Positions 1-64,000 of a DNA stretch of 64,000 nt are shown in pieces. The stretch is from Methanolobus psychrophilus R15. GTDB lineage: Archaea > Halobacteriota > Methanosarcinia > Methanosarcinales > Methanosarcinaceae. A program made the position numbers and the translations under genes. Every line of letters begins with the position of its first letter. Position 1 is the first letter of the stretch. The notes beneath the pieces were generated by a model that ran no database searches, was not told the DNA's origin, and was given only the letters and a program-made list of their open reading frames with translations. The stretch spans positions 1,116,001 through 1,180,000 of the forward strand of contig CP003083.1 in NCBI GenBank assembly GCA_000306725.1. The letters run 5' to 3'.

Positions 1-1
1 G

Positions 2-193
2 CTCACACTCAACGAAAACGCATCTGCAACTGGTAAATGGAGAGTGACTATTACTGCAGGAGAAGACACCAACACCCTTGATGTAGGCTCAGCAGCAAGG
101 AACTTCGAGATCCCAGAGTTCCCAACAATTGCACTCCCCGTAGCAGCAATCCTTGGCCTTGCATTCTTCATGCAGCGCCGCAAAGAAGAGTAA
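2..193 (+). CDS. C-terminal part of a PEF-CTERM surface protein (5' end outside window)
   Basis: The reading frame is open from the window edge to TAA at 191-193, giving 63 residues. The C-terminus has the three-part layout of archaeal PEF-CTERM sorting signals: the motif IPEFPT, a hydrophobic stretch of about 17 residues, and a basic end (QRRKEE). In the known family, an archaeosortase cuts near the motif and the protein is anchored to a lipid at the cell surface. The rest of the protein lies upstream, so its function cannot be seen. The class call is firm because the motif, hydrophobic span and basic tail occur in the right order and spacing. No sortase gene is visible in this window. Confidence 0.85.
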   Translation, partial: LTLNENASATGKWRVTITAGEDTNTLDVGSAARNFEIPEFPTIALPVAAILGLAFFMQRRKEE

Positions 194-200
194 GTGTAAA

Positions 201-224
201 CTTATTCTTTTCTTTTTTTGCTTT
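201..224 (+). terminator. T-rich terminator after the PEF-CTERM gene
   Basis: A pyrimidine stretch that is mostly T, including a run of seven T, begins 8 bases after the stop codon. T tracts are the usual intrinsic termination signal in archaea. No strong hairpin precedes it. The remaining bases to 491 are AT-rich and hold no convincing gene. A TATA-like stretch at about 449-475 probably serves the next gene. Confidence 0.55.
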
Positions 225-491
225 AAGCATTCTTAATAAAGATAGCATCTATATTTGTACATAGTGTCTTTGCCCCTACTCAAGAAAATCATGACACCGA
301 CTGGTTCTTAGGATGCATCAAGCGATTATATTAAAATTTCCAATAAGTAGCAACGTGCTTCTGAAATTGTTTCGCAGTCCATTGTTTGAAAAGCACTCTT
401 ATAGAAGCCTTCAATGGCTAGCCCAAACTTCATTTAGAATGGATGTGATAATAATATTAATTACCATATAATAATAGTATGTGGCGAAAAT

Positions 492-3400
492 ATGAATAAA
501 AACAAGCGATATAGTAAATCACATCTATCCCTCCTTGCAATCGTGTTGGTGGCCATGGCCCTGACACCTGCATCCGCGCAGGACAGCGTCCGGATAGAGA
601 TGCCCGATAATGTAGCATCCGGAGAGATGTTCAAAGTAGTCCTTATCATCGATGACCCGCTGGTAAGGGAACTGACACGCACCATAGATATAACGAGGAA
701 CGGCGGAAGGATCCTGCTAAAGATGGAGGGAGACATAAATAACCCCTCACAGATAGAATACGCCGGACAGGAGAGAATAGTATTCGATGCGGTCAAGTTC
801 TCAGGTTTCCAGGACGGAGATGAGGAGTCTACCCTGATCTTCCAATTCTTTGGCAACACCGGAGAAATACAGAATAAATATCCTGACTGGAAGCCATCAT
901 ATCCTGATTACATAGTCAAAATCTCAAAGAAGGTGCATGCATCTCCCGTAAGCTTCTCTGTTGAGACACCAGAGTTCCCTAATACTGAAACCAGCAGGTT
1001 TGAAACGGATTACTGGGACAAGGTTATTTTCACCCCTGTATTCAGGTATGTTGAGAGTGACTACTATGCAAGAACAAGTTTGTACCGAGGAGATTTTAGC
1101 AGGGGGACGAGCTACTTTACGTATGATGGGTATCTGGTTGAAAGATATTTCAGTAAAGAAGATCTGAACAACCCCCCGGAAAATACTAAAGTGTCCAGTT
1201 ATAGTTATGGCACCTTCGGACAGGAAGGAGCATCAATAGGTTATTACTCATTGAAATGGTCGCCAACGAGTAAAGTCACACATAAAGATCCTGCCACTCT
1301 TGAGCTATACGATGTATATGACATCTCCGTAAGCTACACCTATGCAGTGCTGATCAATGATTTTCTCCTATATCACGGCAACATCATACAAAGAATGAAA
1401 GTCAAAGAGTCCGAAATAGAGGATGCTGTGAGTGAATTTGAGGAAGAGTGCCACAGAATAGTCATGAGCCAGAAATATACACCCATAGCAATGGGAAGTG
1501 GTACACATCCACCTATTCTTGAAACGAACCTGCCGGTTTCCGGGAAGAAAAGTGTTTCAATTTACGGCTACGTGGTTGATGCGGATGGAAATCCTATGCC
1601 GTATGCTCAATTGACTGTGAAGGTGAAAGGTGAAACATTCAAAGGGAGTACGGACAAGGACGGAGACTTCAGGATACCGCTCACAATAGAGTTAAACGAT
1701 AAAGAGGATGATGTCAAAGTACAATTATGGGTTGACTTCAATTACGAAAGAGATGGAAAGAATTACTTCAAGGTATACGATCTGAGCGGCAGCACATACG
1801 AGAGTGTGTGGTACCATAAGGAATTCAGGCTCAAAGATCATCAGGATATCGAGGCGAATATAAGGCTCAACGGAGCATGGGATAATAAAGCCGGCAGTAG
1901 CACAGGACAGCTTTCAGACCTCAAAAGTCTTTCTGTGATATATGCCCACATGCACGAGGCAGTGGATTTCTGTCTTGTGGAATTGAAAGCAGACGTGGAC
2001 TACAGGCTTCCTGTGAAGGTGCTTGTAGGCAATACGGATGATAAGACACTTTACTCACCCTCCGATGCACGGATACTTATTTCCAGGAATGATGCAGGAT
2101 ACTCAAACTCCAACAGGCCGAAGAACCGGGAGTACCATGAGTTCGCCCACCACCTGATGTATGCCACCTATGGAGGCTGGACACATGGAAGCAAGGTATC
2201 TGGCACTGTCAACCACAACGGTTTCATTAACCCAAATACAGGAGACTCTTATGAGGAAGGGTTTGCTGAGTTCATAGCACTGGCAATATCTGACAAGTAC
2301 GGCGATTCCAATCCAGCGGACGGTGTCACAAAACCGGAAATCTACGCATCGTTCGGAAGCCTGGAGAACAACTACCGGCCCTGGGATAGTCAGGGAGATC
2401 TGGAAGAATTCGCCGTTGCTTCGCTGCTCTGGGACCTTTACGACAGCAACAACGAGGAAGGAGATTCCATTACCATGTCCCTGGAGAACATCTGGTCAGT
2501 GCTCAAGGTCCAGAGGAATGACTTCTACGATTATTACCTGGCATTCAAACAGGCCAATCCCAGTAAGGCTGACGATATCGACAGGCTCTTCATTGAACAT
2601 GGATTCTTCGCGGACACCACTGAAGGCAACAGCATGCGGGATTCGTTTGAAGGCTTCATAGATGCCAATAACAATAATGCATATGATGTCGGAGAGTATT
2701 TCTTTGACCTTGGCTGCCTGAACTCCACAAACGAGATACAGTACAGGAAGGGCATGATTGTCGGGCGGGCTGCAAACTACGAGAGGCTCAACAGGAGCAC
2801 TGCGGTGAGACTGGATGGCGCATACCTCAAGGTCAGCGACAAGGAATTAAAACAGTACCTTGTCAAAGTACACTATACCGAACCGGGAAGAGGTGATGAC
2901 TACGAGTATGTCGTGGATCTCAGAGACGGTCTGCTGTACGTGCAACCCCTGCCCGGAAATGTGCATGCGGATATCAGCATCACCCCTTATTCTGTTGAAT
3001 ATGCCGCAAAGGAAGACTATACCATAAGCAACCAGGAGCTGAACAGCCGGCTGGAGCAACCCGGAAAGTATTTTGACAGCCACAAGTTCTCCCTGAAGAA
3101 GACCGGCGCTGTGGGCGACATACCTTACGAGACATACAAGGATACCGACCCTGTATATGCCTATGAGGGCGACCTGGGTGAGGAATACGACCTGAAGATA
3201 GCCGACGGGACAGACCACGACGACAGTGACAGGAAGTTCCCGCTTATGTGGCTGTTGCTCCCGCTACTCGGAGTCGGGCTCATTGTGCTCGGGAAAAAGA
3301 ACGCCAGGGTCGGAGAGCTTTCGAGAAGAGGAGTTAAAGAGTTCAATGAAAAAGGGCTCCCTGCGATCAAAGAAGGAAGCAGGAAGGCTGCCGAGCTGAC

Positions 3401-3530
3401 CGTAAAGGGAACGAAGGAGCTTGCACGCCAGAGCAAAGTGGCTTATGAGCAGACCAAGCCTCATCTGAAAAAGGCACAGGAGCAGATCAAAGAAAAAGTA
3501 GAGGACATGAGAGAGAAGAAGGATAAGTGA
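492..3530 (+). CDS. Large membrane-anchored surface protein with gluzincin-like HExxH motif
   Basis: A 1012-residue protein with an N-terminal signal peptide (about residues 1-29, ending ASAQ). A carboxypeptidase-regulatory-like (transthyretin-fold) segment lies near residues 353-400 (VSIYGYVVDADGNPMPYAQL). Residues 549-553 read HEFAH, a zinc-protease HExxH motif, and a further acidic motif EEGFAEF follows at 588-594. H549, H553 and E589 or E593 could therefore form a gluzincin site. A transmembrane helix lies at about 916-937. It is followed by a Lys/Arg/Glu-rich, probably helical tail of 75 residues predicted to be cytoplasmic. I infer an extracellular metalloprotease or a protease-derived surface protein. 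The substrate is unknown. It stands alone between a T-rich terminator and a hairpin, facing a convergent GNAT gene. Confidence 0.7.
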   Translation: MNKNKRYSKSHLSLLAIVLVAMALTPASAQDSVRIEMPDNVASGEMFKVVLIIDDPLVRELTRTIDITRNGGRILLKMEGDINNPSQIEYAGQERIVFDAVKFSGFQDGDEESTLIFQFFGNTGEIQNKYPDWKPSYPDYIVKISKKVHASPVSFSVETPEFPNTETSRFETDYWDKVIFTPVFRYVESDYYARTSLYRGDFSRGTSYFTYDGYLVERYFSKEDLNNPPENTKVSSYSYGTFGQEGASIGYYSLKWSPTSKVTHKDPATLELYDVYDISVSYTYAVLINDFLLYHGNIIQRMKVKESEIEDAVSEFEEECHRIVMSQKYTPIAMGSGTHPPILETNLPVSGKKSVSIYGYVVDADGNPMPYAQLTVKVKGETFKGSTDKDGDFRIPLTIELNDKEDDVKVQLWVDFNYERDGKNYFKVYDLSGSTYESVWYHKEFRLKDHQDIEANIRLNGAWDNKAGSSTGQLSDLKSLSVIYAHMHEAVDFCLVELKADVDYRLPVKVLVGNTDDKTLYSPSDARILISRNDAGYSNSNRPKNREYHEFAHHLMYATYGGWTHGSKVSGTVNHNGFINPNTGDSYEEGFAEFIALAISDKYGDSNPADGVTKPEIYASFGSLENNYRPWDSQGDLEEFAVASLLWDLYDSNNEEGDSITMSLENIWSVLKVQRNDFYDYYLAFKQANPSKADDIDRLFIEHGFFADTTEGNSMRDSFEGFIDANNNNAYDVGEYFFDLGCLNSTNEIQYRKGMIVGRAANYERLNRSTAVRLDGAYLKVSDKELKQYLVKVHYTEPGRGDDYEYVVDLRDGLLYVQPLPGNVHADISITPYSVEYAAKEDYTISNQELNSRLEQPGKYFDSHKFSLKKTGAVGDIPYETYKDTDPVYAYEGDLGEEYDLKIADGTDHDDSDRKFPLMWLLLPLLGVGLIVLGKKNARVGELSRRGVKEFNEKGLPAIKEGSRKAAELTVKGTKELARQSKVAYEQTKPHLKKAQEQIKEKVEDMREKKDK

Positions 3531-3546
3531 AGGCTAGACCTTCACT
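3526..3546. terminator. Hairpin between convergent genes
   Basis: An 8-bp perfect inverted repeat (AGTGAAGG / CCTTCACT) with a 5-base loop overlaps the stop codon of the surface-protein gene and is followed by a T-rich stretch (GTCTTTTCT). It lies between two convergent genes and could end transcription of the plus-strand gene. Confidence 0.5.
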
Positions 3547-3571
3547 GTCTTTTCTAGTGCAGCCCCTGCAA

Positions 3572-4030
3572 TTACAGATAACCACTGTCCTGACCAGACA
3601 TGAAAGGATTCAATTTCGCCATTGCAGTACGCATTCTTCTGAAGCCGCATTTCATGTAAAAACCCTCACGACCCGGGACTGAATACAGGATTATGTTTTC
3701 GACAGGCAGTTTTTCACATATTCTGGAAATAATCTCTTTTCCGATGCCTTTTCCCTGATACTCCGGCAGCACCACCATATCATATATGGCAGCCTGATAT
3801 TCACCATCGCAGAGGGCACGGCCCATGCCAACCAGTTTACCGGAATCGTGCACAATTATAACAGCATAACTTGCCTCAAAAGCGCGCTTCAGTTTTTCCG
3901 GGTCACGCTTCTGCCTTCCGAGAGGAGCAAGCTCAAATACTGTCGAAGCTTCCTCCCAGTTCACTTCCCGCAAGCAATCACTAAAAGTAATGCATGATAA
4001 CTCCATGGAGTATTCATTGTCAGCAACCAT
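3572..4030 (-). CDS. GNAT family N-acetyltransferase
   Basis: A 152-residue protein with the acetyl-CoA binding core of the GNAT fold: a beta strand carrying MVVLPEYQGKGIGKEII (about residues 85-101), which holds the motif A pattern Q/R-x-x-G-x-G. This is followed by ILYSVPGREGFYMKCGF, the typical end of the fold. The family transfers acetyl groups from acetyl-CoA to amines on small molecules or proteins. The substrate cannot be read from the sequence. The ATG at 4030 is used; a later Met (residue 9) is also possible because no strong ribosome binding site marks either. It is probably transcribed alone. Confidence 0.8.
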   Translation of the reverse strand: MVADNEYSMELSCITFSDCLREVNWEEASTVFELAPLGRQKRDPEKLKRAFEASYAVIIVHDSGKLVGMGRALCDGEYQAAIYDMVVLPEYQGKGIGKEIISRICEKLPVENIILYSVPGREGFYMKCGFRRMRTAMAKLNPFMSGQDSGYL

Positions 4031-4115
4031 GCCTTTAACAAAAGAAGTAAAGACAGATAAAAGTAATCTACATGATCACATCAGGATTAAGCTTGGCATA
4101 ATGACTGATGTTTTT

Positions 4116-4121
4116 AAAAAA
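4116..4121 (-). terminator. T6 tract ending the ribosomal operon
   Basis: On the minus strand six T follow one base after the 3' end of tRNA-Ser. This is a typical archaeal oligo-T termination signal and the likely end of the long ribosomal transcript. Confidence 0.55.
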
Positions 4122-4122
4122 G

Positions 4123-4206
4123 CGCCGAGGGGGAGATTCGAACTCCCGAGGGGCGGATGCCCCACAAGCTTTCCAGGCTTGCGCCCTACCACTAGACTAC
4201 CTCGGC
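4123..4206 (-). tRNA. tRNA-Ser (anticodon GGA)
   Basis: The minus strand folds as a class II tRNA of 84 nt. The acceptor stem is GCCGAGG/CCTCGGC with discriminator G. The D arm contains AGTGGTAGG, and the anticodon stem is CAAGC/GCTTG with loop CTGGAAA. The long variable arm is GGGGC...GCCCC-like, and the T arm has GTTCGAAT. Anticodon GGA reads UCC/UCU serine codons, and the long variable arm agrees with serine. CCA is not encoded. Only one base separates its 5' end from the stop codon of cbf5, so it is almost certainly cut out of the tail of the protein-coding transcript. Confidence 0.97.
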
Positions 4207-4207
4207 A

Positions 4208-5248
4208 TTATGTTTCGCGTGGTTTGCTCTTCCAGCCTTGCGGATAAGTGCCAGCAACCATTATTACTCTTTCGGTCAATGCAGCAAGACCCTGCTCCGA
4301 ACTGAACATTTCCTCAGTGTCCATGAGTGCTCTGGACAGGGATACTGCCTCACCTTTCAAGCTGAAGATGCATACCTGGTCATCTTTGCGGATGCTTTTT
4401 TCAAGGCTGACTATCCCCGGCACAGCAAGTGCAGCGCCCTGGCATACTGCATCAATGGCGCTATCCCGAACGATAATCCTTGGAAGATGGGCAAGACCTT
4501 CTTCAAGGGGTCTGACCACCCTGCGAAGACAGGATTCATCGTGGTCCTCTTTCCAGAATACGTAAGCATCCTTCAGTTCATGAAGATTCACAAGGGTATC
4601 TTCCCTGAAAGGGCCTGTTTTGGTCCTGCGCAATTGCTGCATGTGAGCGCCGGTGCCAAGAGCCATGCCGATGTCATGGCACAATTTGCGCATATATGTG
4701 CCCGCCTCGCAGCCAACTCTCATAAGTACGGACTTGTCTTTTACCTCAAGTACTTCGAGATAATAGATCATTCTGACCCTTAGTTCACGCTTCACGGCAG
4801 ATATCACGGGAGGCATCTGAAATAGAGGGCCCACGAACTCTTCACACACGGTACGCACCTTTTTCTCAGGAGCCGGCTCATGAAGACGCATGTGGCAAAT
4901 ATATTCCTTGCCTGACAAGCGCAGGGCTGAGACCACTTTTGTTGCCCTCCCAAGCATTATTGGCTGGACGCCGGTGACACCCGGATCCAGAGAACCCGAA
5001 TGTCCGGCACGGCGCAGCTCAAGTATATCCTTGACCCATGCAGTCACTTCGTGGCTTGTAGGACCTTGCAGCTTATCGAGGTTCACTACACCCATTTCCA
5101 CATACTCCCGGATAGGACGTTCAGCAGGTAAGCACCCATATGACGGATTGGTTGTTGCCTGTGTCCTTTGAACCAGTTCCCGTGGATACTCTGAGGGTAG
5201 CATCCCAGCAGACCTCACGCCATCAAATATCATTTCATCAGATTTCAT
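4208..5248 (-). CDS. cbf5: tRNA/rRNA pseudouridine synthase Cbf5 (TruB family)
   Basis: A 346-residue TruB-family protein. The catalytic motif GHSGSLDPGVTG is at residues 82-93, with D88 as the expected nucleophile. The upstream KLQGPTSHEV motif is typical, and the C-terminal third (LPRIIVRDSAIDAVCQGA onward) is the PUA RNA-binding domain. Archaeal Cbf5 is the catalytic subunit of H/ACA guide RNPs and also makes pseudouridine 55 in tRNA. It is the last protein gene of the ribosomal operon, 19 bases after cmk. Its TAA stop sits one base before tRNA-Ser. Length and motif order are normal for the archaeal family. Confidence 0.95.
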   Translation of the reverse strand: MKSDEMIFDGVRSAGMLPSEYPRELVQRTQATTNPSYGCLPAERPIREYVEMGVVNLDKLQGPTSHEVTAWVKDILELRRAGHSGSLDPGVTGVQPIMLGRATKVVSALRLSGKEYICHMRLHEPAPEKKVRTVCEEFVGPLFQMPPVISAVKRELRVRMIYYLEVLEVKDKSVLMRVGCEAGTYMRKLCHDIGMALGTGAHMQQLRRTKTGPFREDTLVNLHELKDAYVFWKEDHDESCLRRVVRPLEEGLAHLPRIIVRDSAIDAVCQGAALAVPGIVSLEKSIRKDDQVCIFSLKGEAVSLSRALMDTEEMFSSEQGLAALTERVIMVAGTYPQGWKSKPRET

Positions 5249-5267
5249 ATCATAACCTGCCGGAAAA

Positions 5268-5795
5268 CTATTGTTCAGAAAAGCGTTCTATCGCACAGGA
5301 GATAATATCTGCAACCTGGAACTGGTCCCATTTCATGGAATCGATGACCAGGTCATAGACTGAGAGATCGCCTATGTCAATACTGTATATGCCCTTGTAC
5401 CGGATAGATTCCGATGCTTCGCGCTCCCTCGTTTCCTCAAGTTTCTGTTCAAAGGAACCACATTCACGCGTCACTATGCGCCGGACCCTTACTTCCACAG
5501 GGGCTTTTATCCATACCTTGAGAGCACGCGTTGCCATATGACCCGCAAGCCTTCCTTCGAGGATGATGTTATCTCTCGTATGGGCTATCTCCTTCTGGCG
5601 CTCGTCTATCTGGAGATCTATGGAATCATCCGACTCAGCCAGTTCTCCGAATTCTGCAAGGGTCATACCGTACTCCTTCGCAAGGGAACGGAAAACCTCA
5701 CCTGCAGAAATCATCTCCAGACCATGCCTCTGGGAAAGGATACGGGAAACAGTGGTAGTACCACTGCCCGGAAGACCGCTGATTGTCAGCAGCAA
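5268..5795 (-). CDS. cmk: Cytidylate kinase (archaeal type)
   Basis: A 175-residue protein starting with the P-loop GLPGSGTTT (residues 7-15), as in archaeal (d)CMP kinases. These transfer phosphate from ATP to CMP or dCMP. The short length, with no long NMP-binding insert, is normal for the archaeal type. The start codon is TTG, directly abutting the TAA stop of the upstream DUF106 gene, which suggests translational coupling. Its position between DUF106 and cbf5 matches the conserved archaeal spc-operon tail. Confidence 0.92.
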   Translation of the reverse strand: MLLTISGLPGSGTTTVSRILSQRHGLEMISAGEVFRSLAKEYGMTLAEFGELAESDDSIDLQIDERQKEIAHTRDNIILEGRLAGHMATRALKVWIKAPVEVRVRRIVTRECGSFEQKLEETREREASESIRYKGIYSIDIGDLSVYDLVIDSMKWDQFQVADIISCAIERFSEQ

Positions 5796-6416
5796 TTAAA
5801 TTCCACCGACATCCAGTGCTTTTCTCATTAACTGGCTTACTGCCAGGGACGCTATGAAGTACCAGAATATCCAGTAATGGAAAGGACCAAGCAATCCATC
5901 TGTCAGTATATGCTCGCCCCAGAACGGGAAAACCATGGTCGCAGCTTCATGGCTGTTGATGTAAAAGTAAGCCCACATGAACAGAGGCAGAGAGATTATA
6001 CTTATATATGCCATTGGCTTGAACTGCTGCTTTGACATTTCAAGTTGCTGGGTCATCATCTCAGAGCGCTGGTTCTCCATTTTCTTCATCAGGGCAGTGT
6101 TGTTCGAGAGCTGTGCCTCCCTGAACTCTTTCTGGAACACACGCATCTTCTCCTGAACGTTACGCATAAGATCCCAATCCATAGTGTATTTCTGGATGAG
6201 CGTTGCGTAAAGAGCAGTTATGGCTGCCATTATGAACAGTACAATATGAAAATTGTTCTCTCCTAGTAGAGTGATCAGAGGATTCATGAAGAATCCCACT
6301 GAGCTTCCCAGTGAATTCCTGAAATCCTCCCCCAGGACCACAATGCCTATCATCATGGAAATACCCAGAGCAAGCAGCGCTCGCTCAAACTGTTTCTTAT
6401 AATTGGCAGTTACCAC
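5796..6416 (-). CDS. DUF106 membrane protein, Oxa1/EMC3-like insertase
   Basis: A 206-residue membrane protein. Hydrophobic segments lie near residues 13-32, 53-74, 133-150 and 180-198. A charged, Gln/Met-rich helical hairpin (about 80-130, MRNVQEKMRVFQKEFREAQ) lies between the second and third. This is the layout of archaeal DUF106 proteins, which belong to the Oxa1/YidC/EMC3/TMCO1 superfamily and are thought to help insert membrane proteins. The GTG start at 6416 has a GGTGAT ribosome binding site 8 bases upstream. Lying downstream of secY in the same operon fits a role in membrane protein biogenesis. Confidence 0.88.
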   Translation of the reverse strand: MVTANYKKQFERALLALGISMMIGIVVLGEDFRNSLGSSVGFFMNPLITLLGENNFHIVLFIMAAITALYATLIQKYTMDWDLMRNVQEKMRVFQKEFREAQLSNNTALMKKMENQRSEMMTQQLEMSKQQFKPMAYISIISLPLFMWAYFYINSHEAATMVFPFWGEHILTDGLLGPFHYWIFWYFIASLAVSQLMRKALDVGGI

Positions 6417-6446
6417 GGGTTATCATCACCTTATTTTATTAATCAG

Positions 6447-7097
6447 TTACTTGTATTTGTCCATTACCCCGGAAACCGCCAGGAATACCTCATCGACATT
6501 ACCACTGCCATCGATATTGACAAGGATACCTGCCTCACCATAGTAATCGATCAGTGGCTTTGTCTTTTGGTTATAGACAGTGAGCCTCTGCCGGATGACT
6601 TCTTCCCGGTCATCATCTCTCTGGTAAAGTTGGGAACCGCACACATTACATGTACCCTGCTTTTCAGGAGGATTGAACACAACGTGGTAGCTCTCACCGC
6701 AATTTGGGCATGTCCTGCGTCCGCTCAGCCTTTCCACAAGATTGTCATCTGAAACATCGATATTAATTACCACTTCAAGAGGTTTACCGATCTCCCGGAG
6801 AATCCCATCAAGAGCATCTGCCTGAGGGATAGTCCGTGGATAACCATCAAGAAGATAGCCGTCCTCACAGTCTGCTTCATTAAGCCTGTTCCTGATAAGA
6901 CCAATAAGTACGGTGTCCGGGACAAGCTCGCCCCGGTCCATGTAACCTTTTGCCTCCTTACCAAGCTCAGTCCCATCGCGGACATTTGCCCGGAGGATGT
7001 CTCCTGTGGATATGTGAGGAATACCGTATTTCTTTGTCAGTTCTTTGGCCTGGGTGCCTTTTCCAGCACCAGGCGGTCCGAATAATACTACGTTCAT
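6447..7097 (-). CDS. adk: Adenylate kinase
   Basis: A 216-residue long-form adenylate kinase, converting ATP + AMP to 2 ADP. The P-loop is GPPGAGKGT near residue 7. The NMP-binding segment (HISTGDILR) and DGYPRT motif are present. The LID domain carries four cysteines (CPNC...CNVC, residues 130, 133, 150, 153) that would bind zinc. Archaea often use a shorter trimeric Adk; this bacterial-like long form is what Methanosarcinales carry in this locus. A GTG three codons upstream is also open, but AGGTG lies at the right distance from the ATG at 7097. Confidence 0.95.
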   Translation of the reverse strand: MNVVLFGPPGAGKGTQAKELTKKYGIPHISTGDILRANVRDGTELGKEAKGYMDRGELVPDTVLIGLIRNRLNEADCEDGYLLDGYPRTIPQADALDGILREIGKPLEVVINIDVSDDNLVERLSGRRTCPNCGESYHVVFNPPEKQGTCNVCGSQLYQRDDDREEVIRQRLTVYNQKTKPLIDYYGEAGILVNIDGSGNVDEVFLAVSGVMDKYK

Positions 7098-7111
7098 ACT
7101 CAACACCTGAT

Positions 7112-8587
7112 TTATTGTCCGAAGAAGGACCTGACCATCGGATGCATTTCCATCATTTGTTCGGATGCTATATCCTCATAGAGACGGTAGACGATACTGA
7201 CAGCAAGCAAAAGCCCCGTACCTCCTGCACCTCCAAGAGTGCCCAGCAGGCTTGCAACGAGAGTAAGGACACCTATGAAAGCACCACCAATGACAGTTAC
7301 CTTCGGAATGTAGCGTACCATTACTTTTTCAATGCTTCCTATGTTCCTTCTGAAACCGGGAATCTGCATACCCGAGTTAAATATCTTCTTTGCAGTCGGC
7401 TTTGCACCCATTCCGGTAGTCTCGATCCAGAACAGAGCGAAGATGATACCGCCACCTATCAGGAATACTGCATCGACCAGGACGTGTAAAGCTATCTGCC
7501 ATGTTGCCGGGGCAACAGCGCCATAACTGGTAAATGACTCCCTTACAAGGGATGGTATCCAGTCATAAGGACTGTTAATCGGTGACAGATAATACATTAC
7601 TCCGTTGATTGGTGTCGAACCCTGGAACTCACCCAGGATAGTGATCCCCCTGCTACTGAGCAGAAGCCCTATCAACTGGATATTGGCCTGCAATGCCCTG
7701 ACAAGGATCATTGGAAGGACTGATGCATAGATGAGTTTTACCGGGAACTTTCCTCTTGCTCCCCTGACAGCACTGTGCGCCAGAGGAATCTCGATACGGG
7801 TACTTTCAACATATACCACAAGCAGGAATATAAGAATCGTGCTACCAAGAGCAAGTATGCCTCCCCTGATCAGCATGAACATTATACCGTCTCCTGTGAA
7901 CAGGTAATCAGTGCCAACATTCTGTATTATGTAGATCCATTTAGGGAAGAAACCTGCTGGCAAGCCAGTTGAATCCCTGACCCAGCTGAACAGACCCGTA
8001 ACTATCTGCTGTGATACACCGGCCACGATGAACAGGCCTACACCTGAGCCGATTCCCCATTTGGAAACGACCTCATCCATGAAGAGGATCAGCACACCGC
8101 CTATGCATATCTGGAGGAACAGTATAAATGTGAGCGCACCCACACCAATACCAAGAGTTGCCGCTATACCCGCATCGGGCAATACGAATCCTCCGACTAT
8201 CTGTGGCAGAGCCTCAAGGACTATCATCACGAATACCAGAGCTTTTTGTGCACCCTGAAAGAATGCCTGATCCTCCGGGTTAGACATATCCAGATTTATG
8301 ACATTGGCACCTACCAGCAACTGGAGAACTATTGATGCGGTGACTATTGGTCCTATACCAAGGAGCATCAATGATCCGGAAGCTCCTGCAAAGAATGCTC
8401 GATAAGATTCGAACAGGTCGATCGAATCCGGTGACAATCCAAACAGCGGGACGTTAGCAAGTACGAAATAAAGCACGAGTATCCCAAGTGTCCACATCAA
8501 CTTATTTTTGAAATGCACGTGCCCTTCGGGACTTGCAACCGCAGGTAATTTATTAAAAATTGGTTTTAAACTTTCCTTAAGACTCAT
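7112..8587 (-). CDS. secY: Protein translocase subunit SecY
   Basis: A 491-residue polytopic membrane protein, the channel subunit of the Sec translocon (SecYE-beta). About ten hydrophobic segments are present. The cytoplasmic loop with LAHSAVRGARGKFPVKLIYAS, the conserved ribosome/SecA-binding region of SecY, is recognisable, as is the plug region GGIGLF-like text near the N-terminus. The frame stays open upstream to 8614, but GGGTGGA sits 6 bases before the ATG at 8587, giving the start MSLKESLKP. The 131-base gap to rpl15 is the widest inside the operon. Confidence 0.96.
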   Translation of the reverse strand: MSLKESLKPIFNKLPAVASPEGHVHFKNKLMWTLGILVLYFVLANVPLFGLSPDSIDLFESYRAFFAGASGSLMLLGIGPIVTASIVLQLLVGANVINLDMSNPEDQAFFQGAQKALVFVMIVLEALPQIVGGFVLPDAGIAATLGIGVGALTFILFLQICIGGVLILFMDEVVSKWGIGSGVGLFIVAGVSQQIVTGLFSWVRDSTGLPAGFFPKWIYIIQNVGTDYLFTGDGIMFMLIRGGILALGSTILIFLLVVYVESTRIEIPLAHSAVRGARGKFPVKLIYASVLPMILVRALQANIQLIGLLLSSRGITILGEFQGSTPINGVMYYLSPINSPYDWIPSLVRESFTSYGAVAPATWQIALHVLVDAVFLIGGGIIFALFWIETTGMGAKPTAKKIFNSGMQIPGFRRNIGSIEKVMVRYIPKVTVIGGAFIGVLTLVASLLGTLGGAGGTGLLLAVSIVYRLYEDIASEQMMEMHPMVRSFFGQ

Positions 8588-8629
8588 TAATTCCACCCTT
8601 GCTGGGAAATCCATACTATTGTTTTAAAC

Positions 8630-8690
8630 GAGTATGGCTAAATAATCTTAAATATTAATAAATATACGCTTTCTTTGCTATATAGAACAA
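8630..8690 (-). promoter_or_regulatory. Possible internal promoter ahead of secY
   Basis: The gap between rpl15 and secY is strikingly AT-rich on the minus strand (TATATTTATTAATATTTAAG), with several TATA-like stretches 45-90 bases ahead of the secY start. Elsewhere in the operon genes overlap or nearly touch. This could give secY-adk-cmk-cbf5 a transcription start of its own. I see no terminator in front of it. Confidence 0.35.
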
Positions 8691-8718
8691 TGAATAAATA
8701 AGTAATGCCATTAAGGCA

Positions 8719-9156
8719 TTACTCTTCAGGTTCTGTGCAGGAACCACCTGCATTTTCAATCTTGGTCTTTGCCGTAGCTGAGAATTCACATGCAGTAATG
8801 GCCAGTTTCTTTGATATCCTGCCAGTACCGAGCACTTTCTCAATGTAAAGATCATCCAGATCAATGTGGTAAACTCCATCCTTGAGCTCAGCAAAACCGT
8901 CTTCTACAAGCTGGTCTGCCAGTTCATCGAGTTCGCCTACATTGACAATCGAGGTGTCGTGCAGTGTCTTGAAAGGACGGACAAATCCTTTCTGCAAACC
9001 AAGATTGTAGCCTCGCTGCATTGCACGGGTGTGATGATGGGCGTTTCCACCACATTTACCCCTTCCACCACGGTTTCCGGCACCACGCCTGTTCTTGCCG
9101 GTGCCTCCACCGCAGGTGCGCGATCCCCTGAATTTTTTAGTGTTACCTTTTACCAT
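8719..9156 (-). CDS. rpl15: 50S ribosomal protein L15 (uL15)
   Basis: A 145-residue protein. The Gly/Arg-rich N-terminus ([23 protein letters not shown]) and the C-terminal domain ending in [19 protein letters not shown] are typical of archaeal uL15, a late-assembly large-subunit protein that wraps 23S rRNA. It is followed by the AT-rich gap ahead of secY and preceded by rpl30 at 6 bases. Confidence 0.96.
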
Positions 9157-9162
9157 CCCGGC

Positions 9163-9624
9163 TCACCTCATCTTCTTCAATAACTGGTTGATATCCTCAC
9201 CATGGTTACCAAGAACGCCGCCCTGCTGCACAGTTCTCTTGATCCCTGCGTGGCCTTTCCTTGGCGGGTGAAGCCTGAAGACCGGCTTGAGCAGAGGTAC
9301 ATCCTTGAGAGTGGCATTACCATCACACACTGCATGTGCAAAGGTTTCGATGGTGGCAAACTTGGTGTTTGCTGCCATATACTCATCGGTGAGCTTTTCG
9401 CCACCCTGGAGCATTCCACGGTTGTTGAGCATTTCAGTGAGTGCATCCGCATCGATGATACCATAGGCCACATAATCCTTGACCTTCTGGACCATACCTA
9501 AGTTTTGCGGGCTTTCGCTGAGGATCACACAGTGGTTTACCCTGTGAAGGCGGAGCATTTTAAGAGTATCCTCAATGGATCCCCTTACATTCACGTTACC
9601 GCGAACTCTTACCAAAGCGTACAT
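9163..9624 (-). CDS. rpl30: 50S ribosomal protein L30 (uL30)
   Basis: A 153-residue protein of the long archaeal/eukaryotic uL30 (L7-type) form: [32 protein letters not shown]. The bacterial form is only about 60 residues; the extra C-terminal part ending in [12 protein letters not shown] is standard for archaea. It starts one base after the rps5 stop, so the two are probably translationally coupled. Confidence 0.96.
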
Positions 9625-9625
9625 C

Positions 9626-10258
9626 TCAGGCCTCCTTTTCCAGATACAGTGGCTGCTTTACAACACCAGTGTTCTGCAGTGCATTGAATGTCGCCTTTGC
9701 AAAGTTCAATGTAGACCTGGTAGTACCTTCGGTCCTTGTCCATACGTCCTTGACACCTGCTTTCTCAAGCACTTTCCTTGCAGTGTCTCCGGCGGCAAGT
9801 CCAAGACCACGTGGTGCAGGCTTAAGTGCAACAATGACACTGCCTGCTTTGCCCTTTACCTCGGAGGGTACGGTGTGTTCACGGCCACATGTACATTCCC
9901 ATGAGCCGCATCCGCGCTTTACCCTGATGATATTGATCTTGGCGTTATCTATCGCTTTTCTGATAGCAGGGCCAACCTGAACGTCCTTGCCCTGCCCAAG
10001 ACCTACAAAACCATTGCCGTTCCCTACAATGACGGTTGCTCTGAACTTAACACGGCGGCCAGAGTCAGTCATCCTCTGGACCATGTTGATGTCGAGCACC
10101 TCATCTTCGAGCTCAGGCAATAAGATATCAACTATCTTGGATTCCCTTATCGGAAGACCTGAATCGATAGCTTCGTCCATGGAAGTGATCTGCCCTTCGT
10201 GAACGAGTATTCCAAGCCTTGTTTGCGGAACCCATTCTTCTTCATATTCATATGCCAT
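9626..10258 (-). CDS. rps5: 30S ribosomal protein S5 (uS5)
   Basis: A 210-residue protein containing the double-stranded RNA binding fold and uS5 signature ([26 protein letters not shown]). It includes the archaeal N-terminal extension ([15 protein letters not shown]). It sits near the decoding region and mRNA entry. A Cys-containing insert ([15 protein letters not shown]) is common in archaeal uS5. Spacing is 8 bases from rpl18. Confidence 0.96.
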
Positions 10259-10266
10259 ATAATCAC

Positions 10267-10788
10267 CTAATTGAAGTCAGCAGAGATCTTTTCCTTAACT
10301 GTATCGAACAGTTCAGGCAGATTTGATCCTTCCATATACTCTGCTATGTGTTCTCCCCTTATTCTCTCATCGGAGGGCAGTATTGAAGGATTGTGGGGGA
10401 TCTCAAATCCAGCGTCCACTATACCCTTCAGGGTCGCATATACCCTTGAACCGGGTGATGCTACCTGCAGCCCAAGATCAAGGATACCATACTCATGCCC
10501 ATTGGCCTGTGCCCTGTAACCGAACAGAAGACCAGTAAGATACGCAGCCGTTGTGTTTCCGGTGGATGCGTCATATCCGTACTTTTTAAGTTCTGTTGAG
10601 ATTGCAGATGAAAGAGTTACATCCCCTTCCGGGGTAGGAGCGACAAGCTGGACCTGCATGTGCTTTGAACTCTTGCGCACAACCACACGGTTCTCCTTTG
10701 AAAGGAGTAACCTGAGTCTTAGGTGGTAATCAGTGCGCCCTTCTCTTCGTCTCCTGAAAGCGACTTTATATCTGGGTCCTGTTGCCAT
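10267..10788 (-). CDS. rpl18: 50S ribosomal protein L18 (uL18)
   Basis: A 173-residue archaeal uL18, which binds 5S rRNA. The N-terminus [20 protein letters not shown] and the motif [14 protein letters not shown] are characteristic. The length agrees with archaeal rather than the shorter bacterial proteins. It follows rpl19e at 47 bases. Confidence 0.96.
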
Positions 10789-10835
10789 GATTAACTTCTC
10801 CTAATTGAAACATACATATTATTTGATCTCATCAA

Positions 10836-11294
10836 TCATTCCCCGTGCTTTATAAGCTTCTCGGACTCCAGGTGTGCCACGAGGTGAGCAACACTGCGGT
10901 ATTCTCCACCTTTTGCCTTGCGGTATACCTTACAGTAAGTGGATTTATCCAGTGAGCCGTCGGCACGCATATCTTTCAGTTTCTGCCTCAGAGCACGGAT
11001 CTTCTTCATCCACTGCTCTTTGCTTGGAGCACGTGCACCCTTCTTACCTTTCCTCTTACCCTGACCTTTGCGGTGACCATACTTACGTTTGGCATCCCTT
11101 ACTCTTGCACGGCCACGGCTGACACCCTTGACAGCTTCTGCCTTGATGTTGCCGCTCTCTACCTGCTCACGTATGTCAGCTCGGGTAATGGCAACAGCAA
11201 TTTCTTCTGCTGCTTCCGGATTGAGCCAGACCCTGTGAACCCCGCACCCAAGGACCTGTGATGCGATCCTTTTCTGGTTTGTAAGATCGGTCAT
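10836..11294 (-). CDS. rpl19e: 50S ribosomal protein L19e (eL19)
   Basis: A 152-residue archaeal/eukaryotic-specific ribosomal protein: [22 protein letters not shown] at the start, then the strongly basic linker [20 protein letters not shown] and a helical C-terminus. The frame is open from GTG at 11303, but that GTG forms part of the GAGGTGA binding site for the ATG at 11294, so the shorter start is chosen. One base separates it from the stop of rpl32e. Confidence 0.96.
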
Positions 11295-11295
11295 C

Positions 11296-11685
11296 TTATT
11301 CACCTCTTGTCGGGTTCAGGATCTTTAGGCCAAGTTCCTGGGCTTTTGCCTGAATGATTGCTTTCTTTCGTCCACCGACCTTTGCAGCTATCCTTACAGC
11401 CTGGAAGGATGCGTCTAAATTTGTCAGATCGGTGACTGTGTTCACAAGAATCTCAGAGAATCCTGAGGGATGAAGTCCCTTGACAACGAGAGGGCTGCCG
11501 TAGCCCACCTGTGCAAGGGCACCCTTTGCCTTGTAGTGCCTGCGCTGTTTACCACGGAGACCCCTTGGGCGCCTCCAGTTAGAATCCAGACGCTTGTATT
11601 TGTGGGAATCGGTCCTCTTGAACTCGGGTTTCTTACCCTTCTGAACCTTTCTTACCTTGAAAAGGCGTTTGGTTTTTATATCCAT
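11296..11685 (-). CDS. rpl32e: 50S ribosomal protein L32e (eL32)
   Basis: A 129-residue protein with the eL32 signature: [19 protein letters not shown] followed by [15 protein letters not shown]. eL32 is present in archaea and eukaryotes only and lies on the large subunit. It sits in the standard archaeal place between rpl6 and rpl19e. Confidence 0.96.
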
Positions 11686-11694
11686 TCAAATCAC

Positions 11695-12228
11695 CTACGC
11701 TGTCTTCTCCACTATGTATATTCCATCCTGGAATGTACGCGGGTCAAATCTCTTGATCTTGGTTGCCTGTTCGATATTAGCTGCTGTCTGGCCAACGTCT
11801 TCCTTGTTGATACCTGTGACGATGACTTCATCAGCACTCGTTTTTATCTTGGTCTCACCAAGAACCTTAGCAGACCTGGCCTTTTTCTCACCGAGGAAAT
11901 TGCCGATGGTGAGCTTCTTGCCTTCTACCTTCACCTGCATCGGGAAGTGAGCATAGACGATCTTCATACGGTATTCAAAGCCCTCTGTCACACCTGTGAT
12001 CAGGTTTGTGATGTGTGAGGAAAAGGTACCGACCATTGCCCTCTGGGTCTTCTTCTTCACGTCAGTGTCAATCACGATTTTTGAATCAGCAACCTCTATA
12101 TTGATGCCCGGATACCAGAAAAGCCTCTGGTTGGACCCTTTTGGCCCTGATACTGACATGACGTTCCCCTTGAACGTGACTGTTACACCACTGGGAATGG
12201 GAACTTCTGTTCTAATTTCTTTTACCAT
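11695..12228 (-). CDS. rpl6: 50S ribosomal protein L6 (uL6)
   Basis: A 177-residue protein with two repeated uL6 folds. [22 protein letters not shown] opens the first. The second contains [20 protein letters not shown], the conserved region near the sarcin-ricin loop of 23S rRNA. Nine bases follow before rpl32e. Confidence 0.96.
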
Positions 12229-12243
12229 TATTTCCCTCCGTCA

Positions 12244-12636
12244 TCAGTACACATATGCCAGCAGCTGTCCGCCTACATTGTTCTCACGAGCCTCGTACTG
12301 TGATATTACACCTATAGAGGTAGTCAATATCAAAGCACCGAAGTTCTTTGCAGGAAGATATTGCTTCTCCCATCTTTCGAAATCAGCAGCACCTACCGAG
12401 TAGCGTGGCTTGATAGCGCCACACTTGTTGATCCTGCCAACAAGTTCCACTTTGTAGATTCCTGCCTTACCATCTTCAATAAACTCAAACTCGCCAACAT
12501 ATCCACGGGACTGCATGACTTTCAGGACGGTTCCAATCAGCTTTGAAGCCGGCTGGATCGTACAGGAGTTCTTACCTATAGCCTCTGCATTCTTTATTGT
12601 GGATAATGCATCTGCGAGTGGATCTAGTAATACCAT
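12244..12636 (-). CDS. rps8: 30S ribosomal protein S8 (uS8)
   Basis: A 130-residue uS8, a primary 16S rRNA binding protein. [18 protein letters not shown] at the N-terminus and [28 protein letters not shown] at the C-terminus are the two family signatures (shown here only in part). It ends 15 bases before rpl6. Confidence 0.96.
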
Positions 12637-12646
12637 TTATCTCACC

Positions 12647-12799
12647 TCACGCATATTTCTCGAATCCCATGTCGTGGGCTATCTCGCGGAAGCAGTGTCT
12701 GCACAGGAAAATATCATATTTCCTGACAAGGCCCTGCTTTCTGCCGCATCTCTTGCATTCGTTTGCGCCATGCCCAAATGTCTTAGTGGTCTCAACCAT
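12647..12799 (-). CDS. rps14: 30S ribosomal protein S14 (uS14), zinc type
   Basis: A 50-residue protein found by translating the gap between rpl5 and rps8: it begins [20 protein letters not shown] and ends [14 protein letters not shown]. Four cysteines in a C-x2-C...C-x2-C layout (CKRC and CRHC) form the zinc ribbon of type Z uS14. Its ATG overlaps the TAA of rpl5 by one base (TAATG), a coupling signal. The size and the place between rpl5 and rps8 are exactly as expected. Confidence 0.97.
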
Positions 12800-13308
12800 T
12801 ACATAACCTCCACAGAATATCTCTCTTTAAAGAAGGCGACTGTGTCATCCTTTGTGATCCTGTGGGATGTTGGGACCTTGCCTCTGGAAATCCTTCTTTT
12901 GCTAATTCTATAGCCTGGGCGTTTAACGACCACGTTGATGTCCATACCAAAGATACCGATGTTAGGATCATATCTCATACCAGGGAAATCTGTGTGCTCC
13001 TCTATACCGAAAGCCACGTTTCCGTTCTTGTCGAACTGGGATGAGCGAAGCCTGCCTTCAACAATCGCAAGCGCAGTGGTGAGGAACGTTTCAGCTCTTT
13101 CACTCCTGAGGGTGACCTTGCATCCAATAGGTTCATTCTTCTTGATACTGAAAGCAGGAAGAGTCCTCTTGGAGTAAGTCCTGATGACTTTCTGCCCGGT
13201 GATCTCTGTGAGTATTCCTTCTGCATCCACAAGATGCTGACCGCTTTCTCCAACACCCATGTGAACAACGACCTTCTCAACAACAGGTGCTCTCATTACA
13301 TTACTCAA
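12799..13308 (-). CDS. rpl5: 50S ribosomal protein L5 (uL5)
   Basis: A 169-residue uL5, which binds 5S rRNA and contacts the P-site t[17 protein letters not shown] and [16 protein letters not shown] are the family hallmarks. The start used is TTG at 13308, giving MSNVMRAP, the usual archaeal N-terminus as I recall it. It overlaps the end of rps4e by 8 bases. The ATG at 13296 is the alternative. Confidence 0.95.
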
Positions 13309-14011
13309 CTACTTCACCACCTAGCTTGATAGCAGGTTCCTTCTCGCCAATGACAACCACATAGTCCTCAATTGTCTCGAAGTCATAGTCGCCGGATATG
13401 AATACCGTGTTATGCCTTGAACTGCGGACTGCGTTGATCTCCTTGATGGTACCAATAGAACCAGTGTGTTTACCACCTACTATCAGTGCAAGGTTGCCTG
13501 CCTGGTACTTGATGTGCTGTACCACTTTCTTGTCAGGGAGTGAAAGGATGATTGAATCCTTAGTGTTGTAATCATTGGAACCGATGATGTTTGAGCCATC
13601 ATTGAGGTTCAACTGGATCACTCCGCCCTTAAGTACGGTCTTTCCATTGATCCTGCAAAGCTTATTGTCAGTGGATTCCTTGATCTTATGGAGCTCAAGT
13701 CTTCCCTTGCCATCAAGCAGTACGCGGTATGCCACGTTTTCAACAGGCATGGATATTACATCCAGTAACCCGACCGGGAATCTAAGATCCTTGCGGATGA
13801 CCCCGTCAACAAGTACTTTGCCTTCTGAGAGCACACGCTTTGCCTCAGCACGATTATCGACTACACACAGCATATCTCTCAGGACTACAGCGAGAGGGAT
13901 ACTTTGCTGCTTGTTGTGTGGACCAGGCCTTGTTGCAGTGATCCACTTATTGGATTTCTTTGATATCTGCCAGCTGTTTGGAACAGATATTCTCTTTTGA
14001 TGTTTGCCCAC
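13301..14011 (-). CDS. rps4e: 30S ribosomal protein S4e (eS4)
   Basis: A 236-residue archaeal/eukaryotic ribosomal protein with an S4-like RNA-binding segment ([22 protein letters not shown]) and a C-terminal KOW motif ([19 protein letters not shown]). The N-terminus [19 protein letters not shown] is typical. It overlaps rpl5 and follows rpl24 at 8 bases. Confidence 0.96.
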
Positions 14012-14019
14012 AGAACCAC

Positions 14020-14370
14020 CTACTTTCTAATTACTGCTTCCCTGAGTTCATCCTTCATTTCCAGGGATGTGATCATTACATTCGAAGGATAGACAGGTCT
14101 TGCAACTTCAGTGCCGTCCGCCTTGGACACAGTGACCCCTTCGATCACGATTGTAGCGTGCTTCAGGGAGACTGCTTCTACCTTTCCCGTAGTACCTGCG
14201 TGGTCTCCACGCATGACCTTTACGGTGTCACCAACGATAACGCTTGCTGATCTGCAACCGTATTTCTCACGCAGTTCCTTTGAAAGGAGAGCACCCATGT
14301 ATTTCTGTCTAATATGCTGAGGAGCATTGTATCTTGCTTTCCTCTGTTTTCTTGGCTGATTTGATACCAT
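14020..14370 (-). CDS. rpl24: 50S ribosomal protein L24 (uL24)
   Basis: A 116-residue protein. The N-terminus with [19 protein letters not shown] is the archaeal/eukaryotic L26-type extension, and [22 protein letters not shown] is the KOW motif of uL24. It is an early assembly protein near the tunnel exit. Ten bases separate it from rpl14. Confidence 0.96.
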
Positions 14371-14380
14371 ATCTCACACC

Positions 14381-14779
14381 TCAGGCTACAATGGATGCTG
14401 TGGTTCCGATCTTTGGATACCTCTCTGCCGCTTCCCTGGCCACGGGGCCCTTGAAGTCTGTTCCCTTAGGTACTCCATCCTTATCGACAATAACAATAGC
14501 GTTGTCCTCAAAAGACACCCTCAGGCCGTCAGGACGGCGGAATTCCTGCTTCTGACGAACTATGACAGCAAGGAGGATCTGCTTACGCATTTCAGGTGTG
14601 CCCTTTTTCACGGACACGACACACATGTCTCCAATACCTGCCTTAGGATATCTGTTCTTGACACCCCTATATCTTTTGACAGCTATTATCTCAACAACAC
14701 GTGCACCGCTGTTGTCCACACACTCAATGCGTGACCCTTTGTTCAAAGCACGCGGTATAGTAGATCTAATACCTCTCAT
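14381..14779 (-). CDS. rpl14: 50S ribosomal protein L14 (uL14)
   Basis: A 132-residue uL14. The conserved block [20 protein letters not shown] and the C-terminal [16 protein letters not shown]...AS segment are diagnostic. The protein contacts the small subunit. Its ATG overlaps the rps17 stop in an ATGA arrangement. Confidence 0.96.
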
Positions 14780-15105
14780 GCCTGAGCCTCCGCCTTTATG
14801 ACAACATATGATTTTGTCTTACTCAACGGCCTGCATTCCGCGATCGTCACAATGTCCCCTACCTTTGCATCAATACAGTCGGGATTGTGTGCATGGATCT
14901 TGGATTGCCTTTTCTCATATCTTTGATATTTCTTGATAAGCATCTCGTGCTTGCGCTGGATGACCACGGTCCTGTCCATCTTGTTGCTAACGACGGTCCC
15001 TACAAGGACCTGTCCGCGAACAGGAAGTTGTCCATGGAAAGGGCAATTAACGTCATTGCACTCCTTTTCCGGTGATGGGACATCCAATCCTATATCTCTT
15101 GCCAT
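14776..15105 (-). CDS. rps17: 30S ribosomal protein S17 (uS17)
   Basis: A 109-residue uS17 (OB fold, binds 16S rRNA). The archaeal N-terminal extension contains [17 protein letters not shown]. The core reads [19 protein letters not shown], and the motif [19 protein letters not shown] is the family signature. It overlaps rpl14 by four bases. Confidence 0.96.
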
Positions 15106-15110
15106 GATTA

Positions 15111-15422
15111 TTACCTCATGCGTATTTTTCTTATGTTCTTGGTTCTGTTCTCAGGTTGTGAGACCAGAAGGTTCCCATTGATTTTTACATACTTTTCAGC
15201 ATGTTCGCCCGATAACCGGGCAGGTATCCGAAACACAAAGGTCGCGTCTGCCTTTGGAACCATTTTCTCGCGACCCGCCTTTGTTTGAACAATGATCATG
15301 TTCTTTGTTTCGTCAACCACTTTGCCGCTGATATCTATCAGCGCAGGGTTTGTGGCATCCACTACTTCAACAACTAATCCGATCAATTCATGGAATATTA
15401 GTTTTGAAGGAGTGATTTCCAC
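15111..15422 (-). CDS. rnp1: RNase P protein component 1 (Rpp29/Pop4)
   Basis: A 103-residue homologue of eukaryotic Rpp29. The Sm-like barrel is recognisable ([20 protein letters not shown], then [18 protein letters not shown] and FVFRIP). In archaea this protein, paired with Rpp21, helps the RNase P RNA bind and cut the 5' leaders of precursor tRNAs. Its place between rpl29 and rps17 is conserved in euryarchaea. No sui1/eIF1 gene lies next to it here, although many euryarchaea have one at this spot. Confidence 0.94.
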
Positions 15423-15423
15423 T

Positions 15424-15627
15424 TCACATCTCCGTCATTTCTCTCTGGATGGTCTTCACCCTGGCAATGGTCCTCCTGAGTTCCCCGATCCTGCCGGGGT
15501 TATCAGGGGCGCCACCTGCGGATGAGAGAGCACGCTCACGAATGAGTTCATCTCTCATCTTATCAAGTTCGTCCATCCTTTCCTGAGGAGACATGTCCCT
15601 TATTTCGTTTAATCGAAGAATCGCCAT
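15424..15627 (-). CDS. rpl29: 50S ribosomal protein L29 (uL29)
   Basis: A 67-residue helical protein near the peptide tunnel exit. [20 protein letters not shown] and the final [19 protein letters not shown] are the typical pattern. Its start codon overlaps the rps3 stop by one base (TAATG). Confidence 0.95.
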
Positions 15628-16559
15628 TACTTCTCCTCCTTGTGAACACGTGCTATGGGGTGCCAGTAATCATAGCCCTCATGCTTGTGCTGCCAGACAT
15701 CTTCTGTAAGCCTGCGTTGTTCATTGACAACTTCTTCCAGTGCTACTGGCCCTTCATCGGAGGCTGCATTTCCCATATCCTCACTGCTCTGAGAAACTTC
15801 AGTGGTCTCTGCAGGAGCAACGGTTTCGGTAGTTGCAGATACTTTTTCCTCAACGGTCTCTTCCTCATCAGCGACCTCGCCTTTGGCTTGAGTATCGACA
15901 AGCGTCTTAATGCCAGCTTTTGCATCCTTGCTGACAACTGCTGCTTCAACTTTAGGCTCTTCTGCGATGTCCTTGAGATGGAAAGAGTCAGGCAATACTG
16001 CGCCCGGCGGGATAATCCTTACTTTACATCCAAGGGTTCCGAGTTTTTTGACCGCGACCGCAAAACCCTCATCGACAATATCATCGACAGGTTTCCCGGC
16101 GTGCTTGATGTAACCCTGAACGATCTTCTCGACCCTGGACCTTGCACCGGTAAGTTTTCCGGAGATGACGATCTCACAGCCCAGTGCGCCGGCATTCATG
16201 ATAGCTCTGATCGTGTTGTGACCGGCTTTCCTGAAGTACCAGCCCCTCTCAATAGAGGAAGCAAGGCGTGTTGCCATCATCTGAGCATTGAGCTCCGGCC
16301 TTCTGACTTCCTGTGCATCGATCTGAGGATTGTCGATGTCGTACATTCTGTCAATGTCACGGGTAAGCTTACGAATGACCTTACCAGCTTTACCGATGAC
16401 CATGCCCGGCTTTTCAGCGTAGATGGTGATCTGGGTACCCATAGGAGTACGGTTGAGCTCCATTCCTCCGTAACCAGCTTTGTTGAGCTGTTTCGCAAAA
16501 TATTCATCCATGGAGGCTTTTACGTAGCCTTCCTGGACAAATTTCTTCTCTATTGCCAT
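15627..16559 (-). CDS. rps3: 30S ribosomal protein S3 (uS3) with acidic C-terminal extension
   Basis: A 310-residue uS3. The KH domain motif ([20 protein letters not shown]) and the C-terminal [12 protein letters not shown] region are clear up to about residue 205. After that comes an extension rich in Glu, Thr and Ala (residues 215-285). The last 25 residues are again basic and aromatic ([20 protein letters not shown]). Extended uS3 tails are common in Methanosarcinales and haloarchaea. The protein lines the mRNA entry channel. Confidence 0.96.
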
Positions 16560-17014
16560 TACCGCACCTCACTCAGGATAATCTCGATATTTACAGTGTC
16601 CGTATTCTTGGGGCTTCCACGTCCACGGGCCCTGGCCATCATGCCGTGTATCACACGACCCTGTTTTGTGGCGATGTGTGAGAGATACATCTTGCTTGAG
16701 TCCAGTCCCTTGTATTCGGCATTGCTCTTAGCATTTTCCAGTATCTTCATGAAAGCTTCTGCAGCCTTTATAGGATACCTGCCGGTTGCCATGGGACCTT
16801 TTCTGTGCCCTGTACCTACATGGTGTCTCTTGAAAGGAACTGCCCTTTTGAGTCCCATTACATCTTCGAGATACTTCTGTGCTACTTCTGTGCGCATACC
16901 CTTTATCGCATGCCCGAGTTCACGGGATTTCTTAGGTGATATGTGAAGCTCCGAACCCATTGCCCTTGAGGATGTTTTCGGTTCCAGTTCCACGGTATAT
17001 CCAATTCTTGCCAT
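16559..17014 (-). CDS. rpl22: 50S ribosomal protein L22 (uL22)
   Basis: A 151-residue archaeal uL22 lining the peptide exit tunnel. [20 protein letters not shown] and the hairpin region with [20 protein letters not shown] identify it. The length matches the archaeal form. Its stop overlaps the start of rps3. Confidence 0.96.
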
Positions 17015-17025
17015 ACATTATCACC

Positions 17026-17439
17026 TTATTTCAACGGAACGAATTTACTTGAACGGGTAGCTCCGACACCTGCACTTCCGTGGGAAACTTTTGGACGTGT
17101 CGGTGCAAATTCTCCGAACCTGTGTCCGATCATTTCAGGCTGCACTTCAAATGCCATGAATGTCTTACCGTTGTATACTTCGATGTTCTTGCCGACCATA
17201 TCAGGGAATATTATAATGTCCCTGTGGTGGGTACGCAAGCTGTCCTTACCGTCCCTGAGCTGTTGCATAACGTCCTTTTTGCCTTCGGAAAGTCCTCTGA
17301 GGATTGTGCGGCGCTCGCGTGCCGGCAGCAGTTCAGAGAATTCCTCAATACTCAGGGAGCGAAGTTCTTCAACCGTCTTGCCACGGTAGGTATATTCACC
17401 CTTTCGTTTTGGTAATTTTGATGATGTTTTCTTTGCCAT
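17026..17439 (-). CDS. rps19: 30S ribosomal protein S19 (uS19)
   Basis: A 137-residue uS19 located in the head of the small subunit. The core [20 protein letters not shown] and [20 protein letters not shown] are diagnostic. The N-terminal extension with [14 protein letters not shown] is the archaeal form. Fifteen bases separate it from rpl2. Confidence 0.96.
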
Positions 17440-17454
17440 GATCTATTCCTCCGG

Positions 17455-18168
17455 TTAACGCCTTCCTGTCCTGCGTGCTGCGATCTGCCCTACCTTACGT
17501 CCTGGAGGTGCATTCCTGCTGACCGTGGTCGGTCTTCCCGGATGCTGCCTGTTACCTCCTCCGAAGGGGTGATCGATAACGTTCATGGCAACTCCTCTTA
17601 CACGCGGATACTTTGCAGCCCTGGTTCTCATCTTGTGGTATTTCTTACCAGCCTTCAGGAACGGCCTGTCTACCCTGCCGCCACCTGCAATGATACCGAT
17701 AGTTGCACGGCACCGTGGGTTCATCCATTTCAGCTCACCGGATGGCATCTGTACGACAGTCTTGCCACGTTCATGTGAAACGACAGTGGCATAAGTTCCG
17801 GAAGCTCTTGCGAACTGTCCGCCGTCATTTGGCCTTCCTTCGATATTACATACAGGTATTCCCTCAGGGATCTCTGCCAGTGGCAGGATGTTTCCTGGTT
17901 TTACCTCAGCAGATATGCCACATGCTATCTTGTCGCCAACTGCTATACCCTCTGGTGCAAGGATCAGGCGCTCTTCACCGTTATCAAAGGAAACTTTTAC
18001 AACGGGTGCAGAGCGGGCCGGATCGTGTGTAACCTCAAGAACCTCACCATATACCGTGTCATTTTCATCCACACGGGGGTGCTTCATTGAAGCTTTATAC
18101 CTGTGAGATGGTGCCCTGTATGTAGGAGTTCCACGACCTCTATTCTGTGAAATTATTCGCTTACCCAT
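17455..18168 (-). CDS. rpl2: 50S ribosomal protein L2 (uL2)
   Basis: A 237-residue uL2, essential for subunit joining and close to the peptidyl transferase centre. The C-terminal [20 protein letters not shown] motif, which includes the conserved histidine, is present. The N-terminus is [20 protein letters not shown], typical of archaea. Confidence 0.96.
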
Positions 18169-18179
18169 ACTAGTTCACC

Positions 18180-18428
18180 TCACATTAAACCTATTCTGTT
18201 AGCTATTTCGTGGGCAGCATCTTTGCCTTCGAAAGTAACTATAGCCTTCTTCAGGCCGTTCATTGTGCTCATAGTACATACTGAAGCCACAGGGAAGCCA
18301 TACATCTTCATTATCTCGGATTTGACCTGATTCTTGTTTGCACGAGAATCAACGATAAACTGAAGCTTGTTGTCTTCCAGGAGCATCATTGCCTTTTCTG
18401 TAATGAAAGGATACTTGATCGATGTCAT
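18180..18428 (-). CDS. rpl23: 50S ribosomal protein L23 (uL23)
   Basis: An 82-residue uL23, the SRP and chaperone docking protein at the tunnel exit. [20 protein letters not shown] at the start is the family pattern. It overlaps rpl4 by the four bases ATGA. Confidence 0.96.
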
Positions 18429-19186
18429 TGGAACAGTCCCTCCAGATCAGCTATTGCAGACTCAGTCCATACTGTCAGTCTGCCTGCATGGGTTCCAGGT
18501 GCAAGGATCTCAGCGTTCAGGGAGGTAACAGATACCACATCAACACCTGCAAGGTTCCTTGCAGACCTGAATACTGCTGCATCGCCTGAAGCTACAATTA
18601 GGATACTCTTCCTGTTCTTGTACCTTCTGCCACGGAGCTTTCCTCTGCCTGCCCTGATATTCCGGCCGTCCTTTGCACGCATAACATCAGTGTATATGCC
18701 TGCAGCCTGCAGGAAAGTGACAATATCTTTTGTCTTTTCGATGTTCTCGAGAGCATTTTCAGCTACAAGTGGAAGCTGTGCATCGAACTTGTGGCCACGT
18801 CCCTTTACAAGGTCCGCATTACCGGTTGATGCAATGGCTGAACGAATAGCCATAAGCCTTTCTTTCCTGTTTACTTTTTCACTCCTGTCAGTCTCTACCT
18901 TAGGAGGATGTGCTCTTCTGCCGCCCCTGGCTTGAGGAACTCTTGCTGCGCGGCTACCGTTAACGATCCTAGGGATCTGTGCAGCACCCCTGCCTGAACC
19001 CCATGAAACTGCAGATGTTTCCATACCTGCGTACATTTTTGGACCATAGGGCTGCAGCCTGTTTGCCTGTGCAGCGACGACCGCTCTCTTGATAAGGTCG
19101 GGCCTGTAGGTTTCACCGAATATAGCCGGCAGTTCCACATTGCCTTTTATATTACCAGATAAATCAATAATATTTGCTGTAACCAT
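18425..19186 (-). CDS. rpl4: 50S ribosomal protein L4 (uL4)
   Basis: A 253-residue archaeal uL4. [20 protein letters not shown] and the extended loop [20 protein letters not shown] are the conserved parts that reach the exit tunnel. The C-terminal segment [18 protein letters not shown] is also typical. It is the second gene of the operon, 5 bases after rpl3. Confidence 0.96.
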
Positions 19187-19191
19187 TCACT

Positions 19192-20205
19192 TCACCCCTG
19201 CTGGGACTGTGTGCTTACGTGGAGAAGCTGTGGTTCACCCATCGCGGACACTTTTGCCCTCATAGGATCTCTGAGCCTTACAAGTCTCTTGGAAGGTCCG
19301 GGAATGCTTCCCTTAATGAGGATATAATCTCCCCTTACAAGACCATAGTTTATGAAACCGCCTTCTGGGTTGATCTCATCACCGTTTGTGGAGACTCTAA
19401 GGATACGTTTGTTAAAGTCGGTCCTCTGATGATAACCCATCTGACCCATCTGCGGTACTCTCCAGTTTACACGGGCCGGATGGAAGGGACCAAGGGTACC
19501 GATCTGTCTAAGGCTTCCCTGACGGGAGTGCTTGCCTTTCATCATACTGATACCCCATCTCTTCACAGGACCCTGTGTCCCTTTACCGATGGTGATAGCT
19601 GCCACGTCTATGAACGTGCCGTTGTTAAAGACATCGCTGATCTTTATCTCGCTGCCAAGTATTGACTTTGCGTATTCGAACCGTGCCTTAAGGTCGGAGC
19701 CGCTTACTGCAGTTTCCATGATATCGGAGTTCTTCTTTGGAACACCGGTCAGATTCTTTGGCAGAGTGTAGGTCACTACTTTAATATCAGAAACAGTTCC
19801 GTTTTCGATCAGGCTGCTGATCTTCTCAAGCGATGCATCAGTAGTTGCGGTCTTTGGTAAGTGTATGGTCTTACCGAGACTTGGATCAAGGTCGGAGCTC
19901 CATGCCTCTGCAATAGCTTTGCCACCGTAGCTGTCACTGGCGTAAGCACGTATCGCAGCAACACGAACAGCGGGTGTTTCCACAACTGTTACAGGTACGG
20001 AGATCTCCATACCTTCAGTGAGGCTGTTCTTCACATCGTCCACCAATATCACATGAGTCATACCTACTTTGTAGCCTGCAAAGTCCTGAAGCTTTGGCTC
20101 CCCTGCAGACTCCGGCCACGAATTAAACCTCGGTATGTGGCTTTTTGCTCTTTTGCGAGGACTGTAAGCGAGTGAACCTCGTCTTGGTCTGTGTCCTTTT
20201 GCCAT
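19192..20205 (-). CDS. rpl3: 50S ribosomal protein L3 (uL3)
   Basis: A 337-residue archaeal/eukaryotic-type uL3, the first ribosomal gene of the operon. [20 protein letters not shown] opens the protein. The motif [20 protein letters not shown] with the following [18 protein letters not shown] is the peptidyl transferase centre loop. The gene is preceded by the ribosome binding site AGGAG and an untranslated leader of roughly 200-400 bases. Confidence 0.96.
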
Positions 20206-20684
20206 TCTTATTCTCCTAATTACACATTTTATTCTAAATCAGGCAATACATCACTGCATAGCCAGAATGCAAAAAAGCCATCAAGTTCACCTGAATCCAC
20301 CGCTTCCGGGGAGTCTGATCACTGTAAGAACTCCACGTATCTTAGACACGCATCCTTGTAGTGTACTGCTGCCTTCCATTGTCTAATGACGGACCTTAGC
20401 ATACCCTTAAAGGGCAAACTCGGGATCATCTCGAAAAGATTTAAACACATCTGCACTTTGGCGCACTATATTGCGCGCGGCGGGCATTCTTGAAGAGGCC
20501 CTGATACTTCATGTTAAATCCGACTTTTTCGCACTGTAATCTTAATCTTGTCAGATACTCTTCACTGAAATCTAACGTTGGGCCATTAAACGTATATTTA
20601 GTATTTAAATTCTTTGCATGCCGTGACGGGCCTTGCAACACCTTGGCAAACAACATCATTAAAAGATAAGTAGCAAGAGAAGAG
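20206..20684 (-). promoter_or_regulatory. Promoter and leader region of the ribosomal operon
   Basis: This 479-base stretch has no long gene. On the minus strand two TATA-like boxes are visible: ATTTAAATAC at 20601-20610 and GTTTAAATC at 20438-20446. Between the second box and rpl3 lie a possible 30-codon ORF and then a T6 tract (20273-20278). A start from the nearer box would give a leader of about 210 bases, from the farther one about 370. Such a leader could host autoregulation by a ribosomal protein. I cannot fold it reliably by eye. Confidence 0.5.
20287..20379 (-). CDS. Possible 30-residue leader ORF upstream of rpl3
   Basis: On the minus strand an ATG opens a 30-codon frame that starts MEGSSTLQGC and ends LPGSGGFR, then TGA. 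It lies wholly in the leader, 81 bases before rpl3. No strong ribosome binding site precedes it (AAGGTCC is 16 bases away, too far). A T6 tract begins 9 bases after its stop. I do not recognise the peptide. It could be a regulatory leader peptide, a small protein gene or chance. Confidence 0.3.
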   Translation of the reverse strand: MEGSSTLQGCVSKIRGVLTVIRLPGSGGFR

Positions 20685-21281
20685 TCAGACATGGGTCTGA
20701 GCTCTTCCCAGTTCAAATGCCTTCACATTGATGTCCACTGTTTTTGGAGGGACAAGTTCCCTTACACAATCTAGCATGATATCAGGTGATAAAGGCAGAT
20801 AATTCGAGATCGCTCCCACCATAATGACATTCATGGCCTGTGCATTACCTGCCTCGACAGCTAGCTGTGTGGCATTGAAACCCACGACTTTCCGTTTTCC
20901 CTGCAATGATGCCATTATTTCCCCAACATCAGGATATGAGCAGAGTCCGGATGTCACTGTGACAGGAAGTATGGGCTCGGTGTTTACTATTACAACTCCG
21001 TCCTCGGCCAGATAGTCCAGGTAACGAAGCGCCTCACTGGGTTCAAGGGCAAGCAGCACATCTGCACCTCCCAGAGATATCATAGATCCGAGTGTGCAAC
21101 CTATCCTTATATGGTTTACAACTGAACCGCCCCTCTGGGCCATACCGTGAGTTTCTGCTGCACGTACAGACAGATTCTCCTTTACGGCAGCCTTGCCTAT
21201 AATATCAGATGCAAGGATTGCACCCTGTCCGCCCACGCCGGCAATGATAACGTCAAATTGGGATATTCCAGGAGCACTCAT
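20685..21281 (-). CDS. iorB: Indolepyruvate:ferredoxin oxidoreductase, beta subunit
   Basis: A 198-residue gamma/beta-type subunit of 2-oxoacid:ferredoxin oxidoreductases. FDVIIAGVGGQGAILASDII at the N-terminus and ETHGMAQRGGSVVNHIRIG are the family motifs. With IorA it decarboxylates aryl pyruvates such as indolepyruvate to aryl-acetyl-CoA, reducing ferredoxin; in methanogens it can also work in the reverse, biosynthetic direction. The frame is open from 21344, but a perfect GGAGGTGA lies 5 bases before the ATG at 21281, which overlaps the iorA stop as ATGA. Confidence 0.93.
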   Translation of the reverse strand: MSAPGISQFDVIIAGVGGQGAILASDIIGKAAVKENLSVRAAETHGMAQRGGSVVNHIRIGCTLGSMISLGGADVLLALEPSEALRYLDYLAEDGVVIVNTEPILPVTVTSGLCSYPDVGEIMASLQGKRKVVGFNATQLAVEAGNAQAMNVIMVGAISNYLPLSPDIMLDCVRELVPPKTVDINVKAFELGRAQTHV

Positions 21282-23107
21282 TTCTTCACCTCCGAGATAG
21301 AATCGAACTTGCACATGCGGGAACATACTCCGCAGCCAGTGCACATGCTATTGATAGAAGCCTTTTTAGCCTTAATGTCAAATTCAATTGCAGGACAACC
21401 AAGCCTTACACATATCTTGCACCCAGTACATTTTTCAGCATCGATAATAAATGGTTTCCTTCGGATACCGGAGCGTTTTGCATCGATAACACAAAGCTGT
21501 TTCGTGATGACAACAGAAGTTCCTTTGTAACTTTTTGCCCTCTTAAAGACCTCTTCAGTCTGTTCAAGGTCATAAGCATCAACGACTTCCACAAACTCAG
21601 CACCAAGTCCCCTGCAAAGCGCTTCCAGGGAAACCTCCACAGTATTCTCACCTGTGGCAGTCTTACCCATCCCGGGATTTGGCTGGTGGCCGGTCATTGC
21701 AGTGGTGCGGTTGTCCACAATAGTAACCGTGATGTCAGCTTTATTATAGATAGCATTGAGAAGACCGTTCATTCCGGTGTGGAAGAACGTTGAATCCCCA
21801 ATTGAACAGCAGATAGGTTTTTTCTCACCGGCCTGATACATCCCGCTTGCAACTGTTATGCTCCCGCCCATGCAGAGTGTCGTGTCAACAGTTCCACTCT
21901 GGATACCCAGAGTATAGCATCCAATGTCGCTTGGGAAGATTGCATCCTTACCATATACTTTTTTCATAGCATAGAAAGTTGCCCTGTGAGAACATCCCGG
22001 ACACATAACAGGCGGGCGCATCGGAAGGTCAATCCTGCAGACGTTATAATCGAAATCCTCTCCGGTATCAACCGGAACAGCAGTCCTTTCAAGTCCCAGG
22101 ACTTCTGCAAGGACATCTGCACATATATCAGTGTTCAATTCGAATATCCTTGGAACAGGACCCTGCATCTTGCCGATTATCTCAGCGTTGGCACCGGCCT
22201 GCTGTGCTATTATCCTCACCTGTTCCTCAACAACAGGCTCCATTTCCTCGAAAACAAGTATTCGGTCCACATTCTCCATCAGGGCCCGTATCTGGTTCTC
22301 AGGAACAGGATAGGTCCCAATCTTTAGGAATGATGCATTTATGCCCAGTTTGAGGAGTGCTTCTTTTGCATAGACAGATGCAATTCCTGATGCGATGACG
22401 CCAAACTTTGCATCCTCACATACATCCAGCTCGTTCCAGGGAGAGTTCTCAAGCTCCCTGAGAATAGCCTTTTGCAACTCAAGCAAATGAATGTGGCGTA
22501 GCCGGGCATTTTTAGGAATCATGACCCATCTTTCAAGTTCTTTCTGGAAATCTGCCACCGGCTTGTTCTGAGTTACATTTCCGAGTACCACATCGGATTT
22601 CCCGTGTGATATGCGTGTTGTAGGTCTGAAAATAACGGGCATCTGCATCTTGCCGGACAATTCGGATGCATAAGACATCATGTCTTTTGCTTCCTGAGGT
22701 GTTGATGGGTCCAGACATGGAATAAGCGCGAATTGCGAGTACCTGCGGGTATCCTGCTCGTTCTGCGATGAATGACATGAGGGATCGTCTGCAACGATGA
22801 TGACCATACTACCCTTGATACCTGTGTATGCAAGAGTCATCAGCGGGTCTGCTGCTACATTAAGCCCCACATGTTTCATGGTGACGACAGAACGCACACC
22901 CGCCATAGCAGCTCCCGCAGCTACCTCAAAGGCGACCTTCTCATTCACCGACCATTCGACATAGAAATCCCTTTCCTTCATTGAAGCAAGGGTGCCGATT
23001 ATCTCGGAGGAGGGTGTGCCAGGGTAACCGGATATTACCTGCGCCCCGCCTTCCACTATACCGCGCGCTATCGCATCATTTCCCAGCATATACTCGCGTT
23101 TTCTCAT
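21278..23107 (-). CDS. iorA: Indolepyruvate:ferredoxin oxidoreductase, alpha subunit
   Basis: A 609-residue thiamine-diphosphate enzyme. The N-terminal pyrimidine-binding domain (GNDAIARGIVEGGAQVISGYPG) and the central TPP-binding domain (GDSTFFHTGMNGLLNAIYNK...VDNRTTAMTGHQPNPG) are present. Two C-terminal four-cysteine ferredoxin motifs (CTGCKICVRLGCP and CTGCGVCSRMCKF) hold [4Fe-4S] clusters. The fused ferredoxin domain is the mark of IorA. The start at 23107 has GGAGAT upstream. It forms an operon with iorB. Confidence 0.95.
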   Translation of the reverse strand: MRKREYMLGNDAIARGIVEGGAQVISGYPGTPSSEIIGTLASMKERDFYVEWSVNEKVAFEVAAGAAMAGVRSVVTMKHVGLNVAADPLMTLAYTGIKGSMVIIVADDPSCHSSQNEQDTRRYSQFALIPCLDPSTPQEAKDMMSYASELSGKMQMPVIFRPTTRISHGKSDVVLGNVTQNKPVADFQKELERWVMIPKNARLRHIHLLELQKAILRELENSPWNELDVCEDAKFGVIASGIASVYAKEALLKLGINASFLKIGTYPVPENQIRALMENVDRILVFEEMEPVVEEQVRIIAQQAGANAEIIGKMQGPVPRIFELNTDICADVLAEVLGLERTAVPVDTGEDFDYNVCRIDLPMRPPVMCPGCSHRATFYAMKKVYGKDAIFPSDIGCYTLGIQSGTVDTTLCMGGSITVASGMYQAGEKKPICCSIGDSTFFHTGMNGLLNAIYNKADITVTIVDNRTTAMTGHQPNPGMGKTATGENTVEVSLEALCRGLGAEFVEVVDAYDLEQTEEVFKRAKSYKGTSVVITKQLCVIDAKRSGIRRKPFIIDAEKCTGCKICVRLGCPAIEFDIKAKKASINSMCTGCGVCSRMCKFDSISEVKK

Positions 23108-23170
23108 GAGAATCTCCTGCTGCCCTTAACTTAATGATTATTAATAAACATATCCGAAGGGAAAAACAAA

Positions 23171-23908
23171 TCACAAAACAGCTCCCAGACCATCATAAAT
23201 AAACTTCAGGCTCACCACCCCGATACAAACCAGCACGAATATCCGGAACTTTTCCTGTGGCACTTTTGATACAATCCTTTTCCCGATGAGCGAACCCGCA
23301 ATTGCCACAAGAAAAAGTAGCGGGATAAAATAATAGTACTCCTGAGGGAGATACCCGCTTGCGAGATAGACAGGTATCCGGGACATATCCACAGCCAGCG
23401 AGATTGCCGCAGCTGTGGAGATATAGACAGATTTTTCAAGGTCATAGGATGTAAGAAAAGATCCTCTCAGAGCCCCACCTGTGCCTATCAGTCCGGCGAA
23501 AAAGCCGGAAATGCTGCCGCCAAGCAGGGTGTTCCTTCCTGTTGGTTGCACGGCCAGGCCGGGGTGGGAGATAGAGAGTATAACATAAGCAATAAGAAAG
23601 ACACCAAGGATTAACTTTAGCATTGTCTGTGGCACATAATCTACAAGCAATGCACCAATGATTGTAAATATGACACTTGGGACACCGAACCTGAGCAACA
23701 TCCCTTTATCAAAACCATGCCTGAAGAAGGTGATCCTGCCAATATTACCTGACATGTGGAATATCGCTACTAATATTAGTGCGGTCCTGAAGTCGAAGAA
23801 GAGCAAAGCTATGGGAAGAAAGATCGTAGAGGAGCCAAAGCCTGCCATTGTCCCGACTATCTCTGCAAATAAGGCAGCAATGAAAAAGAGGATATCCGGG
23901 CCTGGCAT
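23171..23908 (-). CDS. TauE/SafE family (DUF81) membrane permease
   Basis: A 245-residue membrane protein of the TauE/SafE family. About eight hydrophobic helices form two related halves. FIAALFAEIVGTMAGFGSST opens the first half, and GGSISGFFAGLIGTGGALRG the second, both the family's glycine-rich motifs. Members export or import sulfonates, sulfite and other small anions. The substrate here is unknown. It lies upstream of iorA on the same strand with a 63-base gap, so co-transcription is possible but not needed. Confidence 0.85.
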   Translation of the reverse strand: MPGPDILFFIAALFAEIVGTMAGFGSSTIFLPIALLFFDFRTALILVAIFHMSGNIGRITFFRHGFDKGMLLRFGVPSVIFTIIGALLVDYVPQTMLKLILGVFLIAYVILSISHPGLAVQPTGRNTLLGGSISGFFAGLIGTGGALRGSFLTSYDLEKSVYISTAAAISLAVDMSRIPVYLASGYLPQEYYYFIPLLFLVAIAGSLIGKRIVSKVPQEKFRIFVLVCIGVVSLKFIYDGLGAVL

Positions 23909-24104
23909 TTACTACATATTTGTTAGCAGATAGTAAAAGGATTATGTTAAGGGTTCTGAAAGTTCTCATCCTGTGGCAGGGTTCGGGCAGAAAGCAAAAT
24001 ACATCGACAAATATATGTGTAAAGAATTATTTGCATTAGGTTATATTGTAGTTGCGAAAAACAAATTCCAATCTTCTTTTACAAACTTATCCGGATGATT
24101 ATTC

Positions 24105-25460
24105 ATGGTTACAGATATCGAAGCTAAAGTGATGCAGGCAAAAAGGGCATCTATAATACTTGCAAGTGTTGACACGGCGACAAAGAACGCCGCCCTTGAA
24201 GCTATGGCAAGGGCACTGGATGAGAACCGCCAGGCTATACTGGCGGCGAACGTAAGGGATGTTGAACTGGCAGAGAAGCTTAAAAGGAAAGGAGAGCTCC
24301 CCCAGGCACTTGTGGACAGGCTGAAGGTCAACGACAGCAAAATAAACGGAATGATAAGCGGGATAAGGGATGTTATTAAGCTGGACGACCCTGTGGGTGA
24401 GACCATCAGCGCCCTTGAGCTTGATAAAGGACTTGAGCTCTACCAGGTAAGTTGTCCCATAGGACTTATTGGCGTGATATTTGAGGCGCGTCCTGACGTA
24501 GTGCCACAGGTTATGTCCTTGTGTCTCAAAAGCGGGAACTCCACTATTTTCAAGGGTGGAAGCGAGGCGTCCAATTCCAACCGCGCGATATTTGACATAC
24601 TTGTGGAGGCTGCACAATCCATAGAAGGGATGCCCGAAGGAGCTTTCCAGCTGATAGAAACAAGGGAGGAAGTAAAGGACCTTTTAAGCATGGACGCATA
24701 CATCGATCTATTGATTCCCAGAGGTTCCAATGCATTTGTAAAGTTCATCCAAGACAACACCAGAATACCTGTTCTTGGACACGCAGACGGCATATGCCAT
24801 GCTTATGTTGACAGCAACGCAGAACTTGGTAAAGCCTACAGTGTTTGTTTAGATTCCAAAGTGCAGTACCCTGCAGTATGTAACGCTATCGAGACTTTGC
24901 TGGTCCATGAAAATGTAGCTGAGAGATTTCTGCCCTCAATGGCACGGATGTTTGACAGTGCAGGAGTGGAAATGCGATGTGATGGGAAGTCCTATGCTAT
25001 CCTTGAGCACATAGAATTCCTCAAAAGTATCGCCCGGGCTACAGAAGAGGACTGGTCCACCGAATATAACGACCTGATCATTTCCATCAAGATAGTAAAT
25101 TCCATCGAAGAGGCCATCGATCACATAAACACATATGGTTCCCACCACACTGACGCCATCATCACAGAGAACCTCTACAATAGAAAACTGTTCAAGGACC
25201 TTGTGGACTCCTCAAGCGTAATGGTGAACGCTTCAACCAGGTTTGCCGATGGGTTCCGGTATGGGAAAGGCGCAGAAGTCGGTATCAGCACTAACAAGAT
25301 CCATGCCAGGGGACCTGTAGGCATGGAAGGGCTGCTGATATACAAATATATACTCCTTGGCAATGGAGATAAAGTTGCAGACTACGTGGGACCTGATGCC
25401 CGTAAGTTCACCCACAGGAAACTTGATAGGGATATCTCGGAAATAATGGATATAGAATGA
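24105..25460 (+). CDS. proA: Glutamate-5-semialdehyde dehydrogenase (gamma-glutamyl phosphate reductase)
   Basis: A 451-residue enzyme of the aldehyde dehydrogenase superfamily, the second step of proline biosynthesis: NADPH reduces gamma-glutamyl phosphate. The catalytic cysteine is C259 in QYPAVCNAIE. The cofactor region IFKGGSEASNSN and the C-terminal GPVGMEGLLIYKYIL motif are conserved. It lies 45 bases upstream of proB on the same strand. No proC is visible in the window. The ATG at 24105 starts MVTDIEAKV. Confidence 0.95.
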   Translation: MVTDIEAKVMQAKRASIILASVDTATKNAALEAMARALDENRQAILAANVRDVELAEKLKRKGELPQALVDRLKVNDSKINGMISGIRDVIKLDDPVGETISALELDKGLELYQVSCPIGLIGVIFEARPDVVPQVMSLCLKSGNSTIFKGGSEASNSNRAIFDILVEAAQSIEGMPEGAFQLIETREEVKDLLSMDAYIDLLIPRGSNAFVKFIQDNTRIPVLGHADGICHAYVDSNAELGKAYSVCLDSKVQYPAVCNAIETLLVHENVAERFLPSMARMFDSAGVEMRCDGKSYAILEHIEFLKSIARATEEDWSTEYNDLIISIKIVNSIEEAIDHINTYGSHHTDAIITENLYNRKLFKDLVDSSSVMVNASTRFADGFRYGKGAEVGISTNKIHARGPVGMEGLLIYKYILLGNGDKVADYVGPDARKFTHRKLDRDISEIMDIE

Positions 25461-25511
25461 ACTCATAGTGGTGCGCATACCCCTTATTCCTTTACTACAG
25501 AGGCATTGATC

Positions 25512-26654
25512 GTGATCAACAGGAAAGAGCTCTTTAGCGGTCTTAACAAGATAGTGGTGAAAATAGGTACGTCTTCCATCAGTACCGAGGATGGAAAACT
25601 CAATCACCGGTTCATGGACGGTATGGCCTCCCAGGTTGCTGCTCTGCATGAGCAGGGCAGGCAGGTCATCCTTGTGAGTTCCGGAGCTATCGGCATAGGT
25701 ATCGATATACTGGGCTTTGGATGCCGTCCCAGGGAAATACCTGTCAGGCAAGCCTGTGCGGCTGTAGGACAGAGTGTGCTTATGCAGGAGTGGAGCAATT
25801 CATTTGGCAAGCATGACCTCAAGGTGGCTCAGATACTGTTGACATACGAGTCATTCTCAAACCGGCTCACTTACCTTAACCTGAGGAACAGCATTTCCAC
25901 ACTGCTTAGCTACGGAGTCATTCCAATCATTAATGAAAATGACACTGTATGTGTCAATGAGATAGAGGCAACCTTCGGTGACAACGACAAACTTTCAGCA
26001 GTGGTCGCAAGCAAAACAGAAGCAGACCTGCTCATAATACTTTCCGACATCGACGGCCTCTACGATAAGAACCCCAAGCGCAATGATGATGCACATATGA
26101 TAAGTGTCATTGAGGAGATCACCCCCGAAGTAGAGAGCTATGGAGGCAGCCCCACAAGCATGAAAGGTGTCGGCGGGATGCGCACAAAGATAGAGGCTGC
26201 CAAGATCTGCCACATGGCCGGCTGCAATATGATAATTGCGAACAGCAGCACCGAAGACGTCGTCAGGAGAGTGCTCGGCGGCGAAGATATCGGCACGCTG
26301 TTCCTTGCAAACCAGGAAGTGCACAGGAACAGGATACGCTGGATAATACTCTCAAGATCATCAGGCTCTGTAGATGTAGACGAAGGCGCAAGGGCTGCTA
26401 TAATGGATAGCATGAGCCTGCTTCCCTCAGGCGTGCTCAATGTCAAAGGCAGTTTTGACAGGGGCGATATAATAGAGATCAGGTGCGGGGAAGAAATATT
26501 CGCGAAGGGTATAACCGACTATACATCCGAAGAACTGGAGCAGATCAAGGGAAAACATACCAACCAGATAGTTGACATACTTGGTTACAAGAACTATAAC
26601 AATGTTGTCAAAAAGGAGAACATAGGACTATTTAATCATTCAGAGAAGCATTGA
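25512..26654 (+). CDS. proB: Glutamate 5-kinase with PUA domain
   Basis: A 380-residue enzyme catalysing the first step of proline biosynthesis, ATP-dependent phosphorylation of glutamate. The amino acid kinase domain (VVKIGTSSISTEDGKLNHR, VSSGAIGIGIDILG, NENDTVCVNEIEATFGDND) spans about residues 1-260. A PUA domain fills the last 100 residues, as in most ProB. AGAGG stands about 9 bases before the GTG at 25512; the in-frame TTG at 25506 would leave too little space. Its 3' end overlaps the convergent regulator gene by 23 bases. Confidence 0.94.
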   Translation: MINRKELFSGLNKIVVKIGTSSISTEDGKLNHRFMDGMASQVAALHEQGRQVILVSSGAIGIGIDILGFGCRPREIPVRQACAAVGQSVLMQEWSNSFGKHDLKVAQILLTYESFSNRLTYLNLRNSISTLLSYGVIPIINENDTVCVNEIEATFGDNDKLSAVVASKTEADLLIILSDIDGLYDKNPKRNDDAHMISVIEEITPEVESYGGSPTSMKGVGGMRTKIEAAKICHMAGCNMIIANSSTEDVVRRVLGGEDIGTLFLANQEVHRNRIRWIILSRSSGSVDVDEGARAAIMDSMSLLPSGVLNVKGSFDRGDIIEIRCGEEIFAKGITDYTSEELEQIKGKHTNQIVDILGYKNYNNVVKKENIGLFNHSEKH

Positions 26655-27447
26655 CCTCTTCCGAAGACTCCCATTCGACTTCCAGCAGGTGACTGAATAT
26701 TGTCACGAACTCCTTTCCGTTAGACCATAAGGCAGTCAGGTCCTCTTTATTCCCTGTTGCCTCTTTTATATCGATGAGTACTTCACTTGAGTCAACAACG
26801 AGGATACCGCCTTTGGAAGGCAATTCCCCACCTTTACTCGAATATAACCTTACATGAGCCCCTGGCAGATCTTTTGCAATGGAGAGGGCCTTTTCGAGTT
26901 CGTAGGATATAAGCCTCATCCGTACTCCGGATTGTATCTTGTCATGCAGAATCTTATGCATAATACAGTAGTGCTTCTCAGCTAAACGCGGAGTTTCCCC
27001 TGGTATTTCCCTGTTGAAAGGATGCGGAGCAGTCAAAAAGAGTTCTTTTCTTGCACCACTTATTATCTGCATCATCTTTTCTGTTACATGCCGATAGCCG
27101 TTTATTGTCCATATGGACTCGTTATTGCCATTCGGATCAACGGACTCATAAATCTCCTCAAGCTGAAGGAGCGCATTGCCGGACTCGAGATCAAAATCCG
27201 TTTTCAGTCTTTCAATAGCAATCTTCGGAGGAACGCATTTATATTCCATAGGCTTGGTATTTCGGACTTCGATTATGCCCTTTTCTTCCAGTTTTTTCAG
27301 CGCGCCGTAGACAGCGGACCGGGGAATGCCGGAAAGCTCATGCACATCAGCAACAGTACTGCTGCCCTTCTTAGTGAGAGCTACAAATACTTTCGCCTCA
27401 TAGGCGGTCAATCCGAGATTGCGCAGGGAGTCGATGAGAGATGCCAT
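26632..27447 (-). CDS. TrmB-family transcriptional regulator
   Basis: A 271-residue protein. The N-terminal winged helix-turn-helix (LRNLGLTAYEAKVFVALTKK, then SGIPRSAVYGALKKLEEKGI) is a clear TrmB domain. A helical linker follows (about 80-105). The C-terminal domain is the TrmB/phospholipase D-like sensor type (ARKELFLTAPH). The family senses sugars in Thermococcales; in methanogens the ligands are mostly unknown. It lies 76 bases downstream of, and on the same strand as, the exporter cluster, so it may be co-transcribed with it and control it. Its tail overlaps proB. Confidence 0.85.
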   Translation of the reverse strand: MASLIDSLRNLGLTAYEAKVFVALTKKGSSTVADVHELSGIPRSAVYGALKKLEEKGIIEVRNTKPMEYKCVPPKIAIERLKTDFDLESGNALLQLEEIYESVDPNGNNESIWTINGYRHVTEKMMQIISGARKELFLTAPHPFNREIPGETPRLAEKHYCIMHKILHDKIQSGVRMRLISYELEKALSIAKDLPGAHVRLYSSKGGELPSKGGILVVDSSEVLIDIKEATGNKEDLTALWSNGKEFVTIFSHLLEVEWESSEEVNASLND

Positions 27448-27523
27448 ATTATCAGTAAACCGAATTAAAGAATCGCATTAAAGTATTGTGTTCTCATAGT
27501 AGGCCCGGAGGAAATAAGGGAGT

Positions 27524-28630
27524 TCATCCCTTATTCTTAAAGAACCTGCCGTAAGCGAAATATCCGGCCACGGCTACAAGTGCGATGGCTATGATCGCAA
27601 AGGTCCATGTGCTCCCGGAGAGTCCGTCAAAAGCAGACCTTGCGGGTAAGGTATGGGTCCTGATCTTGAGCGTGTCAGATATCCGGCTGTGACCATCATT
27701 GTCTTCATATCTGATCTCACTGCTGATAGCATATTGCTTTGGCACAGCAGAATCATCCACCTTTATCTTAAAGAGCGCCTTTGCGGTTTCTCCGGGAGCA
27801 AGCGAACCCAGGAAAGCCTGATCGTCAGTAGTACTGAAGGGAGTGTCAGCACTTATCCTGACTATCGCATCCTTCACAGATTCCTCACCGCTGTTCCTGA
27901 ACGTCACGTAAAGGAGGTTCTCCTGACTGGCGCACAGGTCGCCCTCAACTTCCACGACCTCAAAGCGGGCTTCGTCCTTCACAATAATATTCACAGTCTG
28001 GTTCTGATGCCCTACAGCATACCACAGGCCAACTTCCATATTGGTTATTCCCAAGTCAGTCTCATCATCACCGCTTATCTGCACATTCTCCTGATAGCCA
28101 TAGAACATGTCAAGTGTAAGCGGGTACGTGCCTGCCGGTGCATTCTTTGATATTTCAATGTTGAACTTCACCGGATTCTCAACCTGCTGGCCACTGGGCA
28201 GCGTTCCCGCTTCCTGGGGACCGGACTTGACCCTGATATAAGGATTAGTGGAGTTGAGGATAGCGACAATACCTATCGCTGTGGTTCGCTGCGCCTCATA
28301 ACCCATCTCTGTCTGCTGTAGCTTCTGCTCAAGATCTGTAAGCGAACTGGACCGTGTCTCCGATTTGAATCCGGTCACAACACCTTTGTTCATAAGCTCC
28401 AGGTTTATAGTCACTTTATCCCCGCGGGAGAATTCATTGCTTCCAATGAGCGTTGCACTCACGTCAGGGCCGCCATAGACCGTATAATAGTTCTCGTCAA
28501 AATTGAAGAAATCCGGCATTTTGATGTCCATTAGCGACATCTGTGCATTTGCGGGCACTACAGCCTGCATGATCATAAATATTAATATGATTAACGAAGT
28601 TGTCTTCTTCAAGTGTTCCAGATTGGGCAT
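27524..28630 (-). CDS. COG1361-type surface protein, copy B
   Basis: A 368-residue secreted protein. The signal peptide covers about residues 1-30 (ending ANAQ). Two beta-rich domains follow, the second of the NEW3/COG1361 type (YVTFRNSGEESVKDAIVRIS, FLGSLAPGETAKALFKIKVD). A C-terminal transmembrane helix (about 343-362) and a short basic end follow. It is a paralogue of the gene just upstream, sharing the order YY.VYG.PDVSATLIG, GTLPSGQ..ENPVKF and the NAPAGTYPL motif. It lies 27 bases after that gene. I infer a membrane-anchored accessory subunit of the RND exporter. Confidence 0.75.
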   Translation of the reverse strand: MPNLEHLKKTTSLIILIFMIMQAVVPANAQMSLMDIKMPDFFNFDENYYTVYGGPDVSATLIGSNEFSRGDKVTINLELMNKGVVTGFKSETRSSSLTDLEQKLQQTEMGYEAQRTTAIGIVAILNSTNPYIRVKSGPQEAGTLPSGQQVENPVKFNIEISKNAPAGTYPLTLDMFYGYQENVQISGDDETDLGITNMEVGLWYAVGHQNQTVNIIVKDEARFEVVEVEGDLCASQENLLYVTFRNSGEESVKDAIVRISADTPFSTTDDQAFLGSLAPGETAKALFKIKVDDSAVPKQYAISSEIRYEDNDGHSRISDTLKIRTHTLPARSAFDGLSGSTWTFAIIAIALVAVAGYFAYGRFFKNKG

Positions 28631-28657
28631 ATATATTCCTCCGAACCTAAATGATGT

Positions 28658-29755
28658 TTATCCTTTGCGATTCTTTTTTAAAGATTTGATTATAAGTACA
28701 ACACACATCAGCAGTATGCCTGCCAGAGCCATTGCAGTGATATTGAATTGCCTCTCAGGGGACTGCATCCTTACATTAGCTTTCATATTGCCGGAGTAAG
28801 CAAGATCCTCATCAGTATCACGGTACTTTATCTCTGTGTCAAGAGCATACGTTTTATCGAGTGCCTGCCCCTCTGAGGAAATGATGAATGAAACCGTCCT
28901 GCTCTCACCTGGCATCAGTGTGCCCAGAGTGCGGACAGAACTGCCGGTAGCAAGCGGTTTCATCAATATCACCCTGGCAACCACATCTGTTGCAGGAAGC
29001 TCGCCCACATTGGTATAGGTGATATTGACAGTGGTTTCCTTGCCGGCTACAAGCGCGCCGGAAACATCCGTCACTTCGAACTTTGCAGCAGGCTTTATAA
29101 TAACCGGAACATAGAGCATCTTGTTCACAGGCGTATAGTATTTCACGTGATCGAGGTCTGGCAGACCCAATGTCACTGCCTTGCCGCCAGTCATTCTGAC
29201 ATCGCTCTGATATTCGTAACTTACAGGCATCTCCAGCATGTAGACCCCCGCGGGTGCATTATTGGATACAGTGACTGTATAGACCAGCGGGTCTTCTGGC
29301 AAAGTGCCCGGATACAAAGGGTCTTTTAATGTCCGGCTACTGGTTGCAGGATCGATCGCAATATATTCTGTACCGGACACAAGGCTTGTTTTTACCCCAT
29401 AGGCGGTCGTCCTGAGCTTTTCATATTCAAGCTCCTGCAAAGATCGTGCATGAGCCGACTTGGATGTGCCGACATTGGTGATGCTTTTGACACCGTAGAA
29501 TATTCCCCTGTTAGAAAGAACGAGCTCCAGACTGGCCGTTTCCCCCCTCTCAAGCTCGGTATCACCCAACACGGAAACTGAGATGTCGGGTTCACCGTAG
29601 CTACGAAAATAGTTTGTAGTGAGTTCGTAAGCGGGAGGTATGAATTCCTTTGCTGTGGACGCTGACACAATCGGAATCACTGCAGCCATAAGGATACAGA
29701 GCCCAGCAGCTACAATACTAAACCTCCTCAGAAGCATTTTATCATTTATATCCAT
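28658..29755 (-). CDS. COG1361-type surface protein, copy A
   Basis: A 365-residue protein with an N-terminal signal or anchor segment (about residues 10-32), extracellular beta-rich domains and a C-terminal helix (about 340-358) with a basic end. FEVTDVSGALVAGKETTVNITYTN is a NEW3/CARDB-like Ig domain, and YTVTVSNNAPAGVYMLEMP is shared with copy B. Its ATG overlaps the TGA of the exporter gene by one base (TGATG), so the two are coupled. No enzyme motif is seen. A role as a periplasm-like adaptor or cargo of the exporter is inference from the operon. Confidence 0.75.
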   Translation of the reverse strand: MDINDKMLLRRFSIVAAGLCILMAAVIPIVSASTAKEFIPPAYELTTNYFRSYGEPDISVSVLGDTELERGETASLELVLSNRGIFYGVKSITNVGTSKSAHARSLQELEYEKLRTTAYGVKTSLVSGTEYIAIDPATSSRTLKDPLYPGTLPEDPLVYTVTVSNNAPAGVYMLEMPVSYEYQSDVRMTGGKAVTLGLPDLDHVKYYTPVNKMLYVPVIIKPAAKFEVTDVSGALVAGKETTVNITYTNVGELPATDVVARVILMKPLATGSSVRTLGTLMPGESRTVSFIISSEGQALDKTYALDTEIKYRDTDEDLAYSGNMKANVRMQSPERQFNITAMALAGILLMCVVLIIKSLKKNRKG

Positions 29756-32118
29756 CAGAACGCTGCCTCCTTCGGGACTATTTTTCCATCAGAACCAATA
29801 ATGTGCAAAGCATGCTCATCTTTCCTGCGTTTCCTGCTCTCACGGTGCTTGTCAAGAAGCACTATAACTGCAGGGAATACAATGAAAGAAGCAAGCAGTG
29901 CCAGGATGACATTTAGGACAGTTATGAAACCGAAATTACTTGTCATGCTGAAGGGTGAAGCTATCAGGGCAGAAAATCCGAAGACAGTTGTAAGACCGGA
30001 AGTCACAATAGCCTTTCCGATCTTAACACTTGACTCCTTCATTGCTTCCTCAGGAGATGCTCCTTTCTCCCTTTCCTCAAAGTATCTCTCCATCATGAGC
30101 ACCGCATACTCCGAACCGACACCCAGGATGAGAGCTCCCAGTGTGGCGGTCATGGGAGTGTATTCTATTCCCAGATAGTACATCAGTCCGCCTGACCAGC
30201 CAATGACCATGAACATAGTGATTACCGGGGTCAAGGCCTTCAGGTAGTCACGGTATATCACAAGAAGACCTGCAAAGACCAGCACAAGCCCAAGCAGTGT
30301 CATCATCATACGTCCGGAAGTAAGTGCCGAGATGACCGTGAAGAACACCACAGAACCGCCCGTTATTGTGACACTGGTGCCAGGTGGAGGTGGCATCCAT
30401 CTAATGTCCTCTTCAACTATACGTGTAAGGTCTTTGATGCCTTCCAGTCCGAGTTCTCCCATAGCATTACCAATGCCCAGGTTCAGGACCAGCATATTAT
30501 TTCCGTGAAGATATCTCTCCCTCTGGACTTCCGGTATCTGCAAATATAATTCTTTGATGTCCTGGGAATCATCAGGTATCATCCCGTCATTCATGGATTT
30601 GACAGCATCGACAATACTGGATGAACTATATATATGGCCCCGGTTATCGACCTCATGGGATGAAAAATGGTCTATCCACTCCAGCAGTCGGGGGTCGGCA
30701 TTATTGTCCGTTTTTATAATTAGATTGAGCTCCTCGTCTCCTCCCAGAATCTCACCCAGGTGGACCAGATCAATAAGTGCGGGCATATCCTGGGGAACAA
30801 ATGTCTGGACATCCGTCTGTATCGGAACCTGCGCGTCAAAGTACAGGCCGCCAAGACAAAGGAAACCTGCAATCCCAATCACAATCAAAGGATGGCGCAT
30901 AGAGATAACAGCCATCTTTTCCAGCAGCTTTTCTGTCAGATCGGGCTTATGAACTTCATTTTCGGGTTTCTTCTTTGCACTCAGGACTGACTTTTTCCTG
31001 AAATTGAGTTTTGTGAAAAGAGGATGCTGTGAAACTTCATGGAAACCATAAAGAACTGTCACGCCCACGAACAGGGAAGCAATAAAGCACATGATGATGC
31101 CTATAAGCAGCAGTTTCCCGAAATCCTGCACCATAGGAACGGAAGAGGTGAAAAGTGATACAAAACCAAGTGCAGTGATTATAAGCGCGATCAAAACTGC
31201 AGGTCCCGTATGCTTAACTGTCTCGATCACAGCGCCAGCAGCAGAGTGGTTACGTTCGAATTCCTCTTCGATGCGGTTATGGAACTGTATAGCGTAATCA
31301 ATACCAAGACCTATGAGTACAGGGAAGGCTGCCATTGAGACCATTGTCATGGGAATATCCAGATAGCCCATTGCCCCAAACGTGAAAATAATACCCAGCA
31401 AGACCACCGGAAGAGGCAGAAGTCTCCAGCGCACATGCTTGAAGACGATGTACAGTACCAGAACCATCAGAAGTACTGAAATTACAAGAAGTACACCCAT
31501 ACTGGAATTCATCTCGTTGTTCATCGCATTGTTGAAAGCCACATCGCCGGTAACAATTATCTTATAGCCGGGAGGGAATTCGGCAAACTGGATTGAAGCC
31601 TGCGTTTCACGAAGGATTTCTTCCTGCATGCTGTCAGAAGTAGTACCGCTGAAAACCACAGAGATCACTGCGTGTGTCCTGTCAGGCATTATATATGAAG
31701 GCATGTCAGAAGCGATTAGCGAATCGAGAGTATCAGCATCGTCCGGAATTACCCGGGTGCCCGTATTGCGGTAATTGGCATCCTTTATTACCTGTGATGG
31801 AGAGGTAACCTCAATTACGCCCGGAATGTTCTGAGCAATCTGGTGAATCCGGTCCATTCCCGCAAGAGCAGCAGAATTTGTGACATCATCCCCCTCCACC
31901 AGGATGACTATCGATCCTGTGCTGAAAAGATTTAGGTAGAGGTGATCAAAGTCCTGGTACAATGTGGAGGTCTTTTCGACGAAGGTATCTGTTCCTGACT
32001 TCATCTCTATGAACTGGGCACCCTGGAATGAAATAATGATGCATAAGAGGGCAATGAGAATAATAGGGATGGTGTTATCTTCAATAAACTGGCCAAGCCT
32101 CTCAAAAAAGTTCTTTAT
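29755..32118 (-). CDS. RND superfamily (MMPL-like) exporter
   Basis: About 787 residues with the duplicated RND plan: a TM helix, a large extracytoplasmic loop, then five to six TM helices, twice. The motifs VLIGLGIDYAIQFHNRIEEE and LGVGSEYAVLMMERYFEERE are the paired helix-4-end sequences of archaeal/bacterial MMPL exporters. The first ATG is at 32004, but that omits the first TM helix. The frame continues upstream without ATG, GTG or TTG, reading RLGQFIEDNTIPIILIALLC up to a stop at 32143-32145. GGAGG lies 8 bases before an ATA at 32118, used here as the likely start. Substrate unknown; hopanoid/lipid export is typical of the wider family. First gene of a cluster with two COG1361 proteins. 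Confidence 0.8.
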   Translation of the reverse strand: MKNFFERLGQFIEDNTIPIILIALLCIIISFQGAQFIEMKSGTDTFVEKTSTLYQDFDHLYLNLFSTGSIVILVEGDDVTNSAALAGMDRIHQIAQNIPGVIEVTSPSQVIKDANYRNTGTRVIPDDADTLDSLIASDMPSYIMPDRTHAVISVVFSGTTSDSMQEEILRETQASIQFAEFPPGYKIIVTGDVAFNNAMNNEMNSSMGVLLVISVLLMVLVLYIVFKHVRWRLLPLPVVLLGIIFTFGAMGYLDIPMTMVSMAAFPVLIGLGIDYAIQFHNRIEEEFERNHSAAGAVIETVKHTGPAVLIALIITALGFVSLFTSSVPMVQDFGKLLLIGIIMCFIASLFVGVTVLYGFHEVSQHPLFTKLNFRKKSVLSAKKKPENEVHKPDLTEKLLEKMAVISMRHPLIVIGIAGFLCLGGLYFDAQVPIQTDVQTFVPQDMPALIDLVHLGEILGGDEELNLIIKTDNNADPRLLEWIDHFSSHEVDNRGHIYSSSSIVDAVKSMNDGMIPDDSQDIKELYLQIPEVQRERYLHGNNMLVLNLGIGNAMGELGLEGIKDLTRIVEEDIRWMPPPPGTSVTITGGSVVFFTVISALTSGRMMMTLLGLVLVFAGLLVIYRDYLKALTPVITMFMVIGWSGGLMYYLGIEYTPMTATLGALILGVGSEYAVLMMERYFEEREKGASPEEAMKESSVKIGKAIVTSGLTTVFGFSALIASPFSMTSNFGFITVLNVILALLASFIVFPAVIVLLDKHRESRKRRKDEHALHIIGSDGKIVPKEAAF

Positions 32119-32180
32119 ATATAATGCCTCCGCGATTTTTCGTCAGGTTTGAACATATATCTTATCGGGCATAGATAAGA

Positions 32181-32191
32181 TTAATTCTATA
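32181..32191 (-). promoter_or_regulatory. TATA-like box for the exporter operon
   Basis: ACTATTTATAG-like sequence on the minus strand lies about 70 bases before the proposed exporter start and about 25 bases before a plausible transcription start near 32160. It is the best TATA candidate in this divergent intergenic region on that strand. Confidence 0.4.
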
Positions 32192-32217
32192 AATAGTTTA
32201 TTAAAACCAGAGAATTT

Positions 32218-32237
32218 GTTGTTATTATAATAACAAC
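32218..32237. promoter_or_regulatory. Perfect 20-bp palindrome between divergent genes, candidate operator
   Basis: GTTGTTATTATAATAACAAC is its own reverse complement over all 20 bases. It lies between the exporter operon (minus) and cca (plus), roughly 30 bases upstream of a TATA-like box on each side (about 32186 minus; AATATAAGG at 32260 plus). The dyad length suits a dimeric helix-turn-helix regulator. Which regulator binds is unknown; the TrmB-type protein of the adjoining cluster is a candidate. Confidence 0.45.
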
Positions 32238-32357
32238 ACACTAATGTTAATAAAAACCGGAATATAAGGATAGAAAACTGGTACTTTACGGATGTCGGCT
32301 AGTTTGGCGTACTGAATATGCAAAACTTGATATCAGAAAAAAATAACTAACTCTCAA

Positions 32358-33713
32358 ATGGATACGATAATGAATGTGGAAATTGAAGTTCTCAGCAGAG
32401 TCAAACCTTCCCCCGGGGAGAGAAAGAGGCTCCTTCTAGTAGTAGAAGAGCTTCTTCATAAAGTGGATTCCACTGCGACTACACTCGGAATTCAAGGCAT
32501 CCGGGCAAAACTTGTGGGTTCCGCCGCCAGAGGAACATGGACTTCCGGGACGCATGACCTGGATATCTTTATCCCGTTCCCTGTGCATACTACAAGGGAC
32601 GAGCTGGAAAAGCACGGCCTGATGATAGCAAGGGAAATAGCAAAGGATGCGGACAGATTTGAAGAGCGCTACGCTGAACACCCCTATCTTAATATGAAGT
32701 ACAAAGGATTCGATGTTGATGTAGTTCCCTGTTTTGCGGTGGATTGCGCCTCGAACATAAAATCTGCTGTTGACAGAACACCCTTTCACAATAAATTCAT
32801 CAAAAAGCACATCAGAGGAATCGAAGATGAAGTTCTCAAGCTTAAGCAGTTCATGAAAGGTACCGGTGTCTACGGTTCAGAACTGCGAACTCAGGGCTTT
32901 TCCGGATACCTCACGGAACTGCTGGTCATCCATTATGGCTCCTTCAGGGAGGTATTATCCAATGCATGCGACTGGAAACCGGGAATTGTTATCGACCTTC
33001 AGGAACATGGCTCTGTGAAACATAATGAACCACTTGTGGTGATTGATCCAACCGACCCCAAAAGGAATGTGGCTGCAGCCCTTTCTGTAGAAAAGTTTGC
33101 CACTTTCATTGACATGTGCTGTTCCTATTTGGAGGAGCCTGGCCTCGGGTTCTTCTTCCCTGCGCCCGAAATGCCTCTGAGTGACCAGGAAATGCTGAAG
33201 ATGATATCCGAAAGGAAAAGTTCCTTTATAGCCATTGTCTTCAGGAAACCGGATATTGTTGACGATGTGCTCTACCCCCAGCTGGACAAAATGGAATCCA
33301 GTGTACGGGCACTGTTTGAACAGCATGCTTTCATTGTACTGAACAGCGGCAGATGGGCAGGAAAAGAAGCTATTGTTATGGTTGAATTGAGCTCTGCTAG
33401 ATTACCCTATGTCAAGAAGCATCGGGGTCCGCCGGTATGGGAACGGAAGCATGCACAGAGCTTCATATCAAAGTATAAGGGTTCAGAGGACGCTTTCGCT
33501 TTTTACATAGAGGACGGGAACTATGTTGCGGACATTAGAAGGAAGTACCCGGCAGCAAAAGCCCTCCTTGAAGAAAGACTGACGACCTGCTCCATGGGCA
33601 AGCAGCTTACACAGGCCGTGAAAGAAGGATATATGGTGCTGGAGAACGAAGATATCTGCAACATAAAAGCGGAGGACTTCAGGAGATTCCTGAGAAAATG
33701 GAAAAGGGCCTAG
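32358..33713 (+). CDS. cca: CCA-adding enzyme (archaeal class I tRNA nucleotidyltransferase)
   Basis: A 451-residue enzyme that adds or repairs the CCA end of tRNA. The nucleotidyltransferase motif GSAARGTWTSGTHDLDIF carries the catalytic pair D67 and D69, and the third acidic residue is in YKGFDVDVVPC. The archaeal class I extension domains follow, with TQGFSGYLTELLVIHYGSF. This fits the tRNA-Ser in the window, whose gene lacks CCA. A second Met at residue 5 is also a possible start; no clear ribosome binding site decides. The stop codon is TAG. Confidence 0.94.
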   Translation: MDTIMNVEIEVLSRVKPSPGERKRLLLVVEELLHKVDSTATTLGIQGIRAKLVGSAARGTWTSGTHDLDIFIPFPVHTTRDELEKHGLMIAREIAKDADRFEERYAEHPYLNMKYKGFDVDVVPCFAVDCASNIKSAVDRTPFHNKFIKKHIRGIEDEVLKLKQFMKGTGVYGSELRTQGFSGYLTELLVIHYGSFREVLSNACDWKPGIVIDLQEHGSVKHNEPLVVIDPTDPKRNVAAALSVEKFATFIDMCCSYLEEPGLGFFFPAPEMPLSDQEMLKMISERKSSFIAIVFRKPDIVDDVLYPQLDKMESSVRALFEQHAFIVLNSGRWAGKEAIVMVELSSARLPYVKKHRGPPVWERKHAQSFISKYKGSEDAFAFYIEDGNYVADIRRKYPAAKALLEERLTTCSMGKQLTQAVKEGYMVLENEDICNIKAEDFRRFLRKWKRA

Positions 33714-33764
33714 AGCAACTGGTGCATGTTTCTCCAATTTTTGCTAATTCTACGACCATTCACA

Positions 33765-34604
33765 TTAGATGAGGCCTTCAAGCCTCTTCTGGTAAAAGAA
33801 ATACTGCTGCGCATAACCACAGTATTCTCCGAAATACATGCGTCCCCAGTCCCCTATTTTGCTCTTTGTGGCAGTTCCGTTGAAAAATTCATGGTCTCCA
33901 TAGTAATGCCTGACAACCTTCTCGACATGGGTGTCCACTGGGAAAGCTTCCATTTTATCGAATGCAAAAAGCAGGATGCAGTCAGCAACCTTCTCACCGA
34001 TGCCTTCCAGGAACATAAGGCGCTGTTTTGCTTCTTTATAGCCAATTGTGAACAGCTCATCCAGCACCAGATTACCATCCATAACGTGCCTTGCGGCCTT
34101 AACTATGCGATTTGACCTGAATCCTAGTTTGCAGTCCCTCAGTTCACCGTCACATAGACCTGCAAGGGCTTCAGGTTCAGGAAAACTGTAAAGTCCGTCC
34201 TCTAATTCCTCTCCGTAGGTGCTGCTCAGCAGGGATATTCCCCTTTTGATGTTGGGGATACTCCAGGCAGTGGCAAGCATATAGGATATCAGGCACTCCC
34301 ATGGGTCCTGCCTTATAAGCCGGAGTCCCCTGTATTTCCTTATAGCCTCATCCATGAAACGATCCTTATTGACTTGGCGAAGGATGTCATCAAGGTCATC
34401 ATCGAAACGAAAGTAATTTTGCATGTATGCTTCTGAGAGGGACGAATCCACAAGCACTTCTTTACTCTCAGGGTCTTGTTGCAAGCGAACAATGCTGCCA
34501 TTGACAACACCCACCCACCATGAATCTATCTTGTTCCACCTGAAGGCCTGTCCACAGTCAAGAGTGTAGTCCAGATTGAAGTCCTCACAGAAAAGCTTGT
34601 ACAT
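33765..34604 (-). CDS. ogg: 8-oxoguanine DNA glycosylase, OGG1 type
   Basis: A 279-residue base-excision repair enzyme. DCGQAFRWNKIDSWWVGVVN near the N-terminus and the helix-hairpin-helix GPD region (FLEGIGEKVADCILLFAFDK...FPVDTHVEKV) are those of OGG1. The expected catalytic lysine is K205 and the aspartate D224 when counted from the ATG at 34604. A TTG at 34616 is an alternative start four codons earlier. It removes 8-oxoguanine and nicks the DNA. It is separated from the kinase gene stop by one base, so it probably shares that transcript. Confidence 0.9.
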   Translation of the reverse strand: MYKLFCEDFNLDYTLDCGQAFRWNKIDSWWVGVVNGSIVRLQQDPESKEVLVDSSLSEAYMQNYFRFDDDLDDILRQVNKDRFMDEAIRKYRGLRLIRQDPWECLISYMLATAWSIPNIKRGISLLSSTYGEELEDGLYSFPEPEALAGLCDGELRDCKLGFRSNRIVKAARHVMDGNLVLDELFTIGYKEAKQRLMFLEGIGEKVADCILLFAFDKMEAFPVDTHVEKVVRHYYGDHEFFNGTATKSKIGDWGRMYFGEYCGYAQQYFFYQKRLEGLI

Positions 34605-34605
34605 A

Positions 34606-35958
34606 TCATGACCCAAGTTCGAGTTCCCTTAAGAATATAGCGGAAGATACAGTGTCACCAAGCCCTACGGTCGATACGGGATGAATGCATAACCTGGTCG
34701 GGACTACGCACACCGAATAGCCACGATATTCACCAATTATACCATTTTCCCGGTACTGAATCGGGATATTATCTTCCAGCTTTGCCATCTGCATCCTGCC
34801 GGTCTCACTTTCATCTATCCCGGAGGCGACTGCCAGCAAAGTGTTCCTGTCTGCCAGTTTCCCGGTACACGCAAACGCTGCTGCGCACTTGACACCAAAA
34901 TGCAGGGCTTCGAATGTTTTAACAGATTCAGAGGCCGATGTAGGGGAAACTGAAATCACAAACTCCCGGGTGTGGATAAGTATCCTCCTGATTCCGAAGG
35001 ATTCACATAAGGCTGCAGATGCCCGTATTATGGATAAGGCATCCATTTCAAGTATCCCGGAACTATCTATATTATACATACCCGCAAGCATGGCAAGTTC
35101 GTCCTCATTAATGCCAATACTGTCAACAAGGGGTGCCAGGCCTGAGAAGACAGCTGAGGCTATGCCTGCCGAGGAGAAATGGCCCAGTTCGGCATGTATA
35201 TGCAGCTTACTGTTCCGGTCTTTCCATGCCCTTAGCTGTTCCAGGGACCTGCGAAGCTTTCCCTCATATCCGCTGCCATCGGGATAGGTTTCCCGGAGCA
35301 TGTGGTATCCTGCTATCAGAGCACCATCTATCTCCTTGATGTTGCTGAAGGCGTACTTACTGAACTCTTCATCTATATGCAGCTCAAAGTTAAGGGGATC
35401 ATATGTGGCAATGAACCTGTTCTCCCTTGGCACTGACATCTCCTTCCCGCTGAGAAAGAAATTATCATCTTTGCTGAAATCGAATACGAAATGTATCATT
35501 TCATGAGCATATGCTGACGGCTCACTGTTATGGATATCGGAACTCCTTTTGAGGCTGCCTCCATCCGGGACGTATATCGCCCTGTCAGAGAAAAAGGACA
35601 TCTGCAACGGGGAAGGATTGGGAATGTTCGGTATCACCCTGGAAGCACCCAGTTCTGACAGGACATTTGCCATGATGCCCATATTGCCGCCCATGCGCAT
35701 GAAAGAACCTTCAAGAAAACTTGATTTGAGCCATTGGAAAACGTCCTCATCCCGAACCATCCATTCAGCTCCGATCCCATTCTGCATGCAGAGGAACAGT
35801 CCAGCAAAAAAGTCAGGTATCGATGATATCGAGCCGGGAGGCTTCTGCAACCTGGCAGATATCTCTTCCTCATAATCTTGAGCAAATGAACTCATCTGCA
35901 GGCCGTTCACCTTGTATATTGCATCGATGTTCGCATTATAAGCGCATAGGATTTTCAT
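34606..35958 (-). CDS. ADP-dependent sugar kinase family protein (second copy)
   Basis: A 450-residue member of the ADP-dependent glucokinase/phosphofructokinase (ribokinase-like) family. NANIDAIYKV opens it, FMRMGGNMGIMANVLSELGA is the substrate-side motif, and STVGLGDTVSSAIFLREL near the C-terminus carries the catalytic aspartate. The frame is open to 36117, but CCGGAG precedes the ATG at 35958, whose ATGA overlaps the stop of the paralogue upstream. It is clearly diverged from its neighbour (for example MGGNMG against MGGQAG), so substrate could be glucose, fructose-6-phosphate or another sugar. Confidence 0.82.
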   Translation of the reverse strand: MKILCAYNANIDAIYKVNGLQMSSFAQDYEEEISARLQKPPGSISSIPDFFAGLFLCMQNGIGAEWMVRDEDVFQWLKSSFLEGSFMRMGGNMGIMANVLSELGASRVIPNIPNPSPLQMSFFSDRAIYVPDGGSLKRSSDIHNSEPSAYAHEMIHFVFDFSKDDNFFLSGKEMSVPRENRFIATYDPLNFELHIDEEFSKYAFSNIKEIDGALIAGYHMLRETYPDGSGYEGKLRRSLEQLRAWKDRNSKLHIHAELGHFSSAGIASAVFSGLAPLVDSIGINEDELAMLAGMYNIDSSGILEMDALSIIRASAALCESFGIRRILIHTREFVISVSPTSASESVKTFEALHFGVKCAAAFACTGKLADRNTLLAVASGIDESETGRMQMAKLEDNIPIQYRENGIIGEYRGYSVCVVPTRLCIHPVSTVGLGDTVSSAIFLRELELGS

Positions 35959-37445
35959 GTATGCTCCGGACATTTTTCCCCTTTGTCTTTGATCTTGGTC
36001 AGCAGGGCTATAAAGGCACCTGCAGATATGGCATCCCCTATGCCTACGGTGCCCGCAGGCTTGTCGACGACCTTTGTCGGCACGATTACAAGGCTGTGTC
36101 CCATGGCATTGATGCATCCGCTCTCGAACTCATCCATCGAGCATACCCCTTTGCGCACAAGGTAGGTAGCCAGGCTGCCAAGGTCCTCGTGGCCTTTCTC
36201 ATAGACAGGCACTTTCAGGCCTTCCTTTGTGTCGTCAATACTATTGATATGTCCAATGGAAGCCTGGGTAGCCGCCAGTATCGAAGCAAACAGCAGCGCA
36301 TCGCGGTGACCTTCCACATCTACCGGATGGTCCCGGGAAACAAGACTGATATAATGTCCCAGGGAATGGATGTTGACAACCTGAAGCTGCAGGTCTTTTA
36401 GCAGCCTGACGGCCCCCTCGTACAAGGCGACCACGCTCTTCTCGTCCTTACTCATGACCGCGAATGCCAGCTCCTCGTATCCAAGCACGTTGAGTGCATT
36501 AGCAACTTCAACTGTGTCAAGACCAAGGGATGTAGCATGCTTTTTGACTATATCGGTCAGGATGGCCTTGCGAATGACACGGTTCTGTATGGATGTGAAC
36601 TCAACGTGTATCTGCATCCTGGGGTTGCACTGTTTTAGCCTGGTGATGACATTGACTGCCTTCTCCACATAATAGCTGTATGTTGTGCCATCATCGTATT
36701 CTTCCTTTATCATCTGGTAGCCTGCAAGCAGAGCCCCGTCTATGCTCTGCCTTATCTGCGGGAGCCGCTCGTAGAGCTCATTGCTCATGTCTATGTGAAG
36801 CCAGTCCGGCCGGGAGGATATGATGAGGCGGTTATCCCTGGGAACTGTGAAACATTCTCCTGCACAGCAGACATTGGTACCTTTTGAGTATTCTAATATC
36901 CAGTTTACCTTGGGTTTGAGTTGATGATCATAAACTTCCTTTGGGTGCTTCAGAACAAGATTACCGCCCTCTACAGCCGGATGCCTGAGATTGGGAGAAT
37001 CCACAAAATACTCCGCCTGCTCCTTTGATAACCAAGGCACATATGTGATGACATTCTGTATTCCCAGGTTTGCCAGCAGGTTGGACATGATACCTGCCTG
37101 CCCCCCCATACGTGCCCGGTCAAAACCAAGATTGTCCATTAACCATTCATGGAGGTCTGTGTTGTAAGTAGGCACCTCTGCCGCTTTCCCGTCACGCATG
37201 GATATGACCAGGCGAGCCATGAGATCCACGGGGTCCTTTATCTCCCGAGGGTACTGAATGACCTGCTCCTGAATGGTACTGCACCCAAGAATACCGATGA
37301 GTTTCCTCATTTCGTCTTCACTGAGACGCTTGATAGCATCTATATTACTATTATAAGCAACAAAAACCCCGCGTATATCCTTTAAAGAACGAGTGATATT
37401 TACATAGGCGTCTTCGTAGTGTTTTTCCCAGTCCTGTATCTCCAT
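35955..37445 (-). CDS. pfkC: ADP-dependent phosphofructokinase/glucokinase
   Basis: A 496-residue ADP-dependent kinase. YNSNIDAIKRLSE, RARMGGQAGIMSNLLANLG and GTVGIGDAISAGAF (catalytic Asp in GIGD) are the family motifs. In Methanosarcinales such enzymes phosphorylate fructose-6-phosphate (and often glucose) with ADP, in glycogen breakdown through a modified Embden-Meyerhof path. GGTGA lies 5 bases before the ATG at 37445; a GTG three codons upstream is less likely. A TATA box (CTTATATATG, about 37485-37494, minus strand) precedes it. The tandem pair probably arose by duplication. Confidence 0.86.
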   Translation of the reverse strand: MEIQDWEKHYEDAYVNITRSLKDIRGVFVAYNSNIDAIKRLSEDEMRKLIGILGCSTIQEQVIQYPREIKDPVDLMARLVISMRDGKAAEVPTYNTDLHEWLMDNLGFDRARMGGQAGIMSNLLANLGIQNVITYVPWLSKEQAEYFVDSPNLRHPAVEGGNLVLKHPKEVYDHQLKPKVNWILEYSKGTNVCCAGECFTVPRDNRLIISSRPDWLHIDMSNELYERLPQIRQSIDGALLAGYQMIKEEYDDGTTYSYYVEKAVNVITRLKQCNPRMQIHVEFTSIQNRVIRKAILTDIVKKHATSLGLDTVEVANALNVLGYEELAFAVMSKDEKSVVALYEGAVRLLKDLQLQVVNIHSLGHYISLVSRDHPVDVEGHRDALLFASILAATQASIGHINSIDDTKEGLKVPVYEKGHEDLGSLATYLVRKGVCSMDEFESGCINAMGHSLVIVPTKVVDKPAGTVGIGDAISAGAFIALLTKIKDKGEKCPEHT

Positions 37446-37559
37446 GCGTTTCACCCAATGAATAGAGATTATGTAAGGAATTCATATATAAGGATTGGAT
37501 GTGGAGGGGTCTGGGAAAGATTTTCCGCAAGGTCGAGTAAAGAGTCAGGGAAACTGAAG

Positions 37560-38483
37560 ATGGCAGGAGGGTATCTCTCGGACCATCTTGGCAGCACTAC
37601 TTTGCTTGTCAACGAGAGTGGCCTTGAGGTCGAGCGGACAGAGTACTTCCCGTACGGTCAGGTGCAGTCAGGTGGATTGGAGAAGTATGGATTTACCGGA
37701 CAGGAGAATGATATTGATATTGATACTGGGTTGATGTACTATGGTGCAAGGTACTATTCACCGGAGTACAGGATTTTCATACAGCCGGATACGATGCTGC
37801 CGGACCCGTACAATCCTCAGGCTCTGAACAGGTATGCTTATGCGCTGAATAATCCGGTGAAGTATACTGATCCGAGCGGGCATATACCACAGCTTGCAGC
37901 ATTAGTTGGTGGACTCATATTAGTTGCCAGAGTAATGTCGGTCATTTCTATTGTGAGTGATATAAAAGCTTGGAATAACTACGAGATAAGCACTGAGGAA
38001 TTGATAGCCAACTCTGCATTTAATGGGCTAGGTTGTATAGGAGGAGGATCTCTTAAAATATTTGGTGGTACAACATACATACAAGGTTTAAGTAAGGTAT
38101 ACCAAAAGGATAAACAAATGGGAGTTGCTGTTGCGATTGTAAAAGGCATACGTGCTACTTTTGATGATGTGGCTGTATTCACTGCTAAGGATGGACCACT
38201 TGCATTAGGAAAATATGCAGTCGATAATATAGGTTCGGGTATAGGAGCTACAATTGAAGAAAATACTGCCGGAAGAACAAGACTGGGTGATACATCAAGC
38301 AGTATCAAAGCTTCAGTTTCAAACGCTGCAAGTAGTACCAAGACTTCAATTTCAAGCGCCACAAGTAATATCAGTTCTTCAATTTCAAGCGCTGCAAGTA
38401 GTATTAGCTCTTCAGTTTCAAGCGCCGCAAGTAGTGCTAAAGCTGTAGTCGGAAACACAATAAACCGCTTATTAAGAAAGTGA
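37560..38483 (+). CDS. Orphan RHS core with unknown C-terminal tip (toxin-like)
   Basis: A 307-residue protein. Residues 4-108 are an almost complete RHS-repeat-associated core: YLSDHLGSTTLLVNESGLE, TEYFPYGQV, FTGQEN, DTGLMYYGARYYSPEYRIFIQPD, then NPQALNRYAYALNNPV and DPSGH, which marks the usual core/tip border. The tip (109-307) is not a domain I know: a hydrophobic stretch (111-131), Gly-rich segments and a Ser/Ala/Ile repeat of 11 residues. The frame runs upstream to 37419, but that part covers the pfkC promoter and lacks RHS features, so I start at the ATG at 37560. The N-terminal YD-repeat shell and secretion signal are missing, so this is an orphan tip cassette; expression is unproven. 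Confidence 0.6.
   Translation: MAGGYLSDHLGSTTLLVNESGLEVERTEYFPYGQVQSGGLEKYGFTGQENDIDIDTGLMYYGARYYSPEYRIFIQPDTMLPDPYNPQALNRYAYALNNPVKYTDPSGHIPQLAALVGGLILVARVMSVISIVSDIKAWNNYEISTEELIANSAFNGLGCIGGGSLKIFGGTTYIQGLSKVYQKDKQMGVAVAIVKGIRATFDDVAVFTAKDGPLALGKYAVDNIGSGIGATIEENTAGRTRLGDTSSSIKASVSNAASSTKTSISSATSNISSSISSAASSISSSVSSAASSAKAVVGNTINRLLRK
37570..37683 (+). repeat. RHS core direct repeat, copy 1
   Basis: This 114-base block matches 39417-39530 with about 94 identical positions by eye and no gap. It encodes the YLSDHLGS...PYG part of the core. Homology stops abruptly after the codons for GLE. Such shared core blocks allow recombination that swaps tips. Confidence 0.8.
38317..38448 (+). repeat. 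Four 33-bp tandem repeats in the RHS tip
   Basis: Four consecutive 33-base units begin at 38317, 38350, 38383 and 38416, each opening TTTCAA(A/G)CGC. They encode an 11-residue unit of the form SISSAASSISS. An 11-residue period suits a long amphipathic helix or right-handed coiled coil. The units differ mainly at third codon positions, so they are not a very recent expansion. Confidence 0.85.
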
Positions 38484-38563
38484 GATTGATAACAGATATA
38501 CATATTGATGTAAGCATGCAACTACCAATGAATAGGAATCGTAGAACACTTTAAGGTGATCTG

Positions 38564-39151
38564 ATGGAGATAACACAGTTGACAGAATTAGAACTCACGA
38601 CTAGAATCCCAAAGGAGAAACTGGTGCCCGCTATCTGCGATTTCTATTGGGACATGGGTCATAAAAAAATAGTATTAACTAGAGGTTCAGATGATGATGA
38701 AACTTTAGAAGATTACGATCCAGTGAAGGGAATTGAAAATATAGGTCAAATATCAGAAATTTCGGTTTTGACACGCAAACAAAAGAGAAAAAAACTGGGA
38801 TTTGGTTCTGTGCAAATAACCATTAAAGGAGGGATATTTGAAATTAAAATAACGTGGGGTGTAGAGATGAAAAGGAGAGTGTTTCATCTATATGCAGTTT
38901 ATGTCTTAGTTTCTTTTATTGTTTCGATATATTATGGTTGGAACATGTGTCCCATTGATTCTTTTTGGCGCAAGTATTGTGCCGCTTTATTCGCAACAGC
39001 TTTTATATTCATTTTGATTTTACCGGCTTACTATTCATTCAATCGTTCAATTGAGAAAATCAATTCACATCCAAGCACAGAGAGATACAAAACGGATTTT
39101 GAAGAGTTCATTCGCAAAAAGGAGAAGGAATTGCTCTCTGAGAGATATTGA
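38564..39151 (+). CDS. Two-TM membrane protein, candidate immunity protein of the RHS tip
   Basis: A 195-residue protein with a soluble acidic N-terminal part (1-105), two transmembrane helices (about 107-125 and 138-158) and a charged tail ending KKEKELLSERY. I know no homologous domain. A strong ribosome binding site AAGGTGAT lies 3 bases before the ATG. It follows the RHS tip gene at 80 bases on the same strand, the place where immunity genes sit in RHS loci. Its DNA is visibly more AT-rich than its neighbours, as is common for tip/immunity cassettes. Immunity function is inference from position only. Confidence 0.55.
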   Translation: MEITQLTELELTTRIPKEKLVPAICDFYWDMGHKKIVLTRGSDDDETLEDYDPVKGIENIGQISEISVLTRKQKRKKLGFGSVQITIKGGIFEIKITWGVEMKRRVFHLYAVYVLVSFIVSIYYGWNMCPIDSFWRKYCAALFATAFIFILILPAYYSFNRSIEKINSHPSTERYKTDFEEFIRKKEKELLSERY

Positions 39152-39531
39152 GTGGATGAAATTAATCCAGGCATAATCACCGCTCCAGTCATCAACGACG
39201 CAAACCAGTTAAGTGAGGTCCGTTATTCGGGTAACAGTTCCCTTGTGGAGAAGTACTGGTATGATGCCAACGGCAAGAGGGTAAAGAAACAGAATGCTGA
39301 GGGTCAGTTTAGCTACTATGTCAACCAGTTTTACGAGATCGAGAATGGCACAGCAACCAGCTACTTCTTCCGTGACGACGAGCGCATAGCCAAGCAGACA
39401 GCCGAAGGCATGGAGTGGTATCTCTCGGATCATCTGGGCAGCACCACTTTGCTCGTCAACGAGAGCGGGCTTGAAGTCGAAAGCACTGAGTATTACCCAT
39501 ACGGCTAGGTGCAGTCAGATGGTCTGGAAAA
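39152..39531 (+). pseudogene. Broken second RHS fragment (YD repeat and start of core)
   Basis: From about 39165 the frame encodes RHS/YD-repeat sequence (RYSGNSSLVEKYWYDANGKR, then FSYYVNQFYEIENG and FFRDDERIAKQTAEG) leading into the core (YLSDHLGSTTLLVNESGLEV). An in-frame TAG at 39506-39508 replaces the CAG of the first copy, and RHS homology ends at about 39530, soon after. There is no own start signal; the frame merely opens after the stop of the membrane protein. GC content is higher than in the tip and immunity genes. It looks like the leftover of the resident RHS gene. Confidence 0.75.
39417..39530 (+). repeat. RHS core direct repeat, copy 2
   Basis: Second copy of the 114-base core block, 1847 bases after the first. 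It carries the change from CAG to TAG and ends within the codons after GLE. Confidence 0.8.
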
Positions 39532-39568
39532 TATGTTTTTTGCAGCCATGTCAGCTACAGAACCGGCC

Positions 39569-40510
39569 TCACAAAAGACCGGTCGTCTCATCCATGCCAA
39601 GCATTATGTTCATGTTCTGGATAGCCGCACCTGAGGCACCTTTCCAGAGATTGTCCAGGCGGGATATTACCTGTATCTGCTCCCCGTTACCGTAAATGTA
39701 GAGGTCCAGATAGTTGGTGTCGTTGCTTCCCTGCACATCAAACGCATTTTCCACCAGATATTTTGTCTCATCGACTGCATGAATGCGGATGAAGATAGAG
39801 TTGCCATAATACTTCTGATAGAGCTCATACAGGCCCTGCTTCGTCAGGGGTTTTTCCAGATCCTTCACGGACAGGGGCAGTGTGACAGCCAGTCCCCTTG
39901 GATAATTGGAAACCACCGGCATGAAAATGGGCTTGACTTTAAGACCGGAGTGGACCATTATCTCAGGCACATGCTTGTGGTTCAGCCCCAGAGCGTACTG
40001 CCTTGGTGCTTTGTATGCCCTTTCTGTCGTAGTCTCATAGGTCTCGATCATCTTTTTCCCGCCGCCGGTATATCCGGTGATGGAGAACAGCGGGACAGCT
40101 GTTTCCCGGGAAATGATGCCTTCCTCAAGCAGGGGATACAGGGCAACTATGGACGCCGTTGCATGGCAGCCGGGATTGGAGACCCTGCTTGCTCCGGCAA
40201 TCTTATTCCTGTGTGCGGCGGAGAGCTCGGGAAGCCCGTAAGCCCATGTTTCACTCACCCGGTTGGCTGTGGATGCATCAATTATCTTTGTATTCGGGTT
40301 TGTGATCAAACCTACCGCCTCTGCGACCGCTTCATCCGGCAGGCACAGGAATACCAAATCGGCCTCATTGAGCAGCTTCTTCCTTAATTCTTTGTCGTGG
40401 CGTTTCTCATAGGGGATTTCCAGAATCTCCACTTCCGGATGATCCGCCAGACGCTCGTTCACCAGCAGACCTGTAGTCCCGTGCTGGCCGTCCACATATA
40501 TCTTGCACAT
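39569..40510 (-). CDS. argC: N-acetyl-gamma-glutamyl-phosphate reductase, type 2
   Basis: A 313-residue enzyme of arginine biosynthesis: NADPH-dependent reduction of N-acetylglutamyl phosphate. The catalytic cysteine is C115 in SNPGCHATAS. The sequence is of the short type 2 ArgC, with KIYVDGQHGTTGLLVNERL at the start, LCLPDEAVAEAV, STANRV and SITGYTGGGKKMIETYE, rather than the longer type 1 common in archaea. GAGGA stands 6 bases before the ATG at 40510; the open frame upstream to 40558 is unused. It follows argJ at 16 bases. Confidence 0.9.
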   Translation of the reverse strand: MCKIYVDGQHGTTGLLVNERLADHPEVEILEIPYEKRHDKELRKKLLNEADLVFLCLPDEAVAEAVGLITNPNTKIIDASTANRVSETWAYGLPELSAAHRNKIAGASRVSNPGCHATASIVALYPLLEEGIISRETAVPLFSITGYTGGGKKMIETYETTTERAYKAPRQYALGLNHKHVPEIMVHSGLKVKPIFMPVVSNYPRGLAVTLPLSVKDLEKPLTKQGLYELYQKYYGNSIFIRIHAVDETKYLVENAFDVQGSNDTNYLDLYIYGNGEQIQVISRLDNLWKGASGAAIQNMNIMLGMDETTGLL

Positions 40511-40526
40511 TGTCTTCCTCAACAGA

Positions 40527-41711
40527 TCAGGTCGTATAATCAGCGTTGATCCTAACATAATCGTAGGTCAGGTCACAGCCCCAGGCGGTTGCGCTCTCGT
40601 GTCCCATGCCAAGGTCGGTTATGATGAAAACCTCGTCCTGGGACATGATGGATTTCAGCTGGGCCAGCGTAGCCTCGTCGTTGCGTACAACCTTACCGCT
40701 CTTCACAAGCTCCACTACCTCAGTGCCAGCTGAGAATGACAGGGAGATCTTCGTCTGGTCCATATTGGCACCGGAATAGCCGGCTGCAACTACGATGCGG
40801 CCCCAGTTGGGGTCCTTACCAAAGATAGCGGATTTCACCAGCGGGGAGCGGACTATTGATTTTGCAACAAGGCGGGCATCCTCCACTGTGGCTGCACCGG
40901 TTACTTTTGACTCGATCAGCTTTGTGGCTCCTTCACCATCAACAGCTATCATCTTGGCAAGCTCGGTCAGCACAAGATCAAGACCGGACTGGAAATCTGC
41001 AATCTCAGGACCGATACCTGAGCTTCCGGTAGCTGTCAGCAGCGCCATGTCATTACAACTGGTGTCACCATCCACAACCACCATATTGAAGCTCTTGTCC
41101 ACGGCTGTTGTGAGAGCTGACTGCAGTTCTTTCGACGGGATTTGGGCATCGGTGTAGATAAAGGCAAGCATGGTGCCCATGTTGGGCTCGATCATTCCTG
41201 AACCCTTGGCAATACCTGCGATACGGATACCGGATTCCATCTCAATGGCTATCTCCTTGGGAACTGTGTCAGTGGTCATGATCGCACGTGCTGCCCTCAT
41301 GCTGGCTGCTGCATCCTCGCCCATGGAGTCCAGCGCTTCCTGAAGATGAGCACTGATCCAGTCAGTATCGAGTTTGCGCCCCACTACACCTGTTGAGGAC
41401 ACGCCTATAAGCTCCTCGTCAACTCCTAGCCTGGATGCCAGCAGGGAAGCCATGGTCCTTGCATCAGCCATGCCCTGCTCGCCCGTGAAAGCATTGGCAT
41501 TGCCACTGTTAACGATGACGCCTGAGAGCCTGCCGGTCTTTGCCAGACGCTCCCTAGTAAGCATCAAAGGAGCTGCAATGACCTTGTTCCTGGTAAAGGC
41601 CCCGGCAGCGTTTCCTTCTGCCTGTATGACCGCAATTCCCATCTTCCCGGGTTTGATGCCGCCGGCACGTACGCCCTTAACCGCACATATACCGCCTTCA
41701 ATGAAGTTCAT
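40527..41711 (-). CDS. argJ: Glutamate N-acetyltransferase / amino-acid acetyltransferase
   Basis: A 394-residue ornithine acetyltransferase. The self-cleavage site and nucleophile lie in MIEPNMGTMLAFIYTD (T180), where the precursor splits into alpha and beta chains. It moves acetyl from N-acetylornithine to glutamate and thus closes the cyclic arginine pathway; some forms also use acetyl-CoA. GGGGGATC precedes the ATG at 41711, ten bases after the CBS gene stop. Order CBS, argJ, argC on one strand indicates an operon. Confidence 0.95.
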   Translation of the reverse strand: MNFIEGGICAVKGVRAGGIKPGKMGIAVIQAEGNAAGAFTRNKVIAAPLMLTRERLAKTGRLSGVIVNSGNANAFTGEQGMADARTMASLLASRLGVDEELIGVSSTGVVGRKLDTDWISAHLQEALDSMGEDAAASMRAARAIMTTDTVPKEIAIEMESGIRIAGIAKGSGMIEPNMGTMLAFIYTDAQIPSKELQSALTTAVDKSFNMVVVDGDTSCNDMALLTATGSSGIGPEIADFQSGLDLVLTELAKMIAVDGEGATKLIESKVTGAATVEDARLVAKSIVRSPLVKSAIFGKDPNWGRIVVAAGYSGANMDQTKISLSFSAGTEVVELVKSGKVVRNDEATLAQLKSIMSQDEVFIITDLGMGHESATAWGCDLTYDYVRINADYTT

Positions 41712-41721
41712 ATGATCCCCC

Positions 41722-42186
41722 TTATAATTTGCCAAGTCCGCGGATAATGTCACCGCGGGTAACGATACCGACCATCAGGCCGCCTTCCATGACCGGAAGC
41801 CTGTTTATCTTATGTTTTGTGATGAGCGCGGAAGCCTTCTCTATGGAATCTTCCGGAGAGACCGTGTGTACTTTCTTGTTCATGATCTCTTCCACTGACT
41901 TTGAGCCCACGTCGTCGAGCATACGTTTTGTTTCTTCCCAGTTGATCAGTTCCCTGATAGGCACCTCGAATACCTCAAGCGGGCTGGGGAGCCAGAGTCC
42001 GGTACGGTCCGGGACCTCGAGCAGTTTGAGCAGGTCGCCTTCGGACACAATGCCAACGACTTTACCCCCATCCACAACAGGAAGCCCGCTTATGTTGTTC
42101 TGCTTGAGCAGCCGTGCAACATCCCCGATAGTATCCTCAGGGCTGCATACAACGACATCCGGATTCATCACATCTTTAACTTTCAT
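41722..42186 (-). CDS. Tandem CBS-domain protein
   Basis: A 154-residue protein made of two CBS domains: MKVKDVMNPDVVVCSPEDTI...GLPVVDGGKVVGIVSEGDLL, then VEEIMNKKVHTVSPEDSI...RLPVMEGGLMVGIVTRGDII. CBS pairs bind adenosine nucleotides or S-adenosylmethionine and act as energy or methylation sensors. No effector domain is present. Being the first gene in front of argJ-argC suggests it adjusts arginine synthesis, which is inference. A TATA-like TTTTAATA lies on the minus strand near 42340. Confidence 0.88.
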   Translation of the reverse strand: MKVKDVMNPDVVVCSPEDTIGDVARLLKQNNISGLPVVDGGKVVGIVSEGDLLKLLEVPDRTGLWLPSPLEVFEVPIRELINWEETKRMLDDVGSKSVEEIMNKKVHTVSPEDSIEKASALITKHKINRLPVMEGGLMVGIVTRGDIIRGLGKL

Positions 42187-42577
42187 GGATATACCTATTG
42201 CTTAATTCTATTTCAGCATTGCCAGCCTGTGCTTAAAGAACTGCTGTCATAAGGCTCTCGTGGGATAACATCCCGATTCACAATGATCATGATCTTCTTT
42301 TCTGAAAATTAGAGGTAAAGCTCCACAAGACGTATTAAAATCTCCTGGACACCTGTGAGCCCGAAGCCACATGCCTTTTGAATGAAACAGGTTTCAACCA
42401 GTAATCTGCATGGGAGTTCGATAACCTTCAGCTCCCGCGCAATCCTGAAGCACCGATGATTCCTGCGCTTATCATGATGTCACTACATGTTTATTATGAG
42501 CTACTGAGGAAGCCATGATTGCAGCACTATAATGGTTGCGCTTTGGCACTGTGAGAGAAAGAGAGGAGATTGTTTAG
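42187..42577. other. 391-base intergenic stretch without a gene
   Basis: No open frame of note and no RNA gene is recognisable. On the minus strand it should contain the promoter of the CBS-argJ-argC operon (TTTTAATA near 42340). The right end borders the IS1-like element. Confidence 0.5.
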
Positions 42578-43328
42578 GGTGATTGTTTGCCGACTACCCA
42601 TAATAAAGGAAAAGGGCATTGTTAATTAAGTATAGTTAGTTCATTATTTCTATACTTCATCAAAAGAAGAACAGAGTATTTTAGCATTTCAAGACTCTTA
42701 GTATAACATTTTGTTTTTCTTCGTAATCTTGCCAGAAAGTGCCTGAATATGCTGTTATATCCTTCCACTGTATAGGTTTCTGCTTTTGATCGTGTATGAA
42801 CCTCATCTGGAAGAAACTCTGCATATGCTTTCCAGTTATCGGTCATCACTTTCCCTATCTCTTTCTTCTCTAGTTTCTCCCAGAGCTTTTGTCCTGTTTT
42901 GGTTCCCCTGCTACCAAAAGAGCAGTTGATGAATTTTTTCCCAGCTCTATCAACAGCAATCCAGATCCAACAATATTTTTTTTGTTTCCAATATAAGTAT
43001 GCATTTCGTCTAATTCAACGATCTCTATCTCGTTTTCGCTTTTTAGATCCTCTAATTCCTGTCCGAATGTCTTTATCCAATTTTGAACCGAAACATGACT
43101 TACTCCTAAAAAACGTCCTATTGAACGAAATCCCAATCCTTCAAGGTATAGCTGTAAAGCTTGTCTTTTAACGGAGGGAGGAGAGGCAGTAGACTTAAGT
43201 TCTACTGTATAATTGTATCTACATTCATGGCATTGATAGCGTTGGAGTCCATTGATTTTACCGTTCTTTTTGTTATTAAAGCTATTGCACTTGGGACAAT
43301 TCACGCTTTATGTGTAGGCAATCATAAT
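42578..43328 (-). mobile_element. IS1-family insertion sequence
   Basis: About 750 bases carrying an InsA/InsB-like transposase. The left end GGTGATTGTTTGCCGACTAC resembles the reverse complement of the right end (TATGATTGCCTACACATAAA), giving imperfect terminal inverted repeats. Boundaries are accurate to a few bases only. No target-site duplication could be found by eye, so flanking bases may have diverged or the ends be slightly off. The element separates the CBS-arg operon from the SIMPL gene. Confidence 0.75.
42622..43304 (-). CDS. IS1-family transposase, probably made by -1 frameshifting
   Basis: The first frame (43304 down to 42870) encodes an InsA-like zinc ribbon (CPKCNSFNNKKNGKINGLQR...CHEC), a helix-turn-helix (GFRSIGRFLGVSHVSVQNWI) and the start of the catalytic domain (IVELDEMHTYIGNKKN). 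In the -1 frame the catalytic domain continues without a stop as YCWIWIAVDRAGKKF to MTDNWKAYAEFLPDEVH and a C-terminal KTKCYTKSLEMLKYS. The join falls at an A8 run (plus-strand T8, 42976-42983), a slippery site A-AAA-AAT. The fused product would be 227 residues, the usual size. A plain decay mutation in the run is the alternative. Confidence 0.8.
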
Positions 43329-43534
43329 ATATAACTATATATACTTACCAATGCCAGGAAAAGTAGTATCTTGATTGATCAAAGATTGGGGATTGCTGAA
43401 GACCATCTGTGTCAACTGGCGGATTCTGAATAGCTGATACATTGACCAGAGAAGTTGCAAACAACGCATTCGTCATTCTGCAACTCCTGATCTTTTGTAG
43501 AGTGCAGTGTTCAAACCACTTAGGTCTGAGTTTC
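43329..43534. other. Short stretch between IS element and SIMPL gene
   Basis: About 200 bases with a 65-codon minus-strand frame that overlaps the SIMPL stop and has no recognisable features. I see no convincing gene, promoter or RNA here. Confidence 0.4.
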
Positions 43535-44269
43535 TTATCCAATGTAGTATGTAACCTGTACTGACATTGAAACGGTAGACTCGCCAGGCTGAATTGGAGT
43601 AGAACCTGCTCCTGAGTCCTTTGCTTCTTCTATCATTGCGTAGTACATTCTGGGGGCGCCATTCTCACTTATAGATGATGTCTGCACACCAGTTATCTCA
43701 ACACCCAGGCTTCCGGCAAGCATATCGGCTTTTGATGCCGCATCAGCAACTGCTGCATTTACAAGCTCTTCACGAAGCTTTTTTTGCATATCATTTGAAA
43801 CTGAGAAGGAAATGCTTCCTATCTGATTGGCTCCGGCAGCCGTGGACCTGTCGATGATATCACCTAGCTTATCGAGATTTGTGGTTGTGATCTGCACGTT
43901 ATTGGAAGCTGAGTACCCGACAATAACTGGCTTGCCATCGTAGTTGTATTCAGGATACACGGAAACATAGGATGTCTGGATTTCTTTGTCCTGCAATCCA
44001 AGAGCTTTTAGCTCTCTGATAACAGCGCTCATCAAGGCCGCATTCTCATCGGCAGCTCCCTTTGCTGTTGAGTTCTGGACCACAACACCAATACTCAATG
44101 TTGCGGTATCAGGCACAACTTTTTGTTCAGCGTACCCGTTCATGGAAATAGTATTTGCTGGATCCTTTTCAGATGCGTTCTGTGAAACAGCGTATATCGC
44201 TACTGACATCAGCACCAGAACAATTGAAAGTGCAATGATAACATAATAAGATTTATTTTCTTGTGACAT
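43535..44269 (-). CDS. SIMPL-domain (DUF541) protein, membrane-anchored
   Basis: A protein of 244 residues. An N-terminal transmembrane helix (about 8-28) anchors an extracytoplasmic SIMPL domain: ISMNGYAEQKVVPDTATLSI, TSYVSVYPEYNYDGKPVIVGY and the C-terminal STVSMSVQVTYYI strand. The family (related to bacterial periplasmic BP26/OmpH-like proteins) is widespread but lacks a firm biochemical role. AAGGAGA lies 9 bases before the ATG at 44269; a GTG two codons upstream is a poorer choice because the spacing would be 3. Confidence 0.82.
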   Translation of the reverse strand: MSQENKSYYVIIALSIVLVLMSVAIYAVSQNASEKDPANTISMNGYAEQKVVPDTATLSIGVVVQNSTAKGAADENAALMSAVIRELKALGLQDKEIQTSYVSVYPEYNYDGKPVIVGYSASNNVQITTTNLDKLGDIIDRSTAAGANQIGSISFSVSNDMQKKLREELVNAAVADAASKADMLAGSLGVEITGVQTSSISENGAPRMYYAMIEEAKDSGAGSTPIQPGESTVSMSVQVTYYIG

Positions 44270-44571
44270 TTTCACATTCTCCTTGTCAATGCTTTGTTAA
44301 TTGACAAATATAGCCAATTTTGACAAATCATAAAAGGACCTGCACATATTAAATAATTGTCTAAACTTCAACTACGTTTGCAGTTATGAAAGTAACAAGA
44401 TACTGAAGGCAAACAATACACAAATTAAGGCTCTGTAGAAATCCGATTCAAATCAACATCCTCTGTCCACAAAAGCCAACCTGATCTCACATGAAATGGA
44501 AAATGTCAGCAATTACAAAAATAGAATCCGATGGTCGGCTGAACCATCCTTTAATTGTTATTTGACTTCGA

Positions 44572-45033
44572 TTACATAAAACCGAACAACTGCGACACTT
44601 TCACTACTACATTCGCGACGGTGTACTTGACAGTATTTACAAAGCCCACGGGTTCGATCACTATCTCTCCGTTGTCTTTTGCAGCAATGAACTCTTGCAG
44701 TGGGTTCTGTGAATTAAGGATTGTTCTTACTGTAGCTTCATTTGCTCCTACGACCATCGTTGCATCGAATTCGGTATTTTCATCAACTGCTTCAAATGTA
44801 GTGATATACGCGTCTTCAGTGATTGCTTTAATGTATCTCTCTTCTCCGTCATCGGTAACAATTACCAGCTGGATGACCTCGTTCCCCAGGAGGGATTTCA
44901 GGTAAGAAGGTACATATTCGGCGTTCTGGTTATATTCGTTAACCTTATTATCGAGATCATTGACAATATCAGCGCTTGCCACCGGAATAAAGACCGTTAG
45001 CAGCAACATTAATGTAACTAATATCTTTTTCAT
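44572..45033 (-). CDS. Secreted small protein with SCP2-like domain
   Basis: A 153-residue protein with a clear signal peptide (about 1-21, ending ASA). The rest reads as one alpha/beta domain; DATMVVGANEATVRTILNSQ, then FIAAKDNGEIVIEPVGFVNT, is the pattern of SCP2-like lipid-binding proteins, a weak but recognisable match. If right, it binds a hydrophobic ligand outside the membrane. It lies alone on the minus strand, with a purine-rich binding site (GGAGGAAG) 6 bases before the ATG. Confidence 0.6.
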   Translation of the reverse strand: MKKILVTLMLLLTVFIPVASADIVNDLDNKVNEYNQNAEYVPSYLKSLLGNEVIQLVIVTDDGEERYIKAITEDAYITTFEAVDENTEFDATMVVGANEATVRTILNSQNPLQEFIAAKDNGEIVIEPVGFVNTVKYTVANVVVKVSQLFGFM

Positions 45034-45600
45034 CCACTTCCTCCGTTTGAACTTCTTATTTCTAATTCCACGGCTCTGTGAAAACTATCAGAAGCAATAC
45101 CAACTGAACAGGACCAACGAGTATTTCAACACCATACAATGGCATTTCAATAACTGTCTTCTTTTATCCTGATGCAAGTACAGACGTTTTTACAGGCACA
45201 GAAGTGTTCTTGAAGCACTTCTTAGTGCAGATATGAGATAATGGCAATTATATCTTTTGCTTTAATTAAAAATATAAATAGAAGTGGATATAAACTAATA
45301 TTCAAAAGAAGATGAATTAAAAGCGTATTCTACAATATCTGGAAGCAGCATCGATGGTGATGAAGATGCTGCTTCTGATGGATACCTATTCTTTTACTTC
45401 TTGAATCTCATCTCCGTTTGATCTGATGATAATTAAAAAATAAATATTGTTATATTAAGCAATTATGGCCCTTTCACCACCTGAGAACAGTAGAGATTCC
45501 GAAGTATATAAGTAATCAATACTTAAAAGGGATAATTCAAAATTTATGACATAATGCAGAAACATTTATATTGTTCACAAGATTTCTTAAAGTTAGATTC
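45034..45600. other. 567-base AT-rich intergenic stretch
   Basis: No gene is recognisable. It contains a TATA-like ATATAAATAG at about 45270-45279 on the plus strand, a strong hairpin at 45342-45375 and, further right, ATATAAGTAATCAATACTTAAAA, which probably belongs to the promoter of the gene at 45601. The hairpin region is described separately as a candidate small RNA. Confidence 0.5.
45300..45396 (+). ncRNA. Candidate small RNA with strong hairpin
   Basis: A TATA-like box (AAATATAAATAG, about 45268-45279) would place a start near 45300. About 40 bases later comes a perfect 11-bp stem, GAAGCAGCATC (45342-45352) and GATGCTGCTTC (45365-45375), with a 12-base loop. A T-rich tract (CTATTCTTTTACTTCTTG) follows. 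No ORF fits. The layout is that of a short independent transcript; boundaries are guesses. Confidence 0.3.
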
Positions 45601-46347
45601 ATGGTGAAAAAAATGAGGATGAAAACTCTGCTCAAGATCTGGATTGGCTTCTTGCTGATATTAATAGTTTCAACCGGCATGCTGTCCCTCTGGTGGGAAG
45701 AAAAGAAGCTGGAAGCATATAATAATACGTTCATGGGGAGCTATGTCTACGACATTCAAATAACAACAGACTTACCCCTGAATAACATAACTCTCTATGT
45801 TCCTCTCCCATGGGTCAATAATACATCTACTGTAAGTCAAAGCATAATGAATATCACCAATGGTCAGAATCCCGCGTGGGAATATACACTTGTCAAAACA
45901 GAACACGGACCTATGCTTTCCATGAGAACGGAGAGAATCGAACCGAAATTTGCATTGCGGGGAGAAGGGCCGGATACATATTCGAGGCCTGTGATCTTAG
46001 CAACGACGGTCTTCTTCAACGACACTATCAACACAAAAAACCCTGTAGGCAATGCCGAAGTCCTTATGCCTAGGTACAATAGCGCCAACCTGGGTGCGAT
46101 TACCAGTTATAGAAATGCAATTTCGTACAGGTACGACAGCATTATTTATGCTCACTACGAAACTTCCCCGGATGCAAGAGTTAGTATTGCAGTCAGACTG
46201 GATGCTCAAAATGAATGGTGGATTGGAGGATGGCAGTCAAACAGTTATCGGGAATTAATTATAACTGAATTATCCGGACCCCAGAATGGATGGATTATCG
46301 TAAATGGTGAGCTTGTCACCGGGGAAGGCACATATCTGGAAGAGTGA
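45601..46347 (+). CDS. Membrane-anchored extracytoplasmic protein of unknown function
   Basis: A 248-residue protein starting MVKKMRMKTLLKIWIG. One transmembrane helix (about 8-29) is followed by an extracytoplasmic domain rich in Asn, Thr and aromatic residues, with several N-x-S/T sites that could be glycosylated. Recognisable pieces are DLPLNNITLYVPLPWVNNTS and YETSPDARVSIAVRLDAQNEWW, typical of a beta-sandwich but not a family I can name. The frame is open ten codons further up; the ATG at 45601 gives the cleaner signal-anchor. The next gene starts 4 bases after its stop, so they form an operon. Confidence 0.65.
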   Translation: MVKKMRMKTLLKIWIGFLLILIVSTGMLSLWWEEKKLEAYNNTFMGSYVYDIQITTDLPLNNITLYVPLPWVNNTSTVSQSIMNITNGQNPAWEYTLVKTEHGPMLSMRTERIEPKFALRGEGPDTYSRPVILATTVFFNDTINTKNPVGNAEVLMPRYNSANLGAITSYRNAISYRYDSIIYAHYETSPDARVSIAVRLDAQNEWWIGGWQSNSYRELIITELSGPQNGWIIVNGELVTGEGTYLEE

Positions 46348-46351
46348 TGTA

Positions 46352-46894
46352 ATGATACCAAAAAGCACAATCATGAGAGTATTGATAGTTCTCTTATCAG
46401 TCTGTTTCTTAATGTCAATTACAGTTGGCGCTGACCAATCCGCCTCATTACCTGATTATGGTCCCCAGGTATTCGAGAGAGCAAAGCAAGACCCATGGTT
46501 CATCGATGCCAAGGGAACGATGCCTGTCATTACCGACGAAGGAGAAAAGAGGGAGTGGCTAAATCTGCTTGGCAAGTGTCTTGGCAGTAACAGGAACATG
46601 CATCAATATTCCAAAGAACTCGGAGGCCCTATGATCAGCTACGGGATATACATTGAGGGATATGCATCTGTCGAACTTGACCGGGATAACCCCGAGAAAG
46701 TAAACCAGTCACTAATTGACGAGATGTACCAGATAATTGATGCTAGCTGCAAGCAGGAAGGTATAAACGATGTACCTGTGGTCTTCAGATGGGGAGAAAC
46801 TCCTCAAGAAGACATCGCAGAAGCTCAAATCCCCGGCTTTACCTTACCAATGCTCTTTTTAGTGTTTTTGTTTGCAGCTAGAAGCAAACTCTAA
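46352..46894 (+). CDS. Secreted protein with C-terminal sorting-like tail
   Basis: A 180-residue protein. The signal peptide spans about residues 1-27 (ending VGA). The mature part contains DQSASLPDYGPQVFERAKQD and IYIEGYASVELDRDNPEKVN. The C-terminus is IPGFTLPMLFLVFLFAARSK, that is a PGF-like motif, a hydrophobic stretch and a basic end, like archaeosortase substrates. It begins 4 bases after the preceding gene, so the two are probably made together. The function is unknown to me. Two cysteines (in GKCLGS and ASCKQE) could form a disulfide. Confidence 0.65.
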   Translation: MIPKSTIMRVLIVLLSVCFLMSITVGADQSASLPDYGPQVFERAKQDPWFIDAKGTMPVITDEGEKREWLNLLGKCLGSNRNMHQYSKELGGPMISYGIYIEGYASVELDRDNPEKVNQSLIDEMYQIIDASCKQEGINDVPVVFRWGETPQEDIAEAQIPGFTLPMLFLVFLFAARSKL

Positions 46895-47041
46895 TCTTTG
46901 TCATTAAAAAAGATAGACACAAATGTAAAAAGAATCCGTATCTATGTGATAAGCACTATCCTAGATTTTCCATTCCACGTGCAGACTCTCTTTACCTCAG
47001 GTGATTGCAGACCATCTGCCTGTAAATGGCCAATCAAGCGC

Positions 47042-47590
47042 CTACTTCATAGATGGCCTATCAAAGAAAATATTCTTCCCCCTGACGCTCAGCGGCAGTG
47101 CCATAGCCACATCTGCATCCATCATCTCAAAATAACACGCCGCAGCCCCTGCGCTGTACATTATCCTGTTATCGATGCACAGGTCCTTTGCCTTTGATGC
47201 CGCGCAGCCAACTGCGATTCCCAGGTCCAGATACTTGATCATGCAATGAGGACCGGAGAACTCCTTTTTCACTTTTTTGGTCTCAAGCATGCCCTTGCAT
47301 GTCTCAAAGCCGCATGCGCCACAATCAAGGCCGGATGCGCCGGAAGACTTGAGGCCGATGAGGACAACAGCGTCAGAATCCCTGACGTTCTTAGCATCAC
47401 GCAGCAGGAACTTCATTCCCTTGATGTCGCTCAGCTCTTCCATCTTATTTGCAAGCTCGTCACGGTCCTTGCCATCCAGGAGACAGGTCACGATGTCATC
47501 GATACCCTTCCCTTTTGGTGCTGTCCTTGCAGCTACAAGGATGGTCTTTGCAAGCGATTCAATGATTTCGATTTCTGGATTGAGTTTCAT
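47042..47590 (-). CDS. DUF2148 ferredoxin-domain protein
   Basis: A 182-residue protein of the DUF2148 family, described as containing a ferredoxin-like domain. The cysteine motif is GLDCGACGFETCKG (C90, C93, C98) with further cysteines at 116 (PHCMIK) and in VGCAASKAKDLC, enough for an iron-sulfur cluster. TARTAPKGKGIDDIVTCLL-like text at the N-terminus is also found in this family. It is common in methanogens and anaerobes, with unknown function. The metallochaperone gene lies 76 bases upstream on the same strand. Confidence 0.82.
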   Translation of the reverse strand: MKLNPEIEIIESLAKTILVAARTAPKGKGIDDIVTCLLDGKDRDELANKMEELSDIKGMKFLLRDAKNVRDSDAVVLIGLKSSGASGLDCGACGFETCKGMLETKKVKKEFSGPHCMIKYLDLGIAVGCAASKAKDLCIDNRIMYSAGAAACYFEMMDADVAMALPLSVRGKNIFFDRPSMK

Positions 47591-47666
47591 GGGAAAAGGA
47601 AGGCGGCAATCCTATTTAGTTATTAGTTCCCCTGATTTGCCTTGCAGCTTCCCTATGCATTTCCCT

Positions 47667-48704
47667 TCACAGGTTTATGGGCTTTTGCCCCTGCTGTGCT
47701 TTCTTCTCGAAGTTGATGCCTTCATTCCCCAGGACCTTGCTGATAGAGCTTTCAATTATCCCTGAAAGCTTATCCGGGGGCACAAGGGTCACAGCAGAAA
47801 GTAACTTCAGGTGCTGTTCGTCATCCCCGGTCTCATCCAGTATTTCCACAAATGGTTCTCCATGCGCCGATGTAAGATTTGCCTTGATGAGTCCTTCCCT
47901 GAACTTAAGGGTCATCTTCACATGACCAATGAACTCGGGGTTGATCTCCATCAACCGGGATTTGATTTCCTCCAGAAGATGCACAAGCATGGAAGTGATC
48001 CTGTCTGAATGCAGTTTGTCAGCCCGCAGGGAGTACTCTCCTGAATAGCTGCCAACCCCTGACATTTCAATGGAGTTCAGGTCGGCTCCTGTGTGTTCCG
48101 CCTCGCTCTCCCCTGCAAGCAGATCTATGAACATGCGGAACTTGTCATCCATTTTCTTTGCAGAAAACTCGATCACCAGTGCATCGGGATTAAGCTGCAT
48201 GACGGTCCTGGTTACCGAAGCCACGGTTTGCGCATCCACAAGGTCGATCTTGTTAATGCATACTATTTCCGATTCCTTTATCTGGTTGGCTATGAATACC
48301 GGCACCTGGCTGATTTCCATGTTTATCCTGCTGGCATCCACCAGGGAAACTACTGGTGAGAAGGAAAGATCCTCAACATCCATAAGCTCGATGTGCTCCT
48401 TTATCTGCATGGGGAAAGCTATGCCTGTAGGCTCTATTATGACAATATCGGGATTATACTCTTCCACAAGTGTCTGCAGGGTATATTCCATGCTGATGCG
48501 CAGGGAACAGCAGATGCAGCCGCTTGTGAGCTCCTTTGTGACCAGACCGCTGCCTGATATGGTCTCGCCGTCCACACCAACCTCGCCGATCTCATTGACA
48601 ATTATGGCTATCTTGTGGCCTTTCTCCACAAGGTGCCTGCCAAGACTCCGCAAAGTTGTCGTTTTCCCGCTTCCAAGGAAGCCACCTATGATCATCACTT
48701 TCAT
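47667..48704 (-). CDS. COG0523 (CobW/HypB/UreG family) GTPase, putative metallochaperone
   Basis: A 345-residue G3E-family GTPase. The P-loop is GGFLGSGKTT (7-16), the Switch-like metal motif is SGCICCSLR (C63, C65, C66), and CINKIDLVD is the guanine-specificity loop. The C-terminal part (190-345) is less conserved. Family members deliver metals (Zn, Co, Fe) to target enzymes. The metal here cannot be told from the sequence; the corrinoid- and iron-rich metabolism of methylotrophic methanogens offers several targets. Adjacent DUF2148 may be a partner. Confidence 0.85.
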   Translation of the reverse strand: MKVMIIGGFLGSGKTTTLRSLGRHLVEKGHKIAIIVNEIGEVGVDGETISGSGLVTKELTSGCICCSLRISMEYTLQTLVEEYNPDIVIIEPTGIAFPMQIKEHIELMDVEDLSFSPVVSLVDASRINMEISQVPVFIANQIKESEIVCINKIDLVDAQTVASVTRTVMQLNPDALVIEFSAKKMDDKFRMFIDLLAGESEAEHTGADLNSIEMSGVGSYSGEYSLRADKLHSDRITSMLVHLLEEIKSRLMEINPEFIGHVKMTLKFREGLIKANLTSAHGEPFVEILDETGDDEQHLKLLSAVTLVPPDKLSGIIESSISKVLGNEGINFEKKAQQGQKPINL

Positions 48705-48778
48705 CTATTCACCTGTCCAGTACAAAAAGAAAATTGCGGGAACATGTATATGGATTTTGGTTACACCTGCCTCCGGTT

Positions 48779-51736
48779 TCACTCCTGAGGCAGCAGCACA
48801 TGGAAAGTGCTTCCTTTCCCTTCCTCGCTCTCAACCCATATCTTCCCTTTATGATCCTCTACTATCATCTTGCATATATACAGGCCAAGCCCTGTCCCAC
48901 CGTATCTTCTTTTGATGGAGGAGTCAACCTGGTAGAACCTTCCAAAGAGATTGGGGATCTTATCTGTGGGGATGCCAATACCCGAATCACTGACGTATAC
49001 ATGAATCTTATCATTATCTACCAAGGCACCCACTTCTACCTTTCCTCCCGTGGGAGTGAACTTGATGGCATTATCAAGCAGGTTTACTATTACATCGACA
49101 AGCTTATCCCGGTCTCCCCTGATAAGAGGCAGGTCTTCTCCCAGGTTCTTTTCAAAAGTGATGTCCTTCTTTTCAGCCTGCAGTGCAAGATCCTGTATGG
49201 AATTATCGATAATGGAAGTTATTGGCACCATGGAGAAAGAATATGTGAGCTTGCCTGCCTGCGCCCTGCTGATGTAGAGAAGAGAATCCACCAGCTTACG
49301 GAGCCTTTCGGAATTGCGGATAACCGTATCCACCGCTTTTTTCTGCTGGTCGTTCACAGAACCCAGGGTTCCGTCAGATATCAACTGGCTGTATCCCTGG
49401 ATAGAAGTTAGAGGGGTCTTGAACTCATGGCTCACATTTGACAGGAATTCATCCTTCATCCTGTCAAGGGACTTCAGTTCTTCGTTGGCAGCTGAGAGCT
49501 CAACATTGGCCTTGTATAGTTCACTGTTGACCTGGGCCAGCTCTCCTGCATATTTGCGCAGGGTCTCATCAATCTTCTTCTGCTCGATGATCTGCCACAT
49601 GCCTTCCATGAGCAGGGTCAGTTGCCTGACATCAGCCTGGTCATAAGGGTTCCTCTTGTTGCCTACACCAGCGACCCCGACCACTCTTTCGCCGTCAAGT
49701 ATGGGAACGCTCATGTACCGCTTCATCTTAATGTGGCCCGAAGGATAGCCTTTTTTATGTGGGTCAGGTGCCAGGTAATCATTTATTATGATAGGACGCT
49801 TCTGTCGGACAGCCTCGCCCCAGAGCCCTGTGGACTCGAGCAGGTAATCAAACTTCTTTTCCTCAACATCGCAATCTATCATCACGTTCCTTGACCATGA
49901 ATAGATAGTAAGGACATTTCCTTCCTCATTGAGGAACGCCAGATACCCCATCTTGCTCTGGGTGAGTCTTACAGCCTCTTCCTGGACAAAATTAGCTATT
50001 TCCTTGAGGGTTTTGTTCGTTATCCTGCTTAGCTGAAGAAGTGTCTCAAGTCTCGATTCATCCAGCCTTAATGCTTCCTCAGCCTTCTTACGCCCGGAAA
50101 TATCCTCAAAGATGCCGATACCTCCCAGAAATTTGCCATCCTCGGAGATATTGGGACTGAAATGACCTTTGATCGATACTGTTATGCCACTTACTGCCGT
50201 ATGATATTCCCCTTCAAAATGGCCTGTCTTTCTTGAGAGCACAGCATCGACAGCCTTTTTCATGTTCTCATCTCTTACTGTCGTGACCATGTTAAAGCCG
50301 ATTATGTCCTCCTTTTTCTCAAGCCCGATAATCTCAAGGTACTTTTCATTGCAGTGAGTGATGATACCGTTCTCATCGAAATGGAATATCCCAAGAGGCG
50401 AGTTCTCAAATATCAGATGATACTTCTTTTCGGCCTCAAGGGCAGCCTCTTCTGCTTTTTTCCGGTCACTGACATCGATTAGTATGCCCTGGTAATAAGC
50501 AGGTCCACCTTTTTCATCCTTTAACAGATATGATCTCTCAGTCACCCATCTGGCCTCTCCGGATCTGGTCAGCAACCTGTATTCTTTTGCGAAATATACC
50601 CTCCCTTCAATCTCAAGTTGTGAAACATCCTTTCTGACAATATCACGATCATCAGGGTGAATAATGTCCTCAAAAACAAGACGTCCGGAGGTGAAATCTT
50701 CAGGCATGTAGCCAAATTGCGTGATGTTCTCTGAGATGAATTCTACCGGCCAGCTATTTTCCGCACTCCAGAGAACTGCGACTACAGGACTTTTTTTATA
50801 GATGTCGTCCAATTTCTCGATAGACCGGACCTTATCCCTGAGCAACTTATGACTGATGTTCTGTTCATAGACCTTACCTATTGTACCCATCATTCCGCCA
50901 TAGGTGCCATCTTCATCTATCAGGGGAAGCAGGACCCCACTGTGATAAATGAATTGCCCGTCCGGTTTGATGAACGGGAACACATCATAGCTTTTAGATT
51001 GCAGGCTTTCTTTTGCAATCTCAAAAAGTTCGGCAAAACTCAATTCTTCTCCATTCACCTGTCGCGGTATGAACTTGGTCAGTTTCTTCCCCAGCACTTC
51101 ATTTTTTGGAAGACCGGATATCGATTCCATGCCTTTGTTGAAATACACGATATTGTCGTTCCTGTCAACAGCCCATACACCGGTCCAGATATTTTCAAGC
51201 ATGCCATCCTGAAAACTTTTTTCCTTCAGGAATGGCTTGCAGTATGACGAGCTCTGCAGCAGGGTCCACCTGTCTTTACGCAGGATGACAGTGCCATCGT
51301 GCATTCCTATTATGTCGAGTAGCTCCTGTCCGGTCCTCGCTTCCTTAAGAAAAGCAGAAATACCCACGATACGCTTCCCGCGTATTATCTCCATACCCTT
51401 TTTAGCAAATCCCACAAAGCTATTCCAGGCATCTTCACCGGCTATCGTGAACTTATCAGCAATCCTAAGCCCGTCATAACCTTCGGATAGCGCCGCATTG
51501 TACATCTCTTCCCAGGCACCGGGGATACTTGTTGAAGCAGGCTCTTTTCCAGCAAAATAACATTCATTACACGACGTGATCATCAACTGGCCGCTTTCAA
51601 GATATTTCTCAACATCAATACCCCTTTCCCTGAGAAACTTCTGTCCTTCTTCCACAGCTATCTGACCGGAAACAGCCCAAACACAAAGTTCATTATTCTG
51701 CAGACCAGCTTCAAGGAACAATGCCATTACGCTCAT
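48779..51736 (-). CDS. MEDS/PAS/GAF sensor histidine kinase
   Basis: 985 residues from the first ATG. Order: MEDS domain (1-165; LEAGLQNNELCVWAVSGQIA, GTVILRKDRWTLLQ), three PAS domains (about 185-300, 310-430, 440-560), GAF domain (about 570-720; MGYLAFLNEEGNVLTIYSW), a coiled coil, HisKA with SHEFKTP (H770) and a HATPase (NLLDNAIKF, DSGIGI, GGTGLGLYI). No transmembrane segment, so it is cytoplasmic. MEDS domains sense methanogenic or methylotrophic signals. The reading frame with MEDS-like sequence (DLPQGSSFSFLYDTTEEF) continues upstream of 51736 to an in-frame TAG at 51857-51859, so the real start may be upstream. No response regulator is adjacent. Confidence 0.9.
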   Translation of the reverse strand: MSVMALFLEAGLQNNELCVWAVSGQIAVEEGQKFLRERGIDVEKYLESGQLMITSCNECYFAGKEPASTSIPGAWEEMYNAALSEGYDGLRIADKFTIAGEDAWNSFVGFAKKGMEIIRGKRIVGISAFLKEARTGQELLDIIGMHDGTVILRKDRWTLLQSSSYCKPFLKEKSFQDGMLENIWTGVWAVDRNDNIVYFNKGMESISGLPKNEVLGKKLTKFIPRQVNGEELSFAELFEIAKESLQSKSYDVFPFIKPDGQFIYHSGVLLPLIDEDGTYGGMMGTIGKVYEQNISHKLLRDKVRSIEKLDDIYKKSPVVAVLWSAENSWPVEFISENITQFGYMPEDFTSGRLVFEDIIHPDDRDIVRKDVSQLEIEGRVYFAKEYRLLTRSGEARWVTERSYLLKDEKGGPAYYQGILIDVSDRKKAEEAALEAEKKYHLIFENSPLGIFHFDENGIITHCNEKYLEIIGLEKKEDIIGFNMVTTVRDENMKKAVDAVLSRKTGHFEGEYHTAVSGITVSIKGHFSPNISEDGKFLGGIGIFEDISGRKKAEEALRLDESRLETLLQLSRITNKTLKEIANFVQEEAVRLTQSKMGYLAFLNEEGNVLTIYSWSRNVMIDCDVEEKKFDYLLESTGLWGEAVRQKRPIIINDYLAPDPHKKGYPSGHIKMKRYMSVPILDGERVVGVAGVGNKRNPYDQADVRQLTLLMEGMWQIIEQKKIDETLRKYAGELAQVNSELYKANVELSAANEELKSLDRMKDEFLSNVSHEFKTPLTSIQGYSQLISDGTLGSVNDQQKKAVDTVIRNSERLRKLVDSLLYISRAQAGKLTYSFSMVPITSIIDNSIQDLALQAEKKDITFEKNLGEDLPLIRGDRDKLVDVIVNLLDNAIKFTPTGGKVEVGALVDNDKIHVYVSDSGIGIPTDKIPNLFGRFYQVDSSIKRRYGGTGLGLYICKMIVEDHKGKIWVESEEGKGSTFHVLLPQE

Positions 51737-51991
51737 GAACTCCTCCGTAGTATCATACAGAAAAGAGAAGGAACTCCCCTGAGGCAGATCGAGTACAAAA
51801 TCAATATCTGAACTTATTGCAGCAACGCCGATGCTATTACCCCGCAGATTATAGTACTATATTAACATTATTTGTCTCTTATATGTATTTAAGCATTTTA
51901 AATATTAGAATGAGGCACACTTTCACCTGGCTTGCATCAATATTATTAACCATCCCAACAATGTAGATTCTCTCAAAAATGGACGGATGAG

Positions 51992-52423
51992 ATGATGGGA
52001 TCAAAAAAACAAATTTACCTTGCAGGCCCTCTGTTTTCGAAGGCCGAGAGAGATTTTAATATATATTTAAGGGACAGGCTGCTGGAGATGGGATTCAAGG
52101 TATTCCTGCCTCAGGTCGACGGAGAGGATAACCTTTCATCCAGAATGCATGAGAGACAGATGTGCATCTTTGAGAACGATATCGAGGGAATAGATGAATC
52201 AGACATTATCCTTGCTGTACTTGATGGCGGCAGCGATGTGGATTCAGGGACAGCATGGGAAATGGGATACGCTTATGCCAGAGGTAAGAAGGTTCTGGGA
52301 CTGAAGACCGATTTCAGGACATTCGGAGAGGAAGGCATCGTCAATCTTATGATGGAAATGTCAGTGGAAGTGCTTGCAAGGGATGTAGAAGAGATCCTGA
52401 AAGTGCTTGAGGATTACAGATAA
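51992..52423 (+). CDS. Nucleoside 2-deoxyribosyltransferase family protein
   Basis: A 143-residue protein of the nucleoside 2-deoxyribosyltransferase fold. YLAGPLFSKAERDFN at the N-terminus is the substrate-loop motif. ESDIILAVLDGGSDVDSGTAWEMGYAYARGKKVLGL carries the acidic residues and the expected catalytic glutamate in GTAWEMG (quoted in parts: DIILAVLDGG, GTAWEMGYAYARGKK). The family exchanges bases on deoxynucleosides or hydrolyses nucleoside 5'-monophosphates. Two consecutive ATG codons open the gene; the second gives MGSKKQ. Confidence 0.82.
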   Translation: MMGSKKQIYLAGPLFSKAERDFNIYLRDRLLEMGFKVFLPQVDGEDNLSSRMHERQMCIFENDIEGIDESDIILAVLDGGSDVDSGTAWEMGYAYARGKKVLGLKTDFRTFGEEGIVNLMMEMSVEVLARDVEEILKVLEDYR

Positions 52424-52573
52424 CATTTTTTGCAATACATTTTCTTTTTAACTGCACTGCTTCAGGCTCTCTATTGTTAGTGGCGGACTGAAAATGATGT
52501 GCGCTCCTGCCAGCAGGATACATTCTTAATAGTTGCCAGCATTATACTTTTAAAATAATAAAATAAAGGTAGC

Positions 52574-53482
52574 ATGCTGAAAAGGTTCACCACCCTGTTT
52601 CCGTTATGGGCCGTAATGCTCTCAGCTGTTGCACTCTTCTATCCGGAGTTATTCCTTCCCTACCGCAATACCATCCCCATGCTTCTGGGTGTTGTGATGT
52701 TTGCGATGGGTATGACCCTTTCAGTAAGAGATTTCATGCTGGTTCTAAAAAGGCCGAAGGTGATTGTTATCGGAACTGCAATGCAGTATACATTTATGCC
52801 CTTGGCAGGTTTTGCTCTTTCCGGACTCTTTGGTCTTTCCCCGGAACTTACGGCAGGCTTTGTATTACTTGGATGCTGCCCCGGCGGCACAGCCTCCAAT
52901 GTGATCTGCTACCTTGCCAAAGGAGATGTCGCGCTTTCCATTCTGCTGACATCCGTATCGACGCTGATAGCCTTTGTAATGACCCCCTTGCTCACATGGC
53001 TGTACATCGGCCAGACGATCAGTGTCGATATGTATGGCATGGTCATCAGCATCCTGCAGATAGTGGTGGTACCTGTTGCCCTGGGAATCGGGCTTAATGC
53101 TATCCTGGGTTCCCGCACAGAACGCATCCGGCCTGCTTTACCTGCACTTTCTGTAATTACGATCGTAGTCGTAATAGCTATCATAATGGCATTGAACAAG
53201 GATACCGTCATGTCTGCAGGAATATTAGTGATGAGTGTGGTGGTGATGCATAACCTCATAGGGCTTGCAAGCGGCTATGGATTCTCCCGAATGCTGGGTC
53301 TAAGCGAAATAGAATCAAGGACAATTGCTTTTGAGGTCGGGATGCAGAACTCGGGCCTGAGCGTTGCCCTTGCGATCAAGCATTTCTCAGCCATAGCTGC
53401 CCTTCCAGGAGCACTTTTCAGTATATGGCATAACATCTCCGGCTCTTTCCTGGCTTCATATTGGAACAGAAAGAAGATATGA
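52574..53482 (+). CDS. Bile acid:sodium symporter (BASS) family transporter
   Basis: A 302-residue membrane protein with about ten hydrophobic helices. LGVVMFAMGMTLSVRDFMLV, LLGCCPGGTASNVICYLAKG and FEVGMQNSGLSVALAIKHFS are the BASS family motifs at the sodium sites and crossover region. Such proteins import organic anions with sodium; archaeal and bacterial members take up pantoate or related acids, but the substrate here is unknown. AAAGGT precedes the ATG. It appears to be transcribed on its own. Confidence 0.9.
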   Translation: MLKRFTTLFPLWAVMLSAVALFYPELFLPYRNTIPMLLGVVMFAMGMTLSVRDFMLVLKRPKVIVIGTAMQYTFMPLAGFALSGLFGLSPELTAGFVLLGCCPGGTASNVICYLAKGDVALSILLTSVSTLIAFVMTPLLTWLYIGQTISVDMYGMVISILQIVVVPVALGIGLNAILGSRTERIRPALPALSVITIVVVIAIIMALNKDTVMSAGILVMSVVVMHNLIGLASGYGFSRMLGLSEIESRTIAFEVGMQNSGLSVALAIKHFSAIAALPGALFSIWHNISGSFLASYWNRKKI

Positions 53483-53509
53483 CAGAGTTAGAAAAGAAGT
53501 GAAGGGATA

Positions 53510-54157
53510 TTATTCCCTCAAGCAGGCCTTCTCCAGAATGTCCTTTTCCACGACTTCCCCATTAGGTTCCTTTTCTGTGAATATCTGGCCTTCGAAACAG
53601 TAAACTTCGGCACCTGTGACCCAGGCATCTGGGGACAGACCCGCCTTGAGGCAGGTGTGACTCAGGAACTCCACTTCATCCATCTCATTCTCCGGTGCTA
53701 CCTGAGGAAGAAGCAGGCCCTGCCTGTAGCCGCTCTTGATGATCAGACCATGCCTGCCTATCTTTATTGAGGATGGAAGGTCTTTGGGGGGAACATCCAT
53801 ACGCTCAGGCTGAGTGAGAACCGTAACCTCCACAGTGACGTTTGTCATCTCATCTATGCGTACCGGCGGGAACCTGGGATCCCTGAATCCGGCCGAAATG
53901 GCAGAATCCGTTATTGCATATTTCAGGGCCGAATCCGCATAAGGATGACCTATGCACCCTCTCAGTTCGCCTTTTTTAGTCAGGGTCACGAATACCCCCC
54001 TGGGCTCATCAAATATAGCGGGAAGCTGTATCTCCGATCCGTCGATCATCTCGCCGGTCCGCAAATAAGTCTCTATGGTGTCCCTCGCCAACCCTACAGC
54101 CGTCTTACCTTCTTCCGTAAGTAATGTTACCTTCTCTTCCATTACAACCACTCCCAT
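53510..54157 (-). CDS. AMMECR1-domain protein (TIGR00296)
   Basis: A 215-residue AMMECR1-domain protein. [20 protein letters not shown] holds the invariant LRGCIG motif, and [18 protein letters not shown] and [20 protein letters not shown] complete the domain. The family is nearly universal in archaea and eukaryotes. Its biochemical function is not firmly known. In other archaea it often lies near a MEMO-family or radical SAM gene; none is adjacent here. Two in-frame starts are possible, 54157 and 54142 (MEEKV, five codons in); a GGAGTGG before the second makes it plausible. Confidence 0.9.
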
Positions 54158-54246
54158 CAGTCCTTGAGATTTTTAAGCAATTTTCAACAATTCTCAGAAA
54201 CCAATAAAACACTATTGAATTCATCTATGTATTTGTAATTAGCATC

Positions 54247-55479
54247 TCATGGGTTATGTCTGTAACGTGTAGCGGCTTTTCTTAATGCATCGATGCCCGG
54301 CAGGACAGTGCCTGCAAGATAATCTATACATGCGCCGCCACCTGTACTCAGGTGAGAGAACCGGTCCTCATACCCCAGATTCCTTATCTCAGCTGAAATA
54401 TGTCCTCCGCCTGCAATTGAATATTCAGAGTGGACTGCTGCCTTGATAATCTCATGGGTGCCCAGTGCAAACGGGTCGATCTCCGAAAGACCGGCAGGGC
54501 CATTGAGCACAACTGTCTTTGCACTCCTTATCTCCTTGGAGTATGACACTATAGTCTCCAGCCCTATATCATTGATCGGAAGATTGTCCGACGGGAGTTC
54601 CTCCACCTGGACTTCGATTCTCCTGCCGTCATCGTTCAGTGCAACGTCTATCGGGAGCCCGATCTTACCGTCGAACTTTTCAAGAAGCTCTTTTCCACGC
54701 TCGATCTGTTCAAGATAGCCCTGGGATTCTATAAAGTCCATATTTGCCGGACCGATATCGACCCCTGATGCTGCAAGCATGACATTGGCAACCACACCTG
54801 TAAGCAGCACCCTGTCAACACTGCCGTTGCTCAGGACATTGTCGGTGACATTGAGGGAATCATCGACCTTCGCCCCCCCGAGCACGAAAATGCAGGGACA
54901 TTCCCCTCCCTTGATGCCCCTGTCAAGCGAGTTTATCTCTTTTTCCATGAGCCTGCCGGCCCCGCTGGGAAGGACCTCAGTGAAGCCTGTAATAGATAAC
55001 TGTGATCGGTGTGATACGGCAAAAGCATCATTAAAGAACAGGTCAAACAATGGCGCGAGCTTCCTTATCATATGCGTCTGAGAGTGCGCCTTTGCAGGGC
55101 GGTCCAGGCTTTCCTCGGAATAGAACCTGACGTTTTCAAGCAGTATCACATCCCCTTTCTTCATGGAAGATATGCGTGACCGGGCATGCGTACCAAAGAT
55201 GTCGTCTACGTATTCCACTTCTTTTCCAAGGTAACGTGACAGGCGTTCAGCATGTGGTTTCATCGTGGTGAAATCACTTTTCCCGGCCCTGCTCTGGTGT
55301 GCAAGCAACACAACCCTGGCATTCTCCAGGTCTTTCAGAGTAGGTATATGGCTCTTGATCCTCATGTCATCAAGGATATCATCCTCAGGATCCATGGGCA
55401 CATTGAGGTCCACCCTCACAAGGACTGTTTTCCCTTCCACGTCAAAATCATCGATAGTAAGATAATCTCTAGCAGTCAA
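54247..55479 (-). CDS. pgk: Phosphoglycerate kinase
   Basis: A 410-residue enzyme interconverting 1,3-bisphosphoglycerate + ADP and 3-phosphoglycerate + ATP, at the heart of gluconeogenesis in methanogens. VRVDLNVPMDPEDDILDDMR (N-terminal signature with an added DPEDDI), LLAHQSRAGKSDFTTMKPHA, RFYSEESLDRPAK and the nucleotide region (VLGGAKVDDSLNV, LSTGGGACIDYLAGTVLPG) are all present. The start is TTG at 55479, with GGTGAT 6 bases upstream; no ATG fits in frame. A promoter region with palindromes separates it from the divergent flavoprotein gene. Confidence 0.95.
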   Translation of the reverse strand: MTARDYLTIDDFDVEGKTVLVRVDLNVPMDPEDDILDDMRIKSHIPTLKDLENARVVLLAHQSRAGKSDFTTMKPHAERLSRYLGKEVEYVDDIFGTHARSRISSMKKGDVILLENVRFYSEESLDRPAKAHSQTHMIRKLAPLFDLFFNDAFAVSHRSQLSITGFTEVLPSGAGRLMEKEINSLDRGIKGGECPCIFVLGGAKVDDSLNVTDNVLSNGSVDRVLLTGVVANVMLAASGVDIGPANMDFIESQGYLEQIERGKELLEKFDGKIGLPIDVALNDDGRRIEVQVEELPSDNLPINDIGLETIVSYSKEIRSAKTVVLNGPAGLSEIDPFALGTHEIIKAAVHSEYSIAGGGHISAEIRNLGYEDRFSHLSTGGGACIDYLAGTVLPGIDALRKAATRYRHNP

Positions 55480-55561
55480 ACTTCCATCACCACAATTTAG
55501 TCGCCTCTATCTTTTCAGGCAATATAAGTCAATATACAGAGTCTATATACATTATACCTTT

Positions 55562-55646
55562 ATGTGATATAAATTAGTTAACTATCACATTTTGCTGTAA
55601 ATGAACCAATCCAGTTATATCTTTTTCGTATATGCAACAGTTAACT
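55562..55646. promoter_or_regulatory. Inverted repeat and repeated AGTTAACT palindromes between pgk and the flavoprotein gene
   Basis: ATGTGATA (55562-55569) and TATCACAT (55583-55590) form a perfect 8-bp inverted repeat around a 13-base spacer. Within it AGTTAACT (55576-55583) is itself a palindrome, and the same 8 bases recur at 55639-55646, exactly 63 bases further, about six helical turns. The region is AT-rich with several TATA-like stretches on both strands. A shared regulator of the divergent genes is possible. Confidence 0.4.
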
Positions 55647-55700
55647 ACGACAAATCCAAAAACTAATATCTATTGACCTACAATCCAGCCTGGTGATCAT

Positions 55701-56264
55701 ATGAGGATTCTGGGAATTTCAGGAAGCCCTAAAGCAGGCGGAAATAACGACAAGCTCATCGAAAAAGTATTAAACATTGCCTTAAAGAGAGGGTTTGATA
55801 CTGAGACTGTGTTCATCTCCTCAGCCTTGATAGCTCCTTGCACGGCCTGTGGCGCATGTGCAAAAGAAGGCGGAAAATGTCCAATCGATGACAGTATGCA
55901 AATAGTTTACGACAAGCTTGTCTCAGCAGACGGGATAATTGTGTCATCACCAGTCTATTTCGGCACAATGACAGCACAATTGAAAGCACTTTGTGACAGG
56001 AGCGTACTGCTCAGGAGACAGGGTTTCCAGCTCAGCAATAAGGTCGGAGCTGCCATGGCTGTCGGTGGCTCAAGGAATGGCGGACAGGAAAAGACGATAC
56101 AATCCATCCACGAGTGGATGCACATCCATGGAATGATAGTTATCGGGGATGGAGAGCATTTTGGCGGGATACTGCAAAAGCCTGCTCAGGACGATGAAGA
56201 AGGAATGAAGACAGCTGTTGATACTGTCAACAAGCTGTGTGATGTCCTTAAGATGATGAAGTAG
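55701..56264 (+). CDS. Iron-sulfur flavoprotein of the Isf family
   Basis: A 187-residue flavodoxin-like protein. ILGISGSPKAGGNNDKLIEK binds the FMN phosphate, and IVSSPVYFGTMTAQLKALCD is the second flavodoxin motif. The compact cysteine motif C47-x2-C50-x2-C53-x6-C60 (APCTACGACAKEGGKC) matches that of methanosarcinal iron-sulfur flavoproteins, which hold one [4Fe-4S] cluster and FMN and take electrons from ferredoxin, acting on oxygen species or other acceptors. The start has GGTGAT 4 bases upstream. The stop codon is TAG. Confidence 0.88.
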   Translation: MRILGISGSPKAGGNNDKLIEKVLNIALKRGFDTETVFISSALIAPCTACGACAKEGGKCPIDDSMQIVYDKLVSADGIIVSSPVYFGTMTAQLKALCDRSVLLRRQGFQLSNKVGAAMAVGGSRNGGQEKTIQSIHEWMHIHGMIVIGDGEHFGGILQKPAQDDEEGMKTAVDTVNKLCDVLKMMK

Positions 56265-56314
56265 CCCTTGAAAATAGTAAATACTGGGAAGGAGAAAAAA
56301 CACCCCTTTCCCAC

Positions 56315-57388
56315 TCACATTTTAATGCCTACGATCTCAGCTATAGCTTCTACATTGACGTTCTTTTCCAGCAGGGCCAGTATCCTGTCAAGCTTGACCT
56401 GCTGCTTGACATGGGCATGACCGATCAGGTGTTCCATTCTTTCAATTGTGCCCATAGTATCACCCCTGACCAGGATGACTGGAATGCCCACACCTTCGGC
56501 ACTTGCAAGTACAGCACCACTTGGCTGCATGTTTCCTGTAAGTATCAGGCATTTGACCCTTGCTTCAATGGCAGCCATCTGTATATCTGCCCGGTCTCCT
56601 CCGGTGATCACAGCGCTATCAGGTGTCCTGCGGAAATACTTGATAGCAGAACCGGCCTCCATTGCACCTACAAGGTAACTGTCCACAAGGTCAGCAAGCT
56701 TGTCAGAACCTATAAGGATCTCACCGTGAAGTCCTTCAATGATATCGGAAATAGGAATAGAACGAAGAGTCTCATCCAGCGGGATAACTCCAAAAACACT
56801 GACACCTTTTTTTTCCAGGAAGGGCACAACAAGCTCTTTTACTCTCTCAAGCATACCCAAGGGCACTTCGTTCAGGATGACACCTGCAAGCATCCCAGGG
56901 TCCTGAATTATCCGCAGGTCGCACAGTATGCGGTCAACCGCAAAGATGGAATCGAAACGGGTTACAAGAAGCATCTTTGTTCCAAGTTTGGAAGCAACCT
57001 CCGGATCGGAGAGATTATACATAGCACCGCCTCCAATGCCCCCAGTACCTTCGATGATTACAATATCCTTTCCTTTGGAAATCCTTGCATAAGCCTCAAG
57101 CAACTTGCTGTCCAGGTCTTTCTTTATCCCGGTGAGCGCATCATTGGTCAGGCTGTCAGTTAGATATATTGGTGTAATGAACTCACTCGGGTCCTGCAGC
57201 CCAAGCAGTTGCTTTATACTCTCCGAGTCCTCATCTGCAAGGGACCCATGTACATTGATCAGCAGATTCCCGACCGGCTTCATGTATCCGATAACATAGC
57301 CTTTGTTCTGGAAGATCTTACCCAGTCCCATGCATATGGAACTTTTGCCCGAATATTCCTCTGAAGAACTTATCAATATCGATGCCAT
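56315..57388 (-). CDS. BioD-like P-loop protein with DRTGG domain
   Basis: A 357-residue protein. The N-terminal domain is of the dethiobiotin synthetase/cobyrinate synthase (AAA_26) type: ISSSEEYSGKSSICMGLGKI with a modified P-loop (SGKSS), and VIIEGTGGIGGGAMYNLSD. The C-terminal half (about 215-330) is a DRTGG domain (AVITGGDRADIQMAAIEARV), as in the N-terminal part of some phosphotransacetylases; the acyltransferase domain is absent. The neighbouring gene upstream is ADP-forming acetyl-CoA synthetase, and this pairing is recurrent in methanogens as I recall, so a regulatory or auxiliary role in acetyl-CoA metabolism is inferred. Start ATG at 57388. Confidence 0.82.
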   Translation of the reverse strand: MASILISSSEEYSGKSSICMGLGKIFQNKGYVIGYMKPVGNLLINVHGSLADEDSESIKQLLGLQDPSEFITPIYLTDSLTNDALTGIKKDLDSKLLEAYARISKGKDIVIIEGTGGIGGGAMYNLSDPEVASKLGTKMLLVTRFDSIFAVDRILCDLRIIQDPGMLAGVILNEVPLGMLERVKELVVPFLEKKGVSVFGVIPLDETLRSIPISDIIEGLHGEILIGSDKLADLVDSYLVGAMEAGSAIKYFRRTPDSAVITGGDRADIQMAAIEARVKCLILTGNMQPSGAVLASAEGVGIPVILVRGDTMGTIERMEHLIGHAHVKQQVKLDRILALLEKNVNVEAIAEIVGIKM

Positions 57389-57447
57389 TATTTTGCTCCC
57401 GACCTGTCCTTGTTAATGCTATATCTTGCTGCTAGTTACTAATACTC

Positions 57448-59547
57448 TCACTTTGTGTCGATGGTAAACCGTACATCCATTGCAACACAGCCTTTCCCTT
57501 CCTGCATTACCATCAGCGGGTTGATCTCAAACTCCATAATCTCTGGGAAATCCATGCTAAGCTGTGATACTTTCATGAGCGCATCTATTATCGAGCCGAT
57601 ATCTGAAGGTTGTTCGCCCCTGACGCCTGCTATAAGCGGATAGGTCTTGATGGAGGTTACCATATGCTTTGCATCATCGATGCTGATAGGCGCTACAGCA
57701 AACGAAACATCCCGGAGGAATTCCACATACGTCCCTCCAAGCCCGAACATGAGAAGAGGTCCGAATTGTGGGTCCCGGTTCATTCCGATTATTACCTCCT
57801 TCCCCCCGCCGAGCATCTTCTGTATCTGAACACCCGATATCTGCGCGTTATGCATATAGTGGCCGACATCTGACATCATGGTATTATAAGCGCGCTCCAC
57901 ATCATCCGCATGTTTCAGGTTGAGGCGGATACCTCCCACATCAGTCTTGTGAGAGATATCAGGAGATACGATCTTCATAACCACGGGGTAACCAATCTCT
58001 TCGGATATCCTCACGGCTTCCGGAAGGTCTTTCGCGATCCTGGAATCAACCACCGGAATGCCGTAGGAAGAAAGTATATCCATGGACTCAAGGCCAAGAG
58101 TCCTTGTTTTCGTCACACGGGCTTCCTTTATTGCTGCATTTGCAATGCTATTATTCACATTGAGCACGCCTGGGGAAGAGTACTTCCTGTTCCTTATGGA
58201 ATGGTATTCGCATAATGCATACATACTGGCAACCGCTCTTTCCGAGGAAGGATAGTTAGGGATGCCGTTCTTATGTAACACGTCCTCACCTTCCTGAACA
58301 CGGGTACCGCCGGCAAGATTACACAATACGGGTTTTTCAGAGTTTCTTACGATGCCGACTATCTTTTCCGCAATCTCTCCCACAGCAGTCATTGCCTGCG
58401 GAGACACGAGGACAATCACCCCATTGACATTCTTGTCTGCAAGCACGATCTTAAGCGCATGCGCATATACATCGGCGCTGGCATCGCCGAGTACATCCAC
58501 AGGGTCATACAGGCCTGCAGCCGGTGGCAGGATCTCCCGGAGTTCTGCTATTGTGGCTTCTTCAAAGGAAGTGATTGTAAGCCCCGCATTGGCACATGCA
58601 TCCGCTGTCAATATGCCAAGACCTCCTGCATTGGTAACGATAGCAATGTTCCTGCCGGATGGCAGGGGATAAGCTGAAAAGGCCCGGGATTTATCAAGCA
58701 TCTCGGTCAGGGAGTCGGCACGCAGCACCCCGCTCTGCCTGAAAGCTGCATCATAGGCGGCATCAGCGCCTGCAAGGGTACCTGTATGGGATGAAACTGC
58801 CCTTGAACCTACCGAGGTCCTGCCTGACTTGACAACTATCACTGGTTTGGCCCGGGTCACCTGTCTTGCCACCCTGATGAACTCAGGTCCTTCCTTCACA
58901 CCTTCCAGATATGCGGCTATTACAGCCGTGTCATCATCCTTATAGAAAAAATCAAGAAAATCGTTCTCATCAAGATCAGCCTTGTTTCCCAGACTCACGA
59001 ATTTGGAGAAACCGACTCTGTTCTTCTCAGCCCAGTCCAGGGTCACGGTACATATAGCTCCGGATTGCGACATCATTGCGATGTTGCCTCTGAGGGCCAT
59101 GTTCGCAGCAAAAGAGGCATTAAGACCTGAGGCGGTATCAATTATACCCAGGCAGTTAGGCCCCACCATGTCTATCCCGTACTTCTCGCATAATGCAACG
59201 CATTCACGCTCCAGATGCGCACCCTCTATACCTGCTTCCTTGAAGCCTGCAGATATCACGACAACATTCTTCACGTCTGCAAGAGCACATTGCTCGATGG
59301 CTTCAGGAACTAGCTTAGCCGGTATCACTATTACCGCAAGGTCTACATTTTTCTCTTTGGGGACATCCAGAATGGAAGGATATGCGCGAAGCCCCAATAT
59401 TTCCGTATCCTTGGGGTTAATGGGTATGATATCGATATTATCACTGGCAGCTATCAGGTTCTCAAGCACTGCCCTTCCCACTTTACCTTCATTCCTCGAA
59501 GCCCCTATAACGGCTACAGCATTCGGATCAAACATTCTGTCAAGCAT
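57448..59547 (-). CDS. acd: Acetyl-CoA synthetase (ADP-forming), fused alpha and beta subunits
   Basis: A 699-residue NDP-forming acyl-CoA synthetase: acyl-CoA + ADP + Pi to acid + ATP + CoA. The N-terminal CoA-binding domain (VAVIGASRNEGKVGRAVLEN), a succinyl-CoA-ligase-like domain (GPNCLGIIDTASGLNASFAA; the catalytic histidine region SSHTGTLAGADAAYDA) and a C-terminal ATP-grasp domain (KIVSPDISHKTDVGGIRLNL) occur in alpha-beta order in one chain. The frame is open from 59574, but MLDRMFDPNAVAV at 59547 is the usual start. It lies 59 bases upstream of the DRTGG protein gene on the same strand. ATP can be made from acyl-CoA formed by enzymes such as IorAB. Confidence 0.92.
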   Translation of the reverse strand: MLDRMFDPNAVAVIGASRNEGKVGRAVLENLIAASDNIDIIPINPKDTEILGLRAYPSILDVPKEKNVDLAVIVIPAKLVPEAIEQCALADVKNVVVISAGFKEAGIEGAHLERECVALCEKYGIDMVGPNCLGIIDTASGLNASFAANMALRGNIAMMSQSGAICTVTLDWAEKNRVGFSKFVSLGNKADLDENDFLDFFYKDDDTAVIAAYLEGVKEGPEFIRVARQVTRAKPVIVVKSGRTSVGSRAVSSHTGTLAGADAAYDAAFRQSGVLRADSLTEMLDKSRAFSAYPLPSGRNIAIVTNAGGLGILTADACANAGLTITSFEEATIAELREILPPAAGLYDPVDVLGDASADVYAHALKIVLADKNVNGVIVLVSPQAMTAVGEIAEKIVGIVRNSEKPVLCNLAGGTRVQEGEDVLHKNGIPNYPSSERAVASMYALCEYHSIRNRKYSSPGVLNVNNSIANAAIKEARVTKTRTLGLESMDILSSYGIPVVDSRIAKDLPEAVRISEEIGYPVVMKIVSPDISHKTDVGGIRLNLKHADDVERAYNTMMSDVGHYMHNAQISGVQIQKMLGGGKEVIIGMNRDPQFGPLLMFGLGGTYVEFLRDVSFAVAPISIDDAKHMVTSIKTYPLIAGVRGEQPSDIGSIIDALMKVSQLSMDFPEIMEFEINPLMVMQEGKGCVAMDVRFTIDTK

Positions 59548-59660
59548 ATTGTTCCCTGGATTTTCCCTTCTCACTACTAAGCTTCAATGATACATAAAAA
59601 TATGGGGAGAGATGATAGAAACCTCAAAATCGACACTTGCAACTTAAATATATGATGTGC

Positions 59661-61424
59661 TCACTTTTTAAACTGTGTGCCACCATTTTCTCCCTGCTTG
59701 CCTTCATTCCCAGGGCGGGCCATGTACTTAAGACCAGTCAGACCTACTATCCCGGCAACAAGCAAGCTGACCAGTAAAAGCGCTACACTCCAGTAAGTAT
59801 TGTAGTACGGGATCTCATCCATGCCTCCTGAAGCAGCTGCAGTGTCCCCTATAGTGCTTACAGCCTGGTCTTCATTAAGCTTATACGGCTCATAGTCCAT
59901 GCTTACAATGGCAAATACTGAGAAAATAGGAGTATATGCTGTGTAATACACATAAGTATCATCCTCCCCGGTCTTTTCGGTCACCTGGGGATTCCATCCA
60001 TTTACATGACCGTACAGAACAATAGACTCATGATCGATGTTATTTGAGAGGAGCCAATCCTTCTCAACCTTGAAATTGACTTTTGCATCATTTGTCATAT
60101 ACGGGGAGAATTGCGCATCCCCTACCCAGGTATTGAAGTTATTATACACAACTCCTGGAGGTACCTCGTTGATAAGGGTTGATGTGTTCTTCAGAATCTC
60201 GACCACGGTCTTAACCTGTCCTCCGCTTACCTCTGGTATGAAACTTATGGATATGACATTGTTACCCTCAAGCCCAAATTCAAAAATCGCCTCCTGTCCC
60301 TTAACAAGAGAGGCAAAAGAGTAATCCTTGAGCTCTACGTTGTCGTGTGCTTCCGTTAAATCACGGAAATCCTTAAGGAAATTTGCATCTTCAGTCACCG
60401 TGGATGAAACGTTTACAGAGACATTTGATTCATTATCTTGAGTGACGGCTGGATTAATTGTCTGGCTAGTGTTTGAACTATCCGTTGAGCTGCTGACTGA
60501 ACTGGAACTGATGCTGCTGTTATCTTTATTATTGCTGTTAATAATGCTTATGCTGCCGGTATCAAGGTTGCCGCTATTTTCAGTAGTACTAATGGTATTA
60601 GTGGCACTAGTGGTACTAGTAGTCGTTTTAGTGTTAGTAGTTCTGGTGCTGGGATCCTTTTTAGCGGCATTATCAACCTTAGTATCTTTGTCGTTGTTTA
60701 CGTTGTCTGCGGGTTTTTCTTCATTATTCTCAACTTTAGTGTCTTTGCTTTCATTCTGCTCAGTTGAGACAGAAGATGTGCTTTTTGTGTCATCGGATTT
60801 ATTATCATCTGTCCTATTATTATCCCCGACATTCTTTTCGATCTTTTCCTCACTGCTATCCTTATCTGAAGAGTCGGTAGATATTACATTTTGATTCTCA
60901 GAGGATGATTCACCGGATTCATCTTTATCCTTAACAGGTTTCGAGGTTGCTTTATCTTCGTCATCCGACTCACTTATCTCACGATCATCTTCTTTGTTGG
61001 GAGAAACATCTGGAATTATCTCGTCTTCACCCTGATCCCCGCGCTCGTTCTCAGCCGTATTATCATCCGTATTAGACTTGTCGTCGGTTTCCTCTCCTCG
61101 GTCAGAGTAAGATTTATAATCTGCACTTTCAGACGTTTCCATTTCATAATTATCATCATCTGAGGAATCATCATCCTGGTCGTTGTCAAAATCATCGTCT
61201 TCATCTGAGGATTCGTCATCCCGGTCGTTGTCAGAATCATCGTCATCATCTGAGGAATCATCATCCTGGTCATCGTCTGAGAAATCATCATCTTCGTTAT
61301 TGTCAGAATCCGCATTTGTTGATCCTGCTGACATCAAAATGATTAAAATGCATAGAATACACAAAAGAACTCTCCTTGACTTCCAGTAACCAGACAGTCC
61401 AGTATTCGGTTCACTTAAAACCAT
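59661..61424 (-). CDS. Surface protein with Asp/Ser-rich stalk and PGF-pre-PGF domain
   Basis: A 587-residue secreted protein. The signal peptide lies at about 16-38. A low-complexity stalk of Asp, Glu, Ser, Thr and Asn (about 39-345), with D-D-D-S-S-D repeats, follows. A PGF-pre-PGF domain (about 350-505) includes FLKDFRDLTEAHDNVELKDY, EVPPGVVYNNFNTWVGDAQF and TYVYYTAYTPIFSVFAI. A C-terminal transmembrane helix (about 543-565) and a basic end close it. The domain name comes from its place ahead of PGF-CTERM signals; here a plain TM anchor follows. It resembles the C-terminus of the next gene, so the pair are paralogues. Confidence 0.85.
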   Translation of the reverse strand: MVLSEPNTGLSGYWKSRRVLLCILCILIILMSAGSTNADSDNNEDDDFSDDDQDDDSSDDDDDSDNDRDDESSDEDDDFDNDQDDDSSDDDNYEMETSESADYKSYSDRGEETDDKSNTDDNTAENERGDQGEDEIIPDVSPNKEDDREISESDDEDKATSKPVKDKDESGESSSENQNVISTDSSDKDSSEEKIEKNVGDNNRTDDNKSDDTKSTSSVSTEQNESKDTKVENNEEKPADNVNNDKDTKVDNAAKKDPSTRTTNTKTTTSTTSATNTISTTENSGNLDTGSISIINSNNKDNSSISSSSVSSSTDSSNTSQTINPAVTQDNESNVSVNVSSTVTEDANFLKDFRDLTEAHDNVELKDYSFASLVKGQEAIFEFGLEGNNVISISFIPEVSGGQVKTVVEILKNTSTLINEVPPGVVYNNFNTWVGDAQFSPYMTNDAKVNFKVEKDWLLSNNIDHESIVLYGHVNGWNPQVTEKTGEDDTYVYYTAYTPIFSVFAIVSMDYEPYKLNEDQAVSTIGDTAAASGGMDEIPYYNTYWSVALLLVSLLVAGIVGLTGLKYMARPGNEGKQGENGGTQFKK

Positions 61425-61521
61425 AGATAAATCCCACCACCATCAATACAAACTTAGTTCCCCTCTGCAGCAATAAAAAGAAGAGAAACTTTCTTCAGGA
61501 AAAAAACTACTTATTATAAAA

Positions 61522-61574
61522 AAGATGGTGCTCTAAGAGGTTGTACATATCTTTCGGTTTTAAAGCACCATCTT
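61522..61574 (-). terminator. Hairpin-T6 terminator after the repeat protein
   Basis: On the minus strand AAGATGGTGCT (61574-61564) and AGCACCATCTT (61532-61522) form an 11-bp perfect stem around a 31-base loop, followed at once by a T-rich tail (TTTTTTATAATAA). It lies 16 bases after the stop of the repeat protein and ends its transcript. Confidence 0.7.
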
Positions 61575-61590
61575 CCGAACTGATATATGT

Positions 61591-64000
61591 CTACCGTTTA
61601 AAGCGCCTATATCGCTTTCCATCTGGATTGCCAAGTTGCGCGATAGTTTTGCCGAGGGAATCCCTGTACTTGTAGCTCAAGACTCCCATAGCTGTAAGCA
61701 CTATGATGACAAAATGTGCAATACCAGAAGACTTTCTATCCTGTGTGGCAGAATTGAGATCATTCGAGCCAGTAACATCATCTGGAGACATTGTACCACT
61801 TTCATCATCTTCTGATTGCAAAGCGCCCTGTCCGCTATTAGCGGAAAGTTCCTGCAGTGCTTTTTCATCCATGCTTGAAATGGCAAAAGTGGAGAAAGCC
61901 GGGGTTTTCGCGAGATAATATATGTAGGTCTCGTCTTCATCAATTTTTGTGGTAGACAACTGGCTCCATGCCCCACCGGCATATCGGAGTAATTTTATCG
62001 AAGCCGGGTTTACACTATTGCCTGATATCCAGTCCTTTTTCACTTGGAAAGTGATACTTGCATCAGATATACTGGCTGGCGAGAACTTCTCATCCCCCAC
62101 CCATATGTTCACATTCCTGTAAACTATTCCCGGAGCAGCCTTGTTGACCAGAGTAGATGTACCCTTAAGTGTCTCTACTACACTCTTGGTCTGTCCTCCG
62201 TTCAGGCGTGTAATGAGAATGACCTTTGTGATAACACTATTATCCTTGGTGAAATTGTACACAGTCTCGGTATCCTTCATGACATACTTTATGGAATAAT
62301 CCTTGAACTCAATGTTTTCGTACTTCTCACCACTGCTCATGGAACTGCCACCACCGCCACCACTACTACCTCCAGTGGAGCTTGGGATGGATGGCTCCCT
62401 GGCAGTCACAGCAATCGTCTGGTAATCGTTGAGCTTTCCATCAGTCACCTTGAAGCTGACAGAATACGTGCCTGTCTGTGAAGCAGAAGGTGTCCACTTG
62501 AATGTCCTGGAAGAAGTGTTAAAAGTTGCTCCTGATGGCAACCCCGATGCAGAATATACAAGTGAATTGCCATCTCCATCATAGGCGCTGACAGTGAACT
62601 CCAGTATGCTGCCAACGTTGACATCCTTGGGGCCTATAGTGTCAAATTTAGGTGGCATATTGGTATCATCCACTATGATTGTGGCAGTCGTGCTTGCACT
62701 TAATGAGCCGTCTGAAGCCGTGAATTGAACGTAATGAATCCCATCGTCGGAATAACCAGGAGTCCAGATGAATGTGTTTCCCCTGATAGTGCCAAATGAG
62801 GTGTTTTTCGTGAATATGAGAGAGTCACCATCGGGGTCTGTTGCAGTAAGAGGTATTTTTAAAGTTTGTGTTTCACTGACAAGCTTTGCAGGAATCGAAG
62901 TTATTTCCGGTGCCCTGTTAACGTTAACAACTTCAATGGTCGCAGTTATAGAATCAGTGAAACGGAAGACACTATTATCTGAAACCCTGAATTCAATAGT
63001 GTGTTTGCCTGCATCATCATAAGAAGGAGTCCATGTGAATTTCCCGGTCGTACTTTCAAGAGTTGCACCGGAAGGATAGTGTCCCATAGAATAACTTAAA
63101 ACGTTATTATCTTTATCAGAGGCAGTGAGATCAAAAGACAATTTCTCATTTTCATTGATTTTTTGGTTGGGCAGAAATTCCATTTCTGGAGGTGATACAT
63201 TAAATCCAACTGCAATTATGACTCCTTTTGGGGCTGAGTATGATAACCCATCACTCACGTAGAATTCCAGAGGGAGATATTCGGATTTAGCGGAAGACCA
63301 CCGGAACAGCCCTGTTGCAGTATTGAGTTCAGCCCCCGCAGGCAATGTGCTTACGTTATGATAAGTAAGAGTATCCCCATCCGGGTCATAAGCTGCAAGT
63401 TGTATGGTGATCTGCTCATTTTCCTTCGCGGATACATCAGGGATAGAATACAGTATCGGTGCCCTGTTAACGTTAGTGACAGTCACTTTTGCGCTTTGGG
63501 TTGCTTTTTTCTCTCCATCGCTCACAGTGAACTGGATGTTGTATTCGCCTGCATCATCATAGGTAGGTTTCCATGAGAACCTATTACCCGATATCGTACC
63601 GAATGGCACGTTCTTGGTAAACACCAGCACATCATTATCCGGGTCAGATGCCGTAAGGGTTATTTCAAGAAGGGTATTCTCACTCACAATAAAGTCTGCA
63701 ATTGGTGTGAATTCGGGTGGGCGATTCACATTGTTTACTGTGATAGTGACATACTCAGAATCCTGGCTTGCTCCGTCATAAACAACGAATTCAACCTGAT
63801 AAATACCCGCCTGGTCGTAGCTTGGTATCCAATGGAAAACACCGGATGTGACGTTAATGGTTGCGCTGCCTGGAAGATTTGGCGAGGAGAAAGCAAGAGT
63901 ATCATTATCTTGATCAGATGCGGAGAGAGTGAAGGTAAGTAAACTGTTCTCATTTACAGATCTGGGACCAATGACTGCAAGGATGGGATCCCTGTTAACG
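61591..64000 (-). CDS. Cadherin-like/Ig repeat surface protein with PGF-pre-PGF domain (N-terminus outside window)
   Basis: The frame is open from the window edge (64000) to the stop at 61591-61593, over 800 residues. At least six repeats of about 90 residues are visible, each starting with an N-x-x-P-P/P-I-x motif (VNRDPIL, VNRPPEF, VNRAPIL, VSPPEME, VNRAPEI, TNMPPKF) and holding SASDPDND-like Ca-site motifs and F-x-W-x-P-x-x-D-A-G-x-Y strands, as in bacterial and archaeal cadherin-like or putative Ig domains. A Gly/Ser linker follows, then a PGF-pre-PGF domain, then a transmembrane helix near the end (IAHFVIIVLTAMGVLSY) and basic tail. Probably an adhesin or surface-layer protein. A GTG at 63727 is internal, not a start. 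Confidence 0.87.
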   Translation of the reverse strand, partial: VNRDPILAVIGPRSVNENSLLTFTLSASDQDNDTLAFSSPNLPGSATINVTSGVFHWIPSYDQAGIYQVEFVVYDGASQDSEYVTITVNNVNRPPEFTPIADFIVSENTLLEITLTASDPDNDVLVFTKNVPFGTISGNRFSWKPTYDDAGEYNIQFTVSDGEKKATQSAKVTVTNVNRAPILYSIPDVSAKENEQITIQLAAYDPDGDTLTYHNVSTLPAGAELNTATGLFRWSSAKSEYLPLEFYVSDGLSYSAPKGVIIAVGFNVSPPEMEFLPNQKINENEKLSFDLTASDKDNNVLSYSMGHYPSGATLESTTGKFTWTPSYDDAGKHTIEFRVSDNSVFRFTDSITATIEVVNVNRAPEITSIPAKLVSETQTLKIPLTATDPDGDSLIFTKNTSFGTIRGNTFIWTPGYSDDGIHYVQFTASDGSLSASTTATIIVDDTNMPPKFDTIGPKDVNVGSILEFTVSAYDGDGNSLVYSASGLPSGATFNTSSRTFKWTPSASQTGTYSVSFKVTDGKLNDYQTIAVTAREPSIPSSTGGSSGGGGGSSMSSGEKYENIEFKDYSIKYVMKDTETVYNFTKDNSVITKVILITRLNGGQTKSVVETLKGTSTLVNKAAPGIVYRNVNIWVGDEKFSPASISDASITFQVKKDWISGNSVNPASIKLLRYAGGAWSQLSTTKIDEDETYIYYLAKTPAFSTFAISSMDEKALQELSANSGQGALQSEDDESGTMSPDDVTGSNDLNSATQDRKSSGIAHFVIIVLTAMGVLSYKYRDSLGKTIAQLGNPDGKRYRRFKR

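Follow-up and report, generated by a model that had tools for sequence, protein, structure and literature searches.

An orphan RHS cassette with a candidate membrane-acting tip and immunity partner in the methanogen Methanolobus psychrophilus R15

A 64,000-base stretch (the window, bases 1,116,001–1,180,000) of the single-contig genome of M. psychrophilus R15 (3,072,769 bases, 99.97% complete) contains an orphan cassette of an RHS polymorphic toxin system, not a working system. The end of an RHS protein runs into a 199-aa tip, which is followed on the plus strand by a gene for a 195-aa partner with two transmembrane (TM) segments and by a truncated second RHS piece (Table 1). We favor, at a probability of roughly 0.55, the reading that the cassette encodes a polymorphic RHS toxin acting on membranes, orphaned in this genome, and that the partner is its immunity protein.

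Organization of the locus in R15

The frame at 37560–38483 encodes 307 residues, consisting of approximately 104 residues of RHS end, the DPSGH motif and the tip (residues 109–307). The gene order given in the initial annotation was recovered, including the tip after DPSGH, the membrane partner gene with a strong ribosome binding site and the second truncated core. Its description of the first core as almost complete was not, as this piece is the C-terminal end only, corresponding to the last ~100 residues of an RHS protein (residue 2412 onward of a 2,736-aa relative), though the 76-position RHS-associated core domain within it is whole (TIGR03696 model positions 1–76 of 76, 70 bits in a protein family search). 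The second piece matches residues 2342–2462 of the same relative and stops at an in-frame TAG after YPYG. The two pieces share an overlapping core segment of ~130 bases that is 82% identical. Tip and partner are AT-rich compared with the cores, as had been noted (G+C 0.395 and 0.354 versus 0.495 and 0.493 for the core pieces).

Table 1. Coordinates of the RHS cassette and its neighbors in the window
Feature	Position	Strand	Basis
RHS C-terminal end (RHS-associated core domain to DPSGH)	37571..37883	+	TIGR03696, 70 bits; relatives' core similarity from ~37,562–37,570
RHS tip, 199 aa, proposed membrane-acting toxin	37884..38483	+	Same tip ends relatives' full-length RHS proteins
33-bp tandem repeat, 4.2 copies, coding for 11-residue repeats of the tip tail	38296..38435	+	TRF
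Partner-gene Shine-Dalgarno GGTGATC, ending 2 nt ahead of ATG	38555..38561	+	Position; also precedes second-copy partner
Partner, 195 aa, two TM helices, proposed immunity protein	38564..39151	+	Adjoins every tip found
Displaced truncated RHS core fragment, TAG at 39506–39508	39152..39542	+	Same fragment in G056
Insertion between ADP-glucokinase-like gene and argC	37505..39558		Empty sites in relatives; left-flank similarity stops ~37505
ADP-glucokinase-like gene	35955–37454, starts 37454	minus	Left neighbor of insertion
argC	39569–40558, ends 39569	minus	Right neighbor of insertion

The flanking genes are what we take, from our own reading of their sequences, to be an ADP-glucokinase-like gene and argC. 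The gap between tip and partner is 80 bases, and the Shine-Dalgarno sequence in it is good for archaea; across the window, matches of the GGTGATC type occur at chance level, and it is the placement before the partner ATG that counts. No evident ribosome binding site was found at the tip gene's own start. A sigma-70 scan gave no excess over shuffles and concerns a promoter type not right for archaea.

When the 2,736-residue relative was used as query, the ~2,400-residue delivery part of the RHS protein was missing both at the locus and throughout the 3.07 Mb genome, in which the matches were the tip gene, the second piece and a remnant at a second locus; a protein family search gave one RHS-associated core match in R15. 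Matches to query residues about 1090–1350 and 1814–1981 lay within GLUG-type repeats of other genes. Because R15 lacks a delivery protein, the tip–partner pair is an orphan cassette, not an intact weapon.

The remnant belongs to a second tip–partner copy at 2,959,173–2,960,582 of the genome, which carries a shortened core piece and whose tip (186 aligned codons) and partner are 91% and 84% identical to those in the window. The start of this tip has been lost at an IS630 element, and the tails of the two tips differ by one 33-bp unit. Two further partner paralogues (37–39% identity) lie in tandem near 135 kb, giving R15 four partner genes. Two near-identical IS630-family elements, each in two frames, were located at L013 3975–5013 and 15624–16662, one of which cuts the tip. 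An IS1-family transposase split into two frames lies at 42622–43304 of the window, a few kb from the RHS cassette, and a close relative of it adjoins the second RHS region of R15 (L013 10883–11565).

The comparison of the two copies bears on the main rival to a toxin cassette, namely that the locus is debris: a non-functional RHS-array fragment that recombination and IS activity have left behind, its two genes neither expressed nor under selection. We regard this as unlikely, if the most serious competitor. The core truncated at both ends, the premature stop in the second RHS piece, the IS630 interruption of the second copy and the tip without a Shine-Dalgarno sequence are all as expected of debris, and omega between the copies was not significantly below neutral (tip 0.46, interval 0.21–1.08; partner 0.62, 0.34–1.13; the observed values were attained in 6% and 10% of neutral simulations, respectively), such that purifying selection was not clearly evident. 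Against decay, both genes are open in both copies with indels in multiples of three, whereas under neutrality the tip would remain stop-free with a probability of 0.35 and the partner with one of 0.07; in addition, the partner Shine-Dalgarno sequence is intact in both tip-linked copies, and four partner genes have been kept. Substitutions in the partner were concentrated in the soluble part (44 in 98 codons versus 11 in 95 elsewhere), where omega was 0.71 with a wide interval, and which therefore does not demonstrate diversifying selection.

Tip and partner in related genomes

The search at the level of the taxonomic family covered 112 genomes and that at the level of the phylum 393. The tip was found at six loci in four genomes and the partner in 10 of the 393 genomes, both only in Methanosarcinaceae among the genomes searched; the viral contigs searched contained no relative of the partner. 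The partner directly follows all six tips, at distances of 19–242 bp. Recurrence in R15 and in three relatives, always as tip then partner, indicates that the arrangement is more than chance.

In these relatives, the tip ends full-length RHS proteins of 2,736 aa (Methanolobus sp. isolate Soudan_28, G049), 2,578 aa (G059) and over 2,700 aa (G033). The Soudan_28 protein matches TcdB_toxin_midN, FG-GAP and RHS repeats, and its N-terminus appears signal-like in our reading. Tips and partners are exchanged as modules: 9 of the 27 Methanolobus genomes encode RHS-associated cores, the tips behind them are of many kinds, with one matching Colicin-DNase and the WHH nuclease, and in G059 a tip and partner of the R15 type close an array whose two preceding cassettes carry different tips and partners. 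The comparison of relatives proposed in the initial annotation thus gave different tips behind the same core, not one invariant tip. The toxin/immunity/displaced-core order that it had recognized is supported as a polymorphic island in Methanolobus, in which tips, array composition and site vary, and not as an intact weapon in R15.

Partner genes without a tip comprise the two tandem genes of R15 and others in G064, G061, G060, G063, G041 and G056, with that of G060 lying just upstream of an RHS fragment that bears another tip. By analogy, this is the pattern expected of orphan immunity genes. G060 also encodes tandem ~340-aa membrane proteins (L041 802–2989) with weak similarity to the C-terminal half of the partner; these are perhaps members of the cellular family that gave rise to it. 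In both G041 and G064, partner genes have paralogous secreted proteins (SFERYGGEEFTPQ...) in their vicinity (L050 3183–5443 and L047 11658–12530).

Anatomy and proposed action of tip and partner

Five of the tips begin with a hydrophobic stretch (19-residue Kyte-Doolittle maxima of 1.6–2.3 for these five tips with intact starts); the sixth is the second R15 copy, which has lost its start. The middle of the tip contains AWN..E.ST and has EENT..xTR.GD at its end in most, with G033 more divergent. In the window, the middle domain ends EENTAxxTRLGD and is followed by an amphipathic tail of 11-residue repeats with a basic end. Such repeats terminate five of six tips in differing compositions (Ser/Ala, Thr/Ser/Lys or Tyr/Asp/Ala), with an 11-residue autocorrelation of 0.39–0.56 in these five. 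The hydrophobic moment of the tails was 0.32–0.44 at 98 degrees versus 0.07–0.12 in shuffles and was reached by 0 of 2,000 shuffles. Shuffling single residues sets a low bar, since repetition by itself amplifies the moment that one unit has; that amphipathic repeats recur in divergent tips is a better argument than the shuffle test. The C2 tip of G059 lacks the repeat tail, so the tail is not essential to every version of the tip.

In a low-confidence structural model of the tip (pLDDT 44.7), the tail was predicted as one long helix (pLDDT 58–75), with little else. For the tip, nothing in Pfam or NCBIfam passed the threshold, PHROGs and PADLOC gave no credible family, and no toxin domain matched; for the partner, no credible family in Pfam, NCBIfam, PHROGs or PADLOC. 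PDB sequence profile searches gave no credible match. Tip matches to ZorA, RFC, apolipoprotein and tape-measure proteins were set aside as weak or due to the low-complexity helical tail, and, for the partner, a match to SPC12 (E 0.028) fell below the cut-off and covered the TM part only.

The profile searches that had been recommended gave no credible sequence family for either protein; for the partner, the structure-based search gave a modeled likeness. The partner model, built from two sequences (pLDDT 71), begins with a strand, a helix and five strands, continues into a TM hairpin and closes with a helix. Its 50 best VIA matches were nearly all SRPBCC (Bet v 1/START-type) proteins with Z scores of 8.6–9.8, and alignments to most chains listed spanned about 110–118 residues (top match Z 9.8, rmsd 2.8, 114 residues); the best Foldseek match was marginal (E 0.005). 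In our reading, the model resembles an SRPBCC-like domain into which a membrane hairpin is inserted ahead of the last helix. It differs from SRPBCC/START/Bet v 1 proteins in that the TM hairpin interrupts the domain and there is no sequence match, with SRPBCC absent from the 25 Pfam families listed for 14 partner members. No immunity protein of the SRPBCC type came up in a literature search.

Both the hydrophobic segment conserved near the N-terminus of the tip and the amphipathic tail add weight to the hint of membrane action, which had first been drawn from a hydrophobic segment, Gly-rich stretches and a two-TM neighbor. In the mechanism we propose, a secreted RHS protein of the relatives would bring the tip to a neighboring cell, where its hydrophobic segment and long amphipathic helix would insert into the cytoplasmic membrane of the target and break its integrity. 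As these archaea have no outer membrane, the tip would need no entry into the cytoplasm. The partner would be an immunity protein anchored in the producer's membrane via the TM hairpin, and its SRPBCC-like groove may capture the amphipathic helix. The R15 cassette would have come as a 2 kb insertion or have been trimmed later; having lost the delivery protein, it now most likely provides, at most, an orphaned immunity gene next to a tip that goes undelivered. In R15, the partner may still be protective, and the tip is probably undelivered.

We consider it quite improbable that the tip is non-toxic, a structural surface anchor of the archaeal RHS protein whose membrane insertion or export is aided by the partner. 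The tip has no enzymatic motif and a helical tail that is weakly tape-measure-like, and the partner is a membrane protein always linked to it, all of which would suit an anchor; however, another tip in the equivalent position is, judged by homology, a toxin (Colicin-DNase), and the solitary partner genes suit immunity better than a dedicated chaperone. Less probable still, and highly doubtful, is an intracellular toxin-antitoxin module in which the cell produces the orphan tip internally, using the tip's own start, and the partner neutralizes it, the way Salmonella orphan rhs toxin/immunity pairs act (PMC7043789): a TATA-like ATATATAAG upstream of the tip frame (near 37482–37492) would favor it, but this element lies within sequence common to the empty-site relatives and so probably serves the divergent glucokinase-like gene, the tip start has no ribosome binding site, and a membrane-acting tip would need to act from inside.

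Among working systems, the proposed membrane-acting RHS toxin cassette has its nearest analogue in Tse5, a pore-forming Rhs toxin that Pseudomonas aeruginosa delivers by the T6SS and which shares with the R15 tip a hydrophobic RHS tip without enzyme signature and a proposed action on membranes (PMC10684867). This likeness is functional only: the tips contain hydrophobic or amphipathic segments of predicted membrane-inserting type, whereas delivery of Tse5 is by a bacterial T6SS, the available portion of that report describes no 11-residue-repeat tail, and pore formation by the R15 tip is putative. With RHS polymorphic toxin systems in general (PMC3482391), the locus shares a variable tip after a DPxG core end, an adjoining partner gene, displaced cores and cassette arrays; it differs in the lost delivery part of the R15 genome and in a tip and partner that matched no Pfam, NCBIfam or PADLOC family. 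Salmonella orphan rhs modules (PMC3967940, PMC7043789) also consist of a tip and immunity gene behind a short core piece without a delivery part, but a full-length rhs beside the orphan can take up its tip there, and R15 has none. As RHS toxins and cassette islands in Methanosarcina acetivorans were noted by Zhang et al. 2012 (PMC3482391), the kind of island is already known; the new parts are the tip family, the partner family and the idea of a split SRPBCC domain.

Archaeal contact weapons are little studied, and this locus offers a specific candidate pair of toxin and immunity protein. Makarova et al. reportedly worked on archaeal polymorphic toxins in 2019. The resources at hand are full-length carriers in relatives, empty sites and the orphan state in a near-complete genome, and an archaeal-membrane toxin with a membrane-bound protector would, if true, be useful for studies of archaeal competition. 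More speculatively, and unlikely as a whole, the pair could represent a new kind of contact toxin confined to archaea, in which a helix of 11-residue repeats, comparable to the amphipathic helices of lipid-surface proteins, attacks ether-lipid membranes, a split-SRPBCC immunity protein traps the helix, and some genomes keep protectors without the weapon.

The insertion site

The site is empty in eight Methanolobus relatives (G055, G040, G057, G045, G060, G061, G042 and G062), in which argC and the glucokinase-like gene are separated by about 100–290 bases without RHS; the insertion in R15 is ~2 kb, and the left flank up to ~37505 is common to R15 and these relatives. G056 contains the same RHS piece with the same argC junction, but another gene pair (341 and 214 residues) upstream. 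The overlapping RHS pieces and the variation at the site fit an array reshuffled via homologous recombination, for which the order of events cannot be told.

The pair in G056 had no Pfam, NCBIfam or PADLOC match. A conserved pair of a 341-aa protein with a winged-helix look and a 214–251-aa protein was observed beside RHS fragments in G056 (L130 14–1780), R15 (L013 12524–14060) and G059 (L045 9002–10769), with 94% and 84% identity among the three copies of the 341-aa protein. The 214–251-aa protein carries a nucleotidyltransferase-like GGWAVDS..DIDL motif. The pair, damaged in L013, looks like a toxin-antitoxin-type cassette carried along with RHS arrays. In G049, a WD-repeat-like protein encoded twice and a duplicated piece of the glucokinase-like gene occupy the argC site (L132 6115–8787), so this intergenic site has accepted other DNA as well.
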